Assembly (NCBI GenBank): GCA_948567375.1
Contig: CAOYZS010000005.1
Span: forward strand, 496,001 to 560,000
Direction of reading: 5' to 3'
Source of the DNA: Lunularia cruciata
Taxonomy: Eukaryota > Streptophyta > Marchantiopsida > Lunulariales > Lunulariaceae
Length of the DNA: 64,000 nucleotides
The position numbers and the translations under genes are program-made. The notes under the pieces are model-generated. The model saw only the letters and a program-made list of their open reading frames with translations. It was not told the DNA's origin and made no database searches. Below, piece by piece: positions 1-64,000 of the stretch; position 1 is the first letter of the stretch; every line of letters begins with the position of its first letter.

Positions 1-153
1 TAGAAATCTTGGAGCAATCTGAACCTCTTGTGTTCCCTAGGGTGGATTACTCTCAAATGGTGTTAGCCATGTACATACTCTATTAGTTATAGAGTGAGAG
101 AAAAGAAAAGAAAAAAAGAAAAATTGAGAGAAGAAAAATAGTGAGGGATTAAG

Positions 154-1290
154 ATGGGGAAACTTCCGGTTTTCTTTGGCAAGGATGGAGAAGATGTGGA
201 GGCCTTTGTGAGAGACTTCAAGAGAGATTGCATAGGAAGAAATGAAAGGAGGAAGAATGAGTGGGCCTCATTATTACCAGGTTTCTTTGAGGATGTAGCA
301 CTTACATGGTATGAGTCAGAATACCAAAAGAGAGAGGAAAGACGGGCAAGAAGAGTCTTGGGAGAGTTTGACTTTAGCACTCATTGAGAACTTTCATCTA
401 GATGAGAGTTAAGAGAGATTGATGAGTGAGGTTACCTATCTCAAACAAAGAGATGGAGAGAAAGTGAGAGTCTATGTGGAAAGAGTGGAGAAGTTAGAGT
501 CTAGATTCCGCATATTGTTGGTTGGGGATGATGTGGAGACTACTATGATTGACATAGGAAGTATGCTCACCAAGAATTTTGTGGGAGGGTTGAGATCACA
601 AATTAGAAGCAAGGTGAGATATGAGAATCCTTCTTCCGAGGTTGAAGCTATCAAGATCACAATTTGTATGGAGGAGAGTTTGGAAGGGGATGAGAGTGAT
701 TTGGTGGTGAAGGAGGTTGTGCATCCTCCTCAAGGTTACAAGTATGGTGGAACTTCTGATACTTTGGTGGCAAGGGTTGCACCAAAATTAGTAGTTTCTC
801 CAGTTCTTGCACCTCCACCAAAGGATCCACTTCAAACCATCACAAAACAACTTGCAGATCTCAAGATCAATATGGTGCAACTATGGGAGAACATAGAGGT
901 GGATCAGAATGTGGGGAGAGGACCTAAGAGTTATGGAAGTCATCCATATAGAGGAGGCCAACCAACCAACAATTTCAATGAGAGAAATTGTTTTGGTTGT
1001 GGAGGAAGAGGTCACATCCAAAGGAATTACCCAAATTCCATTACCATGGAGGAAGGGGTTATGAAGGAGCCAATAGAGGGAAAGAGAGAGGTAGTGAAAC
1101 CCAAGTGGCTCCTAATCCAAACAAAGATAAGGGGATAGCATCTATAGATATGGTTGAGAGCAAGCATGAGAAGGGAGAGTGCTCAAATTCCAAGGGTCTT
1201 AATTTGGATCTTTTGGCACAAGAAAAGAAGAGAGCTCATTTTGAAGAGGATTTGCACTCTTCTCAAGGATTTATAGGAGTAAATCCTTGA
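154..1290 (+). pseudogene. Ty3/gypsy A gag polyprotein, frameshifted
   Basis: Gag forms the retrotransposon particle and packages its RNA. The reading starts at ATG 154 and runs to a stop at 385-387, then shifts frame and continues from 419 with a retrotransposon-gag-like helical region. A zinc knuckle lies at 989-1030: C-F-G-C-G-G-R-G-H-I-Q-R-N-Y, which has CX2CX4HX4 spacing but Tyr (TAC) where the last Cys (TGC) should be, a single G-to-A change. A third frame carries a basic, Gly-rich tail to about 1290. At least two frameshifts. The purine-rich run before the ATG (about 94-150) looks like untranslated leader. Confidence 0.8.
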
Positions 1291-1561
1291 TACCAAGATA
1301 CTCCTATGCCTACTAGGAGCACTTGCACAAGCACTTCAACACCATCAACAATAAAGACTCCAAGGAAGAAGTTGGGGATGGAGGACTTGTTAATCTCAAA
1401 GCAACAATGGAACTACAATGTCATGGAGGATGTTGGTAGTCACAAGGCTAACATCACAATGGGCCAATTGATTGCTTTGAATCCTACTTTGAGAAGGAGC
1501 TTAGAGGTGGTTTGAGTTCTACAAGGAGCAAGAGAAGAAGAAGGCAAAAGCTCCAATATCA

Positions 1562-1951
1562 ATGGGGGTGGTGGATGCCAAACCAACACCATGGGAGGCT
1601 TGTGAATATGCCTTCAAGTTTGATGTGAGAGTGAATGGTCACAACATTGAGGATGCATTGGTTGATGGAGGATCAGTAGTGAATGCCATATCAGAAAGAT
1701 TGATGAAGAAGTTGGATATGATACCCTCAAGACCCTCAACATTTGTGGTGAGCATGACAAACAAGTAACAAGTTTGACCAATAGGGGTGATGGATAAAGT
1801 GACAGTTTTAATTATGTGAGTTCAAAATCTCATGACTTTCCAAGTCTTGAAGGATTCAAGCTATGACTTACTTCTTAGGAGGCCATGGTTGAGAGCAGCA
1901 TGCACAATTGATAGATGGCACAAAGGGTACTTGAGGATTGGGCCATCAAAT
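1562..1951 (+). pseudogene. Ty3/gypsy A aspartic protease
   Basis: Retropepsin-type protease that would cleave the Gag-Pol polyprotein. The region around 1655-1700 reads A-L-V-D-G-G-S-V-V-N, the D-G-G-S active-site form common in a large group of plant gypsy elements in place of D-S/T-G. After a stop near 1766 the frame resumes, and at about 1855-1950 reads S-Y-D-L-L-L-x-R-P-W-L, the usual flap and C-terminal signature. Coding stops abruptly at 1951, where the X element begins. A stop and a frame change show it is inactive. Confidence 0.8.
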
Positions 1952-2006
1952 TGTGGTACCCATATTTTTGTTTTTTTCTTATTTTTGAAGAAGTGTATAG
2001 ATGAAG

Positions 2007-4706
2007 TGTGGTACCCACATTTTGTTTTCAAAATGTGGAAGAAGAAGTGTATACAAAAGTTGATTTGTGCCTATATGGCCAAAGAAGGCAAAGAAAAGTG
2101 TCTTTGGGATGAAACCCGAGGTAACATGGCTTTGGGTCATAAGGCAAAGTACTCGGAACTGCCCTGTCATCATACAACCCAAAGTAAGGAGTCCTCGCCT
2201 TGGAAGTGCTCAACCCGAGGCGAGGACAATGTAACAACTTTCCTTTGGGGCAAGAGATTCAAGAAGAGACCGTTCAAAAACGGCGGTCATACGTGTGAAG
2301 GACACTTGACAGTGACAGGAGCATGCAAGAGGTGTGATTTGTCGGTAGAAACTCAAATTGAAGAGAGCCAAAGAAGGCGTGACTCTATAAAAATTGAGCT
2401 AAAGACAAAGCGATGACAAGCAATTTTCCCTTGCCATTAAGAAGTCGTCTTGCAAGAGATCGTGGGAAGGGAAGTAGAGTCAAAGACACGTTGGTGTGTA
2501 GAGGAGAATTTGAGAGAGCTAATCCGGGAATCAGTAGGAAGAATAGTCCCCAACCCAGAGTGGAAGAGAGAAAGATGGGAGGAGGGAAGAAGAACTCTGA
2601 ATTCAGAGTGAGAAATCATGCAATTCGGAGGTTAGATGTGATTGCAAGAATTGAAGTCTTGAGCAGACTTTAGATCACATTCTTGGCGTGGAATTGGAAT
2701 GTAAGCTTTCCAAGGTTCATGACTGAGATAATCAAGAGTAGATGTCTCGATGGCCATGAGGAAGAAGGGAAGAGAGGTAATCTGGCTCGTTGGACAAAGT
2801 CGGATTGGAGGTTGGTACTCGGAAGAGAAGCAAGCACGGAGCGTGGTGCCACATTCTTGGGGAAGGGAGAAGTAGCAGAAGAAACCCCGAAGGTGAGAGA
2901 TGCTTTCTCTTCAAAGCGCACAAAGAATGGATACAAAGTAGAGAGTTACAAAGATCCTATCAAGCAAGAGATTGTGAGTGCTCTAATGGCAATCTTGAAG
3001 CCGAAGAGAAAGACTTATGTGATGAAGCACCAAGCGGTGTTCTTCTATAAGATGTTTGCAGGAGAGCCGATTAACTAGGCAAAGTGTTTTCATGGGCGAA
3101 CAAGACAGATGGTGTGGAATTTGTGGGATAAATCACCTCCGCATTACATTGTGCCATTTGTAGCTCATTTCTATATGGGGCTGAACTTGCTCAATGCGGC
3201 GGAGTGCAACAGGATGGTGTCGCATTCCCATCCCGACTTAAGAAAGGATGTTGACGCAAAGGAACAACAATACATTCTTCAGATCAGGAGCAGCGATGAG
3301 TACTACGTGCAGACGGGGAAGAGTGTGCAGTTGGATGTGAGTACTCCAAAGTTGAAGAAGAGGAGTCAACAAGGAGAAGGAGAAGATGTTGAGGAAGTAA
3401 GACCTCAGAATACTAGAAGAGTAAACCTGAGGAAAGGTATGGTGGTAATCACATCGTTGGAAGAAGAATTGGAAGGCAAAGCCGAGTGCAAGTCCAAAGA
3501 CTCGAAAAGAGATGAAGAACCCGAGCTCACACTACAGAGTGGAGACACGAGTAGTGATAGCGATGATGGAGGGGAGATGACATCAATACCCAAGGAAGAA
3601 AAAGCCACGATGGAGATGGAGGAGAAAGGTAACTCAAAGTTGGAAGACAAAGTGCCAGAGTAGGAAGAAAGGAAAGTTAGCATTCAACAAGGAGTTTGTT
3701 CCAAGCAAAAGGTGAAGTGTGAAGCGGGGCCGAGTAAGGTAAGAGAAGAGGAGAATGAAATTTCTGGGAGTGAAGCATCCATTCCTATATGGCAACTACG
3801 GCTCAGAAGGTGAGTGTCAAGTGAAGAAGAGGTGAAGAAGGAGATCACTCCGCAAGTTAAGGTAACTCTGAGTGAAGGAGTGGAGTACCTGCGGGAGGTT
3901 GTGTGCCCCTTATTAGTGAAGTTAGAGCACAAGAAGAAGGAGATGCAAAGTCAAAGTGTCTAGAGGTGAAGATTGCGTTGCAGGTATTAGCACAATTAGA
4001 AGAAGAGAACTCAGAATTGAAGAAGAGTATTTTCCAAGGTGAGGAGGAAAGGGAAGTAATATGAGTAGATGCAGTAGTGCAGAATCAAATGATTGAGAAT
4101 TTGAGGAGAGAAGTAAGGAATTGGGAGGAGCTGATAGAGCAAAGTGTTATGGCAAAGGAAAGATAAATTGCTAAATATGAAATCTTGAAGCAACAGTTTG
4201 CTGATTCAAGACTAGAAATTATCCATGCTATGGCAAGAGTAGTAGAGAAAGAACAAGAGCTCGATCAGGTGATGGAGAGTGTAGAGGAGAAGAAGCAGCT
4301 ATGGCAACTAGAATTGATAGTGCGGTATAGAGAAGAAGAAAGGTTGAGAGAGTTACTTCAAATCAAGGAAGTTGTGCCTTCAGTGGAGGGGTGGAACACA
4401 ATTCTAAGGCAAAGTCGTTTTGTAGTGAAGTGTTGTTTTTGAGAGAGCGTGAATGATCACAATCAAGATGTTTTGGAAAGAATTGAAGGTGTTGTGATTA
4501 AGGAGTGTTACTTTGTGATGAGACTATGAGTCAATGCTTGTTACTCTCTTCTGGGTGTGGTTTCTATCTAAGAGACTAAAGAAGAACTCAAGAAGAACTA
4601 AAATTGTTACTTTGCTTTGTATTTGACCAAATCTGACTTGTATCTCTGCTGGAATGAAATTTACTTACCCAATTACCGCAAAAGTGATATTTGTCAAGTT
4701 ATCACA
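2007..4706 (+). mobile_element. X element copy 1A nested in 1B
   Basis: A 2.7-kb X copy starting TGTGGTACCCACA and ending AAGTTATCACA, flanked by a perfect 5-bp duplication TGAAG (2002-2006 and 4707-4711). It inserted 55 bp inside the left end of copy 1B. On the right the host X sequence resumes with text homologous to the X leader, near 2060. It lacks the C-terminal part of the X ORF: the coiled-coil codes run straight into 3' untranslated sequence near 4365, an internal deletion. Confidence 0.85.
2413..4442 (+). pseudogene. X-element protein, copy 1A, broken
   Basis: Unknown protein of the X family. It starts at ATG 2413, whose N-terminus matches the other copies. The N-terminal half contains the family block 'FLAWNWN' near 2686-2705, a Lys/Glu-rich stretch and 'PHYIVPF' near 3136. 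Then comes a very acidic, low-complexity segment (3330-3660) and a long charged heptad-like, probably coiled-coil region (about 3960-4360). In-frame stops at 2671, 3076 and 3661 each replace a sense codon seen in sister copies (TAG for CGG and TGG, for example). A frameshift lies near 3962. No reverse transcriptase, transposase or other catalytic motif recognised. Confidence 0.65.
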
Positions 4707-5937
4707 TGAAGTCATATTGTGCTTGTATGACATCAAAAGGTGAAGAATGGTGTCTTTGGGTTGTAACCCAAAGTAAAGTGACTTTGTGTCAGAAGATGAA
4801 GTACTCTGAGTGGTCCTATCAACATTCAATGCAAAGTAAGGAGACTCGGCTTGGGGATGCTCAACCCAAGGCAAGGATAATATAACAACTTTCCTTCAGA
4901 GTTGGACATTCAAGAATGGTACACACGGTAAAAAAATACCGCACATAAAAAATGGCTGGCCTATGAGCGGGAGAAAATTGATAGTGATAGGAGCATGAAG
5001 GAGGTGTGATTTCTTAGTAGAAACTCAAAGGAAGAAAGACAGAGGAAGCGCTCCACTATAAGATTTGGATAGGGACAAAGAGATGACAAGTAGTTTTCCA
5101 TTGCCATTAAGGAGTTGTCCTGAGGGAGGTCATGGAAAAGGAAGTGTAGTAAGAGACGCGCTGGTGCATTGAGAAGTCAGAGAGAGTCCAAGAATGAGTT
5201 AGAAGAGTAGCCACCAACCCAGAGTGGAGGAGAGTAAGATGGGAGGCAAGAAGAAGAACTCCAAATTTGTAGTGATAAATCATGCAATTCAGAGATTAGA
5301 TGTGATTGCAAGAATCGAAGTCTTGAGCAGACTTCGGATCACATTCTTGGCATGGAATTGGAACCTTAGTTTTCCAAGTTTCATGACCAAGATCATTGAG
5401 AATAAATATTTTGATGGACCCAAGGAAGAAGCTAAGAGAGGAAATCCGGCTCACCGGACAGAGTCGGATTGGAGGTTAGTACTCAGAAGAGAGGTGGTGA
5501 GGAGTAGGGAGCCACATTCTTGGGGAAAGGAGAAGTAGCTGAAGGAACCTAAGAAGTGAGAGATGCCTTTTCTTCAAAGTGCACAAAGAATGGCTACAAA
5601 GTTGAGAGCTACAAGGATCCTATGAAGAGAGGCATCATAGGAGCAATGATACCTATCTTCAAGCCAGAGCAAACTACTTATGTGATGAAACATCAAGTGG
5701 TGTTCTTCCATGAGATGTTTGTAGGGGAGCTAATCAATTGGGTGAAGTGCTTTCATTAGCATACAAGACAAATGTTGTGGAACTTGCAGGAAAAGTTGCC
5801 TCCACACTACATTGTGCCATTTGCAACCCACTTCTACTTGGGATTGAATTTGCTAAATACAGTGGAGAGACACAAGATGGTGTTGCACTTCCATCTCGAC
5901 TTAAGAAAAGATGCTAATGCGGAGGAGTAGTAGTACA

Positions 5938-7500
5938 TGTGACAACCCGGCAAATATCACTTTTGTGGTAATTGGGTAAGTAAAGTTCATTCTCGCAGAG
6001 ATACTAACCAGAATTGGTCAAATACAAAGTCAAAAGTCACAATTGCAGTTCTTCTTGATGGCTTCTTTAATCTCTTAGGAAGAAACTACACCCAAAAGAG
6101 AGTAACAAGCTCACAATCTTGACAACTTGTCATAAATTCACACACCTAATTGCATCATAGCAAATTCTGTCCAAACAACTCTTGAGTGTGATGATTCAGA
6201 TTCTCCCAAAGATGGCACTTCACTGCGAAGAACGATTTCACCTCAGAATTGTGTTCCACCCCTCCACTGAAGGCACAACTTCCTCGATCAAAATTGCTTC
6301 ACATCAACTTTGTGCTGCACTCACAAATGCAGAATACTACCAACACTACAATTCCTCTCAGATCTGTCAAGGCATTGCTCCGATGCACTTCACTCAAGAT
6401 CAAACACAAAAAATGAAGATCAAGGCTGCAGATTCCAACATCCACAGACACACTGACTTGCCCCTCGGAATTCTCCACACACTCATAAACACAAACACAA
6501 AATTGACAATCGGAATTAAGCTTAGGCGACGAGCACTGAGAACAGCACTTCGCTTTATCTATCTTCAAAAATATGAATATTGAATAACATAAGACTGCAA
6601 ATGCTCCCCTTAAATACTGAAGCAAATGGCAGACTTGCCTACCTAGACACCGCTTCCTAGCATCTCTTCCTACCTGCAGATTCTAATTGACAATCTATCT
6701 CTTCATATCTACCTCTTCTCGTCTCAAAATTGATACTTAGCCCAATCCAATGTCTACCTCATCATCGGCTTCCAAACCCGATGATCTTCTTAATACTTTG
6801 CCTTCTTCGAGTATAGCTGATTCTACCAATTCCTTTACTAATTCTACGACTTCTACACTAGTAACTACAATTGAGCTCAAGAGTGACTTATCTAACTCTC
6901 TATCTCCTGACCTACTCTTATCTACTGTGTCAATTATCAAGTCAGATGACACCTGAATTCCTACTTCTGCGACATTGGGTCTCTTCTCCACTGTCACACT
7001 ATTCTGAATCTTCTCTAACTCACTTGCGATAGGCTTCTGGACACACATTACTGCAGGACGACTACTCAAAGGGATTGGAAATTTACTCGGAACATTCAAC
7101 TTTTCCCTGCGCACTTGCAATTTTATATTACCCCGAATCGCATTCATTCTTTAGTCAATTTCAGTTTTGAATTTATCTCTTCTGCGTGCAACTCCCGGTC
7201 ACTATAAAGACCTGCTTCTTTTGCCACCGCCGTTTCTCGATATGTACTTTCTTGCCACATACCAAGGTTGTTAAACGTTCTTCGTCTCTCCTGCGCCTTC
7301 CAACCCAAAGACGGTGATCTTTGGACTTTTTCCGTCGTACTCCTCTTCCGAGTACCTCCATCATCGGATCCGATGTCATCTTCTTCGGATGTCCTCTGAA
7401 GTTAGTTTCATCTATTCTTTGTCCACAATTCAACTTTCAATGCTTGCTTCTTCTCTTAAACAAGACTAAACCTAGAAAAACAAAAAAATGTGGGACCGCA
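5938..7500 (-). mobile_element. X element copy 3, inverted, internally deleted
   Basis: A 1,563-bp X copy in minus orientation, flanked by a perfect 5-bp duplication GTACA (5933-5937 and 7501-7505). On the plus strand it begins TGTGACAACCC and ends ATGTGGGACCGCA, the reverse complements of the X 3' and 5' ends. It interrupts the ORF of copy 1B. Most of the X coding region is missing: the first 43 or so codons are joined directly to the C-terminal tail, so it is a miniature derivative that kept both ends. Confidence 0.85.
6737..7147 (-). CDS. Short intact ORF of the deleted X copy (136 aa)
   Basis: The only X ORF here without a stop. It starts at ATG 7147 (minus) and ends at TAA 6737-6739. 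Residues 1-43 match the N-terminus of the X protein (M-N-A-I-R-G-N-I-K-L). The rest matches its extreme C-terminus (Q-N-S-V-T-V-E-K ... V-D-I-G-L-G), so an in-frame deletion removed about 700 residues. The product would be small, charged and without a recognisable fold. Whether it is translated is unknown; its intactness may only reflect its shortness. Confidence 0.5.
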   Translation of the reverse strand: MNAIRGNIKLQVRREKLNVPSKFPIPLSSRPAVMCVQKPIASELEKIQNSVTVEKRPNVAEVGIQVSSDLIIDTVDKSRSGDRELDKSLLSSIVVTSVEVVELVKELVESAILEEGKVLRRSSGLEADDEVDIGLG

Positions 7501-10005
7501 GTACATTTTGCAGATTAGAAGCAGTGACGAGTACAACGCACAGATGGGGCAGAGTGTGCAGTTGAAGGTGAATACTCCAAAGTCAAAGAAGAGGAGTCAA
7601 TGAGAAGAAGAAGAAGTAGTAGTGGCGATGAGACCTCGGAAGACCAAGAAAGTAAATCTGAGGAAAGACCTAGTAGTAATTGTGTTGTCAGGTGAAGAAT
7701 CAGAAGGGGAAGCCGTGTACGAGCCAGAAGACTCGGAGAAGGAGGAAGAACTTGAACTCACGTTGTAGAGTGGTGAAGTAAGCAGCAAGAGTGAAGATGG
7801 CATGGAGATGAAGCCGGTACCAGAGGAGGAAGAAGAAAGCTGGAGATGGTAGAAGAATGTAACTCAAGATGAGAAGATGATGTTCCAAAGAAGGAGGAGA
7901 AGCGGATGACCATTCAAAGAGGTGTCCATTCTAGAAGAAGGCAACGCATGAGGTGGGACCAAGTAGAAGAAGAGAAGTGGAGAGTGGAAATTTGGGAAGT
8001 GAAGAATCCATCCCAATAAGGTGAGTATGGCTGAGAAGAAGAGTGTCCAATGAAGAAGGAGAAAAGCCCGCAAGTCAAGGTAAATCAGAGCAAAGGAGTA
8101 GAGTATCTGAGGGAGGTTGTATGCCCATTGTTAGTGAAGTTGGAGGAGAAGAAGAAAAAGATGTAGTCAAAATGTCCAAAGGTGAAGACTGTGTTGCAGG
8201 TGTTGGGAGATTAGAGAAAGAGAACTCAGAGTTGAAGGAGAGCATAATCCAAGGTGAGGAGCAGAGGGAAGTACTACGAGTAGATGCAGTAGTACAGAAT
8301 CAAGTAATTGAAAACTTGAAGAAGGAAGTGGGAAGTCAAGAGCAAGTAATAGATCAGAATGTCATAGGGAGAGAAAGACAGATAGCGGAGTATGAAATCT
8401 TGAAACAGCAGTTTGTTGATTCACGATTAGAAATCATCCATGCTATGGCAAGAGTAGCAGAGAAGGAGCAAGAGCTCAATAGAGTGATGGAGAGTGTAGA
8501 AGAGAAGAAGTAGCTCTAGCAAAGAGAGTTGACAGTGAGATATAGAGAGGAAGAGAGATTGATTGGAAGGGAGTTACTTTGTAATCTGGAAGAGAAGATT
8601 GTTCAGAAGGAGAAGGAGACGGCGAAAGCCAAAAATTGGCGATGTATAGGGAAGATTGGCTGGCGGATTGAGAACATGAGAGGAGGATGAGACTTGAGCC
8701 ATTGAAGGAGATCATAATGAAGATGAATGCAATGTTGAGTATAGAAGCCCGTGTGAGGATTGAGGAAACAAGATTGCACAAGTTGAAGCTCTTGGTGCAA
8801 GAGACGAGGAGGAGACATGCAAAGGATAAAGATTTGAATGCTTTGCTGATTAGTCTCAAAACTCATGTAGATAGGAAGATATTGGAAGTGGAAGACAATA
8901 TTATGATCAGATCAGATTTAGTTAAGTTAGAGATAGATAAACTTCGGAAAGATGTAAGAGCAAAGCCTGAAGTAGATGAGATAGGAGTACAGATATCTTA
9001 GGAGTTACCATTGGTGATATTAGAGAAAGATAGGCCAGAAGATAAAGAGCTAGATAGATTACCTACTAGTGTAATTGTAGATCTGAGTGAAGAAGTAATA
9101 GAAATAGTGAAGGATTTAGTAGACTCAGATAAACCTAAGGACAAAGTACTATGTGAAGTTACTTTGGGATTGGAAGCCGAGGAAGAAGTAGACATCGGAT
9201 CGGCATAGTAACAATTTTGAGATTTGAAGAGGCAAATATGAAGAGGTGCATTTGGATCTGCAGGTTAGAAAAGTTGTTGTAAAATGGTATAGTTGTTAGT
9301 AATTGTAAATTGCTTTACTATTTTAAAGGGAGCATTCGTAGTGTTATGTTGTTCAATATTCATTATTTCTGGGAATAGATAAAGCAAAGTGGTGATTTCA
9401 GTGCTCATTGCTTAAGCTTGATTCCATGTATCAATGTTGTGTGTGTGTGTTTGTGAGTGTGTGGAGAATTCTGAAATGCAAGTCAATGTGCATGTTAGAT
9501 GTTGGATTCCGCACCCTTGATCTTCATTTTGTGTGTTTGATCCTAAGTGAAGTGCATCGGAGCAATGCCTTGATAGATCCAAGAGGAATTCTAGTGTTGG
9601 TAGTATTCTATATTTGTGAGTGTAGCATAGTGTTGATGTGAAGCAATTTTGATCAAGGAAGTTGTGCCTTCAATGGAGGGGTGGAACACAATTCTGAGGT
9701 GATGTCGTTTTGCAATGAAGTACCATTTTCAAGAGAATCTGAGTCATCACAATCAAGATTGTTTGAACAAATTTGATGAAGTTGTGATAAAGGGTGACAA
9801 ATTGTTATGATGAGACTACAAGTCAGTGCTTGTTACTCTCTTCTAGGTGTAGTTGCTACCTGAGAGATTAAAGATGAAATCAAGAAGGACTACATTGTGA
9901 CATTTGACTTTGTATTTGACCAATTTGACTAGTATCTCTTTACAAGAACAAACTTTACTTACCTTATTACCACAAAAGTGATATTTGCCAAGTTGTCACA
10001 CAAAC

Positions 10006-10385
10006 CATAGAGTCACAATTCTTGTGATTAACACTACCAACACTTCACATTCGAATACACCATCTTGTGATTATCGAGAATCAAATTTTGAAGAAGGAGC
10101 TTCAAGTGTGGACACAAGCATGGAAGAGGAGACTTCCATGGAGGAGGATGAATTTGAATGTGATTCAGATGTGTATCCCTTGTGTGGTATGGATTTTGCA
10201 CCTAAGCCAAAGGTTTTGAAGGACCCACATAAATCATATTGACACTTGAGGAGATAGAGAGGAGGTTATCTACCCTCAAGCATGGTCCATATGTTACCAA
10301 GGAGGAGAAGGTGAGATTTGAGGAGATTTTCTGCAAGTTCATCCATGTGTTTGCTTTCAAATACATGGATCTGAAGGAAGTCACC
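10006..10385 (+). pseudogene. Ty3/gypsy A, segment entering reverse transcriptase
   Basis: Continuation of element A after the X insertion. An acidic linker (Ser/Glu/Asp-rich, about 10080-10160) is followed in another frame from 10239 by 'LEEIERRLS ... F-C-K-F-I-H-V-F-A-F-K-Y-M-D-L-K-E-V', the plant gypsy segment just before the reverse transcriptase fingers. A stop at 10240-10242 and a frame change separate the two. The text passes into LTR sequence of element B at roughly 10380-10385. No catalytic part of the reverse transcriptase of A is present. Confidence 0.65.
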
Positions 10386-10735
10386 GTGGAGCCCATCATC
10401 ACTTTGCACCGTTTGCACTGTCGAGTGTGCCATCAGTGGGACCGTTAGGGTTCAGACCTAGCTCGAGTCCAGGGGGTATACTTTTGAAGTGCAGCTCCAA
10501 AGAGCTCACTTCTCAGATGTAATCAGATTGTTTACCATGCTCAACTCAACTCAACTCAGATCAATACTTGATTTATCACTCTATAAACTGCCAACAATTG
10601 GGCACTAATTACAGTCAAACCACACCCACTCAAGCATAGAGAATCCAAGTGACGCTTGCCGGCCTTTGTCCACCATAGCCAGGAACTCAAAGGCTCAACA
10701 TCAGAGAAGTGAGCTCTTTGGAGCTGCACCTCATG
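10386..10735. repeat. Partial 5' LTR of element B with inverted LTR piece (hairpin)
   Basis: 10386-10514 matches the 3' LTR of B (about 21790-21920) in forward orientation. 10515-10735 matches the continuing LTR in reverse complement. The two abut through a 26-bp perfect inverted repeat (10489-10514 and 10704-10729) separated by 189 bp, so the region could fold into a large hairpin. The AACTC/GAGTT tandem near 10540 corresponds to GAGTT repeats near 22060. Confidence 0.75.
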
Positions 10736-11400
10736 CAAGTGTATGCCTCACGTAGGCTCTCTCCAGCCTTCAGATGGAACTCCTGCAAGCTCCTCAGCTT
10801 GTTAGTCTGTACTCCCTAGTAGTTCTGCCTCAAACACAAGAAGAACTCCACCATGGGGTTAAACCCTAGTACCACACCACCTCCTGTAGCGATACCTCCA
10901 CTCGTAGTAGCACTATCTCCAGCTAGTGCACCTCCACTAGCTCCACCACCACTACTCGAGTTAGAACTCGTAGGTACAGTCAATCTACTCCTAGCCACCA
11001 AACTTGAAGTGATAGAGACATAGTTTGGAGACCAATACTGTCTCCATAACTTGATCTCCTCCAAATGAGCTCTCCTGAACTCATGGTAATCATCCATTGG
11101 TGGACCCTCTAGATGCTGAAACAACCCCTTCCATGCCATGAAAGGTGTGAACAAAGTCGGGTTCTGCATCTACTGCAGATCACACCAACTGTCAAACTCC
11201 TAGATGAAGTCATCCAACTCAATGGTAACCACTATACCAGAGTAACGCCTAGGGCCTTTGGAGGCCCCATAAATCTTGTCCATGTCCCACAACAACGGTG
11301 CAGACACACCAAGTGCACTCTCAACTGAATTAGCTCTTGTGTCAAACTCCAACTCAGAGTCAATCTCCTCCTTCATTGGGACCTAAGATACAGGCTGATA
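10736..11400 (-). pseudogene. Element B gag N-terminal part, inverted
   Basis: Reading the minus strand from about 11400 down gives typical gypsy gag text: W-K-G-L-F-Q-H-L-E-G-P-P near 11115, D-D-Y-H-E-F-R-R near 11085, a Ser/Gly-rich spacer, then Q-E-F-H-L-K-A-G-E-S near 10775. This is the part of gag that should precede the zinc knuckle at 11615 on the plus strand, so it has been inverted relative to the rest of B. Stops at 10817 and 11170 break it. It joins LTR sequence at about 10735. Confidence 0.7.
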
Positions 11401-11569
11401 CCGAGTGCCACTCAGAGTAAACCCACTACGTACTGTAGGGCTATCTCCTCTGGAATCCCCAAAGAACTCCGTCATGACCAAGTAACCACAATAGCAAACC
11501 CGAACCACCAACTGCAACCGCAAGTCACAACCGCAAGTACCCCACCATAGGAGAGAGTGTACTCAAGGC

Positions 11570-12540
11570 AGCAGACTTGATACCTCTGGTGCATCACAGC
11601 CAGCACAAAGGCAGTGTCAGCATTGCCACAGATTTGGTCACACTAGTGACCAGTGTTTTGACCTACACCCGGAGTTACGGAGTGGTAGGGCTGCTATGGC
11701 AGGTAGTAGAGGAGCTCTAGTTCATGGAGGACGAGGTGGTGGTAGAGGATCTACACCTAGTAGGGGTGCAGTACCTACCCTTACTTCTGATACAACTATG
11801 GCTACTCGGATTGAGCAGTTGGGAGCAAAGATTGGCTAGTATGGCTATTGCTCACAGGAGATCAGATTTGGGTCCTGAGGCTTCCACCTCATATGCTGGT
11901 GCTAAAGATGCTTTGGACTTCATGTGCAGAGCAACACAGGTGGATGCATTTGCAGCAATGACTAGGAGTAGAGTACGTGCTCTAGAGCCTAGAGGAGCAT
12001 CAATGGAGTTGGACCCACAGAGAGGAGAGGTTGGGAGATAGGTCAGACTTCCCCAGTCTTTCATGCTATCTGAGGCATTGCAGACGATATCCATGGTTCC
12101 TAGATGTCCTAGTGCAGGTGTGGTAAGTGGTGATGGAGTACATGATGGACTACCTGCTAGTCAGCCACCTACTACTACATAGATTGAGTCTAGCATGATG
12201 TTGGGGGCGGCTCAACTGATTATGCGGCGTCCTTTGTTTTTGGCCAATGACATGTTTACATTGGAAGTTGACCCAGCCCCAGTGTTCCGGTTGGCTACCA
12301 CACTTTGTGAGAGTAGAGATGATGTGGTTCCTACTACTAGAGCAGAGGTGGTTGGTAGTGGAGCTGACTTGGTTGAGGAGCATGGGATCCATTCAGCGAC
12401 CAGTGGTTTGTGGCAGGTAGTAGCGGCTAGACTGGAGGAGTTGCCAACTAGACCAGCCTTTGAGAGAGCTCAGTTTACACCTAGTGTTGTCCTATTGGAT
12501 AACGAGAGGGGGATTTTCTATTTGGTGGGACTTCAGGGAA
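11570..12540 (+). pseudogene. Element B gag C-terminal part with CCHC zinc knuckle
   Basis: A perfect retroviral-type zinc knuckle lies at 11615-11656: C-Q-H-C-H-R-F-G-H-T-S-D-Q-C, CX2CX4HX4C, which would bind element RNA. It is followed by an Arg/Gly-rich stretch (G-G-R-G-G-G-R-G) in the same frame. From about 11820 the reading moves to another frame and runs to about 12540, with TAG stops at 12039 and 12180. The second part (12195-12569) is an unrecognised segment before the protease. A frameshift near 12530 leads into the protease frame. Confidence 0.75.
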
Positions 12541-12541
12541 G

Positions 12542-12949
12542 GTCTATACACCACAGAGAGTCTTGTTAGACTCCGGTGCACAACCTCTTATGTTGGGGAA
12601 GGTTGCAGTTGTCGGTATGGAGTTGCGGAAGACCGATGTGGAGAGGTGTCCATTTCAGATCCAGACATCTCTAGGTGGTGGTTTCACACAGTACATCACA
12701 CGTGGGGAGCTTGTGGTCCAGGTTCAGCCTAGTCATTTGACTGATAGCTCGGTGGTGAGAGCTCAAGCTATTGCGACAATAGCTGAGTCATACGATGTGC
12801 TAGTTGGGGGAGCAGTGTTATACCCCATGGGTTTTAGCATTGACTATTGGGAGGAGACAGCCTCCTATAGACCTAGTTGGCGGTCTGGTGAGGGACGGGT
12901 ATGTCGACTCCCAGTACGCTTTAGTAGTGGTAGTCTTGGTTCACTATAG
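12542..12949 (+). pseudogene. Element B aspartic protease
   Basis: Retropepsin-like protease that would release Gag, methyltransferase and Pol products. The active site L-L-D-S-G-A-Q starts at about 12563, with the catalytic Asp codon at 12569-12571. Further on, 'Y-D-V-L-V-G-G-A-V-L-Y-P-M-G' near 12795-12835 occupies the place of the usual D-x-L-L-G-x-D-x-L segment. A TAG at 12947-12949 ends the open stretch, but the same frame continues into the methyltransferase, so protease and methyltransferase were probably one polyprotein. Confidence 0.8.
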
Positions 12950-13099
12950 TTTGGGACCATGGCAGCATCATTTTTAGCTTTTAGTGGTGTAGTTACTTGG
13001 CTTGGTGACTTGTTGGAGAGGAACGCCCATGCAGAGGATACTCCAGTACCAGAGGAGATCACTCGGCTTTGAAGTACAAGTGGGATTGTTCCATCCACC

Positions 13100-14260
13100 T
13101 TGGATGTTCCATTGTGGAGTTTAGAGGAGGCATTGCAGCAACATGCAGATCAGTTGGTGCAGCAAGCTTGGAGTGGAGCCTTTGTACCATTAGTAGATGA
13201 GTGTGAGGATGAGCCTCCAAAGGCAATTGCTTTGACACCTCTGGATACCACACTCATTGCTTGGCAGTATCCAATAGAGGGGATATGTCTATTGGAATTG
13301 TTTGGTGGGATTAGCACTGGACTAGCTGCGGTGTCACATGCAAGTATTCGAGTACAGAGGTACTTGTATGTAGAGAGAGAGGAGACTGCTAGGCGAGTCT
13401 TTCTACATCATGTGGTACACTTGGCCTATTGGTATCCGGAGTTATTACCGATGTCAACAGTCAGATGTTACCAAAAGGCCCTACCAATAGACATTTCCTT
13501 ACTAGGGGCGCATGACCTAGAGAGACATGGGCCTATTCACTTGGTGATTTCTGGATGGCCATGTAAGGGACATACACGTGCGGGCCACGGTTTGGGTCTT
13601 CAAGATCCTCGTTCTGGTGTGTTTTGGGAGATGTTACGGATACTACAACATCTCCAGGTTCATCAGTCTGTTTCTCCAGCTTACCTTTTGGAGAACGTCC
13701 CTTTGATGGGTGATTCTCGCACCAAAGTGGTGGCAAGTACACATCAAGTTCATTCTTGGATGGGACCTGCTGTATTGTTAGATGCAGCTAGAGTGGGATC
13801 ACGGGCTCATCGTCTTTGTCTTTGGTGGATGAACCTCTTACCCAGAGAGGTTCTACAACACGCTTATGATAGGATTTAGCGACTTGACTACATCCTTGTT
13901 GATGACATCTTGGATGTTGAACATCAGTCTCAAACAATGGTAGTGGCTGATAGGTCACCTATGGCAATGGTAAACCTAGTTGGACAGCCTAGAGCCGCAT
14001 TTCCCACACTCATGAGTTTCCTAGGCTCTCATGCTTTTTGAGAGGGAGGACCTAGACTTGTTTGGGACTCAAAGTAACAACAGTTGGTGGAGCCCAATGC
14101 CAATGAAAGAGAGCGGGTGATGGGTTTTTGCACTGGTATTACCGCTATTCCAGCAGTGCTAGAGGTATCTAAGCGACAGGTGTTAGGTCAGGTTATGGAC
14201 CTGAACTATTTGACCTAGATTGTGAGCCTTGGCTTGGTAGAGCAGCGTAGGATATGGTTG
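13100..14260 (+). pseudogene. Retrotransposon-encoded C5 DNA methyltransferase (DNMT3-like)
   Basis: Cytosine-5 DNA methyltransferase domain inside a gypsy polyprotein; it would transfer methyl from S-adenosylmethionine to DNA cytosines. In the open stretch 13100-13879 (259 codons) I see motif I 'LFGGISTG' (residues 67-74), an acidic motif II region (Y-V-E-R-E-E, 90-95), motif IV 'GWPCKGH' (152-158; catalytic Cys codon 13562-13564), motif VI 'LLENVP' (196-201) and motif VIII 'RVGSRAHR' (231-238). The same frame continues through stops at 13877, 14039, about 14075 and 14216 with 'N-E-R-E-R-V-M-G-F' and 'V-L-G-Q-V-M-D-L', which fit motifs IX-X. Motif order is unpermuted, like DNMT3 and unlike plant DRM. 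No intron: it is in frame with the protease upstream, and reverse transcriptase follows. Confidence 0.87.
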
Positions 14261-15487
14261 ATAGGCATCATCACTCGAACACTTGTGAGCCCTATGCCTA
14301 TCAAGACGATTCAAGCATATGCTAGAGGCGATGGACCAAGTGGACATGGTATTCTTGGGACACATCCAGTAGCTATTAGGGAGAGTGGTCTACTTGGAGT
14401 CCATTCAGGTGAGCATGGGCTACTTGGATTACACTCTTGGTCCATTTGGGATGCAGCTAGAGGACGTGTGGAGCTTGCAGCCAGAGTGGAGGGAGTTTTT
14501 CACACAGAGGTTGGAACCTCTAGTGGTCGAGAGCATGACACTATTGCTCCCAAGGGCCCAATGTAGCAACCAGTCAATACGTCTTCCACTCCAACTACCG
14601 TTACAGAGGATACTTGGGAGCCAGATCTTGGACCCAAGCTTACTGGAGAGGAAAGACCTAAGGTTTGGAGGTTCTTGAGGAGCCACATGAGTTGTTTTGC
14701 CTTCAGTATGAAGGATTTGGGTGCTCTGAAGGAACTTGGTATACGGATTGAGCTGACTAGCGATACACTAGTTTTTCGATGTCCTTATTGTTAAAGTGAC
14801 ATGAAGAGGACATTGATTCAGAGCCAGAGTAGTGACCTTTTTGAGGCTAGTTTGGTGGAGATTTCACATGGAGAGTATGCATCAACGACAATGATGCCAG
14901 CCAAGAAGGATATGCATGGCAACTACATAGATAGGCGGATGTGTGGAGATAACCGTCCTATCAACCGATAGACCAGGGCTGATCGGTATGCCATGCCTAC
15001 ACTAGAGGAGATTTTTGATGCGATTGGGCATGCAAAGGTCTTCAGTACTTTGGATCTTCAAGCGGGATATAATCAATTGCCGATCAAGGAGGAGGATAAG
15101 TCCAAGACAACATTCTGGGCTATTGATCCTCACGGCAGGGATGTGTTATATCAATGGGGTTCTTACCATTTGGGTTGAAGAATGCTCCTGTTGAGTTCCA
15201 AAGGGTCATAGATAGGATCCTAGCTGGATTGGATTTTGCTTGGTGCTATATTGATGACATTTTGGTCTATAACACTACTGTGGAGGAGCATGAGAGACAG
15301 TTGTTGGAGGTGTTTGAGAGGTTGAGATCTCACAGACTCAAATTACATCCTGGGAAGTGTAGGTTCTTCCATGAGCAGGTTGAGTATTTGGGTCACACTA
15401 TTTTCCCCCTGAGGACTTGGTGTTCAGTAGACCAAGGTGGAGGCTATTGCACGTATTCCTTGGCCTATGGATGTGAGCAGAGTGTGA
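14261..15487 (+). pseudogene. Element B reverse transcriptase, N-terminal and palm parts
   Basis: Reverse transcriptase that would copy element RNA into DNA. 14385-14680 is an unrecognised linker (W-S-L-Q-P-E-W-R-E-F-F) in a shifted frame. From about 14700 come 'H-G-E-Y-A-S', 'M-P-A-K-K-D', 'D-N-R-P-I-N-R', 'A-K-V-F-S-T-L-D-L' (15030-15060) and 'P-F-G-L-K-N-A-P' (15165-15190), then the catalytic box 'C-Y-I-D-D-I-L' at about 15244-15264 and 'Y-L-G-H-T-I' near 15390. TAA near 14792 and TAG near 14968 interrupt it, and a frame change lies near 15155. The domain is cut at 15492 by X copy 2 and resumes at 19197. Confidence 0.85.
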
Positions 15488-15492
15488 GCATT

Positions 15493-18400
15493 TGTGGTAC
15501 CCACATTTTTTTTTCTATGGTTAGTCGTGTTTAAGAGACGAAGTAAGCATGGAAAGTCAAATTGCGAACAAAGAATGGCCAAAAGTAACTTTGGAAGAAA
15601 TCCAAAGAAGATGACATCGGATCCGATGATGGAGGTACTCGGAAGAGGAGTACGCCGGAAAAAGTCCAAAGATCACCGTCTTTGGGTTGGAAGACACAAG
15701 AGAGACAAAGACCGTTTAACAACCTTTGTATGTGGCAAGAAAGTACATTTCAAGAAATGGCGGGGGCAGAAGAAGCATGTCTTGACAATGACCAAGAGTT
15801 GCACGCAGAAGAGAGAAATTTGTAGACAAAATCAACTAAAGAATGACTGCAATTCGGGGCAATATAAAATTGTGACTGCAAAGGGGAAAGTTGAATACTC
15901 TGAGTAAATTTCCAATCCCTTAGGGTAGTTGTCCTGCAGTAATGTGTGTTTGAAAGCCCATCGAGAGTGAGATTTTCCAAAACCCTGAGGAAGATAGAGT
16001 GTCTCGTCCAGGAGAGGGTCTCATCTTCCAACATCGTAGAATGAGAGAACAGATCATGGCGAAGAAGGTGGCCAATGAGCTAGCAGTGAGAGGGTTTGCA
16101 ATCCAAAGGGTAGATGTAGTAGCTAGAATTGAAGTCTTGATTAGACTTCATATTACTTTTTTAGCATGGAATTGGAATTTCAATTTCTTGGGAGTGATGG
16201 CAGAGATTGCTGCCAATAATTGTGAGGAGGGTCCCGAAGTGGAAGGGAAGAGAGGCAATCCGGCTCGATGGACTGAGTCGGATTGGAAGTTGGTATTGGG
16301 AAGAGAAGTAGGAGAACCAACAGGCATCACCTTCTATCAGAAGTGTGATGCTGCAGAGGAGACAGCGGAAATCCGCAATTCGTTCTTTGCTCCGAGAACC
16401 ACGAATGGCTACAAGGTGGAGTCCTATCGGGATCTGATCCGAAGAAGTATTGTGGGGGTGATGCTGGCCATGTTCAAGCCAGAACAAACCATCTACGTGA
16501 ACATGCAGCAGGCTGTCTTCTTCCATCATATGTTTGTAGGAGCTCTAGTGAATTGGGCGAAGTGCTTTCACCACCGAACAAGGCAGATAGTGGTGAATTG
16601 GCAAACAGGCTCGCCATCACATTATTTTGCACCGTTTGCAGTCCACTTCTACTTTGGGCTGAACTTACTATCCGAAGAAGAGCGTCATTGTATGGTGTCT
16701 CACATGCATCCCAATTTGCGACAAGAAGCAGACGAGGAGGAGCGACAGTATATGCTACATCTTTGAGCAAATGACAAATACTTCGCGAGGACGGGACAGT
16801 GGAAAGTCAAAGAAATTACCAGTCCAAAGACGAAGAAATGTGGCAAACCAGAAGAAGCAAGGTTGCCTCCCATGCAAAGGAAGACTTGGCGGCTGAGGTT
16901 GAAGACGGCCAAGATCGTAAAAGAGGCATCATTGGGATCGGAGTATGGGGAAGAGACTGAGTCGCAAGAAGAGGAATCGGAAGACGAGGAGCTCACATTG
17001 AAAAGTGAGGAGTCGGGGAGCGATAGCAATGGGGAGCCAAAGGTCCAGCAATTGGCAGCAGTAAGTGAGGCTTGTCAGACGATGATAGTAAACAAGTCAA
17101 GAGCAGAGGAGAAAGTAGAGAATCCCGCGGGGCCGAGTTCAAGAGGCCAAGACAAAGAAAGTGCCAACACGATGAAGATACGAAGATCACGACTTTGGAT
17201 GAAGGAGCCGATGACGGAGGAGAAGACTTCAGACGAAGAGGGCGATGAAGAGGAAGAGCACTCTAGCGGGATATCCTATCTGACGAAGGTGGTAACACCA
17301 TTGCTGGAACTGTTGAAGGAGCATCGAAGAGTAATTCTCCAAGATCGCAGGAAGGGGATGAACGAATTGCAGATGGTGAAGTATTTGGTAAGTGAAGTGA
17401 AGGAGTTGCAGGAGCAACAAGTCCAAAGAAGCAAGGAAGTGGAAGAACTTTGGAGGGAGGAAAGCTTGATGAAGAAAACGCTGACCATGCTACAAGGGAG
17501 TTGTGCAGAAAAGGAAAAGGAACTGCAAAGGCGAGCCGGAGAATTCAAGGAACAAACGATGTGGCTCAATAAGATGAAGGAAGAAGTGAGTGATGTGTGC
17601 ATCTAGAATGTTCATTTGAAGGCGATGAATATCATGATGGAGCAGGAGTTGGACAGCTTAAAGAAAAGTGCCGCAGCGAAAGATCAAGCATGGTAGAGAG
17701 AGTTGGCAGCCAGGCAAGAAGAAGAAGAGCGATTGCGAGAACTTGTCAAGAGCGCGGAACAGCAAAGCATGCAGTATGCAGAGGAGAAGAAGATGCTCGC
17801 TGCGGAGTACGAAGATGAGTTGAAGATGTATCGTGAGGAGTTGAAGGTGGAGCGCTCTCGAGGATATGCATCGGAATCAGTAGGGGAAGTTGCAGGAAAG
17901 TTAAGAGTGATTTTAAGCACAGAGGCTGAAGGGAGATTGGAGGAAGCTCACCTACATGAGTTAAAGTTACTTGTGCAGGAAACACAGAAGAGAAAGGCCA
18001 AGGATGTGGACATGAACACCTTATTGATTTGATTGAGGGAGCGTGTAGATAGGAAAATGCTAGATGTAGAGAACAATGTTAGTCTTAGACTAGATTTAGT
18101 CAATTTGGAATTAGAGAAGATTCAGGATAGTGTGACAGTGGAGAAGAAACCCGATGTCACAGAAGTAGGAGTACAGGTGTCATCGGACTTGATGATTGAC
18201 ACATTAGAGAAGAGTGGGTCAGGAAATAATGAGTTAGATAAGTCACTCTCTAGTACAATTGTAGTTTCTAGTTAAGAAGTAGCTAAAACAGTGAAGGATT
18301 TGGTAGATGTATATATAACCGAAGAAGGAGAAGTAGTAAGAAGATCATTGGGTTTGGAAGCCGATGATGAGGTAGACATCGGATAGGGATAAGTGTCAAT

Positions 18401-19191
18401 TTTGAGATAGGAAGAGGCAGATATGAAGAGATAGATGTCACTTGGGATCTGTAGGTAGGAAGAGATGTTAGGAAGCGGTGCCTAGGTAGGCAAGTCTGCC
18501 GTTTGCTTCAGTATTTAAGTGGAGCATTTGCAATATGATGTTATTCAGTATTCAAATTTCTGAAGATAGATAAAGCAAAGTGTTGTTCTCAATACTCGTC
18601 ACTTAAGCTTAATTCCGATTGTCAATTTTGTGTTTTTGTTTGTGAGTGTGGGGAGAATTCCAAAGAGCAAGTCAGTGTGTCTGTGGATGTTGGAATCTGC
18701 AGCCTTGATCTTCATTCTGTGTGTTTTGATCCTGAGTGAAGTGCATCGGAGTAATGCCTTGACAGATCTGAGAGGAATTGTAGTGTTGGTAGTATTTTGC
18801 ATTGGTGAGTGCAACATGAAGTTGATGTGAAGCAATTTCGATCGAGGAAGTTGTGCCTTCAGTGGAGGGGTGGAACACAATTCTAAGGTGAAATTGGTCT
18901 TTGTAGTGAAGTGCCGTCTTTGGGAGAATCTATATCATCACAATCAAGAGTTATTTGGACAGAATTTGCTATGTTGTGATTATGTGTGTGTATTTGTGAC
19001 AAGTTGTCAAGATTGTGAGCTTGTTACTCTCTTCTGGGTGTAGTTTCTACCTGAGAGATTAAAGAAAACATCAAGAAGAACTACAATTGTGACTTTTGTC
19101 TTTGTATTCGACCAATTCTGGATAGTATCTCTGCGGGAACGAACTTTACTGACCCGATTACCGCAAAAGTGATATTTGCCGGGTTGTCACA
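15493..19191 (+). mobile_element. X element copy 2, most complete
   Basis: A 3,699-bp X copy beginning TGTGGTACCCACA and ending GGGTTGTCACA, flanked by a 5-bp near-duplication (GCATT at 15488-15492, ACATT at 19192-19196). It is inserted in the reverse transcriptase of element B; removing it rejoins the conserved F-L-G-L-A-N-F-Y segment. Layout: about 350 bp of leader, one long ORF frame (15843-18392), and about 800 bp of 3' untranslated sequence. No direct terminal repeats. Confidence 0.88.
15843..18392 (+). pseudogene. X-element protein, copy 2 (about 850 codons, one frame)
   Basis: Best copy of the X ORF: from ATG 15843 to TAA 18390-18392 the whole region stays in one frame, with no frameshift. 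It is interrupted only by stops (15873, 15921, 15951, 16764, 17604, about 17694, 18030, 18273 and 18384), most of them one transition from a sense codon. Parts: a short basic N-terminus; a compact region (residues about 75-310) with F-L-A-W-N-W-N, E-S-D-W-K-L-V-L-G-R and H-Y-F-A-P-F; an acidic Glu/Ser-rich stretch; a long charged probable coiled coil (about 16960-18030); and a conserved tail ending D-E-V-D-I-G. The compact region faintly recalls plant transposon-associated proteins of unknown function; I see no catalytic triad. Confidence 0.7.
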
Positions 19192-19196
19192 ACATT

Positions 19197-19860
19197 CCTT
19201 GGGTTGGCAAACTTCTATGGCCGCTATGTGAGACGATTTAGTGCCATTGCCAAGGCCTTGATGAAGCTGACCAAGCTTACACATGAGTGGTGTTAGAGAG
19301 ATGAGCAGGAGGGAGCTTTTGTAGAGCTCAAGGAGAGGTTGACATCTGCTCCTATTTTGAGGAGACCAATTAGAGGATGACCATTTCAGGTTCATACTGA
19401 TTGGAGTATGTTGGGGCTTGGAGAGGTGCTCATCCAGCATGATGATGAGGGAAAGAAGTTTGTGGTGGCCTATGGTAGTTGCTCCAACAATTCAGCGGAA
19501 GCAAATTATAGTTCATATGAGGGAGAGTGCTTGGCAGCAGTTTGGGCAGTAGCACATTTCCGATGTTACCTATTTGGTAACCCCTTCACTCTCATCACTG
19601 ATCATCAGCCACTGAAGTGGTTGATGGAGTCCGACAAGCTTTCAAGGAAGCTTGCATGATGGGCTCTGATTTTATAGGAGTATGATTTCACGGTTGTTCA
19701 TAGACCTGGAGTGGTGAACCCTGATGCAGATGGGTTGAGTAGAAACCCATGTCCCAACCAGCAAGATCAGACCAAAGCACGTTGGCATGGTGAGACAGAT
19801 GAGGAGATGGTGCCAGGTTGGCATGCATCGGCCTTTTTGTGTATATTTTTAGAGGCTTTG
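19197..19860 (+). pseudogene. Element B reverse transcriptase thumb and RNase H
   Basis: Continuation after X copy 2. It starts F-L-G-L-A-N-F-Y (19194-19220) and reaches RNase H at about 19385: H-T-D-W-S near 19395, 'E-A-N-Y-S-S-Y-E-G-E-C-L-A-A-V-W' near 19500-19545 with the catalytic Glu, and 'L-I-T-D-H-Q-P-L-K-W-L' near 19590-19625 with the catalytic Asp. It ends 'V-V-N-P-D-A-D-G-L-S-R', the usual tail. RNase H would remove the RNA strand of the hybrid. Stops near 19294, 19378 and 19658 interrupt it. Confidence 0.85.
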
Positions 19861-21200
19861 GTGGTATCTCTCTCAACGCATACAAGAGGAGTTATTGAGG
19901 TCACAGATCCAGAGTGTGAAGATATAAGTACAGTTCAACGAGACATTCATAATGATGTCTTAATGATGGACTATCTTTGCACTGGTGTTGTGGGTGGCAC
20001 AGTTGGGGCCAAGGAGAGAGACCATGTTCTTCAGCAAGCCAGACGGTTTAGATTGGAGGGCAGACACCTTTTGCATGTATGGGAGGATGGTAGACTGTGA
20101 GTAGTACCACTTCCAGCACAGAGACCATAGTTGGTCCATCATGCTCATGAGGAGCTAGGACATTTTGGAGTAAAGCGTACATATAGCTTACTCCAGAGTC
20201 ATTATTGGTGGCGCGGTATGCAGAAAGAGGTACATCAATTTGTTGTCAAATGTGTGGTTTGTGACCAAGTTAGAGCATCATTCAATGCTCCTATGCCACA
20301 GTTACACCCATTACCTATCATGGGATTGGGTTACCCTTGGAGTTTGGACTTTACTTGACCTTTACTGCTGACTGTGAGACATCATCGGTATGTTTTGGTG
20401 ATGGTAGAACCAAGTGGATGGCACTTCCTTACAAGTCTAGTGAAGGGACAACTTACTTATTCTTGGATTGAGTTCTTAGTCATTTTGGTGCACCAGCTGA
20501 GGTTTTGACTGATCAAGGTATCGAGTTCTTGGGAGAGTTTCAGGTCTTGTGTGACAAGGCTTTGATTGATCATTGTACTACATCTCTCGAGATTATCCTA
20601 AGGCAGATAGCTTAGCAGAGAGAGTGGTTCAGACGGTGAAGAGAGGATTGCAAAAATATGGTTTGTAGAGAAGCCACTTGGGAGATTGGGATCTCCAGTT
20701 ACCTTGGTTGGCCATGGGCTATCGGTTCAGCCATCAAGCCTCCTTAGCATCCTTCTCTCCGTACTTTCTACTCTATGGACGAGATTCAGATTTACCTACA
20801 ACCATTTGTCGAGATACTATTGCAGTTTTGGACTTGGATGACCCTAATGTATGGATGAGCGCCTGTTCTAAGCAGGTAGAGATCTTTCAGAGGGTGATGC
20901 CGATGGTCTTTGAGAACTTGGCGATTGCTCAACATATGGATATTGTACGCTATGCTACCATTCGAGAAGGAGGTTATAGACCCTCAATCTGTCGATTTCA
21001 TCCAGATGACTATGTATATCTATAGTAGACAGCACCGACAACACTTGATGTTTCGACAGGCCACACTATCTTGAGAGTGCGTGAGGTTTTGGCATCTGGA
21101 TTCCTTGTGTTAGAAGGACGTGATGGTGTGGTTTGGAAGGATCATGTGTGCAATTGTGCGCCATGCCACCTCCCAAACATTGATGGTAATATGGACCCAA
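19861..21200 (+). pseudogene. Element B integrase (HHCC and DDE core)
   Basis: Integrase that would insert element cDNA into host DNA. The zinc-binding H-H-C-C domain is at about 20131-20270: H-E-E-L-G-H-F ... K-C-V-V-C. The catalytic core shows the first Asp in W-S-L-D-F (about 20338-20352), the second in L-T-D-Q-G (about 20507-20521), and the Glu in L-A-E-R-V-V-Q-T (about 20610-20635). The last is reached only after a frameshift near 20590. 20678-21025 gives W-L-A-M-G-Y-R-F-S ... Y-F-L-L-Y-G-R. Two adjacent TAGs at about 21021-21026 replace likely Gln codons. The chromatin-facing C-terminus follows directly. Confidence 0.83.
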
Positions 21201-21371
21201 GCTTGGCACTTGTACGTGCAGGCTTGAGGTGTATGTTATGTGGCTCTTCTGGTGGAGCTGCTACTATGTTAATGTGTGATAGTTGTTCGACAGGATGGCA
21301 TATGGCATGTATGACTGCTCTCCCTCACAGTGGTTCCTGAGGGACAATGGTTATGTCCTAGATGTACTTGA
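21201..21371 (+). pseudogene. PHD finger at the C-terminus of element B integrase
   Basis: A C4HC3 zinc finger spans 21230-21365: C-M-L-C, then C-D-S-C, G-W-H-M-A-C, and after a one-base frame change near 21325, Q-W-L-C-P-R-C. All eight zinc ligands and the Trp two residues before the seventh ligand are present, which is the PHD rather than the RING pattern. PHD fingers commonly bind histone H3 tails. In this place, where chromoviruses carry a chromodomain, it would plausibly guide integration. The stop is TGA 21369-21371. Confidence 0.82.
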
Positions 21372-21540
21372 CCTATAGCTAATTCATTCTTTATATGGTA
21401 TAGATTGCAGACAAGCGACTAACGATGGGGCTCCATAGCACCCGGCCTCCTGATCTTTGCCCATTATAGGGTATACCATATACTTAGAGTAGATGGCTAT
21501 CTGGAGTTAGAGGGACCTAACCGCCAGCTAGGGGGGCGAT
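21372..21540 (+). other. Element B 3' untranslated region
   Basis: Short non-coding stretch between the PHD finger stop and the LTR. Apart from the polypurine tract I see no feature in it. Confidence 0.5.
21525..21540 (+). other. Polypurine tract region of element B
   Basis: AGCTAGGGGGGCGAT lies directly before the LTR, which starts TGTGGCAC at 21541. A purine tract here is the expected primer site for plus-strand DNA synthesis. Confidence 0.7.
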
Positions 21541-22220
21541 TGTGGCACTTTAGAGGCTATGTATGACTTATGTGTGAGTTGTGCTTCTATAGTGTATGAT
21601 GTTGACAGCGATGTATGTTGTGTAGCAATGTATATACGCACAACATCTATCATGCCATTTGTAGTGTCGCATCTTGATTGCTCGGACACTAGAGTTGCAG
21701 TAATAGTAGTTAAAGTTATTTCAGCAATTCCTCAGAGACTACTTTTTGACGGTCAGATTTCATGTTTGGGGTACTGACTTCACGGTGGGGTCCACCATCA
21801 CTTTGCACCATTTGCACCATCGAGTGTGCCGTCAACGAGACCATTAGGGTTCAGACCTAGCTCAAGTCCAAGGAGTATACTTTCAAAGTGTAGCTCCAAA
21901 GAGCTCACTTCTCTGATGTTGAGCCTTCGAGTTCCTGGCTATGGTGGACAGAGGCCGGCGAGCGTCACCTAGATTCTCTATGCTTGAGTGGGTGTGGCTT
22001 GACTATAATCAGTACCCAGTTGTTGGTAGTTTATAGAGTGATAGATCAAGTACTGATCTGAGTTGAGTTGAGTTGAGAGTGGTAAACAATCTGATTATTA
22101 TGGCACTTTAGAGGTTATGTATGACTTATGTGTAAGTTGTGCTTCTATAGTGTATGATGTTGATAGCAATGTATGTTGTGTAGCAATGTATATTGTGTAG
22201 CAATGTATATACGCACAACA
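21541..22220 (+). repeat. 3' LTR of element B plus adjoining second LTR start
   Basis: The LTR begins TGTGGCACTT at 21541 and runs about 558 bp to 22098. At 22099 the LTR start is repeated (TATGGCACTT) and continues about 120 bp, until X sequence begins near 22221. Apart from one short tandem duplication (22185-22205), the second copy differs from the first almost only by C-to-T and G-to-A changes. A forward part and an inverted part of the same LTR lie at 10386-10735. Confidence 0.75.
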
Positions 22221-22930
22221 AATGGTATTTTTGTTAGTAATTGTCCAAATGCTCTACCTATTTAAAGGAGGCATTAGCATTGTGTTATTATTCATTATTT
22301 ATATTTTTGAAGTTGAGTAAAGCAAAGTGTTGTAACTCAATGCTCGTTGTTTCAGCTTAATTCTGAGTATCAATCTTGTGTGTATGTGAGTGTTTGGAGA
22401 ATTTCAAAGTGCAAGTCAGTGAGCTTGTTGGATGTTGGATTCTGCAACTTTGATTTCATTTTTTGTGTTTGATGTTGAGTGGATAGCAATCAAAGCAATG
22501 CCTTGAAAAAAATGAGAGGAATTGTAGTGTTGGTAGCATTTTGCATTTGGGAGTACAATACGGGGTTGATGCAAAGCAATTTTGGTCAAGGAAGTTGTAC
22601 CTTCAATGGGGGAGTGGAACACAATTTTGAGGCAAGTGGTTTCATAGTGAAGTAGCCTTCTTTTAAAGAATCTGGATCATCACAATCAAAATTGTTTGGA
22701 AAGATTTGATGGAATTGTGACTATGGAACTGTAATTTGTGATAAGGTTGCAAATCAGTGCTTGCTACTATCTTCTGGGTGTGGTTTCTACTTGAGAGATT
22801 AAAGATGCAACCAAGAAGAACTAAATTATTACTGTTTGACTTTTTATTTGACCATTTTTGACTCATACCTCTATAGGAACAAACTTTACTTACTAATTAC
22901 TAGAAAAGTGATACTTGCTAGGTTGTCACA
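22221..22930 (+). mobile_element. X element copy 4, 3' part only
   Basis: Matches the 3' untranslated region of X from the 'AAATGGTAT ... TTGTTAGTAATTG' stretch to the terminal GGTTGTCACA at 22921-22930. The left part is missing. Its right end abuts X coding sequence in mid-ORF, so copy 4 probably landed inside copy 5. Confidence 0.75.
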
Positions 22931-24970
22931 ATGGTTGTGTTGAAGCTGGAGCAAACCACTTATGTCATGAGGTAGTAGGCGGTTTTCTTCCACCTCATGT
23001 TTGCAAGAGAAATTGTGAACTAGGTAAAATATTTCTATACTCGGACGTGTCAAATGATTTAGCATTGGCAAATTGGCAAGATGAGTGGTGAGACAAGAGA
23101 TGCGTACTTTGCCAACACTAGATAAAAAAGATGGTGACAATTTAAGTACCAAAGAAGCAAAGTAGCCTAAGGATATGATGTCCCCGTTGAAGAGAGGGAC
23201 CATTCAAAGGTTGAACCCGAGTCAAGAGACATCGGTGGTGGACTTGCCATCTGGACGTGAATTAGAGGAAGAAGCAAAGTCTACTTTTGGAGACTCAAAG
23301 GAAGAGCTTACTCTAATGTAAGGAAGTAAGCAATGGAAGTGAAGGTGAACTTGAGGTCTAAAAGTCAACCAAAGAAGTGGCAGAGGAGGGATTGGATTGG
23401 GAGTTCTATGCCAAGATTGAGCATAGGGAGAGAGAAGACACTCCTTGTTTGGAATTATTAAAAGACAATATTCCAAAAGAGAAAGAAGAAGAACCAAAAG
23501 TGGTATTTCAAAGGGGAGTGCAATCAATAAGAAGTATATAATCTATAAGTGTAGGACCAAGTAGACCCAAAGAAGATGAAGAAAAGCTCAGAGGGGATTA
23601 GTTTGAAAGTGAGAAGATCACAACTTAGAGTAAGGCACCAGGTGCTAATACCCTACCTACCAAAGGTAGCTACAAAGACGCATTCAAGGGAGTGAATTAC
23701 ATATCAAGTGTTGTATGCTCTTATTGGTGCATTTGCAAGAGAGGATGCACGAGACGAAGGTAGAGCATCTTGATGTGAAGAACAAGCTTTAGATGGTGAA
23801 GGTATTGAAGAATTAAGTCCAATAGTTTAAAGTGTTGTTACCCTAACATGAGGATGAAGTTGAAGTACTTCGGGTTGATGCAATGATTTGCTAACAAAGT
23901 TTCAAAGATTTGTCTTGATGTGAAGAACAAGCTTTAGATGGTGAAGGTATTGAAGAATTAAGTCCAATAGTTTAAAGTGTTGTTACCCTAACATGAGCAT
24001 GAAGTTGAAGTACTTCGGGTTGATGCAATGATTTGCTAACAAAGTTTCAAAGATTTGTAGGGTAATTTGAAGCAACGTGGAGGTTTCTTGGAATGCAAGA
24101 AGGAAGAATTGAGGGAGCAGACAAAGGTATTCAAGACGGTGAAGGATGACTTCAATGATGCTCAAATTGAATTGATTCATTCTAAGACCCGAACATTGAT
24201 GCATGATAGACTATGGAGGAGTTGAGATCAATTGCAATGGAGAAGGATTGGGCCTAGCAAAGAGAATTTGTGAGGCAAGGGCAGAATTTGTTGAGCGTGT
24301 AGAATCTCAAGTTGTTCACCAAACTGAAGAATATGAGAAGATGGAGGTGAAGCATGCCAAGGAATTACAAGTGCTTTGGGAGAAGTTGAAAGACAAGATG
24401 ATCCGGGACAAGTTGATCCGACGAAAGGAAGATTAGGGTTAAGTGGAGGAGATTATCAACAAAGTTGAAGGTAATGCTCAAAATTGGCGCCAAAGTTCAA
24501 TTGGAAGAGGCCTATCTACACAAGCTGACTTGCTTGTGTAGGAAACTAGGAGAAGAAAAGTAAAGGACACAAAGTTGAACCACTTGTTAATTCGTCTCAG
24601 AGATAAAGTAGATAGGAAGATGATTGAAGATAGTAGGAGATAATGTATGTTTCATATTAGATTTAGTTAGAATTGATATAAAGAAACTTATTCATACTGA
24701 GTGAAAGTAGGGTAATTCAACCCAAAGTAGTGGAGGTTGGAGTGTAGATGAATTTGGGTGAGTCATCCGATGTATCCGAAATATTTAGGATAGAGCAAGA
24801 GAATGCAGATAGGTTGGCTATGATCTCAGTCTTAGTTCAGACTGAAGATAAGATAGTAGTAGAAGAAGATGTAGAAGTAGTTGATGAACCCAAAGTGCAT
24901 GAGCCAAATGTAGAAAACTTTGGGTTAGGAAGCTGAAGTTGAGGTAGTACTTGGATCGGATTAGGAGTAA
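22931..24970 (+). pseudogene. X-element protein, copy 5, heavily degraded
   Basis: Remains of the X ORF: the end of the compact domain (about 22950-23050), an acidic segment, the coiled-coil region (24060-24440) and the tail (24540-24970). Stops and frameshifts are frequent. A 145-bp tandem duplication (23768-24057) lies within the coiled-coil part. No intact stretch exceeds about 77 codons. Confidence 0.6.
23768..24057 (+). repeat. 145-bp tandem duplication inside X copy 5
   Basis: Two adjacent copies (23768-23912 and 23913-24057), both starting TCTTGATGTGAAG, differ at one base that I can see (GAGGATG versus GAGCATG). Confidence 0.9.
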
Positions 24971-25745
24971 TAAATTTCAGATTTGAAGTGGTAGAATGAC
25001 ACTTTGTGTTGGAGATTTGTAGGAAGTAGAGAAGTACTTTAGACACTTATTACCACTACAAAGTAGTCTACCTATTTAAAGCAGCCATTTATAGTGTATT
25101 GTATTCAATATTTGAGCAGAAGTTGAGTAAAGCAAAGTGCTAGACTAGCGCTCGTGGTTTTAGCTGAATTCCAAGTATCAATTTTCTATCTACGATTATG
25201 AGTGTGGAGAAATTTGGTTGCAAATGAGAGTGTGTTAGATGTTGGACTCTATAGCTCTGATTTCCCTTCCGTTTGTTTGATCCTGAATGGAGTGCATCCA
25301 AAGCAATATCTTGATAGATTTGTCAAAACTGTAGTGTTGTTAGTATTCAATATTTATGATTGTAGCACACAATTGATGCAAAGTCATTTTGTACTCGAGA
25401 GTTATGCCTTCAATGGAGGGGTGGAGTGCAATTCTGAGGTGAAGTCACTTTGTGATGAAGTATCCTTCTTCGTATCAATTGAATCATCACAATCAACATC
25501 AATTTGGAGAAAATTTGGAGAATTGTGACTTATGGGTGATTTTTAATTGTCAAAAGACTACTATGATTAAGTGTTTGTTACTCTCTTATGGGTGTGGATT
25601 TTACCCAAGAGGCTAAAGACAAAATCAAGAAAAACTAAATTGTCACCTTTCACTTCATATTTGACCATTCTTGGATAGTATCTATGTAGGAATGAAATGA
25701 TTATATATCCATTGCTACAAAAGTGATACTTGCTAGGTTGTCACA

Positions 25746-26161
25746 TAAGCACTCTTAGCGATGAGATCAAGAACTCAATGGGCAAAATTGCTTCTTGCTT
25801 GTAGACAATTTGGAATGGGGTGAAGCCATATTGACCTTTACCGTGCTACAATAAGCCCATAACATACCTACTACTTATTCATCCCAATTGGTTGGGTTTA
25901 AACTGAAAATTTCCATGAGGATGGTTAGTAGAATACCATTGACTAGTCTTACTTGACCATTTGCTTGCAGGTGATAAGAGGTCAAGCAATGGTGATGAAT
26001 TGCATAAGTAGTGGTCAAGTCATGCACACCTTTGTGGATAAGTGTGATCCATTGTCCATGACTATGGATAGTGAAACACCAAATCTGGAGATAATATTCT
26101 TATGGAGAAACTAAATAGTGACCATAGCAAAATTGTTGATGCCTTCATCAACAATTTTGCT
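25746..26161 (-). pseudogene. Ty3/gypsy integrase core fragment
   Basis: The minus strand from about 26110 down reads I-I-S-R-F-G-V, then M-D-N-G-S (second catalytic Asp), and farther on H-L-Q-A-N-G-Q-V (near the catalytic Glu, here replaced), W-D-E and G-M-L-W-A-Y. This is the core of a plant gypsy integrase in opposite orientation to A and B. Stops and frame changes show it is a relic. Confidence 0.7.
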
Positions 26162-26162
26162 C

Positions 26163-26630
26163 AATGGTACTTGCATTTTTTTGTTTTTGTTTTTAGTGTA
26201 GGAAGTGATATTTGGAGTAGAAAGGAGGTTAGTTGTAGGAAAGAAGTTGATACGGATCAGAAGTTGATTCGGATCCGAAGTAGGAAAACCGATCCGAGTT
26301 GAGGAAGTCTACTTTGTATTGGAGTGGAACTTGACTCGGATTGGATCAGGAAGGATTATTGATCAGCAGCACGGATACTCAGGTCAAGGACGAGTGAGGA
26401 TACTTCACCTCAAGTTGATGACACCCAATTTGATGAGCTTCAACTGCAAATCTGATTTCTCCCGTACCAACCAAGGAAGGACGCCCTCTGCAAATGATGG
26501 CTACCTCGTGCACACATATATTCAAATTGAAAGAAGTGAACATGCACTAGACTCAATTTAAGATTGACGAATGATCGCAACTCGGAGAAGTATAAAATGT
26601 GTTCTATGTGGTTACCTTTTTCTCTATTAA
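26163..26630 (+). mobile_element. Possible X element copy 6, 5' leader fragment
   Basis: Begins with a degenerate X left end (ATGGTACTTGCATTTTTTT against TGTGGTACCCACATTTTTT). Near 26560-26600 it carries ACGAATGATCGCAACTCGG and then a stretch matching the X leader just around the ATG of copy 2 (15841-15875). No X coding region follows. Confidence 0.5.
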
Positions 26631-28040
26631 AATGTATATCAATAGGTACATTGGATTTGAACTGTCCCATTAAACAGTCTTTTACCCCATCAAAAGTACA
26701 TAAGCTCTGAATTTCAGATTCCCTTTCCTTTCCTTAAAACAGTCCCTCATCCCATAAACACTACATAAGCTTTCAATTCCAAATTCCCTTTAAGGTCGCT
26801 TCTGTAAGGATTCCTTATTTTCACAATTTGAAAGCATCCATTGCGCCTGTTTAGGGTTTGAGGGGTTTATGGTGAACTTATACCAAAGTATTTGCTTAGG
26901 AATATTTATATGGCCTGCCTTCTAAAAGTAAGGGAATTAAGGCCCGGTCTGCCATTATTTCTAATGGCAGACCGAGAACCGTATTAGCTCAAAGTGACAT
27001 CTCGCTTATTTTCCTACGGTTTTCTACAAATCACTATTGATTATACGACAACGCAACGACACGCAAAGACCATGATTATACGATTATTCATCTTTCCGGA
27101 ACCAACACTTTATAAATATACATACAACGTGAATAGTCCTCATTCTGGCACGCGTACAAAGCAATCACTATTTTTCACCGAAGTACACTACTGAAGTATG
27201 TCTGTGAGACGAACTATAGAACTCTGATGAAACTTCAGAGTGACCAAGCGTACCCAATAAATATGCGACGTAAGACCGACATGACCCTTTGTTCAGTAAG
27301 CTTGTAAGCACATTCATACTCAATTTCTGTGGCAAAATGATGACTGTATTCGACCAAGTGTAATATGATGGCTGCTTTACAACGGCAGTACGACTTTGTT
27401 ATCCAGGAAACTGCCGCGTATATAAGCAACGCAGATATTCTTGACTTGCATATATTCGCCACACCTGACGAAGAAGAGATATTCGATCTCGCTGAACTTC
27501 ACTAAATTAAGAACCAAGACTTTCAGACACTTCTTGGTGGTCTCCCTGACAGAAATTGCTGTTTAGTAATCAAAAATTCGCAGTTTATCGTTTCAATGAA
27601 CCAGAGAATACTTTACAGATGCTGGAAAAAATCATGTTGCCAACTTCAATCTAAAAACGATAAAATGCTCTCGCCATCAAATCCAGGCCAGAGAACCACG
27701 ATCACTAGGTGCTTGGGGCCTGCCGCGAGTCGGTGTTGGGGGCCGTTGCACGTTCAATTCCTGCATTGAGGTGCTTGTCACTCAATCAGAGGGTCCAGAG
27801 TGATACTTGTTGTGCACAACAAATAACGGCGACTTGGTTTCACACACACGCGACACTCAGTAACTGACATTTTTACTAGACATGGAAATTGAGGTTCAGT
27901 CTAGAGTAAATATTCGTGTGATGGTATGTAGAACCCATCCGGAGGACGGCGCATCCAGAACCCAGAACCCACTTAGTAAGGAACCGAGAACGTGCAGATG
28001 AAGTACAATGATGAAACTATTCGAATTCAATTAAAGTTAA
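26631..28040. other. Unassigned stretch, no gene recognised
   Basis: About 1.4 kb that I could not match to the repeats in this window. It contains a perfect 12-bp hairpin (26945-26974). Near 27360-27510 a plus-strand open stretch reads A-T-P-D-E-E-E-I-F-D-L-A-E-L-H, but no start, splice signals or relatives are recognisable. Confidence 0.4.
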
Positions 28041-31000
28041 CCTAAGCAAGGAAATACCTAAACGAAAGATGAGCGAAAGTGATGGAAAGCAGGAACGGAA
28101 ATTGATACATTTCATAAGTAGCACGGGCAGCAACTAGTATACACAAGTAAGAGAAGAAATACAACCTTTTGGAACAGCAACAGATTAAGCATCTGAAGTT
28201 GAAGGAGGAGAATCATCAAGCGAGTAGTGAAATCCAAATGGAGCGAAGGGGAAACGTAGAGTGAGAAAGAAAATCATAGCTTTAGTGGAGGATGGGTGGG
28301 GTGGAGCGAGAGAAAAATACACAGCCTTTGGAAACAAAGCAGAAAAAGAATATAACATTGAAATCAGAGGAGAATCATCGAGCGGCTATGGAGAACCAAT
28401 CGGAAGCGAAAGGGAAAACCTAGAGCGAGTAAGAGCAACATAGCCTTAGTGGAGGGTGGATGGGGTGGAGGGAAGTGGATGGTAGCTTGGCTAGGTTTGA
28501 ACTAAGCATGACAGGACTGGATATGAGGAAATGAGAGCAGAAGTCTGTCCTCGAACGGGAGATCCGGAACTCATTAAGTGCAAATGAAGTGCAGATGAAA
28601 TGGATACATGATATGATGTGTACTAATCGAAATGAATAGTAAATGGGAAACGAGATGAAATGAATCTGACTATTCGAATGTAAGGCGAAGCACGGACATA
28701 ATCCACGTATTCCCTGCTCAATACTAGAAGAGAACTATTATACATCATGTTAACAATAAGTGCTAAGCAAAGCATGTAGAGAAATAGTCCACAACATGAA
28801 AGCAAAGACCAACATATTGGTATACGAGAACAGAAGCCATTCTGGGAACGGTTTATCCAGAACTCATGAAATGCAAATGATCAATGAGTAATATGTACAT
28901 GATTCACAATGCGAGACTAATGTTAAAGCCCGAAGGCAGAATGCATCAAAGGTAACCTGCAGTAAAGGCATAACTGAAACAAACCGAGAATCACAGATGG
29001 CCAACAGCAAGCAAATAACATGAAATCGCGAGCATGTATGCAAACAAGTGCGAGAAATAGGAAGCAGTCCAAGAGCAAAGGGAAAATACTAGGGAGGGAA
29101 TTAGTTGGGGAATGGAGGAGTGGAACAAAACAAGAGCTCTCGGATGATGTGGCTCCAGAAAGGGGTTGAAATGTAACAGGGTAACTAGAGCTAAGCATAA
29201 GAGGACAGGATATAAAGTATATCACAACCAACGCTATGGACGCTGGAGTCCTGAGACACTAAACAGCTAAGGGAAGCAGAAGGCCTATGGACGCTGGAGT
29301 CCTGAGACACTAAACAGCTAAGGGAAGCAGAAGGTGGCCATAGTAACCTCCATGAAAACACCTGCGACCTCATCAGTGCCTCACGTAGTGCTGAAGTAGC
29401 TGAGCAATTGTCCATACCCCTTGTACTGAGTTTCTGTTTGAAAACTCATGAGTGCCAAGGCAAACTCGGTTGCTTCCAACAGTGCCACTTAGGGTAAGAG
29501 AAAGCTAAAAGGTATGAAGCATAAAATCCAGACAATGTGCAGCAACAATAATCAGCAGAATGACTATGTGATGCAAATAAATCAGCCTGCACATGAAGAA
29601 AATGAAAACGTGAGCATGAATAAGTAAGGGGCTTGAGACATACCTGGTTAAAGCCTGAACGGAAACAAATGTTAGTATCGAAAGCAGATGAATACTAGTG
29701 AAAGTAATCTATGATGCAACAAATGAAGAAGGTAGTAAATTCACTGAGTGAAAGGAACAAAGAAAGAGTAAGGAGGGAAGTCAGAAGGCACGGGAAGGAG
29801 CAAGTCGTTTGACAACCAACGAGGACAGTAGGGAGCGAATCCAACCACGCAGGGAAAGAGCAGGTCAATTGCCATAGAAACGGGGGCAAACAAGCAGCAA
29901 CCAAAAGTGAAATGAAAATAATAATCCATAGAGGGGAAAGGGGAACAGGAAGGGGCAGAAGATGAGGGCGAACAGAGAAACAAAAGAGAGCTAAGGGAAC
30001 ATATATATTAGGAAATGAGTTCACAAGCTGTTCTAGGAACGGATTATCGAACCCTGTAAGTGCAATATGTATGTATCTATCAAGAACTAGTGAGCAACGT
30101 AAACACCTGTGCAACAGGAATCGCGAAATATATTCCAACGGGCAAATACGCAGTTCGTGAACTAAGAACAAAAACTAAGCAGTGCGTGAACAAAGAACAT
30201 TAGCTAGCATCTGGAGTCGGACGGGAACACTGGAGATCAAACCGGAGATCACTGGAGAAGTATGAACCATGAAGCCCGGCAAAGCAAGAGTGACGAATAA
30301 TTGTAAATAAATTAGCAGAGGATGGGATGAGTGTAGCTCTGCGGGAGCGGAGAGGATGGTCTTTTATCTGAGACGGACCAAAGTGTAACAGTGTAACGCA
30401 ATTGGGTATTAGGAGAAGAGAGTGAAGGGAAAGAGGACTGCATATTGGTAGATGAGAGCAAAAGCCGTTCCTAGAACTAGGAACGGGTGATCCAGAACTC
30501 ATCAAGTACATATGAACGGTAACCAAGATATTGGAGTCATGAAGACAGAAATCAATCGACGAACAGGGGATCCAGAACTCATTAAATGCAAATGAAATGT
30601 AGATGAAATGGTAATAAAATAAAAGCAGAACTGACTAAGAAACATGCGAAAAATGGATGAAATCTAGATCATAAAAGCATGTATTGTCAAGTACCGATCA
30701 TAAATAGCTACATGTAGAAAAACCGTGCACTAACGTTTACTGAGGAAACTAAGAATCATCTCATATCAAGAAATCAAGATATACTCAATAAGAGAATAGT
30801 GATACATTCTTAAAGTAGAATGCATCGAATGTAACCTGAAGCAAGGCATAATTGCAACATAACGAATACCACATATATTAGGACATGAGTTTAGAAGCCA
30901 TTCCTAGGACAGGATATCAAGAACCCATATAAGTGCAATATGTATGTATCTATCAAGAACTAGTAAGCAACATAAACACCTATGCAACAGGAATGGCGAA

Positions 31001-31088
31001 ATGTATTCCAGTGGGCAAATGATCGCATGTAAGCAGTGCGTGAACGAAGTTCCTAGGACAGGATATCAAGAACCCATTAAGTGAAATA
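28041..31088 (-). repeat. Penelope-derived repeat field, first block
   Basis: Begins with a loosely duplicated segment (28200-28310 and 28360-28470, both with GGAGAATCATC). Then come several copies of the dispersed repeat whose conserved end (AGAGCAGAAG..CCGTTC..GAACGG..GATCCAGAAC) is seen near 28530, 28828, 30455, 30560, 30895 and 31055. A 51-bp tandem duplication starts at 29234 (CTATGGACGCTGG repeated at 29285). No coding sequence recognised. Confidence 0.7.
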
Positions 31089-31419
31089 TGTTAGTTGTGA
31101 TAATCTCTAGTTTAGTGACTAGATACATGACTAGGCTAGATACATGATTAGACTAGATACATGATTAAGGTGAAGTGAGGGCGCAGCCTCAATTAGGGCT
31201 CTGCAAGGCAACCTGCTAGAGCTTGCTTGTGCATATATATGAGTGCTCTCTGCTCATGTTAAGGTAAGTTCTCATACAAAGATCATCCCCAGCACCTTGT
31301 ACCTTGTTTAAGGTGTGTTCTATGTTGCTTACCGTTGGGGTACCTTTCATGTTGCATGAGTGCTGTTGTGTATTATCTTTGAAGGCTCTGAGAGAGAGTG
31401 AGTTGAATATTGTTGAGTG
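31089..31419 (+). repeat. Copia 1 5' LTR and leader
   Basis: TGTTAG start; the first 190 bp or so match 33767-33974 with a few differences (an extra GATACATGATTAGG unit in the 3' copy). The exact 3' boundary is uncertain. A related leader with the same GTGCAATTAGGAGTGTCTAC text occurs at 32221 and 55081. Confidence 0.7.
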
Positions 31420-31467
31420 CAATTAGGAGTGTCTACTCTGGTGAGACTAGGAAAGCTGAGTGCTAGG

Positions 31468-31875
31468 ATGTCTGATACATCAGAAGTCAGAATGACTGAA
31501 GATAGACCATCTACTTCAAAGACTAGGAGGAAAGGTTCTCATCAGGTTATGGGCCCACACTCACCATTGGGGTTGATAGTAGAACTCAGAGAACTAGAGA
31601 AACTAGGAAACACTAATTACAAAGCTTGGGCTTTGGATGTGAAGTGTATCCTAGACAGTTATGACTGTTTGGACTTGGCATTAGAAGCTCATGATATAGA
31701 TGAGCTTGAGTCCAACAAGGAAGAGAGAATCAAGCATTCCACTACTAGGAGGTTTCTGCTAAGGGCTATGCAAGAGCCAGTCAGAGACCTAGTAGACACT
31801 TATGTTAAATTAAGTAATCTCGAGTTTAGGGACTTTTTGTTAGAATCAGACAAAATAGACACTGTTCATGGATGA
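31468..31875 (+). pseudogene. Copia 1 gag, N-terminal part
   Basis: Open from ATG 31468 (M-S-D-T-S-E-V-R-M-T-E-D). It carries L-G-N-T-N-Y-K-A-W-A, the usual copia gag opening (N-Y-x-x-W), then Y-D-C-L-D-L-A-L. It ends at a TGA at 31873-31875, well short of the zinc knuckle, where the text changes to GTTCATG-rich sequence. Gag would form the element particle. Confidence 0.7.
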
Positions 31876-32271
31876 ACACTGTTCATGTTCACTGTTCATG
31901 TCACTGTTCACATGCTTTCCATGTGCTGCATGTGTTACATGAGCACTATGGTAGCACACCCTTCAGCACACCTTTCAGTACATCCTTTAGCACACCTTTC
32001 AGTACACTTCTATCTATATAATCCCAGTCAGGACTTTCTTCTACTGGAGTTGATTTCTACCACTTCCCTTCTGCATTTCGTGAAGTCCTGAGCTGCCTAA
32101 CACCATCTCAGGAGTGTTCTGTATTGGAGTTCTGTATCTCAGTATTGGAGGTTATTTGTGCTGCGTGAGTGAACTGGCTGTACTGTCTTTGAAGGCTAGG
32201 AGAGAGTTAAGTACTTCTGTGTGCAATTAGGAGTGTCTACTCTCGTGAGACTAGGAAAGCTGAGTGCTAGG
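31876..32271 (+). repeat. Second copia LTR/leader piece
   Basis: Opens with short ACTGTTCATG tandem repeats (31860-31910) and CAGCACACCTTTCAGTACA-type repeats. From about 32085 it matches the copia LTR/leader at 54950-55130 (GAGCTGCCTAACA..ATCTCA, GTGTGCAAT). It leads into the fused ORF. Confidence 0.65.
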
Positions 32272-33759
32272 ATGTCTGATACATCAGAAGTCAGAATGAC
32301 TGAAGATGGTACATGGGTACTAGCTGATTTACCACCAGGAAGGAAAGCAATTGGTTGTAAATGGGTTTTCAGGGTCAAACGTGGAGCTGAGAATGAGATC
32401 CTGAAGTACAAGGCAAGACTTGTTGCAAAGGGCTTCAATCAGAAAGCATCAATAGATTATTCAGAAAACTTTGCACCAGTTGCCAGGTATGGATCTATTC
32501 ACATGCTTCTAGCTCTTGCTGCAGAGAGAGATTGGGAAGTGGAGCAGTTAGATGTGAAAACAGCCTTTCTCAATGGAAATTTGAGAGAGACTATCTACAT
32601 GGATGTTCCAGATGGATATACTGAAGGCAAAGGAAAAGTATGCTTGCTTAAGAAGGCCTTATATGATCTTAAGCAAGTTCCTAGAGCCTGGTATGAGAAA
32701 CTAGACTCATACTTGAGAGAGCAGGATGTCAAACGAGCAGATTCTGAAATGAGTGTGTATACTAGAGATGATGTATACATAGCTGTATATGTAGATGATC
32801 TACTACTGTTGGGGAACAGTGAATCTACCAAAGGAGTGATAGATTTCTTGTGTTCTGTTTTTGAGATGACTATTCTTGGTCCTGTAAAACTCGTTTTGGG
32901 AATCAAAGTGAGCAAAGATAGAGAAGCAGGATGGATCCAAATTAGTCAACCACAGTATGTGAGATCCATACTAGCTAAGTATCAGATGACACAGGCAAAT
33001 CCTGTCTCTACACCTCTTGATCTGGGGTGGAAGCACAGCAGAATCATAGATGGGGAGATGAATCTCTGTGACAAAGTGTTGTATCAGAGTGCTCTTGGTT
33101 CTCTAATGTTTATCATGGTCTGTACAAGACCAGATATCTGCTATGCAGTGGGAGCACTAGTTAGATATACTAGCAACCCTGCACAAGTACATTGGAAAGG
33201 TATAATGAGTGTATTCAGGTACTTAAAGGGTACTCAAGATGCATTCTTGGAGTACAGAAAGCAAGGAAACATACTTGCTTCTACACTTGAAGCATATACA
33301 GATGCTAGTTGGGGAGATGACACAGATAACAGTAGATCAACTAGTGGATAGGTCATCATGCTTAGTGGTGGACCAATTAGCTGGCGTAGTAAACAACAAA
33401 CATCTGTTGCACTGTCTACTACTGAGGCAGAATTTATGGCTGCCTCAAATGCTACTCAAGAAGTCATCTGGAACAGGAGACTTCTTAAGGAGTTGGGTTT
33501 TGAGCAGGAGAGTCCTACTACATTGTACTGTGACAATACAGGAAGTATAGCACTCAGCAAAAATCCTGTACATCACCCAAGGACTAAGCATATTGAGATT
33601 AGAAGAAGATTTGTAGAGGAGAAAGAAAAGGAGAATGTAGTGAAGTTAGTTTACTGTCCTACACAGAAGATGACAGCTGATGTGTTTACAAAAGCATTAC
33701 CTAAAGATAAACACATAAAATGTGCAGTAGAAATGGGAATTGTCCTAAACTCTCATTAA
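32272..33759 (+). pseudogene. Copia 1 gag start fused to reverse transcriptase/RNase H (one stop)
   Basis: From ATG 32272 the first 12 codons are the gag start (M-S-D-T-S-E-V-R-M-T-E-D), followed directly by G-T-W-V-L-A-D-L-P-P-G. Nearly all of gag, protease and integrase is deleted in frame. Reverse transcriptase motifs: C-K-W-V-F-R-V-K, A-R-L-V-A-K-G, D-V-K-T-A-F-L-N-G (about 32550-32575) and the catalytic Y-V-D-D-L-L-L (32788-32808). RNase H: Y-T-D-A-S-W (about 33295-33315), S-T-T-E-A-E-F and the C-terminal K-H-I-E. A single TAG at 33349-33351 interrupts an otherwise open 495 codons, so this copy is young. Confidence 0.88.
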
Positions 33760-33766
33760 GTGGGAG

Positions 33767-33974
33767 TGTTAGTTGTGATAATCTCTAGTTTAGTGACTAG
33801 ATACATGACTAGGCTAGATACATGATTAGGATAGATACATGATTAGACTAGATACATGATTAAGGTGAAGTGAGGGCGCAGCCTCAATTAGGGCCCTGCA
33901 AAGCAACCTGCTAGAGCTTGCTTGTGCATATATATGAGTGCTCTCTGCTCATGTTAAGGTAAGTTCTCATACAT
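33767..33974 (+). repeat. Copia 1 3' LTR, truncated
   Basis: Begins TGTTAG right after the purine tract (33758-33766). It matches the 5' LTR as far as CTCATACA, where it switches to reverse transcriptase sequence. Both sources share ACATGGGTACTAG-like text at the switch (compare 32309), a short microhomology. Confidence 0.8.
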
Positions 33975-34459
33975 GGGTACTAGCTGATTTACCACCAGGT
34001 AGGAAAGCAATTGCCCGTAAGTGGGTTATCAGGGTCAAACGTGGAGCTGAGACTCAGATCCTGAAGTACAAGGCAAGACTTGTTGCAAAGGGCTTTGATC
34101 AGAAAGCATCAATAGATTATTCAGAAACTTTTTACACCTGTTGCCAGGTATGGATCTATTCGCATGCTTCTAGCTCTTGCAGCAGAGAGAGATTGGGAAG
34201 TGGAGCAGCTAGATGTGAAAACAGCCTTTCTCAATGGAGATTTGAGAGAGTCTATCTACATGGATGTTCCAGATGGATATATTGAAGGCAAAGGAAAAGT
34301 ATGCTTGCTTAAGAAGGCTTTATATGGTCTTAAGCAAGCTCCTAGAGCCTGGCATGAGAAACTAGACTCATGCTTGAGAGAGCAAGATTTCAAACGAACA
34401 GATTCTGAAATGAATATGTATACTAAAGATGATGTACACATAGCTGTATATGTAGATGA
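33975..34459 (+). pseudogene. Second copia reverse transcriptase fragment
   Basis: Near-duplicate of 32306-32800: W-V-L-A-D-L-P-P-G, A-R-L-V-A-K-G, D-V-K-T-A-F-L-N-G, ending in Y-V-D-D where it meets repeat sequence. A one-base frame change near 34130 separates two open pieces. It lacks thumb, RNase H and any LTR. Confidence 0.8.
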
Positions 34460-36897
34460 TCCATTACGTGAAATCTAGTAACGAACGTGAAATCGAGAGC
34501 CTCTATGCAAACGATAGAGGAAAAGGAAACGTGATCTAAGAGCCCGCCAGTAAGCAGTGCGTGAACAAAGATGAAGACCATGGGCTGGAGTCAGGTAAGA
34601 ACACTGTAGACACGAAAAGTCGAAGCAGGAAGCAGTCAAAGAGCGAAGGGAAAATACTAGGGAGGAATTAGTTGGGGAATGGAGGAGTGGAACAAAACAA
34701 GAGTTCTCAGTTGATCTGGCTGCAGAAACGGGTCAAAGTGTAACAGGGTAACAACAGCAGAGCGTAAGAGGACAAGATATAAAGTATATCACCACCAGCG
34801 CTATGGACGTCAGAGTCCTGAGACGCTAAACAGCTGAGGGATGCAGAAGGTGGCCATAGTAAACCTTCACAAAACCACCTGCAACTTCATCAGTGCCTCA
34901 CGCAGTGCCAAAGTAGATGAGCAATTGTCAGTACCCTCGAGTTTCTGCTCGAAAACTCATGAGTGCCAAGGCAAACTCGGTTGCTCCCCTTAAGTGCCGC
35001 TCATAAGTAGTGGGAATGTCGAAAGTACAGAAGAACAGAAATGGAAATGTGGAAGTAAAGGGCAAGCAGAAGTGTAGGCACCTAAATAAGCACAGGAGAC
35101 TCAGCCACATAATGAGTATCAGTCAACAAAGGAAAGAATCCTCATGAGTAAGAGGAGGGAAACAGACGAAACATACCTGATGTATCCCTGAAATCATAAA
35201 CATGCATTAGTAGAGAGAAAAAACCCATGATGCAGCAGAGAAATAATCAAACAAAGGTGCATGAATGATACAGAGTGGGGAGCAAGAAACATCGGCGTAC
35301 GAAACATCAGCGCTGCACGGGAAGGGACTAGTAGGGAACAAGAAACATCAGCGCTACACAGGAAGGGACTAGACAAGTCAAGCAGGAGAAACAAAGACGA
35401 ACAGAGAGGCATGTAAAAGCAATGAAAAGAGTTAGGGCATCTCGCTAAAGGCCAAAGCATGGAGGCAAATTCAGCCACATATGAAGTGACGGACCAGGTG
35501 GGCCCATGTGTCCATGTGTCCATAAGCAGAGGCCACTTGTCCAGAAGCAAAGAATCAAAGTCCACATGGCAGAAACTCAAATAGTGGTATTCCGTGTATA
35601 TATAGGTATACGAGAACAGATGCCGTTCTGGGAACGGGTTGTCCAGAACTCATGAGGTGCAAATGATTGATAAGCAAGATGTACATAATTGACAATGCTA
35701 GAATAGTGAGAAATCCATAAGGTAGAATGCATCAAATGTAACTTGAAGCAAAGGCATAATTGAAACAAATTGAGAGTAACATATGGCTAACAGACTAGTA
35801 AACCACCATGAAATCGAGAACTCTATGCAAACGACTGCGAGAAATAGGTAACACTACGTAAAAGACTGCCAGTAAGCAGTGTGTGAATGATAAAAATAAA
35901 AAACGTGGGCTGGAGTCGGGTAGGAACACTGTATACACAAGAGGTCCCATGAATCAGGCAAAGAGCGAAGGAAAAATAATAGAGAGGGAATTAGCTGGGG
36001 AATGGAGGAGTGGAACAATGCGAGAGCTCTAGGGTTGTGTGGCTGCAGAAACCTGTCTAAGTGTAACAGGGTAACGAGAGCGAAGCGAAAAAGGACAGGA
36101 TATAAAGTATATCACAACAAGCGCTATGGACGCTTGAGTCCTGAGACGCTAAACAGCAAAGGGGAAGCAGAAGGCGGCCATAGTAAACCTTCACGAAAAC
36201 ACCTGCGACTTCATCAGTGCCTCACGCAGTGCCGAAGTAGCTGAGCAATTGTCAGTACCCCTCATACCGAGTTTCTGCTCGAAAACTCATGAATGCCAAG
36301 GCAAACTCGGTTGCTCCCCTAAAGTGCAGCTCAAAGGTAATGGGAATGTCAAAAAGAACAGGGGTGGAAGTGTGGAAAGCAAGGGCAAGCAAAAGTGCAG
36401 GCATGCACTTAAGCGCTGGAGTCTTAGCCGCATAATGAGGATCAGTCCAGAAAGAAAAGAATCCACATGAGTAAGATGAGGGAAGAAATCGAGACATACC
36501 TGATGGATCCCTGAAATCACAAACATTCATTAGTAGAGAGAAAGTCCAGGACACAACAATGGGAAAGAGTCAAGCAGAGGTTCCCTAGTGATACGAGAGT
36601 GGAGCAAGAAAACTTCAGCGCTGCACGGGAAGGGGATGAGTCAACTGAAGCGGGAAAAGCAGAGGTGAAGTGAATGAAGGTGAAGGTGAAGTATACCGTA
36701 TATATAGGTATACGAGAACGGAAGTATACAGTATATATATGAATTCAGAAGTCAAGAAGGACTCCCAAACAACACTATGGCATACAGGCCTCCAGGATTC
36801 CGTGTATATATATCATTTCAAAAGTCGAGATGGTATACAAGTCTTAAAGGAAAACCAGTAGACAGTATGTACATCAAATAAAAAGTCAAGTAGATCA
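34460..36897 (-). repeat. Penelope-derived repeat field, second block
   Basis: Two successive copies of the long derivative share an ordered set of modules: ACGTGGGCTGGAGTCGG, GCTGCAGAAAC, GACAGGATATAAAGTATATC, GCTATGGACGCTTGAGTCC, TTTCTGCTCGAAAACTCATG and ACATACCTGATGGATCCC. Conserved ends lie near 35605 and 36705. The minus-strand open stretches are low-complexity and I do not treat them as genes. Confidence 0.7.
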
Positions 36898-38312
36898 ACG
36901 ATATTGGTATATATAGGTATACGAGAACAGATGCCATTCTGGGAACGGGTTATCCAGAACTCATGAGTTGCAAACGATCGTGAAGCAAGATGTACATGGT
37001 ATGCAACGCTAGAGTAGTATGAAATCCCTAAGTTAGAATGCATCGAAGGTATCCGACAGCAATGGCATAATTGAAGTAAACCTATTGGAACAACTGCATG
37101 TATAGAGAAGAAACATCAGCAAATGAAAGGTGAACTAAATGTCATTGAGAAACCAGTAGATAGCAATACGCATATTTGAGAGGCAGCCATCGAAGAAGCG
37201 GATGCCAACCTCCCACATCAGTAGCGAAAAAATACATCAGGAATAAACGGTCAACTTAAACGGATGGAGAAAAACTGGTATCAAGAGACAAGAAGTATTT
37301 TACAGATGTAAATATCGCGGGTCAAGGAAGATCGGAGTCAGGAAATGACAATTGTGGAAGGTGTAGGAGAAAGAGCACGGGAAGTAGAATATATCGCGGG
37401 GCAAGGAAGATCTTTGTCAGGAAATGAAAGTCGTGGAAGGTGTAGGAGAAAGAGCACTGGAAATAGAAATCGCTCAGAGAACGAAGGAAGATGAGCAAAG
37501 CATCCAAGGACTGGATATCGATATATCCCAGCAAGCGCTATGGACGCCTGAGTCCAGAGAATCCAAACCACTGAGGGAAGCAGAAGACGGCCATAGTACG
37601 TCTCCATGAAAACACATGCGACTTCATCAATGCCTCACGCAGTGCCGAAGTAGCTGAGATAGAGTCAATTCCCTTCATATCGAGTTTCTGCTCGAAAACT
37701 CATGAGTGCCAAGGCAAACTTGATTGCTTCCAACAGGCCGCTCTAGGTAAGGGGAAGGGCTGTAACGAATGAAGCTTCAAGTCCAAACAAAGGGCAGCAA
37801 CATTAAGAATCGGAAAGGCTAAGTAATGTAAAGCAATCAAAATCCTCTTTAAGAAAATGAAAACATGAGCAGGAATAAGAAAAGGGCCTTGAGACATACC
37901 TGGTTAAAGCCTGAAAGCAAACAGATGTTAGTATTGAAAGCAAATAACAACTAGTAGAAGTACTCGGGGAATACAGTTCTCCAGCACATCCCAACGCCAC
38001 TAGGAAATAGCATGTCCTTTGCCCTAGAAACGGAGGTTGAGTTTGAAAATCGAACGAGCAGCAATGAAAGGTGAAAGGAAGGAAATCTGCCTAAGAGAGG
38101 AAAGGAGAACGGGAAGGGCAGGAAGGGGCGGAAGGGGGAAGGGTCTGAGTTTCCGAGAGTAAGGCCCGGGGGAACAGGAAGGGCCGAAGATGACTGCGAG
38201 AAACAAAAAAGATGACTGAAAATGAGGGTATCTCGCGAAGGGTGTCAAAGGGCAGGGAAGTTCATCCACGTGTGAAGTGAAGGGCCCAAGTGGGGCACCG
38301 TGTCACGTGGTC
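36898..38312 (-). repeat. Repeat variant Z, copy 1
   Basis: About 1.41 kb, closely matching 40198-41597 throughout and 55847-56536 for its right-hand (3') half. It includes an internal tandem of about 80 bp (ATATCGCGGG..AAGGAAGATC at 37313 and 37390). On the minus strand its 3' end is the hairpin core near 36920. Confidence 0.8.
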
Positions 38313-40067
38313 TCTACTTCAGAGGCCATGTGTCAATTGCCCCGGGCATTTGGCAGAAAACTCAAAGAGCTGTAGACAGAGAGTATTTACCACTGTAGGA
38401 GGCAAGAGGGTATTCGAGTTAAGGGAAAACGATATTGGTATATATAGGTATACGAGAACGGGTTATCCAGAACTCATGAAATGCAAATGTTCGATAAGGA
38501 ATATGTACATGATTCATAATGCTAGAGGAGTGTTAAATCCCTAAGGTAGAATGCATCGAATGTAACCTGCAGCAAAGGCATAATTGAAACAAATCAAGAA
38601 TAACATATGGCTAACGGACTAATAAACAACATGAAATCCAGAGCATCTATGCAAACGACTGCGAGAAATAGGAAACATTATGTAATAGCCTGCCAGTAAG
38701 CAGTGCATGAACAATAAAGATTAAGAACGTGGGCTGGAGTCGGGTAGGAACACTGTAAACTCGAGAGGTCAAACCAGGAATCAGTCAAAGGGCAAAGGAA
38801 AAAATACTAAGGAAGGAATTAGCTGGAGTGGAACATTACGAGCGAGGAAACATTATGTAATAGCCTGCCAGTAAGCAGTGCATGAACAATAAAGATTAAG
38901 AACGTGGGCTGGAGTCGGGTAGGAACACTGTAAACTCGAGAGGTCAAACCAGGAATCAGTCAAAGGGCAAAGGAAAAAATACTAAGGAAGGAATTAGCTG
39001 GAGTGGAACATTACGAGCGTTATCGGATGGTGTGGCTGCAGAAACAGGGTCGAAGTGTAACAGGGTAACAAGAGCGAAGCGAAAGAGGACAGGATATAAA
39101 GTATATTGCAACAAGCACTATGGGCGCTTGAGTCCTGAGACACTAACCAGCAAAAGGATGCAGAAGGCGGCCATAGTAAACCTCCATGAAATGAACCTCC
39201 AGAGGTTCGTTACTTCTACAAGTGGGGAACAAGAAACATCAGCGCTGCACGGGAAGGGATGAGTCAACTCAATCAGGAAGAACAAAGTGTAAGAAAGAAA
39301 GAACAGAGAAGTAAGGAAAAGTCTGAAAAGGATTAGGGCAACGTGAAAAGGCAAAGAGAGAGGCAAAATCTGCCTCAGATGAAGTGAAGGACAAGGTAGG
39401 GCCCATATGTCCACAATCAAAGGCCCAAGTGTCCAGAAACCAACCAATCGAAATCCATATGGCAGAAAAACGAAAATAGTGGTAGGCAGATATATACAAG
39501 TTCAGGAGTCAAATAGGAATCCCATATAACAGTATGGTATACAATCCCGTATACAGTATGGTATGTGAAAAACTACTGGTATGCTCGAACATGAACAGTA
39601 TGGTATACAAGCATATGGGCAAAGGCCTATATGAGAGCATAAGCCATTCTGGGAACAGGTTATCCAGAACTCATGAAATGCAAATGATCAATAACCAAGA
39701 TGAGTGTGATGCACAATGCTAGAATACAAATAAATCCATAAGGTAGAATGGATTGAATGGAACCTGAAGCAAAGGCATAATTGTAACAAATTGGACACCA
39801 AGCTATACTGATATCTAAAGGACTAGTAAGCAACTTGAAATTACAGCTATGCGAAAGACTACAAGAAATAGAAAAAGTTATGTAAAAGACAACCAGTAAG
39901 CAGAGCGTGAACGGTGAAAACAAAAAACGTGGGCTGGAGTCGGGTAGGAACACTGTAGACTCGGGGAGGTCAAACCATGAATCAGGCAAAGGGCAAAGGA
40001 AAAATAATAGGGAGGGAATGAGTTGGGGACATGGAGTGGAAAAATGCAAGAGCTTATGGGATGGTGC
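38313..40067 (-). repeat. Penelope-derived repeat field, third block
   Basis: Further copies of the long derivative, with conserved ends near 38452 and 39632. It holds a perfect 175-bp tandem duplication (38671-39020). No genes recognised. Confidence 0.7.
38671..39020 (+). repeat. Perfect 175-bp tandem duplication
   Basis: 38671-38845 and 38846-39020 look identical by eye apart from the junction base; both start GGAAACATTATG. Confidence 0.92.
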
Positions 40068-41760
40068 AGCTTCTGTGTATATCTGAATGCTTTTGAACTT
40101 GTTTGAGTTAGTTCTTCTACAAGGGTTATTTCCAACCCCAACACCTTGTATTTTGTAAACCCTTGAGCTGCTTAACCTCATCTCAACTGAGTTATATAGG
40201 TATACGAGAACAGATGCCGTTCTGGAAACGGGTTATCCAGAACTCATGAGTTGCAAACGATTGTTAAGCAAAATGTACATGGTACGCAACGCTAGAGTAG
40301 TATGAAATCCCTAAGTTAGAATGCATCGAAGGTATCAGACAGCAATGGCATAATCGACGCAAACCTATTGGAACAACTGCATATATAAAGAAGAAACATC
40401 AGCAAATGAAAGGCGAAGTAAATGTCATTGAGAAACCAGTAGATAGCAATACGCATATTTGAGAGGCAGCCATCAAAGAAGCGGATGCCGACCTCCCACA
40501 TCAGTAGAGAAAAAATACATCAGGAATAAACGGCCAACTTAAACGGATGGAGAAAAACTGGTATCAAGAGACAAGAAGTAATCTGTAAATATTGCGGGTC
40601 AAGGAAGATCGGAGTCAAGAAACGACAATCATGGAAGGTGTAGGAGAAAGAGCACGGGAAGTAGAATATATCGCGGGGCAAGGAAGATCTTTGTCACGAA
40701 ACGAAAGTCGTGGAAGGTGTAGAAGAAAGAGCACTGGAAGTAGAAATCGCTCAGAGAACGAGGGAAGACGAGCAAAGCATCCAAGGACTGGATATCGATA
40801 TATCCCAGCAAGCGCTATGGACGCCTGAGTCCAGAGAAACCAAACCACTGAGGGAAGCAGAAGACGGCCATAGTGCATCTCCATGAAAACACATGCGACT
40901 TCATCAGTGCCTCACGCAGTGCCGAAGTAGCTGAGATAGAGTCAATACCCCTCATATCGAGTTTCTGCTCGAAAACTCATGAGTGCCAAGGCAAACTCGA
41001 TTGCTTCCAACAGTGTCCTTCAAGGTAAGGGGAAGGGCTGTAACGAATGAAGCTTCAAGTCCAAACAAAGGGCAGCAATACTAAGAATCGGAAAGGCTAA
41101 GTAATGTAAAGCAATCAGAATCCTCTCTAAGAAAATGAAAACATGAGCAGGAATAAGAAAGGGACTCAAGACATACCTGGTTAAAGCCTGAAAGCAAACC
41201 GATGTTAGTATGGAAAGCAAATAACAAATCGAAAGCAAATAACAACTAGTAGAAGTACTCAAGGAATTCACTTCTCCAAAGCATCCAACGCCACCAGGAA
41301 ATAGCATGTCCTTTGCCCTAGAAACGGGGGTTGAAAAAACACAGAGTAAAATCGAACAAGCAGCAATGAAAGGTGAAAGGAAGGCAATCATCCTAAGAGG
41401 GGAAAGGAGGATAGGAAGGGCAGGAAGGGGCTCAAGGGGGAAGGGGATTTCCGAGATTAAGGCCTCGGGGGAACAGGAAGGGGCGGAAGATGAGTGCGAG
41501 AAACAAAAAAGATGACTGAAAAATGAGGGTATCTCGCAAAGGGTCTCAAGGGGGAGGGAAGTGAAGGGCCCAAGTGGGGCCCGTGTCCCGTGGCCAACTC
41601 AACTGAGTTATATGTTTACTTCAAGGTTGGGTGTTATTAATATTGCATGAGTGAACTTCTGCGTGCTGTCTTCGAGAACTGTAGAGCAGAGAGAGATCTA
41701 GTATTGCTATTGTTAACGATTTCTACGATTTCTACGACCTCTGATACATCAGAGGTTAGA
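40068..41760 (+). repeat. Copia LTR split by repeat Z copy 2
   Basis: 40068-40197 and 41598-41760 together match the copia LTR at 54880-55130 (GAGCTGCTTAACCTCATCTCA, then TTGCATGAGTGAACT). They are separated by 40198-41597, and the LTR text CTCAACTGAGTTATAT occurs on both sides (40182-40197 and 41598-41613). Confidence 0.85.
40198..41597 (-). mobile_element. Repeat variant Z, copy 2, with 16-bp target-site duplication
   Basis: A 1,400-bp insertion flanked by a perfect 16-bp direct repeat. Read on the minus strand it ends with the conserved hairpin core (CCGTTTCCAGAACGG region) and AGGTATAC complement. A long, exact duplication of this size fits target-primed reverse transcription, not integrase. 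No reverse transcriptase is encoded here. Confidence 0.85.
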
Positions 41761-43812
41761 ATGACTGACAGACCTTCTACTTCAAGGAACACAAACAGTA
41801 GTTCTCATCATAGAGAAATGAGGACCAAGCCATTTGAGGAATGGGTGATCCAGAACTCATTAAATGCAAATGAGATGCAAGATATGTAGAGTATGCAGGA
41901 TGGCAAACATCTGATTGAATGATAGCATAAATAAACCTAACCTGGAAACATGTGAAGAGTAATACCTATACCTGGGCTTTGGGAGTAATCTGGGTTTTGG
42001 GAGAGGAATTCTCCACTATCCTCTGTGAATCAATTGATATGTCTACTGCTGGTGCTGGTGTAGCTATGTTTGCTGCTCCAACCATATGATTTGACTCCAC
42101 TTTTGTCAAATTCAATGGCAATCTAATCTTGGAAACATTGTCTTGCCTTTAAGCTGCAGGTAGCTTCAATTTTTACAGCTGTTGATGGTCCTGAAATCAA
42201 ACCCATCTCAGCAGCTACTCTACCTGATTGGGAGCACAGGAATCTTGTTACTCTTGAAGCAATAAATTCAGCATTAACTCCTGATTTGTTCCTACCGTCA
42301 GCAGTCACACATTGGCAAGCAAAACATGTGCGGATTTATTTATCATGTACGAAGGTCCAGATGATGTCACAATCATATGCCTACTGGACACTTTGATGAC
42401 TTTGAAGATGCGTGAAAGCACTAATGTAGCGAAACACATTAGAAATTCTCGTGGAGTCCTTACCCAGTTAGCTGCAGTGAACCCAATTGATGAACAGCAA
42501 GCTAAGCTTCATTTGATGACATACATCTTCTGCTATTACTTCCCTATGGCATCAATGTCTTGGGCACATCAGCAAGAATAAACTTCAACTTCTCCAACAC
42601 AAAGATCTGGTTGCTGGAATGGATCGGATCCATCATAATCTGTTTCCTGTTTGTTCACCTTGTCTTCATGGCAAACTCGAGTTCCCTTACCTCAGGAAAG
42701 AGCTACCAAAGCCACTGTTCCATTGGCTCTCATCCATTCTGATGTTTGTGGTCCCATCTTTTCTACTACTTACACTGGTTACATATACTGTGTGCCCTTC
42801 ATTGATGATAACACAAGGTACACATTCTTGTATCTACTCAAGTTCAAACCTGAAGCTTTTACTTGTTTCCAAGAATATGTGGCCTACGCATAGAGTCAAC
42901 TCAATCAGAAGGTTCAGATGGTGCACTTGGACCATGGTGGTGAATACAAGTCTGCAGATTTTCAACTTTTCTGCAAAGGCAAAGGTATCATGCGCCAGTT
43001 CAGGACTCCACACACTCCTCAGCAAAATGGTGTTGCTGAGAGAAAGAACAGAACATTGGTGGAAGCAGTCCGCACTATGTTATCTGGACTTCCCAAGCCT
43101 TACTGGGGAGAGGCACTACAAGCCACCAACTTTGGAAAATAGAAGTCTTACCAAAGCTATCTCCTCTGAAGTTACACCCTTCCAAACTCTGGTGTGGTTA
43201 TCAACCTAGGCTGTCCCTACTTGGCATTTTTGGGTGCATTGGTTATGCACATGTTCCATGTTCTTCCAGATGTAAACTCGAGTCTAAGTCTTCCAAGTGT
43301 ATTTTCGTCGGCTATGATCAGGAAAGTCAAGCTTACAGACTACAAAAGATATCTGATAACTCGATCTTTTCTGTCAAGAGATGTTCAGTTTCAAGAACAT
43401 TCCTATGCTCATGAGCATAAACAGTGTTCTGACACTTAGGATGTTCAACTGAATTTCATCTGTGATCCGAAAATTTTCCTTTCCTAAACTTTTACTGAAG
43501 CAATATGGTTTATGCGCTTGGTAAGTGACCTGGGTTTTTCAGAACAACAATGAAGCCGTACTGCGACAGTAACAACGGAATTGACCTTGTTACTCCAACA
43601 AAGCAGCATGAGAGAATGAAGTATAGACATCAGATTCCACTATATCAGAGAAAGAGTTGAAGACAAGGAGATCTCTGTTTCACGGGTGGACACCAAAGAG
43701 AATACTGCGGACATCTTCATGCCGGGATTGACTAAAGAATTGCATACAAGGTTTTGTCATGCACTAAAGGTTGTAGATAATAGACAATTACAAAACGTCT
43801 ATTAAGAGGGGG
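41761..43812 (+). pseudogene. Copia element 2: gag and integrase remnants
   Basis: Gag start M-T-D-R-P-S-T-S (41761) is interrupted by a repeat core near 41830-41900. 42050-42500 holds more gag text (F-N-G-N, A-V-D-G-P-E-I-K-P, D-W-E-H-R). 42600-42690 is the zinc-binding pre-integrase (M-D-R-I-H-H-N ... C-S-P-C). Integrase core: H-S-D-V-C-G-P (42740), L-D-H-G-G-E-Y (42924) and Q-Q-N-G-V-A-E-R-K-N (43021), so all three catalytic acids are present. 43230-43440 is the domain after integrase. 43560-43800 is an RNase H tail (N-T-A-D-I-F). Most of reverse transcriptase is deleted. Frameshifts throughout. Confidence 0.82.
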
Positions 43813-43985
43813 TGTTAGATTAGCATCATTATAATGGAGTTTTTTTCACTCATGCGATAGCTATCCAGGCATAGCTCTTGATCCTCTCGAGCTTGCCCAT
43901 GTACCCATCAAATCCCAGTTCTGGGATTATCAGCAGTTCAATCAAACGATCCTCTACTCACATGCATTTTCTCACAGCCGAAATT
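43804..43985 (+). repeat. Copia element 2 polypurine tract and 3' LTR start
   Basis: AAGAGGGGG (43804-43812) is followed by TGTTAGATTAGC, the LTR start. The LTR can be followed for roughly 170 bp until repeat sequence begins. It does not match the LTR of copia 1 beyond the first bases, so this is a different copia family. Confidence 0.65.
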
Positions 43986-46560
43986 ATGAAAACTTGAAAG
44001 TATGAAATCGCTCAAAGAACTAGAGAATTTGAGTGAGGCATTTGATTTCCTGGATATGGATTATATCGCATCACGTGCTCTGAACACATAAGTACTAAAA
44101 CACCAAAAGCACAGAAGGAAGCAGAAAGGCAGTCATAATACGTCTCCTTGGAAGCACAAACGACTTCATCTGTGCCTAACGCAGTGCCAAAGTAACTGAG
44201 CAAGTGTCAGTACCCCTCGTGCCGAGTTTCTGCTTGAAAACTCATGAGTGCCAAAGGACAGTAACCAAGATATGTTCAATTCTCAATCTGAGAATAGTGA
44301 TAATCCTTAGAGTAGCATGCATCAAATGTAACCTGAAGCAAGGCACAGTAACCAAGATATGCTCAATGCACAATGTGAGAATAGTGATAATCTTTAGAGT
44401 AGAATGCATCGAATGTAACCTGAAGCAAAGGCACAATTGCGACTTATCGAGAACCACATATATAGGTATACGAGAACGGAAGCCGTTTTGGGAACGGGTT
44501 ATCCAGAACTCATGAAGTGCAAATGAGCGATAAACAATATGTACATGATACTGAACACTAGGAATATGTAACCCCGAGGGTAGAATGCACGGGAAGGTCA
44601 GCGACACACAAGACTAGAGTAGTGAAATCCTGAAGTTAGAATGCATCGAAGGTAACCTGAAGCAATGGCAGAATCGAAATAAACATATTGAAACACCAGC
44701 ATATCTATATCGAGACTTATCGAGAACCACATATATATAAAGAACTAGTAATCAACGTGTATTTGATAATGCCTGTGCAACAGAATTCGAGAAATATAAG
44801 ACGCTGTGCAATTGACCACCAGTAAGCAATTGCCAGAGCGAGGAAAATAAACTGTAGTCTGGAGTCGGGTAAGAACACTGGAGATCAAATGTCAGGTAAG
44901 AACCATGAAGCAGTCAAAGAGCGAGTGAAAAAAAAAAGGAAGGGAAGAGTGGAACAATGCAGGAGCGAAGTAGATGGTAATTTCTCAGAGACAATTCTAA
45001 GAATCTAACAGATCAAGCGTAAGGTTAAACACAAACGAAATATAAATATCTCCTGGTCAATAGCAGTAGAGAACTGATATACATCATGTAATCGATCAAC
45101 GCTAAGCAAAGCATATAGCGAAATAGACAGGACAACATGGAATTGAAGACCAACCAGCCAAACTTAAAAGATTAAATGAACTGAAATCGGAAGACTGGGC
45201 AGAAATCATCTATAGGAACCGTGAAGCAGATCAACAAATGTGGGGTGTAGAGAAGTGGGAGAAGAGTGGATGGTATCTTGGCTGAGATGGAATGAGGAGT
45301 CAAAGGGCTGGATATCAGGACATGAGAGCAGAAGCCGTTCTTGGAACAGGGGATCCAGAAGAGTATATGAAGTGCGGATGAAATTTAAACATGCTAGAGT
45401 ATATCGCAGAAAGTGCTCTGGGTGCTTGAGTCCTGAAACTCTAAACAACTGAGGGAACCAGAAGGCGGCCATAGAAACCTCCATGAAAGCACATATGACT
45501 TCATCAGTGCCTCACCCAGTGCCGAAGTAGCTGAGCACATGTCAGTACCCCTTGCACCGAGTTTCTGCTCAAAAACTGATATGTGCCGAAGAAGCCAAGC
45601 GAACGTCAGTACCCCGAACAATATCCAGCATGCTCTATGAGGGCATGAATCTTACCGCTAAACACAAGAAGGAAGCAGACAGGCAGTCATGGTAAGCCTG
45701 CATGAAAGCACTCACAACTTCCTCAGTGCCCAACACAGTGCCAAAGTTGCTGGGCCAATGCCAGTACCCCTCATACAGAGTTTCTGTTCAAAAGTTTCTG
45801 CTCAGGAGTACCGAGTTTCTGTTCAAGAGTTCACAAGTGCAAAGGCAAACTTGGTTGCTTCCGAAAGTGCCACTCAGAGATGGTGGAAGTGAGGGAGTTA
45901 GGAACGCTGGAACTTATGCAGGAACTTATGCAGGAACGGGCAGGTTGTGTAGGAGTAGCTGTAGAGCAGAATTGGAAGCATGCGCAAGGAAAAGATTCAA
46001 GGCGTACCTTGGCAGTACCTAAAACATTACCTAAAACATTAATTAGTACTCTGGGATCGAGAAGCAAACACTAACAGAATAGCAAGATGCGAATGATAAG
46101 AATCACAGGAGTGAGAGAGGTAAAAACAGAGGAAAAACATCAAGAAGAGTAAGAAGAGTAAGAAGAGCCGAGAAATAGCATTACAGGAGTGTGAGAGCAT
46201 GAGGGATATCATCTGCACACGGTCATGTGAGGTAGAAAGGCAAAAAACTGAGTGGCTCCCATGCAGGAAAACAGCAACCCAATGCATTCTACAATATACA
46301 GAAAGCTCCCGTATGTTACAAGTGCTGAGATTTCAAAGGCTGCAATGTGATATCTAACAACTGAGATCATCTGCACGAGGTCGTGTGAGGGAGAAAGGCA
46401 AAAAACGAGTGGTCCCATGCAGGAAACAGCAACCCAACGTATTACACAAAATACAGAAAACTCCCGGACTATACAAGAGGTGAGACTTCAAGGGCTGCAA
46501 TGTGATAAACATGCAAGAAATTAATTGCTAGTTGTGAAAATTCAAATGTACTAGATTCTA
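43986..46560 (-). repeat. Penelope-derived repeat field, fourth block
   Basis: Broken copies of the derivative, with conserved ends near 44468 and 45328. The module TGCCGAAGTAGCTGAGCA is repeated at about 44195, 45520 and 45730 in diverged form. 46080-46520 holds a duplicated segment of about 180 bp (CTGCACACGGTCATGTGAGG and CTGCACGAGGTCGTGTGAGG). The last BSL exon was sought here and not found. Confidence 0.6.
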
Positions 46561-46595
46561 CATCACCAGCTAAAGATGAGTGGCTTCAGAAATAC

Positions 46596-49500
46596 CTGCA
46601 TCCATGTGTCTTCGAGGTGTCGTTCAGGGGATGATTCTGGGGAAGTGATTGCCGGAGGAATTGGGTGTATTAGCTTTGGCACGACAACCAGATCTCTTCC
46701 CAGAACTAAGATTGCTCCAGCGTTATTAGCAGTACCTGCAAATTCACCAATATCGTGTGACACATCCAAACGTTAATATATGCCCAGGAAAATTACCGCT
46801 TGGGACTGGTAAGACAATATACTTGAAAGAAAGGCCCTGAAAAGACTACACGAGTAAGTCCATCAAGCTAGTTGCTTACCGCAGTAATTAGTCGCAGAAA
46901 AAAGGGTAATAAGATGGCCCTGAGCGAACCGTTCGAATCCGTCCATAACACATTCATGTGCTCTGACAATAAGTTGTAAATCGTTGTTCTTACAGAAGTC
47001 CATGACTCGGTCAGGCTGTTACCAGAAACGATTTCGCTATAGTTAGCACCAAATCCTCATCAAGACGAGCCCTACCAGTGCAGGTATTGGAAGAAATGAG
47101 AAAAGAAGGAACTACTTTCGCGAGCATTCCGGGAACCATGAACCATGCCACTACTTTGTGCACTAACATATATCTCAAGGTGCTTAATCATATAAACTTA
47201 ATCATATTTTACTTCAGAAACCTCCAGCGACCAGTAATAAAGAGATTGGATAGGTCACTTACTCCAAAAGTTACCAAGCCCGGTCCGCGAGCATTAGGAC
47301 GTAAACCTTCGACACTGTCATTTTCTGTTGGATCTGACCTGGAGTTGACAAAAATATGGAGAGAAGAAATGACAAAGTTGTGCTTCCAAGCACAGAACAG
47401 AAAGAAAAAGGCCAGTGGCCTATGCTGCGGCCAGAGCGTGCCCAAACGTACGCTTGGGCCGCGGCGTAGAAGAAATCAGAGAAATCAAACAGATTGCGGA
47501 AATATACCACTTCAGGCCCTTCACTTTCTGGGTACATCACGCTCGGAATGTTAAGAGCGCTGCAAGTTACTTCTAAGGTATCCCGTTGAACCTTATAACA
47601 AAACTATAACCAACGAGATATCACTCAAGAAAAACCATGTGATGAAATCTTCAAACTCACCAGAGCAGATCCATCAAGACGACGGATCCTGCCTCCATAG
47701 TTATGGGCCGTTGAAGTGCTTCGATCTGCTCCACGTGATTTATGGACCTACCGATTCCACCGTGCATACATATGATCTTCTTCTCTATTAGAGCCGCTAG
47801 GGGAAGCCAGTTGAAAAGCTGATTGATTCGTTGCCATGCCCAGATGCCATCTCCCTCACCCTGCCAAATTTTTGCATAAATATAAGTGAATCCAAGTTTG
47901 CTCTCCCTAACCTTTAGGGTGAAACATTTCTCCCCACCTCACTTCCCCAAGCCCATTTCCTTATCACAGCTTCATATGAACCAATGAACCGCAATTTTCA
48001 CAGTGCTGCTGACAAACGAGCTCGTCTTCTCTGACTGCAACTGCTACTTGAAATATAGGAAATAAGAGCAGAAGCCGTTCTTCGAACGGGGGATCCAGAA
48101 CCTGTGCTGCTACTTGATACTTACTAAACATAAAGAGCTTGTAGAATTGAACGTACCATTCGTTCAATGCACTCAATTCGGAAGCCAAACAAGGCATTGA
48201 TATCAGCAGCTTCATGATTTCCTCGTATGAGATGTACGTTGTTGGGATACTCAATCTTCACCCAGTAAAAAGAGTAAAAGTTCAGAAGGGCTACCAAGGA
48301 AACCTCATGAAGTGACATCTAGAGAGACTGAACATAACACACTCCCTTCACACGGGCCCGCAACTTTTCTCAATCTGTGCTAGACTTCGGGCAGATCGTA
48401 AAGTGATATGCACCTTTAAAGCAAGAAGTAGGGTTATGGTCTCCAAGCTGTGCTGTCCCCGATCAACGTAGTCCCCCAAGAAGAGATAATCAATATACCT
48501 GTATATCACTTGAGTCAGAAATTAGCAGTAAGAAGCAAAAGAAGTGTCACATCCAAGTTATCTAGCAACATGTAACGCCCCAAACCGCTGTCTGGCTCTG
48601 CGTCCAGCTTCCAATCTACTCAGTTTTGCGATCCCAGCAGGTGTACCCAAAATGCAGTTACAATAATGACTACATCTATAGAACCTTCAGAAGGTTACTG
48701 GGACAAGTTCGATCTATCCCAGATATACAAAAAGGATATGATTTTAAAACATCAACTTATGGAAGTGAGGAAACTAGTCATTTCCTGCCTTTAGGGGCTT
48801 CGTTTCCTGATAATTATCAAAGGAAACCTACAGATGACGACCATGAAAGGTCTTGAAACAGTGTTATGGCTAGCTTTTAAAACTAAATATCCGCAGACGA
48901 TCTCATTTCTTCCAATACGATATTTAGAGACGCAGAATATCCGCGGACAAATATATTTGGACATCACGGCAGAAGCTGTTCGAAGGACGGGGGATCCAGA
49001 GCTCATTACGTGCAAATGGTGTGCATATGAAATGTAAACATGATCAGAAGTTATGAGGACAGAAGCCGTTCTTTGGACTGCTTCTGCTCTCATCCCCCAT
49101 TCTTCGAACAGGGGATGAGAGTAGAAGAAAAGAAGAGAAGAAATGTAGATCAGAAACATGAAAAGTAGATGAAATCTAGATCATAAAAAACATGTATTGT
49201 CAAGTAACGATCATATATAGCAACATGTAGAGAATCCATGGACCAATGTGTAGTGAGGAAACGAAGAATCATCATCAGAAACAGGAATCGAGAGACAAGT
49301 AGAAGTCTGGAAATCACAAGTCAAGGAAGATCTGAGAGTCAGGAACGAAAATCGTGGAAGGTGTAAGAATCAGAGCACCTGAAGTATAAAGTCGTTCTGA
49401 GGACAAGGAAAGATGAGCAAGGCGTCAAAGGACTGGATATAGGTCTATGAGAGCAGAAGCCGTTCTGGGAACGGGTGATCCAGAACTCATGAAATGCAAG

Positions 49501-52500
49501 TGATCGCTAGCCAACATGTGCTGTATGCACAATGCTAGAATCGTGATAAACCCATCAAGTAGAATGCATCGAATGTAACCTGAAGCAAAGGCATAATTGC
49601 AACACATTCAGAATAGCATATATCTAAAGGACTAATAAACAACTTGAAATTAATAAAAGCTATGCAAACAAATGCGAGAAATATAAAACGTTATGTAATT
49701 GACCACCAGTAAGAATTAGCTGGGGAATGGAGGAGTGGATCAAAGCGAGAGGTTTTGGATGGTGTTGTGCAGAGACATATCGAAATGTAACAGGGTACCA
49801 AGAGCGAAGCGAAAGAGGACAGGATATAAAGTATATCCCAACAAACGCTATGGACGCTTGAGTCCGGATACACTAAACCGCAAACTGAAGCAGAAGGTGG
49901 CCATAGGTTAAACAACTGGATATAGAGAAATGAGGACAGAAGCTGTTCCTCAAAGGGAGATCCAGAACTCATTAAATGCAAATGAATTCAAGATATGTAA
50001 TGTATACAAGATAGCAAACCTCTGATCGAATGGTAACATAAACATATATAGGTATATGAGAACAGAAGTCGTTCTAAGGGTTATCCAAAACTCATGAATA
50101 GCATAAATATATGTAACCTGGACACATATTAAAAGGAAATGGATATTTCTAGATGAGAGCAGAAGCCATTCTAGGAACAGGATGATCCAGAACTCATTAA
50201 ATACATACGATCGGTAACTAAAACATACTTTATGCCCAATGCGAGAATAGTGATCAATCCGTAAAGCAGAATGCATCTAATGTAACCTGAAAGCATAAGT
50301 GCAACAAATCGAAAGGCATAAGTGCAAGATATCGAGAACAACACATATCTAAAGGACTAGTAAACAACTTAAATCGATAAATTCATCCAAGAGATATAAA
50401 ACATTGAGTAATTGACCACCGGTAAGCAGTGCATGAACAAAGAAAATTAAACTGTAGGCTGGAGTCGAGTAGGAACAGTGGAGACACCGGAGGTCGAAAG
50501 TCAGGTATGAACCATGGTTCATACCTGACTCATATTCATATGAATCAGGCAAAGAGCGAGGAAAACACGATAAGAAGGGAATGAGCTGGGGAAGGGAGAA
50601 GTGGAATAATGCGGGAATACAGTGGATGGTGCTTCTGCAGAGACATATTGAAGTGGTACAGTGCACCAAGAGCGATGCGAAAGAGGACAGAATATATAGG
50701 TATATGAGGGCAGAAAACCTTCTGGGAACAAGCTATCCAGAACTCATGAAATACAAATGATCAGTGACCAAGATGTGCGTGATGCACAATGCTAGAATAG
50801 TGATAAATCCATAAGGTAGAATGCATCCAATGTAACCTGAAGCAAAGGCATAATTGACACAAATTGAGAATAACATAGATCTAAAGGACTAGTAAACAAC
50901 TTGAGATCGCTAACAGCTATGCAAACGACTATGAGAAATAGAAAACGTTCCGTAATAGACCACTGGTGTAAGCAGTGCATGAACGATGACAATTAAAAAC
51001 GTGGGCTGGAGTTGGGTAGGAACACTGTAGACGCAGGAGGTCTGAACCATGAATCAGGCAAAGGCATAATTGCAACAAATGGAGAATAACAGATATCTAA
51101 AGAACTAGTAAACAACTTGAAATCCATAACACCTATGCAAAAGACTACAAGAAATAGAAAACGTGATGTAATAGACCAGTAAGCAGTGTGTGAACGATGA
51201 AAATTAAAAACGTGGGCTGAAGTCTGGTAGGAACACTGTAGACACGAGAGGTCGAATCATGAATCAGGCTAAGAGCAAAAGAAAAATAATAGGGAGGGAA
51301 TTAGCTGGGGAATGGAGTGGAACAATCCAAGAACTTATGGATGGTGTGGCTGCAGAGACATGTCAAAGTGTAACAGGGTAATGAGAGCAAAGCGAAAGAG
51401 GACAGGATATAAAGTATATCGCAACGTCTGCTATGGACGCTAGAGGCTTGAGACACTAAACAGCAAAGGGAAGCAGAAGGCGGCCATGCTAAACCTCCAC
51501 GAAAACACATGCGACTTTGTCAGTGCCGAAGTAGCTGAGCAAGTGTCAGTACCCCTCCTACCCAGATTCTGCTCGAAAACTCATTAGTGCAAAGGCCAAC
51601 TCGGGTTGCTCCGCTAAAGTGCCGCTCATAAGTAGTGGGAATGTTGAAGAAACAGAAGACCAGTAAGTGGAAATGTGAAAAGAAAGAGCAAGCAGAACTG
51701 CCAGCACATCAATAAACACAGGAGTCTCAGCCGCTTAATGAGCATCAGGCAAGAAAGAAATGAATCAACATGAGCAAGAGGAGGGAAGGATTCGAGACAT
51801 ACCTGATGGATCCCTGAAATCACAAACATCCATTAGTAGAGAGAAAATCCAAGACACAGCAATGAGAAATTGTCAAGCAGAGGTTCATTAGTAATAAGAG
51901 AGGGGAGCAAGAAACGTCAGCGTTGCAAGGGAAGGGGCAAGTCTACTCAATCAAGGAAAGCAAAGGCAGTGTAACAAGGAAAGAATAGAGAAACAAGGGA
52001 AAAGCTGAAAGGACCTAGAGCACCGCAGGGAAGGGCAAAGAAAAGAGGCAAAATGTACATAGGATGAAGTGATGGACAAGGTGGGCCCACATGTCCACAT
52101 GCAAACTTCAAAGACCACATGGCAGAAAACCGTATGTGAATTAAAATAATGATAGACAGTACACATACAAGTCCAGAAGTCAAGTAGAACTCCTGTACAA
52201 CTGTATGGTATGCAAGCCTATGGGAGAAACTACTGGTGGACAGGATATACCGGTATATGAGAGCAGAAGCCATTCTAGGAACGGGTTATCCAGAACTCAT
52301 GAAATGCAAAAGATCAATAAGCAATATGTATGTGATTCAAAATGCAAGAATAGTGATAAAGCCCTAAGGTAGAATGCATAAAATGTAACCTGCAGGAAAG
52401 GCAGAATTGAAACAAATTGAAATAAAAATAACATATGACTAACTTACTAGTAAACAACGTGAAATCTAGAACATCCATGCAAACGACTGTGGGTAATAGG

Positions 52501-55500
52501 AAACATTATGTAAAGCAAAGGCCAGTAAGCAGTGCATGAACGATAAAGATGAAAAACGTGGGCTGGAGTCGGGTAGGAACACTGTAGACGCGAGAGGTCA
52601 AGCCTGGAATCAGTCAAAGAGCGAAGGAAAATACTAGGGAGGGAATTAGATGCGGAATGGAGGAGTGGAGCAATGCAAGAACTAGGGGATGGTGTGGCTG
52701 CAGAAACGGGTCGGAGTGTAACATGGTCACGAGAGCGAGGCGAGAGAGGACAAGATATAAAGTATATCACAACAGGCGCTAAGGACGCTTGAGTCCTGAG
52801 ACACTAAACAGCAAAGGGAAGCAGAAGGCTGCCATAGTAAACCTCCGCGGAAAACACCTGCGACTTCATCAGTCCCTCACGCAGTGCCGAAGTAGCTGAG
52901 CAATTGTCAATACCCCTCGTACCGAGTTTCTGCTCTAAAACTCAAGACTGCCAAGGCAAACTCGGTTGCTCCCCTAAACTGCTGCTCATAAGTAGTGGGA
53001 AAGTTGAAAGGACAGAAGAACTGAAATGGAAATGTGTGAATACGGGGCAAGTAGAAGTGCAGGCACATAAACAAGTGCAGGAGTCTCAGCAAGCGCAGGA
53101 GTCTCAGCCGCATAATGAGTATCAGGCAAGAGAGAAAAGAATCCACATGAGTAAGAGAAGGGAGGAAAACGAGAAATACCTGATGGATCCCTGAAATCAC
53201 AAACATGCATTACTAGAGAGAAATTCCAAGACACAGCAAAGAGAAATAATCAAGCAGAGGTTCGAGAACAGATAAGAGTGGGGAGCAAGAAACATCAACG
53301 CTGCGTGGGAAGGGACTAGGCAACTCAAACAGGAGAAACAAAGGCAAACAGATAAGCAAATAAAAGTCTGAAAAGAGTTAGGGCAAGAAACATCAGCACT
53401 GCCCGGGAAGGGACGAGTGGGGAGCAAGAAACATCAATGCTGCACGGGAAGGGACTAGGCAACTCAAACAGGAGAAACAAAGGCGAACAGAGAAGCAAAT
53501 AAAAGTCTGAAAAGAGTTAGGGTATCTCACGAAAGTGGTAAGAAAAGAAGCAAAATCTGCCTCGGGTGAAGTGAAGGATAAGGTGGGCCCACATGTCCAT
53601 AAGCAAACAATCAACGTCCATATGGCAGAAAACCCAAATAGTGATAGGCAGTGTATATTATATCACTTCAGGAGTCAAGAATGGTATCCGAGTCTAAACC
53701 CAAATAGTGCTAGGTAGTGTATGTATATCACTTCAGGAGTTAAGAATGGTATGCGAGTCTATGGGAAAAATTATAGATCTATGAGAGCAGAAGCCGTTTT
53801 AGGAATGGATGAACCAGAACTCATGAAATGCAAATGCTTGGTAGCCAAAATGTCCATGATGCACAATGCTAGAATAGTGATAAATCCTGAAGCAATTTGT
53901 TGCATGCCAATTCATCGGATGTAACCTGCAGCAAAGGCATAATTGCAACAAATTGAGAATAACATATATCTCACGGACGAGTAAACAACTCGAAATTGAT
54001 AACATTGATGCAAACGACTGCAAGAAATAGAAAACGTTATGTAATAGACCAATGACCACATAGCAGAAAACCGTATTTCAATTCAAATAGTGGTAGACTG
54101 TATATATACAAGTCCAGAAGTCAAGTAGAACTCCAGTAAAACTTCAAGGTTTGCAAGCCTATAGGAGAAACTACTGGTGGGCTTAGACATGAGCTCACCC
54201 CCTGGCAGAAAGAACAGATATCACAGCATGTACTATGAATGCATGAGTCCTACAACGCTAAACAACTGAAGGAAGTAGAGGGCAGTCATAGTAAAACTCC
54301 ATGAAAACACATACGACTTCACCAGCGCACAGCGCAGTGCCGAAATAGCTGAGTGAGTGTCAGTAACCCTCATACTGCGTTTCTGTTAGACAGCTCATGA
54401 GTGCCAAGTAGACCTGAAACACTACATAATGACGGAAGCAGAAAAGCAGTAAAAGAAGGCCTCCGCAAAAGCACAAACGAGTTCATCAGTGCCTAACTCA
54501 TTGCTGAAGTAGTTAGGCAAACGCCAGTACCCCTCGTACTGAGTTTCTGTTCAAAAGCTCAGTACCCCTCATACCGACTTTCTGTTCAAAAGCTCATGAC
54601 TGCTAAGGCAAACTTGGTTGCTTCCAGAGGGTAACAAAAGTGGTAACAAAGTGAACTAAGGAACCACTGGAACTTATGCGGGAAACCAGCAAGGTCATGT
54701 AGAAATTTCTATAAAGCTGATCATAATTGTAGTAGTATGTTAGTTTAGTTAATCTCTAGTTTAATGACCTCTCTAGTTTTAAAGTTTTGGTAGATTCCTC
54801 TAGAAGCTCTGCTAAACATCTACTTATGGGTCCTGCAAAGCAACCTTCTAGGGTTTGCTTAAGTGTATGTAAGAGTGCTTTCTGCTCTTGTTTTGCTAAG
54901 TGCTTCTACAAGAGTGATTCCCAGCACCAACCCAGAGCATTTCGTGAAACTCTGAGCTGCCTAACATCATCTCAAGAGTGTTATGTGCTATCTCAGTATT
55001 GGAGCCTATTAGTGCTGCGTAAGTGAACTGATGTGTACTATCTTTGAAAGCTCTGAGAGAGAGTGAGTTGAATTTTGCTGTGTGCAATCAGGAGTGTCTA
55101 CTCTGGTGAGACTGGGAAAGCTGAGTGCTAGGATGTCTGATACGTCAGAAGTCAAAATGATTGAGGAGAGACCATCTACTTCAAAGACTAGGAAGAAAAG
55201 TTCTCATCATAGTGGATCCATTTCATAAGTAAAGACATGAGGAAATGAGAGCAGAAGTCGTTTGAAGATGGGGCTATCTGGAACCCACTAAGTGCATATG
55301 AACTGCAGATGAAATATCAGGATGAATTTGCGCAAATCAAAATGAATAGCAATTCAGGAGATGAAAATTAAGTGAATCTAACACTCCGAAGGTAAGCCGA
55401 AGTAAAGACATAATTGAAACATCTCATGAGTAATACCTGCAGGGAGCTAGTGTACATCCTGTAATCACAAGCAAGATGCGACTAATTAAGCATCTGAAAT

Positions 55501-58500
55501 AGAAAGTCGGGTAAGCATGATACAGAGGAACATCGCGCTAAGAATAATATGCAAAGCATTAGTTGACAATGGGTGACATAAAGACAAGACATAGGGGAAA
55601 TAAGAGCAGAAGCTGACCGAAGAACCAAGGATCCAGAACACACTAAGTGCATTATGAAGTACCAATTTGTATCCATATATTTTTGACGAAAAAACTGATC
55701 CCCAAAGGTGATGTAGGTGATGAAATAAAAAAACATCCACTGATGAGAATATCTGCATTAGAACCATATATTTGAGGTAAAACTGGAAGTGTTTTGCCCA
55801 AAGGAGAAATGTTATGTTCTTATGTTAGCGCTTAAGTGATTTATATAGGTCTGCGAGAACAGATACCGTTCTGGAAACGGGTTATCCAGAACTCATGAGT
55901 TGCAAACGATTGTTAAGCAAGATGTACATGGTACGCAACGCTAGAGTAGTATGAAATCCCTAAGTTAGAATGCATCGAAGGTATCCGACAGCAATGGCAT
56001 AATCGACGCAAACCTATTGGAACAACTGCAATATATAGAGAAGAAACATCAGCAAATGAAAGGCGAAGTAAATGTCATTGAGAAACCAGTAGATAGCAAT
56101 ACGCATATTTGAGAGGCAGCCATCAAAGAAGCAGATGCCGACCTCCCACATCAGTAGAGGAAAAATACATCAGGAATAAACGGCCAACTTAAAACGGATG
56201 GAGAAAAACTGGTATCAAGAGACAAGAAGTAATCTGTAAATATCACGGGTCAAGGAAGATCGGAGTCAGGAAACTACAATCGTGGAAGGTGTAGGAGAAA
56301 GAGCATGGGAAGGAGAATATATCGCGGGGCAAGGAAGATCTTTGTCAGGAAACGAAAGTCGTGGAAGGTGTAGGACAAAGAGCACTGGAAGTAGAAATCG
56401 CTCAGAGAACGAGGGAAGACGAGCAAGGCATCCAAGGACTGGATATCGATATATCACAGCAAGCGCTATGGATGCTTGAGTCCAGAGAAACCAAACCACT
56501 GAGGGAAGCAGAAGACGGCCATAGTAAGTCTCCATGAAAACATATCTTCGGACTTGGGACAAGTCGTGCAACCGAGCCACATCATTGGCATCCAGCAATC
56601 TGCAAATGAAATCAAGTTCATAGGTGAAGAGGTATAAATTAGCCACGAAGACAACACAAGGTGTCCCTATAGGAATCCCGATCTCTTGACGGAAGAGGTT
56701 ATTACCGAAAGTGATGTAAAGGTTATCAAAAAGGAATAGCATCCAACCAATGAGACAGTCTGCATCAACCGCCATGAATTTGAGATGTTTTGCCTATTGA
56801 GAGATATTGTTACGTTTTTTAAGCCATATGTATTTGAAGTCAAGTGTAGAGGTCTCAACAAGTAACAAGGTTTCCCTATGCAGAGTGAACCTGTAATGGA
56901 AAATAGATCTGATGAGAGTAGACAGTCTTGTTTTGAGATCATGGAGGTGGATCTTTGTATAAAGGGTGGTGAAATCAAAACTTTGAAAAAGAACTTTTTC
57001 CAGGGTGGCAGGAGTATGTAGCAAACCAGAGTCTGTAGGAGAAGAGGATATGCTCTTGCGCAGTCTTTGCACCTGCTGAAGCAAAACAGGAACGCCAGAA
57101 GAGTCATCCAAGATCCAGCTAGAGTTGACCCTCAGTCCCACTCGTAAGAATTCATGCCTCCAGAGGTCGTTTGCAGAAGGTAGCAATGCTTTGAAGAATG
57201 AGCTCAGCCAGTGAGAAAATTCAGACAAGGAAGTGGAGTAGCCTGCAGCAATGAACCTAGGAGCAACGGGAGACTTATGGAATTTCCAAGCGCAGCAGAA
57301 GTAAGGGAGTTTTTCAGAATCCTTGGAGGCACGAAATCCCTGAGAGGTATTGAAACTGAGAGGTATTGAAACTGTGGTGAGAAAATTAAAGCTGGTTTTG
57401 AGAAATCAATGAGACTTGATAGGTTGCGGACGGAGAATGAAGCTCATTGAGCAAAGTTTGAATGTAAAAGTGTCTGCAAACGAATACGAAATTGTTGGGA
57501 CACTTGTCCATATAAGATAATAAAATGTGACTTGAAATGAGCATGAAGTTTTCTATCAAGAGGAGAAAGGAAAATTGGATCTACTGAATTGAAAGCATCA
57601 TGAATGGGAGGGAGATTGAGTAAAAGTTTAACCTTTTGTACGATGGTGACTTTCCATTGGTCAAAAATGCCTTTGGTGCCCAATATGGCTTCATAATAAA
57701 GAACAAATTGCGAATGCAAGTTTGAATCGCAATGAAAGTAGAGGGGGGAGAGGTGGGCGTTATGCAAAACTTGTTTCCTCTGGAGAAGAGAAGTGAAATA
57801 TTGGAGGAAGGTAAAATGTGAAGTGAAGCTGTAATGACATGTCCGTGTGAAGGGTTAATGAAACCTGGATGTTGAAAACAACTGCAGGGAGAAGGAGCTC
57901 TTAAGCGATTTATATATGAAGTCAAGGGCAGAAGTCTCATTTACTAGCACGGACTCCCTGTTGAGAGAGTGAACCTATATTAGAAACGTGGGATCCAATG
58001 AGTGTAGCATCCTTGTTGAGGTCCTCCAGGCGAAATCAAAACAGGGTGATGAAATGAAAACTCTGAAAAAGATTTCTTCGAGGGTGGCACTTTTTCCAGA
58101 TCGAAGCTTATACATGAATTTCTGAAAATTCTCTTCTGAAGCTTCGATCAACCAACTGGAAGGTCGTCACCATATGTTAGCACCTGGGCCTTTGCTCGAG
58201 CTCACCCAACAGGTCGAGCAAACGCCAAAAACTGTTGATCAGTTAGTTATCAGCTCTAGCTCGTAACCACAGCGATACACATTGGCATAGACTGCACACT
58301 TGGTGCACATCAGTATCCCACGGCCCTGCTTCACGAGTTGAAACCCAAAATTGATATTGAGATTGTCACATAAGAAAAACATCCGCCAGATGAGGTCGTC
58401 AGCATCGGGTATCATGAATTTGAGATGTGTTCTTGTAAGGGCTATATTATTTCTGATCGACTCTGAATTCGAAACCCAGTGCCGAAGTCCAGACTCGGAG

Positions 58501-58903
58501 CTGTTGAATATTTGAGAAATGGGATCAGAAACCATTGACCTAACAGGGAATCCAGAGCTGTTCATATTTGAGAAATGGTGAGCAGAAGTCATGCCAAGAA
58601 TGGCGTATCCACACCCAGGAATGACTGACATGACTCCATATGAAGCTCAGTGATTCGTACTTACGTTATGTCACCTGCGGTGGAAGGAGACCCGTACTCA
58701 TCAAAAAGCCGCATAAGATCACCAAACTGGCCGTGTAGATCGCCAAAGATTTTAACCGGTGCTTTGATTTGCAAGACACTAGGCTCACGAGCAAACCACC
58801 TCTCTGCAGTGTCACAGAGTTCCGCAATTTCATTGCAATCCATGAAGAACTGTCTCTTCACTGGGGGCTTCCAGCCACGTGGCTTCAAAAGATGTGAAAG
58901 TAC
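46596..58903 (-). CDS. BSL: BSL/PPKL serine/threonine protein phosphatase, catalytic-domain exons (partial gene)
   Basis: BSU1-like phosphatase: an N-terminal Kelch propeller plus a PP1-like phosphatase that in flowering plants dephosphorylates GSK3-type kinases in brassinosteroid signalling. Seven exons, minus strand: 58665-58903, 48414-48498, 48157-48255, 47661-47860, 47263-47338, 46880-47015, 46596-46735. Every junction is GT/AG and phases join to 325 uninterrupted codons. Metal and phosphate motifs are all present: GDLHG, GDYVDRG, RGNHE, HGG and RAHE. The family-specific 'PRGWKPP', '[11 protein letters not shown]', 'RIECIERM' and 'PSERH/EDTWMQ'-type end identify the BSL subfamily. Kelch exons must lie beyond the right edge, and the short C-terminal exon was not found. 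No stop or lost residue: probably functional. Confidence 0.94.
48041..48117 (-). repeat. 55-bp repeat-core insertion with 11-bp duplication in a BSL intron
   Basis: Within the 301-bp intron 47861-48156, CTGCTACTTGA occurs at 48041-48051 and again at 48107-48117. Between them are 55 bp carrying the dispersed core (AGAGCAGAAGCCGTTC, GAACGG, GATCCAGAAC). A short 3' end of the repeat family has inserted here by itself. Confidence 0.82.
48960..54737 (-). repeat. Penelope-derived repeat field, fifth block (intronic)
   Basis: Conserved ends occur near 48968, 49058, 49447, 49935, 50058, 50155, 50707, 52255 and 53778; the last three are about 1.5 kb apart and bound near-complete derivatives. 49081-49127 is a 17-bp inverted repeat formed by two cores head to head. 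53270-53520 contains a tandem of about 150 bp (GAGCAAGAAACATCA). No gene recognised. Confidence 0.7.
54738..55228 (+). mobile_element. Copia LTR and gag start fragment
   Basis: LTR start TGTTAGTTTAG at 54738, matching copia 1 in layout. The gag ATG is at 55133 (M-S-D-T-S-E-V-K-M) and reads 31 codons to TAA 55226-55228. It is opposite in orientation to the BSL gene and truncated by a repeat core near 55230. Confidence 0.75.
55847..57899 (-). mobile_element. Penelope-like element, inserted copy with 16-bp duplication
   Basis: A 2,053-bp insertion flanked by CTTAAGTGATTTATAT (55831-55846) and CTTAAGCGATTTATAT (57900-57915), one difference in 16. On the minus strand it starts with reverse transcriptase sequence (57899 to 56540), passes into repeat Z sequence (56536 down) and ends with the conserved hairpin core at 55855-55900. 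This links the reverse transcriptase to the dispersed repeats. It is probably 5'-truncated and has lost the region after the reverse transcriptase palm. Confidence 0.82.
56540..57780 (-). pseudogene. Penelope-like reverse transcriptase (partial)
   Basis: Order on the minus strand: an unrecognised N-terminal segment (57770-57440); [16 protein letters not shown] (about 57300); the motif with the first catalytic Asp, F-D-F-T-T-L-Y-T (about 56970); [16 protein letters not shown] (about 56690); A-N-L-Y-L-F-T-Y-E (about 56640); then R-R-Y-V, where Asp-Asp should follow but Z sequence begins. F-D-F-x-x-L-Y-T with Q-x-G-I-P-x-G-T is typical of Penelope-like reverse transcriptases, not of LINE or LTR elements. 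The YxDD pair and any GIY-YIG endonuclease are missing. One stop near 56794 and frame changes. Confidence 0.8.
58150..58460 (-). pseudogene. Third Penelope-like reverse transcriptase fragment
   Basis: The minus strand from about 58440 reads [22 protein letters not shown], then [12 protein letters not shown] and A-N-V-Y. It is homologous to the same part of the other two copies but more diverged. It lies just downstream of the first BSL catalytic exon, followed on the right by two degenerate cores (58517 and 58570). Confidence 0.7.
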
Positions 58904-58909
58904 CTACAA

Positions 58910-61900
58910 GATCAAGACGTTCGATCTCAGGTCAAGGGACTTAAGAAGATACAGGCAGTGAGAGTGGGCATTTATATTAACCCAGAAATATCGCACTCTG
59001 TGTAGTGTACATGATAAGAACCATAACTGACAAGTTGTATGATCGAAAACAAGACAAAAATGGAATGCTAGACCTTACTAGAATGCTTGAATAACAAATA
59101 TAAAACCCGTTATATAGAACACAGTTTCATACACACGTAAGACAAAACATGTAATTGTGATCTGGGTGTCGCAGTAAACCCTCATAGCTCTCACTCACAA
59201 ATATTTTAGTACTGCATATAAAACCGGTTTATTTGAACTCGGTTCCATACCCACGTAGTTAAACTGGACAAGACATACTATTGTGACCCCTCACAGGTGT
59301 CATCCACAACCATAGTCCATACCACGTCTGACATGGACTGACTCTGACATAAGATGGTAACCTAGTTAAGGTAATCATAGCTATCAGTTACACTCAGCGG
59401 TAAGAATGCTTAAATCTCCATACAGTGGTTTAAGTATGAAGTTTTTGATGCAGAGGGTACCCGCAGTACACACTGAGTGCGAGCAAAAATAACCTTGAGA
59501 GAGAAAACCCATGCCGTGATGGAAGCAACCACATGAAAGTACTAGTGCATGGGGAATGAATTGCCCGACTCCAACAAATGATGAGATGCACTTGTAGGCG
59601 GGTATATGAGGACTAGGATTAACTGCTGCAGGCTCTATGTCAGCATGAGTCCATCAACACTACAAAACAAATAAGGATGAAGCAATCTTCTCATAGTGAG
59701 TCTGCACGATAACCCCCACAACTTCCTCAGAGCCCTGCGGGGTGCCAAAAGGGCACTGGCAAGCAGAAAGGCAGCCATAGTGAGCCTCCACGAAAGCACA
59801 GACTTCATCAGTGCCTAACACAGTGCCACAGTAGCTGGGCGAATCCCAGTACTCACACTGAGTTTCTGTTCAAAAGCTCATGAGTGGTAAGGCAAACGGG
59901 GGATTCAGAACCCACCAAGTGCAGATGAAATATAAGCATGGATGTGTGAAGATCGAGATGAATAGCTACTCGGTCAAGACAAAATTGAAACATCTCATGA
60001 GTAAACACCTGCAGGAAACCAGTACACATCATGCTACCACAAGCAAGACACGACGGATTGAGCATCTCAAATAGAACAGCGGGTATGGACCATGAAACAG
60101 ACAAACAATGAGCTAAGAGTGATATACAAAGCATTAATTGAGTATGAGTGGAGTGGAGCAAAGTGGGAGAGGAGTGGATGGTGTCTTGGCTGGGTCGGGG
60201 CGCAAGTGGTCCAAAGCACCAGAGAAACCGGCGGCATTAACTGCTGGACAAAAACCATGAAATTGAAAGTCGTGTAGGAACCATGAAACAAACAAACAAT
60301 AGTAATAGAAAGATCATTAGTTGAGGATGGGTGGAGTGGTGCGAAGCATTAGAGGACTGAATATTAAGAGATGAGAGCAGAAGCCATTCCATGAACGGCA
60401 GATCCAGAACTCATTAAATGCAGATGGAATGTAAACATGATATTGAGAAATGAGGACAGAACCAGTTCGAGGAACGGGAGATCCAGAACTCTTTGAATGC
60501 AAATGAGATGCATGATATGTAATGTACACAAAAATTGTGCAAGCCCAAATTAGTATAAAACGGGGAAAGGAGATGAAATGGAAACAACTGATAAAATGTA
60601 AGCAGCAGTAAACCCCATCTAGAAACAATTAAATACCACCACTAGTAAACCTTTAGCATGCATCGTATAAACGGTAACAGGTAAACAGCACATTTAGAGA
60701 AAAAAGTTCAACAGGAAATGATGAGCTGGATATTAGGACATGAGCGTGGAAGCTATTCTTCATGGGGGGATCCAGAACTCATGAAGTGCAAATGATCAGG
60801 AAGCAATATGTACATGATTCACAAAGCTAGAATAGTGAGAAATCCATGAGGTAGAATGCATCGAAGGTAACTTGAAGCAAAGGCATAATTGAAACAAATT
60901 GAGAATAACATATGGCTAACAGACTAGTAAACAACCGTGAAATTGAGAACTCTATGCAAATGACAGCGAGAAATAGGAAACACTACGTAAAAGATTGTCA
61001 GTAAGCAGCACGTGAGCGATAAAAAATAAAAACGTGGGCTGGAGTCGGGTAGGAACACTGTATACACAAGAGGTCTGAACCCAGGAATCAGAAAGAGCGA
61101 AGGAAAAGTAATAGGGAGGGAATTAGCTGAGGAATGGAGGAGTGGAACAAATACAAGAGCTATAGGATGGTGTGGCTGCAGAAACCTGTCGAAGTGTAAC
61201 AGGGTAACGAGAGCAAAGCAGAATAGGACAGGATATAAAGTATGTCACAACAAGCACTATGGACGCTTGAGTCCTGAGACGCTAAACAGCAAAGAGAAGC
61301 AGAAGGCAGCCATAGTAAACCTTCACGAAACACCTGTCACTTCATCAGTGCCGAAGTAGCTGAGCAATTGTCGGTACCTCTCATACTGAGTTCCTGCTCG
61401 AAAACTCATGAGTGCCAAGGCAAACTCGGTTGCTCCCATAAAGTGGCGCTCAAAAGTAGTGGGAATGTCAAAAAGAACAGAAGTGGAAGTGTAGAAAGAA
61501 AGGGCAAGCAGAAGTGCAGGCACATAAGTAAGTGTTTGAGTCTTAGCCGCATAATGAGGATCAGTCCAGAAGGAAAAGAATCCACATGAGTAAGATGAGG
61601 GAAGAAATCAAGACATACCTGATGGATCCCTCACAAACATTCATTAGTAGAGAGAAAGTCCAGGACACAACAAATGAGAAATAGTCAAGCAGATGTGCGT
61701 TAGCTATACGAGAGTGGAGCAAGAAACATCAATGCTGCACAGGAAGGGACGGGTCAACCAAAACAGGAAAAGCAGAGGTGAAGTGAATTAAGGTGAAGGT
61801 GAAGTATACAGTATATTGGTAAATGAGAGCAGAAGTCGTTCTGGGAACGGGTTATCCAGAACTCATGAAGTGCACAAGTGCACATATTCGATAAACAGCA

Positions 61901-63706
61901 TTTACTTGAATTACAGTGCTAGTGTAGTATGAAAGCTTTACTGTGAAATGCATTGAAAATAACCTGCAGCAAAAGTATAGGTGCAAAAAAGTAACCTGTA
62001 GCAAAGGCATAAATGCAAGAAATTGAGAACACCGTAGCTAATGGACAATAACGAACTTGAAATCGAGAGCAGCAAGGCCAAGGTGAGCGTGGGTTAGAAA
62101 GCTTGATGTAAGAGTTCACCAGTAAAAAATAATGAAGTCAGAGAGCAGCAATGTAACCAAAAGCGAGAGGCATAGGAAACGTGCTATGTGCTGTAAGAGC
62201 CCGCCAGGATGCAGTGCTTGGATGAAGCGAGAGGAATAGGAAACTTGCTATAAGAGCCCACCAGGATACAGTGCGCAGATGAAGATGAAGACCGTGGGAT
62301 GGAGTGGGGGAGGAACACAGGAAACAGTAGAGAGCGAGGCAGGAAGCAGGCAGAGAGCAAAGGGAAAAGACTAGGGAGTGAAATAGTACAGGAATGTGTG
62401 GATGTAGCAGGCATTTCACGAAGGATATGGCTGCAGAAATGGGTAAAAATGTAAGAGTGTAACTATAGCGGAGCATAAGAGGACAGGATAAAGTATATCA
62501 CTCCCAGCACTATGGACACTGGAGTCCGGATACGCTAAACAACTGAAGGAAGCAGAAGGCTGTCATAGTAAACCTCCACGATAACACCAACGACTTCATC
62601 AGTGCCTCACGCAGTGCCGAAGTAGCTGAACAATTATCAGTACTCCTCGTCCCGAGTTTCTGCTCGAAAACTCATGAGTGCCAAGGCAAACTTGGTTGCT
62701 TCCAACAGCGCCGCTTGAAGTAATAAACAGCCATCTATCAGCAGTACTAAATGAAATAACGAACCGCCAGGGGAAGGTTACAGAAATGGAAGGCTACAGA
62801 AATGAGCAACTGGAGCTTAAAGTCCTAAAAGAGCAGAAATCGGACGAATGCACAATGTAGGCATGAACGAAATTGTGAACAAGGGAAAGAAGAAAAAGAT
62901 CAAAAGCAGGAGAATGTGAGTGATGTGAGACATCCCTCGAAAAACACAACCTGCAAGGACAAAGTCTATCAGGGTGAGCAGTAAAAGAGAGCGAAGCACA
63001 AAGAAACCAGGAGGAGTTAGTAAGAAAACAAAGGAATGAGCCAGTTAGAAGAGTGTGAAGCTGAGAGCTAGAGAGCAGAAAATAAGGCAGAGAGCAGAGA
63101 ACAAGGCAGAACAGACAGGCATGAAAAGGTGGACAAACGAGGGAACGCACTATGAGCTAAGCAAGAACTAGAACCCAGATGAGCAGAAAGCAAAGGAGAA
63201 GGAGAGGGTTTCCGAGGGAAGGATGGCCTCGGGTGCTGAGAGAGCCTCGGGAACTGTGAAGGAACCAGGCGAGATGGTCACACGTGTGAGATGATGCCAC
63301 GTGTAACTATGCTACGTATTACTCTGCTTATAATATCGATGTATCCTGGTGTATCCTTATCAACGAGAGAGAACAGATATACTGAAACGCGCAGTCATGT
63401 AAGGAGTGTGAGTAACAAGCTGTAATGGAAGGCCTACAACTCAAAAATACACCATTCCGTTCGTGCGAAACTGAAATTAACAGACTGTTCAGAACACATA
63501 CAAGGGAACTATGAAGTAAAACAACAGATGTGAGTTGGGGCAAAAGGGAAGAAAGTGGATAGTTACATAGCTGAGAATGGGCGATGCATCAAACATGAGA
63601 CATGTATATATGTATATGAGAACAGAAACTGTTCTGACCAGTGCCTAAATAAACAGTCAGGAATAAGTCCTGATCACAGCTATGGTAAACAAGCCTACAG
63701 TGAAAG
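58910..63706 (-). repeat. Unique intron stretch and repeat field, sixth block
   Basis: 58910-59560 lacks the repeats; it holds two diverged copies of a segment of about 110 bp (TATAAAACC..GTT..ATACNCACGTA at 59099 and 59217). From 59600 on come repeat-field copies, with conserved ends near 60372, 60450, 60740, 61825 and 63615 and a 65-bp tandem near 62160-62290. If the BSL gene continues to the right, all this is intron. No Kelch exon recognised. Confidence 0.6.
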
Positions 63707-64000
63707 CTAATGGTGGGCTCGAACTAGAGCTCCCCGCCTGGAAGAAAAAACGGATGTTCTTAAATCTCTATAGATACTAAGCCCAGGAAAACCATAGATA
63801 TCTTTTTCCGTTCGTAAGACAGGGCGACATTTTTTCTGGATCATATGAAGAGGGTAATGTTCAGAGATAAAGCTATTTATAAGTTTCCTACAAGCTGAAA
63901 GGTGACTTTTTGGAATTACATATCCTTCGATATCTAACACACTCCGATTTTATAATACCTAATTTACATTTAGAGGAAATGTCGGAAAGAACGTGAGGGA
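63707..64000. other. Unassigned right edge with a 77-codon minus-strand open stretch
   Basis: 63707-63940 minus encodes 77 codons with Cys/Arg/Lys-rich, non-repetitive composition (H-L-S-A-C-R-K-L-I-N-S-F). It does not match the repeat field seen elsewhere in this window. I cannot assign it; a piece of Penelope-like coding sequence or an unrelated relic are both possible. Confidence 0.3.

Follow-up and report, generated by a model that had tools for sequence, protein, structure and literature searches.

A decayed copy of an abundant retrotransposon family encoding its own DNMT3-like DNA methyltransferase in Lunularia cruciata

Retrotransposons are usually the victims of DNA methylation. What, then, does a retrotransposon do with a cytosine methyltransferase of its own, as is found in a 64,000-nucleotide stretch of the Lunularia cruciata genome (the window)? 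The locus proves to be one decayed member of an abundant plant retrotransposon family that codes for a DNMT3-like DNA methyltransferase (MT), and the most likely role of this enzyme would be to methylate the newly made cDNA of its element. The favoured reading, to which a probability of about one half is given, is that of a Ty3/Gypsy element with an ORF1 ending in MT, to which readthrough of a stop codon would add ORF2, while MT would methylate the newly made cDNA.

The window copy and its family

The initial annotation had placed a Ty3/Gypsy element with a C5 MT between a DSGA protease and a reverse transcriptase (RT) at 12542..15487, which is borne out by the motifs and Pfam matches (Table 1), with the match of the window MT to DNA_methylase (30.4 bits), the lack of which would have refuted the annotation, lying above the cut-off of 22. 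While the core was located correctly, the element reaches further, as it resumes at 19193 after a nested insert and runs on to about 22.2 kb, and as it includes an inverted gag piece which, by alignment, is a local rearrangement of the window copy. The insert is flanked on both sides by four element bases (CATT), or five with one difference, and the copy L010 holds the same site without it. Protease and MT do share one frame as proposed, but in the window copy it is broken by five in-frame stops (12947, 13070, 13877, 14039 and 14075), which lie downstream of the protease motif and upstream of motif X. The claim that MT is part of one polyprotein frame with RT did not hold, as an in-frame TAG separates the two and the window RT, which begins at about 14.9 kb, is partly out of frame with protease and MT.

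Table 1. Features of the element copy in the window (positions of the window; L010 and L012 are other copies of the family)
Feature	Position	Strand	Basis
Inverted piece of ORF1 (gag), same element	10729..11547	-	blastn to L010 2144-1329, 92%
Remaining ORF1: zinc-knuckle region, protease, linker, MT, tail, up to TAG	11539..14566	+	blastn to L010 2544-6506, 92%; translation
Aspartic protease region (LLDSGAQPLMLG)	12560..12949	+	motif
Protease motif DSGA	12569-12580	+	window translation, counted by eye
DNMT3-type C5 cytosine MT with unpermuted motif order I to X; window copy has three in-frame stops	13286..14209	+	PF00145 3.6e-7
MT motif I, LELFGG	13292-13309	+	counted by eye
MT motif IV, catalytic PC (PCK in window, PCQ in L012)	13559-13564	+	
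MT motif VI, ENV	13691-13699	+	by eye
MT motif VIII, SRAHR	13799-13813	+	by eye
MT motif IX, ERERVMGF	14105-14128	+	by eye
MT motif X	14180-14206	+	by eye
In-frame stop separating MT from RT: TAG CAA CCA, a UAG-CAR-YYA context	14564..14572 (TAG 14564-14566)	+	copies read
ORF2, first part: leader and RT	14567..15492	+	RVT_1
RT ORF	15154-15534	+	Pfam RVT_1 1.2e-19
Nested foreign insert, 3.7 kb, not element sequence	15493..19192	+	comparison with L010
Remaining ORF2: RT end, RNase H, integrase	19193..21400 (end approximate)	+	blastn to L010 6503-9515, 92%; L010 domains
PHD-finger region, within the rest of ORF2	~21225-21380	+	alignment only
Repeat B1 (ends approximate), GGGGGGCGA directly before	21540..21647	+	
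Repeat A2 (start approximate)	21650..22097	+	
Repeat B2, element right end (end approximate)	22098..22222	+	

The MT/RT junction is present in at least 1,136 copies genome-wide (control pattern 0), so that a chance match is excluded. Fuller copies in the same genome possess split direct repeats in the layout A-coding-B-A-B, TG...CA ends and 4-bp target duplications, with an ORF1 of gag, protease and MT and an ORF2 of RT, RNase H and an integrase with a C-terminal PHD finger. The domain order protease, RT, RNase H and rve integrase fits Ty3/Gypsy, with the protease assigned by motif and homologues only; PF13650 is carried by the homologous proteins P0025 and P0097, and the protease pieces of the window and of L012 gave no Pfam match. 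An earlier DSGA in L012 ORF1 (residue 528), considered as a second protease, was rejected as a chance match in a linker.

With respect to the repeats, B1 and B2 lie around A2 in all ten copies with flanks, and TG...CA ends together with 4-bp target duplications were seen by eye in seven of nine testable copies, the exceptions being L014 and L021. Two like terminal LTRs were not found, as the element starts with A and finishes with B; taken together, A2 and B2 would make an LTR, but the left copy is without B. The A2|B2 join is seamless in 16 of 21 sequences, with CATCA inserted in L021, L020 continuing into the sequence that follows A1, and the remaining three unclear or absent.

The stop codon between methyltransferase and reverse transcriptase

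The TAG stands in a UAG-CAR-YYA context in all 21 copies read, including the window, and TAG-CARYYA is found at 1,013 of the 1,136 MT/RT junctions. As this family-conserved stop parts MT from RT, MT belongs to the gag-protease ORF and not to the RT ORF. UAG_CAR_YYA is the published consensus for efficient readthrough (PMC3542737). The context is of the tobacco-mosaic type. In the proposed expression strategy, Gag, protease and MT would be translated with most ribosomes halting at UAG, and readthrough at UAG-CARYYA would extend a minority of chains by RT, RNase H, integrase and PHD finger; MT would thus be made at the level of Gag and be carried in the particle.

That the TAG is instead an ordinary terminator, with ORF2 arising from internal initiation, splicing or a separate RNA, is unlikely, but has gene models on its side, as ORF2 is modelled with a methionine start after the stop in the relatives P0128, P0129, P0131 and P0132, and the Marchantia and Sphagnum models P0092 and P0103 join MT to RT with omission of the part between. 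Nor is the stop demonstrably under selection among the copies: it is not more conserved than the neighbouring bases, with 6,426 of 20,000 random six-position sets having changed as little, and its conservation was by itself not significant as proof of selection. Within the context, the R/Y positions varied more (10/180) than the fixed positions (2/360). Against termination speak the UAG-CARYYA context itself and the continuation of the frame across the TAG, where an ORF of >150 codons opens right after the stop in the frame of the ORF ending there (14 of 20 copies).

Type, selection and putative target of the methyltransferase

By its sequence, MT is of the DNMT3 type and unpermuted. The L012 MT matches DNMT3A best among PDB entries (9.3e-12), followed by DNMT3B (2.7e-8) and, more weakly, by HaeIII (6.4e-4), DRM (0.011) and HhaI (0.02); ADD and PWWP domains gave no Pfam match in L012 ORF1 (residues 1-1428 covered). 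In 20 copies picked for long frames, pooled dN/dS is 0.37 for MT, 0.28 for the protease and 0.23 for RT, compared with 0.54-0.58 for the linkers and the MT tail, and the integrase (0.57) is at the level of the linkers.

Once in the particle, MT would methylate the freshly made double-stranded cDNA no later than integration, with CG as the probable site, and the newborn copy would thereby resemble host chromatin on entering the genome. The integrase ends in a PHD finger, which resembles readers of the histone H3 tail and probably steers integration.

A different target is conceivable although improbable, namely that MT acts on chromosomes and not on cDNA, where it would silence or mark integrated copies and so limit its own element and spare the host. 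A slowing of retrotransposition has been raised as an option in the published account of element-borne methyltransferases (de Mendoza et al., 2018; PMC5890265), and A1 and A2 are 97-99.75% identical in eight of ten sampled copies, which demonstrates recent activity that the host tolerated. A purely hampering MT should, however, tend to be lost, whereas the junction has been kept 1,136 times and dN/dS of MT is below that of the linkers. CpG observed/expected is only mildly low, with a mean of 0.45 in the 20 copies and 0.32 in the window copy against 0.50-0.53 elsewhere in the window, and such a depletion is weak as a trace of self-methylation.

It is still less probable that MT has ceased to be an enzyme and persists as a structural or nucleic-acid-binding domain. 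The proline of motif IV is replaced by glutamate in 21 of 86 aligned MTs, and the Klebsormidium relative, KnitGypsy-Dnmt3, is reported to have given no methylation in yeast, a result which its authors do not regard as conclusive because human DNMT3B failed there, too (PMC5890265). This negative result also counts against the favoured reading. Against a loss of catalysis, the catalytic cysteine is conserved in 83 of 86, the glutamate of ENV in 83 of 88 and the motif VIII arginine in 79 of 87 aligned MTs.

Relatives and known systems

The insertion of a methyltransferase gene into one single element is refuted by the 1,136 MT/RT junctions and by the order protease-MT-RT in Marchantia (P0092, P0093) and Sphagnum (P0103) and protease-MT in Calypogeia (P0001). 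Related MTs are present in liverworts, Sphagnum, Haematococcus and Volvox, and the 39 tested form one clade. This long-branched clade stands apart from the rows of human DNMT3A and of DNMT3 and DRM of the host, which, together with the PDB matches, upholds the view of the initial annotation that no plant DRM gene was recently captured. Cellular DNMT3 and DRM have the catalytic motifs in common with the element MT, but DRM, including the host DRM-like L002, is permuted and the element MT is not. The sole locus from a scan of IMG/VR, L051, reads as an ordinary Dcm-type gene of a phage.

Among the relatives MT is found at either of two positions within the polyprotein, with which the integrase tree agrees; a test of the direction in which MT moved did not reject the rows labelled A as monophyletic (p-AU 0.444). 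As P0139, P0141 and P0213 join MT and RT on one protein, expression of MT at the level of Gag is not universal. Tentatively, and with considerable doubt, an ancient green-lineage Ty3/Gypsy clade with a PHD-finger integrase may have captured a DNMT3-like MT once and retained it across green algae, liverworts and mosses, with MT shifting between two positions, one ahead of RT in bryophytes and the other between RNase H and integrase in the Haematococcus type. The tobacco-mosaic-virus-type leaky stop of bryophytes would then have made MT a Gag-level particle protein marking every new cDNA, and integration might proceed via a circle that is cut at the B|A junction, a route that would account for A-coding-B-A-B repeats in an element with a DDE integrase.

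The closest known system, likened by its published description, is KnitGypsy-Dnmt3 of the charophyte Klebsormidium nitens (PMC5890265), and the likeness to such an element that had been suggested for the locus is supported by the unpermuted DNMT3-like MT in a Gypsy element; no row named K. nitens is among the matches listed for the MT relatives. In common are, by that description, the LTR Gypsy domains, the unpermuted DNMT3-type MT with purifying selection on it and a DIRS-type repeat layout. The KnitGypsy-Dnmt3 MT is reported to lie in the Pol polyprotein ORF, whereas the Lunularia MT closes the ORF of gag and protease, just ahead of UAG-CARYYA, in a family with the junction present >1,000 times and an integrase with a PHD finger; the available text on KnitGypsy-Dnmt3 holds no mention of a PHD finger or stop context (PMC5890265). 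Compared with this description, the new points are the position of MT before the stop, the PHD finger of the integrase, the land-plant-like host and the relatives in liverworts, Sphagnum, Haematococcus and Volvox. SymbioDIRS-Dnmt3 and SymbioLINE-Dnmt of Symbiodinium are described as equally many-copy, retrotransposon-borne cytosine methyltransferases, but of other retrotransposon classes (tyrosine recombinase and LINE), and de novo CG methylation in yeast is reported for the SymbioDIRS-Dnmt3 enzymes (PMC5890265). Bursts of Ty3/Gypsy elements have been reported in Lunularia (PMC9985172).

The split-direct-repeat elements of the DIRS/PAT type have the A-coding-B-A-B repeats in common with the Lunularia element, but use a tyrosine recombinase in place of the rve (DDE) integrase with target duplications. 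Chromoviruses are Ty3/Gypsy elements with an integrase chromodomain; a chromatin-reader domain ends the integrase in both, a PHD finger here and a chromodomain there.

With respect to its meaning, a very abundant plant family with its own DNMT3-like enzyme, which bears signs of selection and stands before the Gag/Pol stop, makes the purpose of element-borne methyltransferases testable and, as Marchantia carries relatives, testable in culturable liverworts. The PHD integrase is likewise a testable targeting module. The result of one clade and two positions would, if true, frame the time of MT capture and the movement of domains inside the polyprotein.

The window copy and its surroundings

The C5 cytosine methyltransferase which the initial annotation had placed between protease and reverse transcriptase is confirmed by Pfam matches and motifs, as the open reading frame 13100-13879 matches DNA_methylase (3.6e-7, 30.4 bits, cut-off 22) and the frame 15154-15534 matches RVT_1 (1.2e-19). 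Protease and methyltransferase share one frame as proposed, but not an uninterrupted one, with five stops from the protease motif to motif X; in the window translation motifs IX and X are located at 14105-14206, beyond further in-frame stops. The copy is decayed and its reverse transcriptase switches frame. The foreign insert is flanked on both sides by four element bases (CATT), or five with one difference, and its site is intact in a copy without it, so that the insertion is later than the element.

Segments of the window copy, as mapped on fuller copies of the same genome
Segment	Position	Strand	Identity
Gag piece, inverted	10729-11547	-	~92%
Rest of ORF1 and start of reverse transcriptase	11539-15492	+	~92%
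Foreign insert within reverse transcriptase	15493-19192		
Rest of reverse transcriptase through 3' repeats	19193-22193	+	~92%

The 3.7-kb insert contains open reading frames (15999-16766 and 16863-17606) without Pfam matches, and has a partial, inverted relative at 5938-7494 and weaker relatives elsewhere in the window. Dense families of 60-300-nt direct repeats, irregularly spaced and mostly 60-95% alike, extend over about 35 kb (28500-63000) and look like a decayed array made of a few alternating units. As the observed/expected CpG ratio is 0.32 in the window copy and 0.45 on average in 20 copies versus 0.50-0.53 elsewhere in the window, no strong methylation scar is seen.

A DNMT3-like enzyme in an abundant element

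In the 566-Mb genome (74 contigs), a pattern for the methyltransferase/reverse transcriptase junction, nearly exact apart from 12 free bases, occurs at least 1,136 times (558 forward, 578 reverse) and a control pattern 0 times. The Pfam search scored 123 of 2,161 initial candidates, with some host genes among the 123, and the DNA search 40 of 6,886, all these counts being lower bounds. Frames of 826-1,428 residues hold 18 of the 123 Pfam matches; the 20 fuller copies considered below have the longest frames among the 123 and are not a random sample. The copies L016 and L020 adjoin or lie inside other copies of the element, with further terminal repeats or post-A1 sequence downstream.

The predicted DNMT3-like, unpermuted order of motifs I to X, distinct from the DRM permutation, is borne out by the fuller copy L012, whose best PDB matches are DNMT3A (9.3e-12) and DNMT3B (2.7e-8), followed far more weakly by HaeIII (6.4e-4), DRM (0.011), HhaI (0.02) and DNMT2 (0.041). 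The host genome itself possesses two DNMT3-like loci that are split into exon-like segments (L001, L004), two DRM-like loci (L002, L055) and a CMT-like locus (L003). In the suggested tree the element-type enzymes cluster in a single clade that excludes host DNMT3 and DRM, human DNMT3A, Arabidopsis DRM2 and a pair of bacterial/phage rows (14/14 rows, 100/99, and 39/39 rows, 100/100, in two trees), with reference rows few and partial and none from Klebsormidium nitens; 34 of the 39 rows belong to copies or proteins that carry a further element domain, and P0013, P0019, P0073, P0076 and P0084 show the methyltransferase alone.

The catalytic cysteine is kept in 83 of 86 aligned methyltransferases and the glutamate of ENV in 83 of 88. 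Motif IV is unusual in 21 of the 86 (P0217, P0179 and others), with Glu instead of Pro before the cysteine. With codons containing stops or gaps dropped and copies selected for long frames, pooled dN/dS over 20 copies (19 for gag) is 0.29 for gag, 0.28 for protease, 0.37 for the methyltransferase, 0.23 for reverse transcriptase, 0.29 for RNase H and 0.30 for the PHD finger; it is 0.57 for integrase, 0.47 for its C-part and 0.54-0.58 for linkers and methyltransferase tail.

Two reading frames, a readthrough-type context and split repeats

ORF1 ends at a stop near position 5578, directly followed in the same frame by an open reading frame of more than 150 codons in 14 of 20 copies. ORF1 of L012, scanned in pieces, matches PF00145 (4.2e-8) and, below the cut-off, gag (0.021), with no further Pfam match; two CCHC-like knuckles and a protease motif are recognized by eye. 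ORF2 of the fuller copy L010 matches RVT_1 (6.5e-32), RT_RNaseH (7.5e-36), Integrase_H2C2 (1.2e-9) and rve (3.2e-13), and ends in a PHD finger (2.2e-10). An intact full-length copy, which the initial annotation suggested looking for, was not encountered among the 20 longest-frame copies, none of which has both frames open at the full length seen elsewhere.

In 21 of 21 copies, window included, the methyltransferase is followed by TAG, then CAG or CAA, then CCA, CTA or TCA, which corresponds to UAG_CAR_YYA, described as the consensus at which stop codons of the tobacco-mosaic type are read through efficiently (PMC3542737). Among 40 further Pfam-matching copies not selected for open frames, 39 were aligned, with TAG in 38 and TAG-CARYYA in 36; genome-wide, 1,013 of 1,136 junctions carry the latter. 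In 60 aligned copies, changes affect 2 of 360 cells at the six fixed positions, 10 of 180 at the R/Y positions and 134 of 8,433 elsewhere. As 6,426 of 20,000 random sets of six other positions are changed as little, the copies alone are no proof of constraint on the stop; readthrough is suggested by the consensus match and the shared frame of ORF2, not by conservation among copies. Visual inspection of 100 listed junctions shows six with a C-to-T change at a CHG site, which turns the CAG following the stop into TAG.

That the first frame ends after the methyltransferase is also seen in protein models of relatives, namely Marchantia P0090 (1,248 residues; its beginning, MDGMYGAAKGPRRYSG, resembles the sequence at an internal Met of L012 ORF1) and the metagenome proteins P0094 and P0099. 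Thirty-one protease-methyltransferase models without reverse transcriptase or integrase end 0-141 residues past the methyltransferase match, 13 of them at the match end and possibly cut short. This arrangement indicates that the methyltransferase is translated together with Gag, and the integration enzymes are probably the rarer products.

For ten copies the analysis included 2 kb of flanking sequence on each side. At the left end stands a repeat of about 450 bp, A1, starting TGTCACGCC; ORF2 is followed by a purine-rich tract (AGGGGGGCGA in L010), the approximately 107-bp B1, two bases, A2 and B2, which ends ..CGACA, after which copies diverge. A1 and A2 are 97-99.75% identical in eight copies and 89% in L014, with only 77 bp found in L013; B1 and B2 are present in 10 of 10. 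Four-base target duplications, judged by eye, flank seven of nine testable copies, being absent in L014 and L021, with L013 not testable. The same repeat structure has been noted for KnitGypsy-Dnmt3 of K. nitens (PMC5890265). The B/A joint, GACA-gc-TGTC, resembles a joint between LTR ends, with the purine tract 5' of B1. In the model proposed here, reverse transcription would produce a B-A ... B-A cDNA, which would circularise and be cut at B/A. The A2/B2 join of L021 contains five bases of post-A1 sequence, as expected if the join is made anew; joins are seamless in 16 of 21 sequences.

Relatives and possible roles

Relatives were sought with the methyltransferase piece (86 proteins, the named ones from Calypogeia fissa, Marchantia polymorpha, Riccia sorocarpa and Sphagnum), by alignment (46) and with integrase-PHD (420, with Haematococcus lacustris and Volvox among the 120 listed), scoring in each search being limited to the 8,000 candidates with the most words in common. 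The methyltransferase precedes reverse transcriptase in nine proteins and RNase H, with reverse transcriptase not found, in P0095; it lies between RNase H and integrase in 13 (including Haematococcus P0231) and before integrase, with reverse transcriptase and RNase H undetected, in 22 (including Volvox P0188). In the integrase tree (73 rows; SH-aLRT 93, quick method), a group of 33 holds all four rows with the methyltransferase before reverse transcriptase, and the other 40 hold all 13 with it after RNase H and the 22 with undetected domains; the 34 rows without methyltransferase on the protein fall 29 and 5 into the two groups. In the methyltransferase tree, 24 second-type rows (13 shown, 11 with position not detected) fall into a single clade together with P0073 and P0076 (99/96), while monophyly of the 12 rows labelled A, which include P0013 and P0019 without assigned position, is not rejected (p-AU 0.444). 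A single methyltransferase clade occupying two sites implies either that the domain was captured once and moved once, or that closely related enzymes were captured twice.

Integrase was found in 122 of 244 related proteins and a PHD finger in 117 of these, a count biased by the PHD-containing query from which nearly all integrase proteins came; of three integrase-bearing proteins from the methyltransferase searches, one, Marchantia P0067, has the finger. P0129, a relative of ORF2 with 73% identity across the integrase-PHD query, is an entry from a transcript assembly, and an element like it seems to be transcribed in some eukaryote. The finger of P0067 has CHD4, PHF12, DPF2/3, ATXR5, KDM5B and PHF21A as nearest PDB structures, several of which read H3 tails without K4 methylation. 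Because of this resemblance, it is plausible that the finger targets integration to H3K4-unmethylated chromatin.

Some DNMT3s have been reported in retrotransposons, LTR Copia and DIRS being named, as earlier in streptophytes and dinoflagellates (PMC12344493, 2025). Titles and abstracts of open-licence literature yielded no description of the element in land plants or chlorophytes under methyltransferases in plant retrotransposons, PHD integrases or split repeats with a DDE integrase. SymbioDIRS-Dnmt3 enzymes of Symbiodinium methylated CG in yeast, while the SymbioLINE and KnitGypsy enzymes did not, a result that the authors regard as undecided because human DNMT3B failed too (PMC5890265). Methylation of newly made cDNA, which has been proposed for SymbioDIRS elements (PMC5890265), is considered here the most likely role of the methyltransferase.
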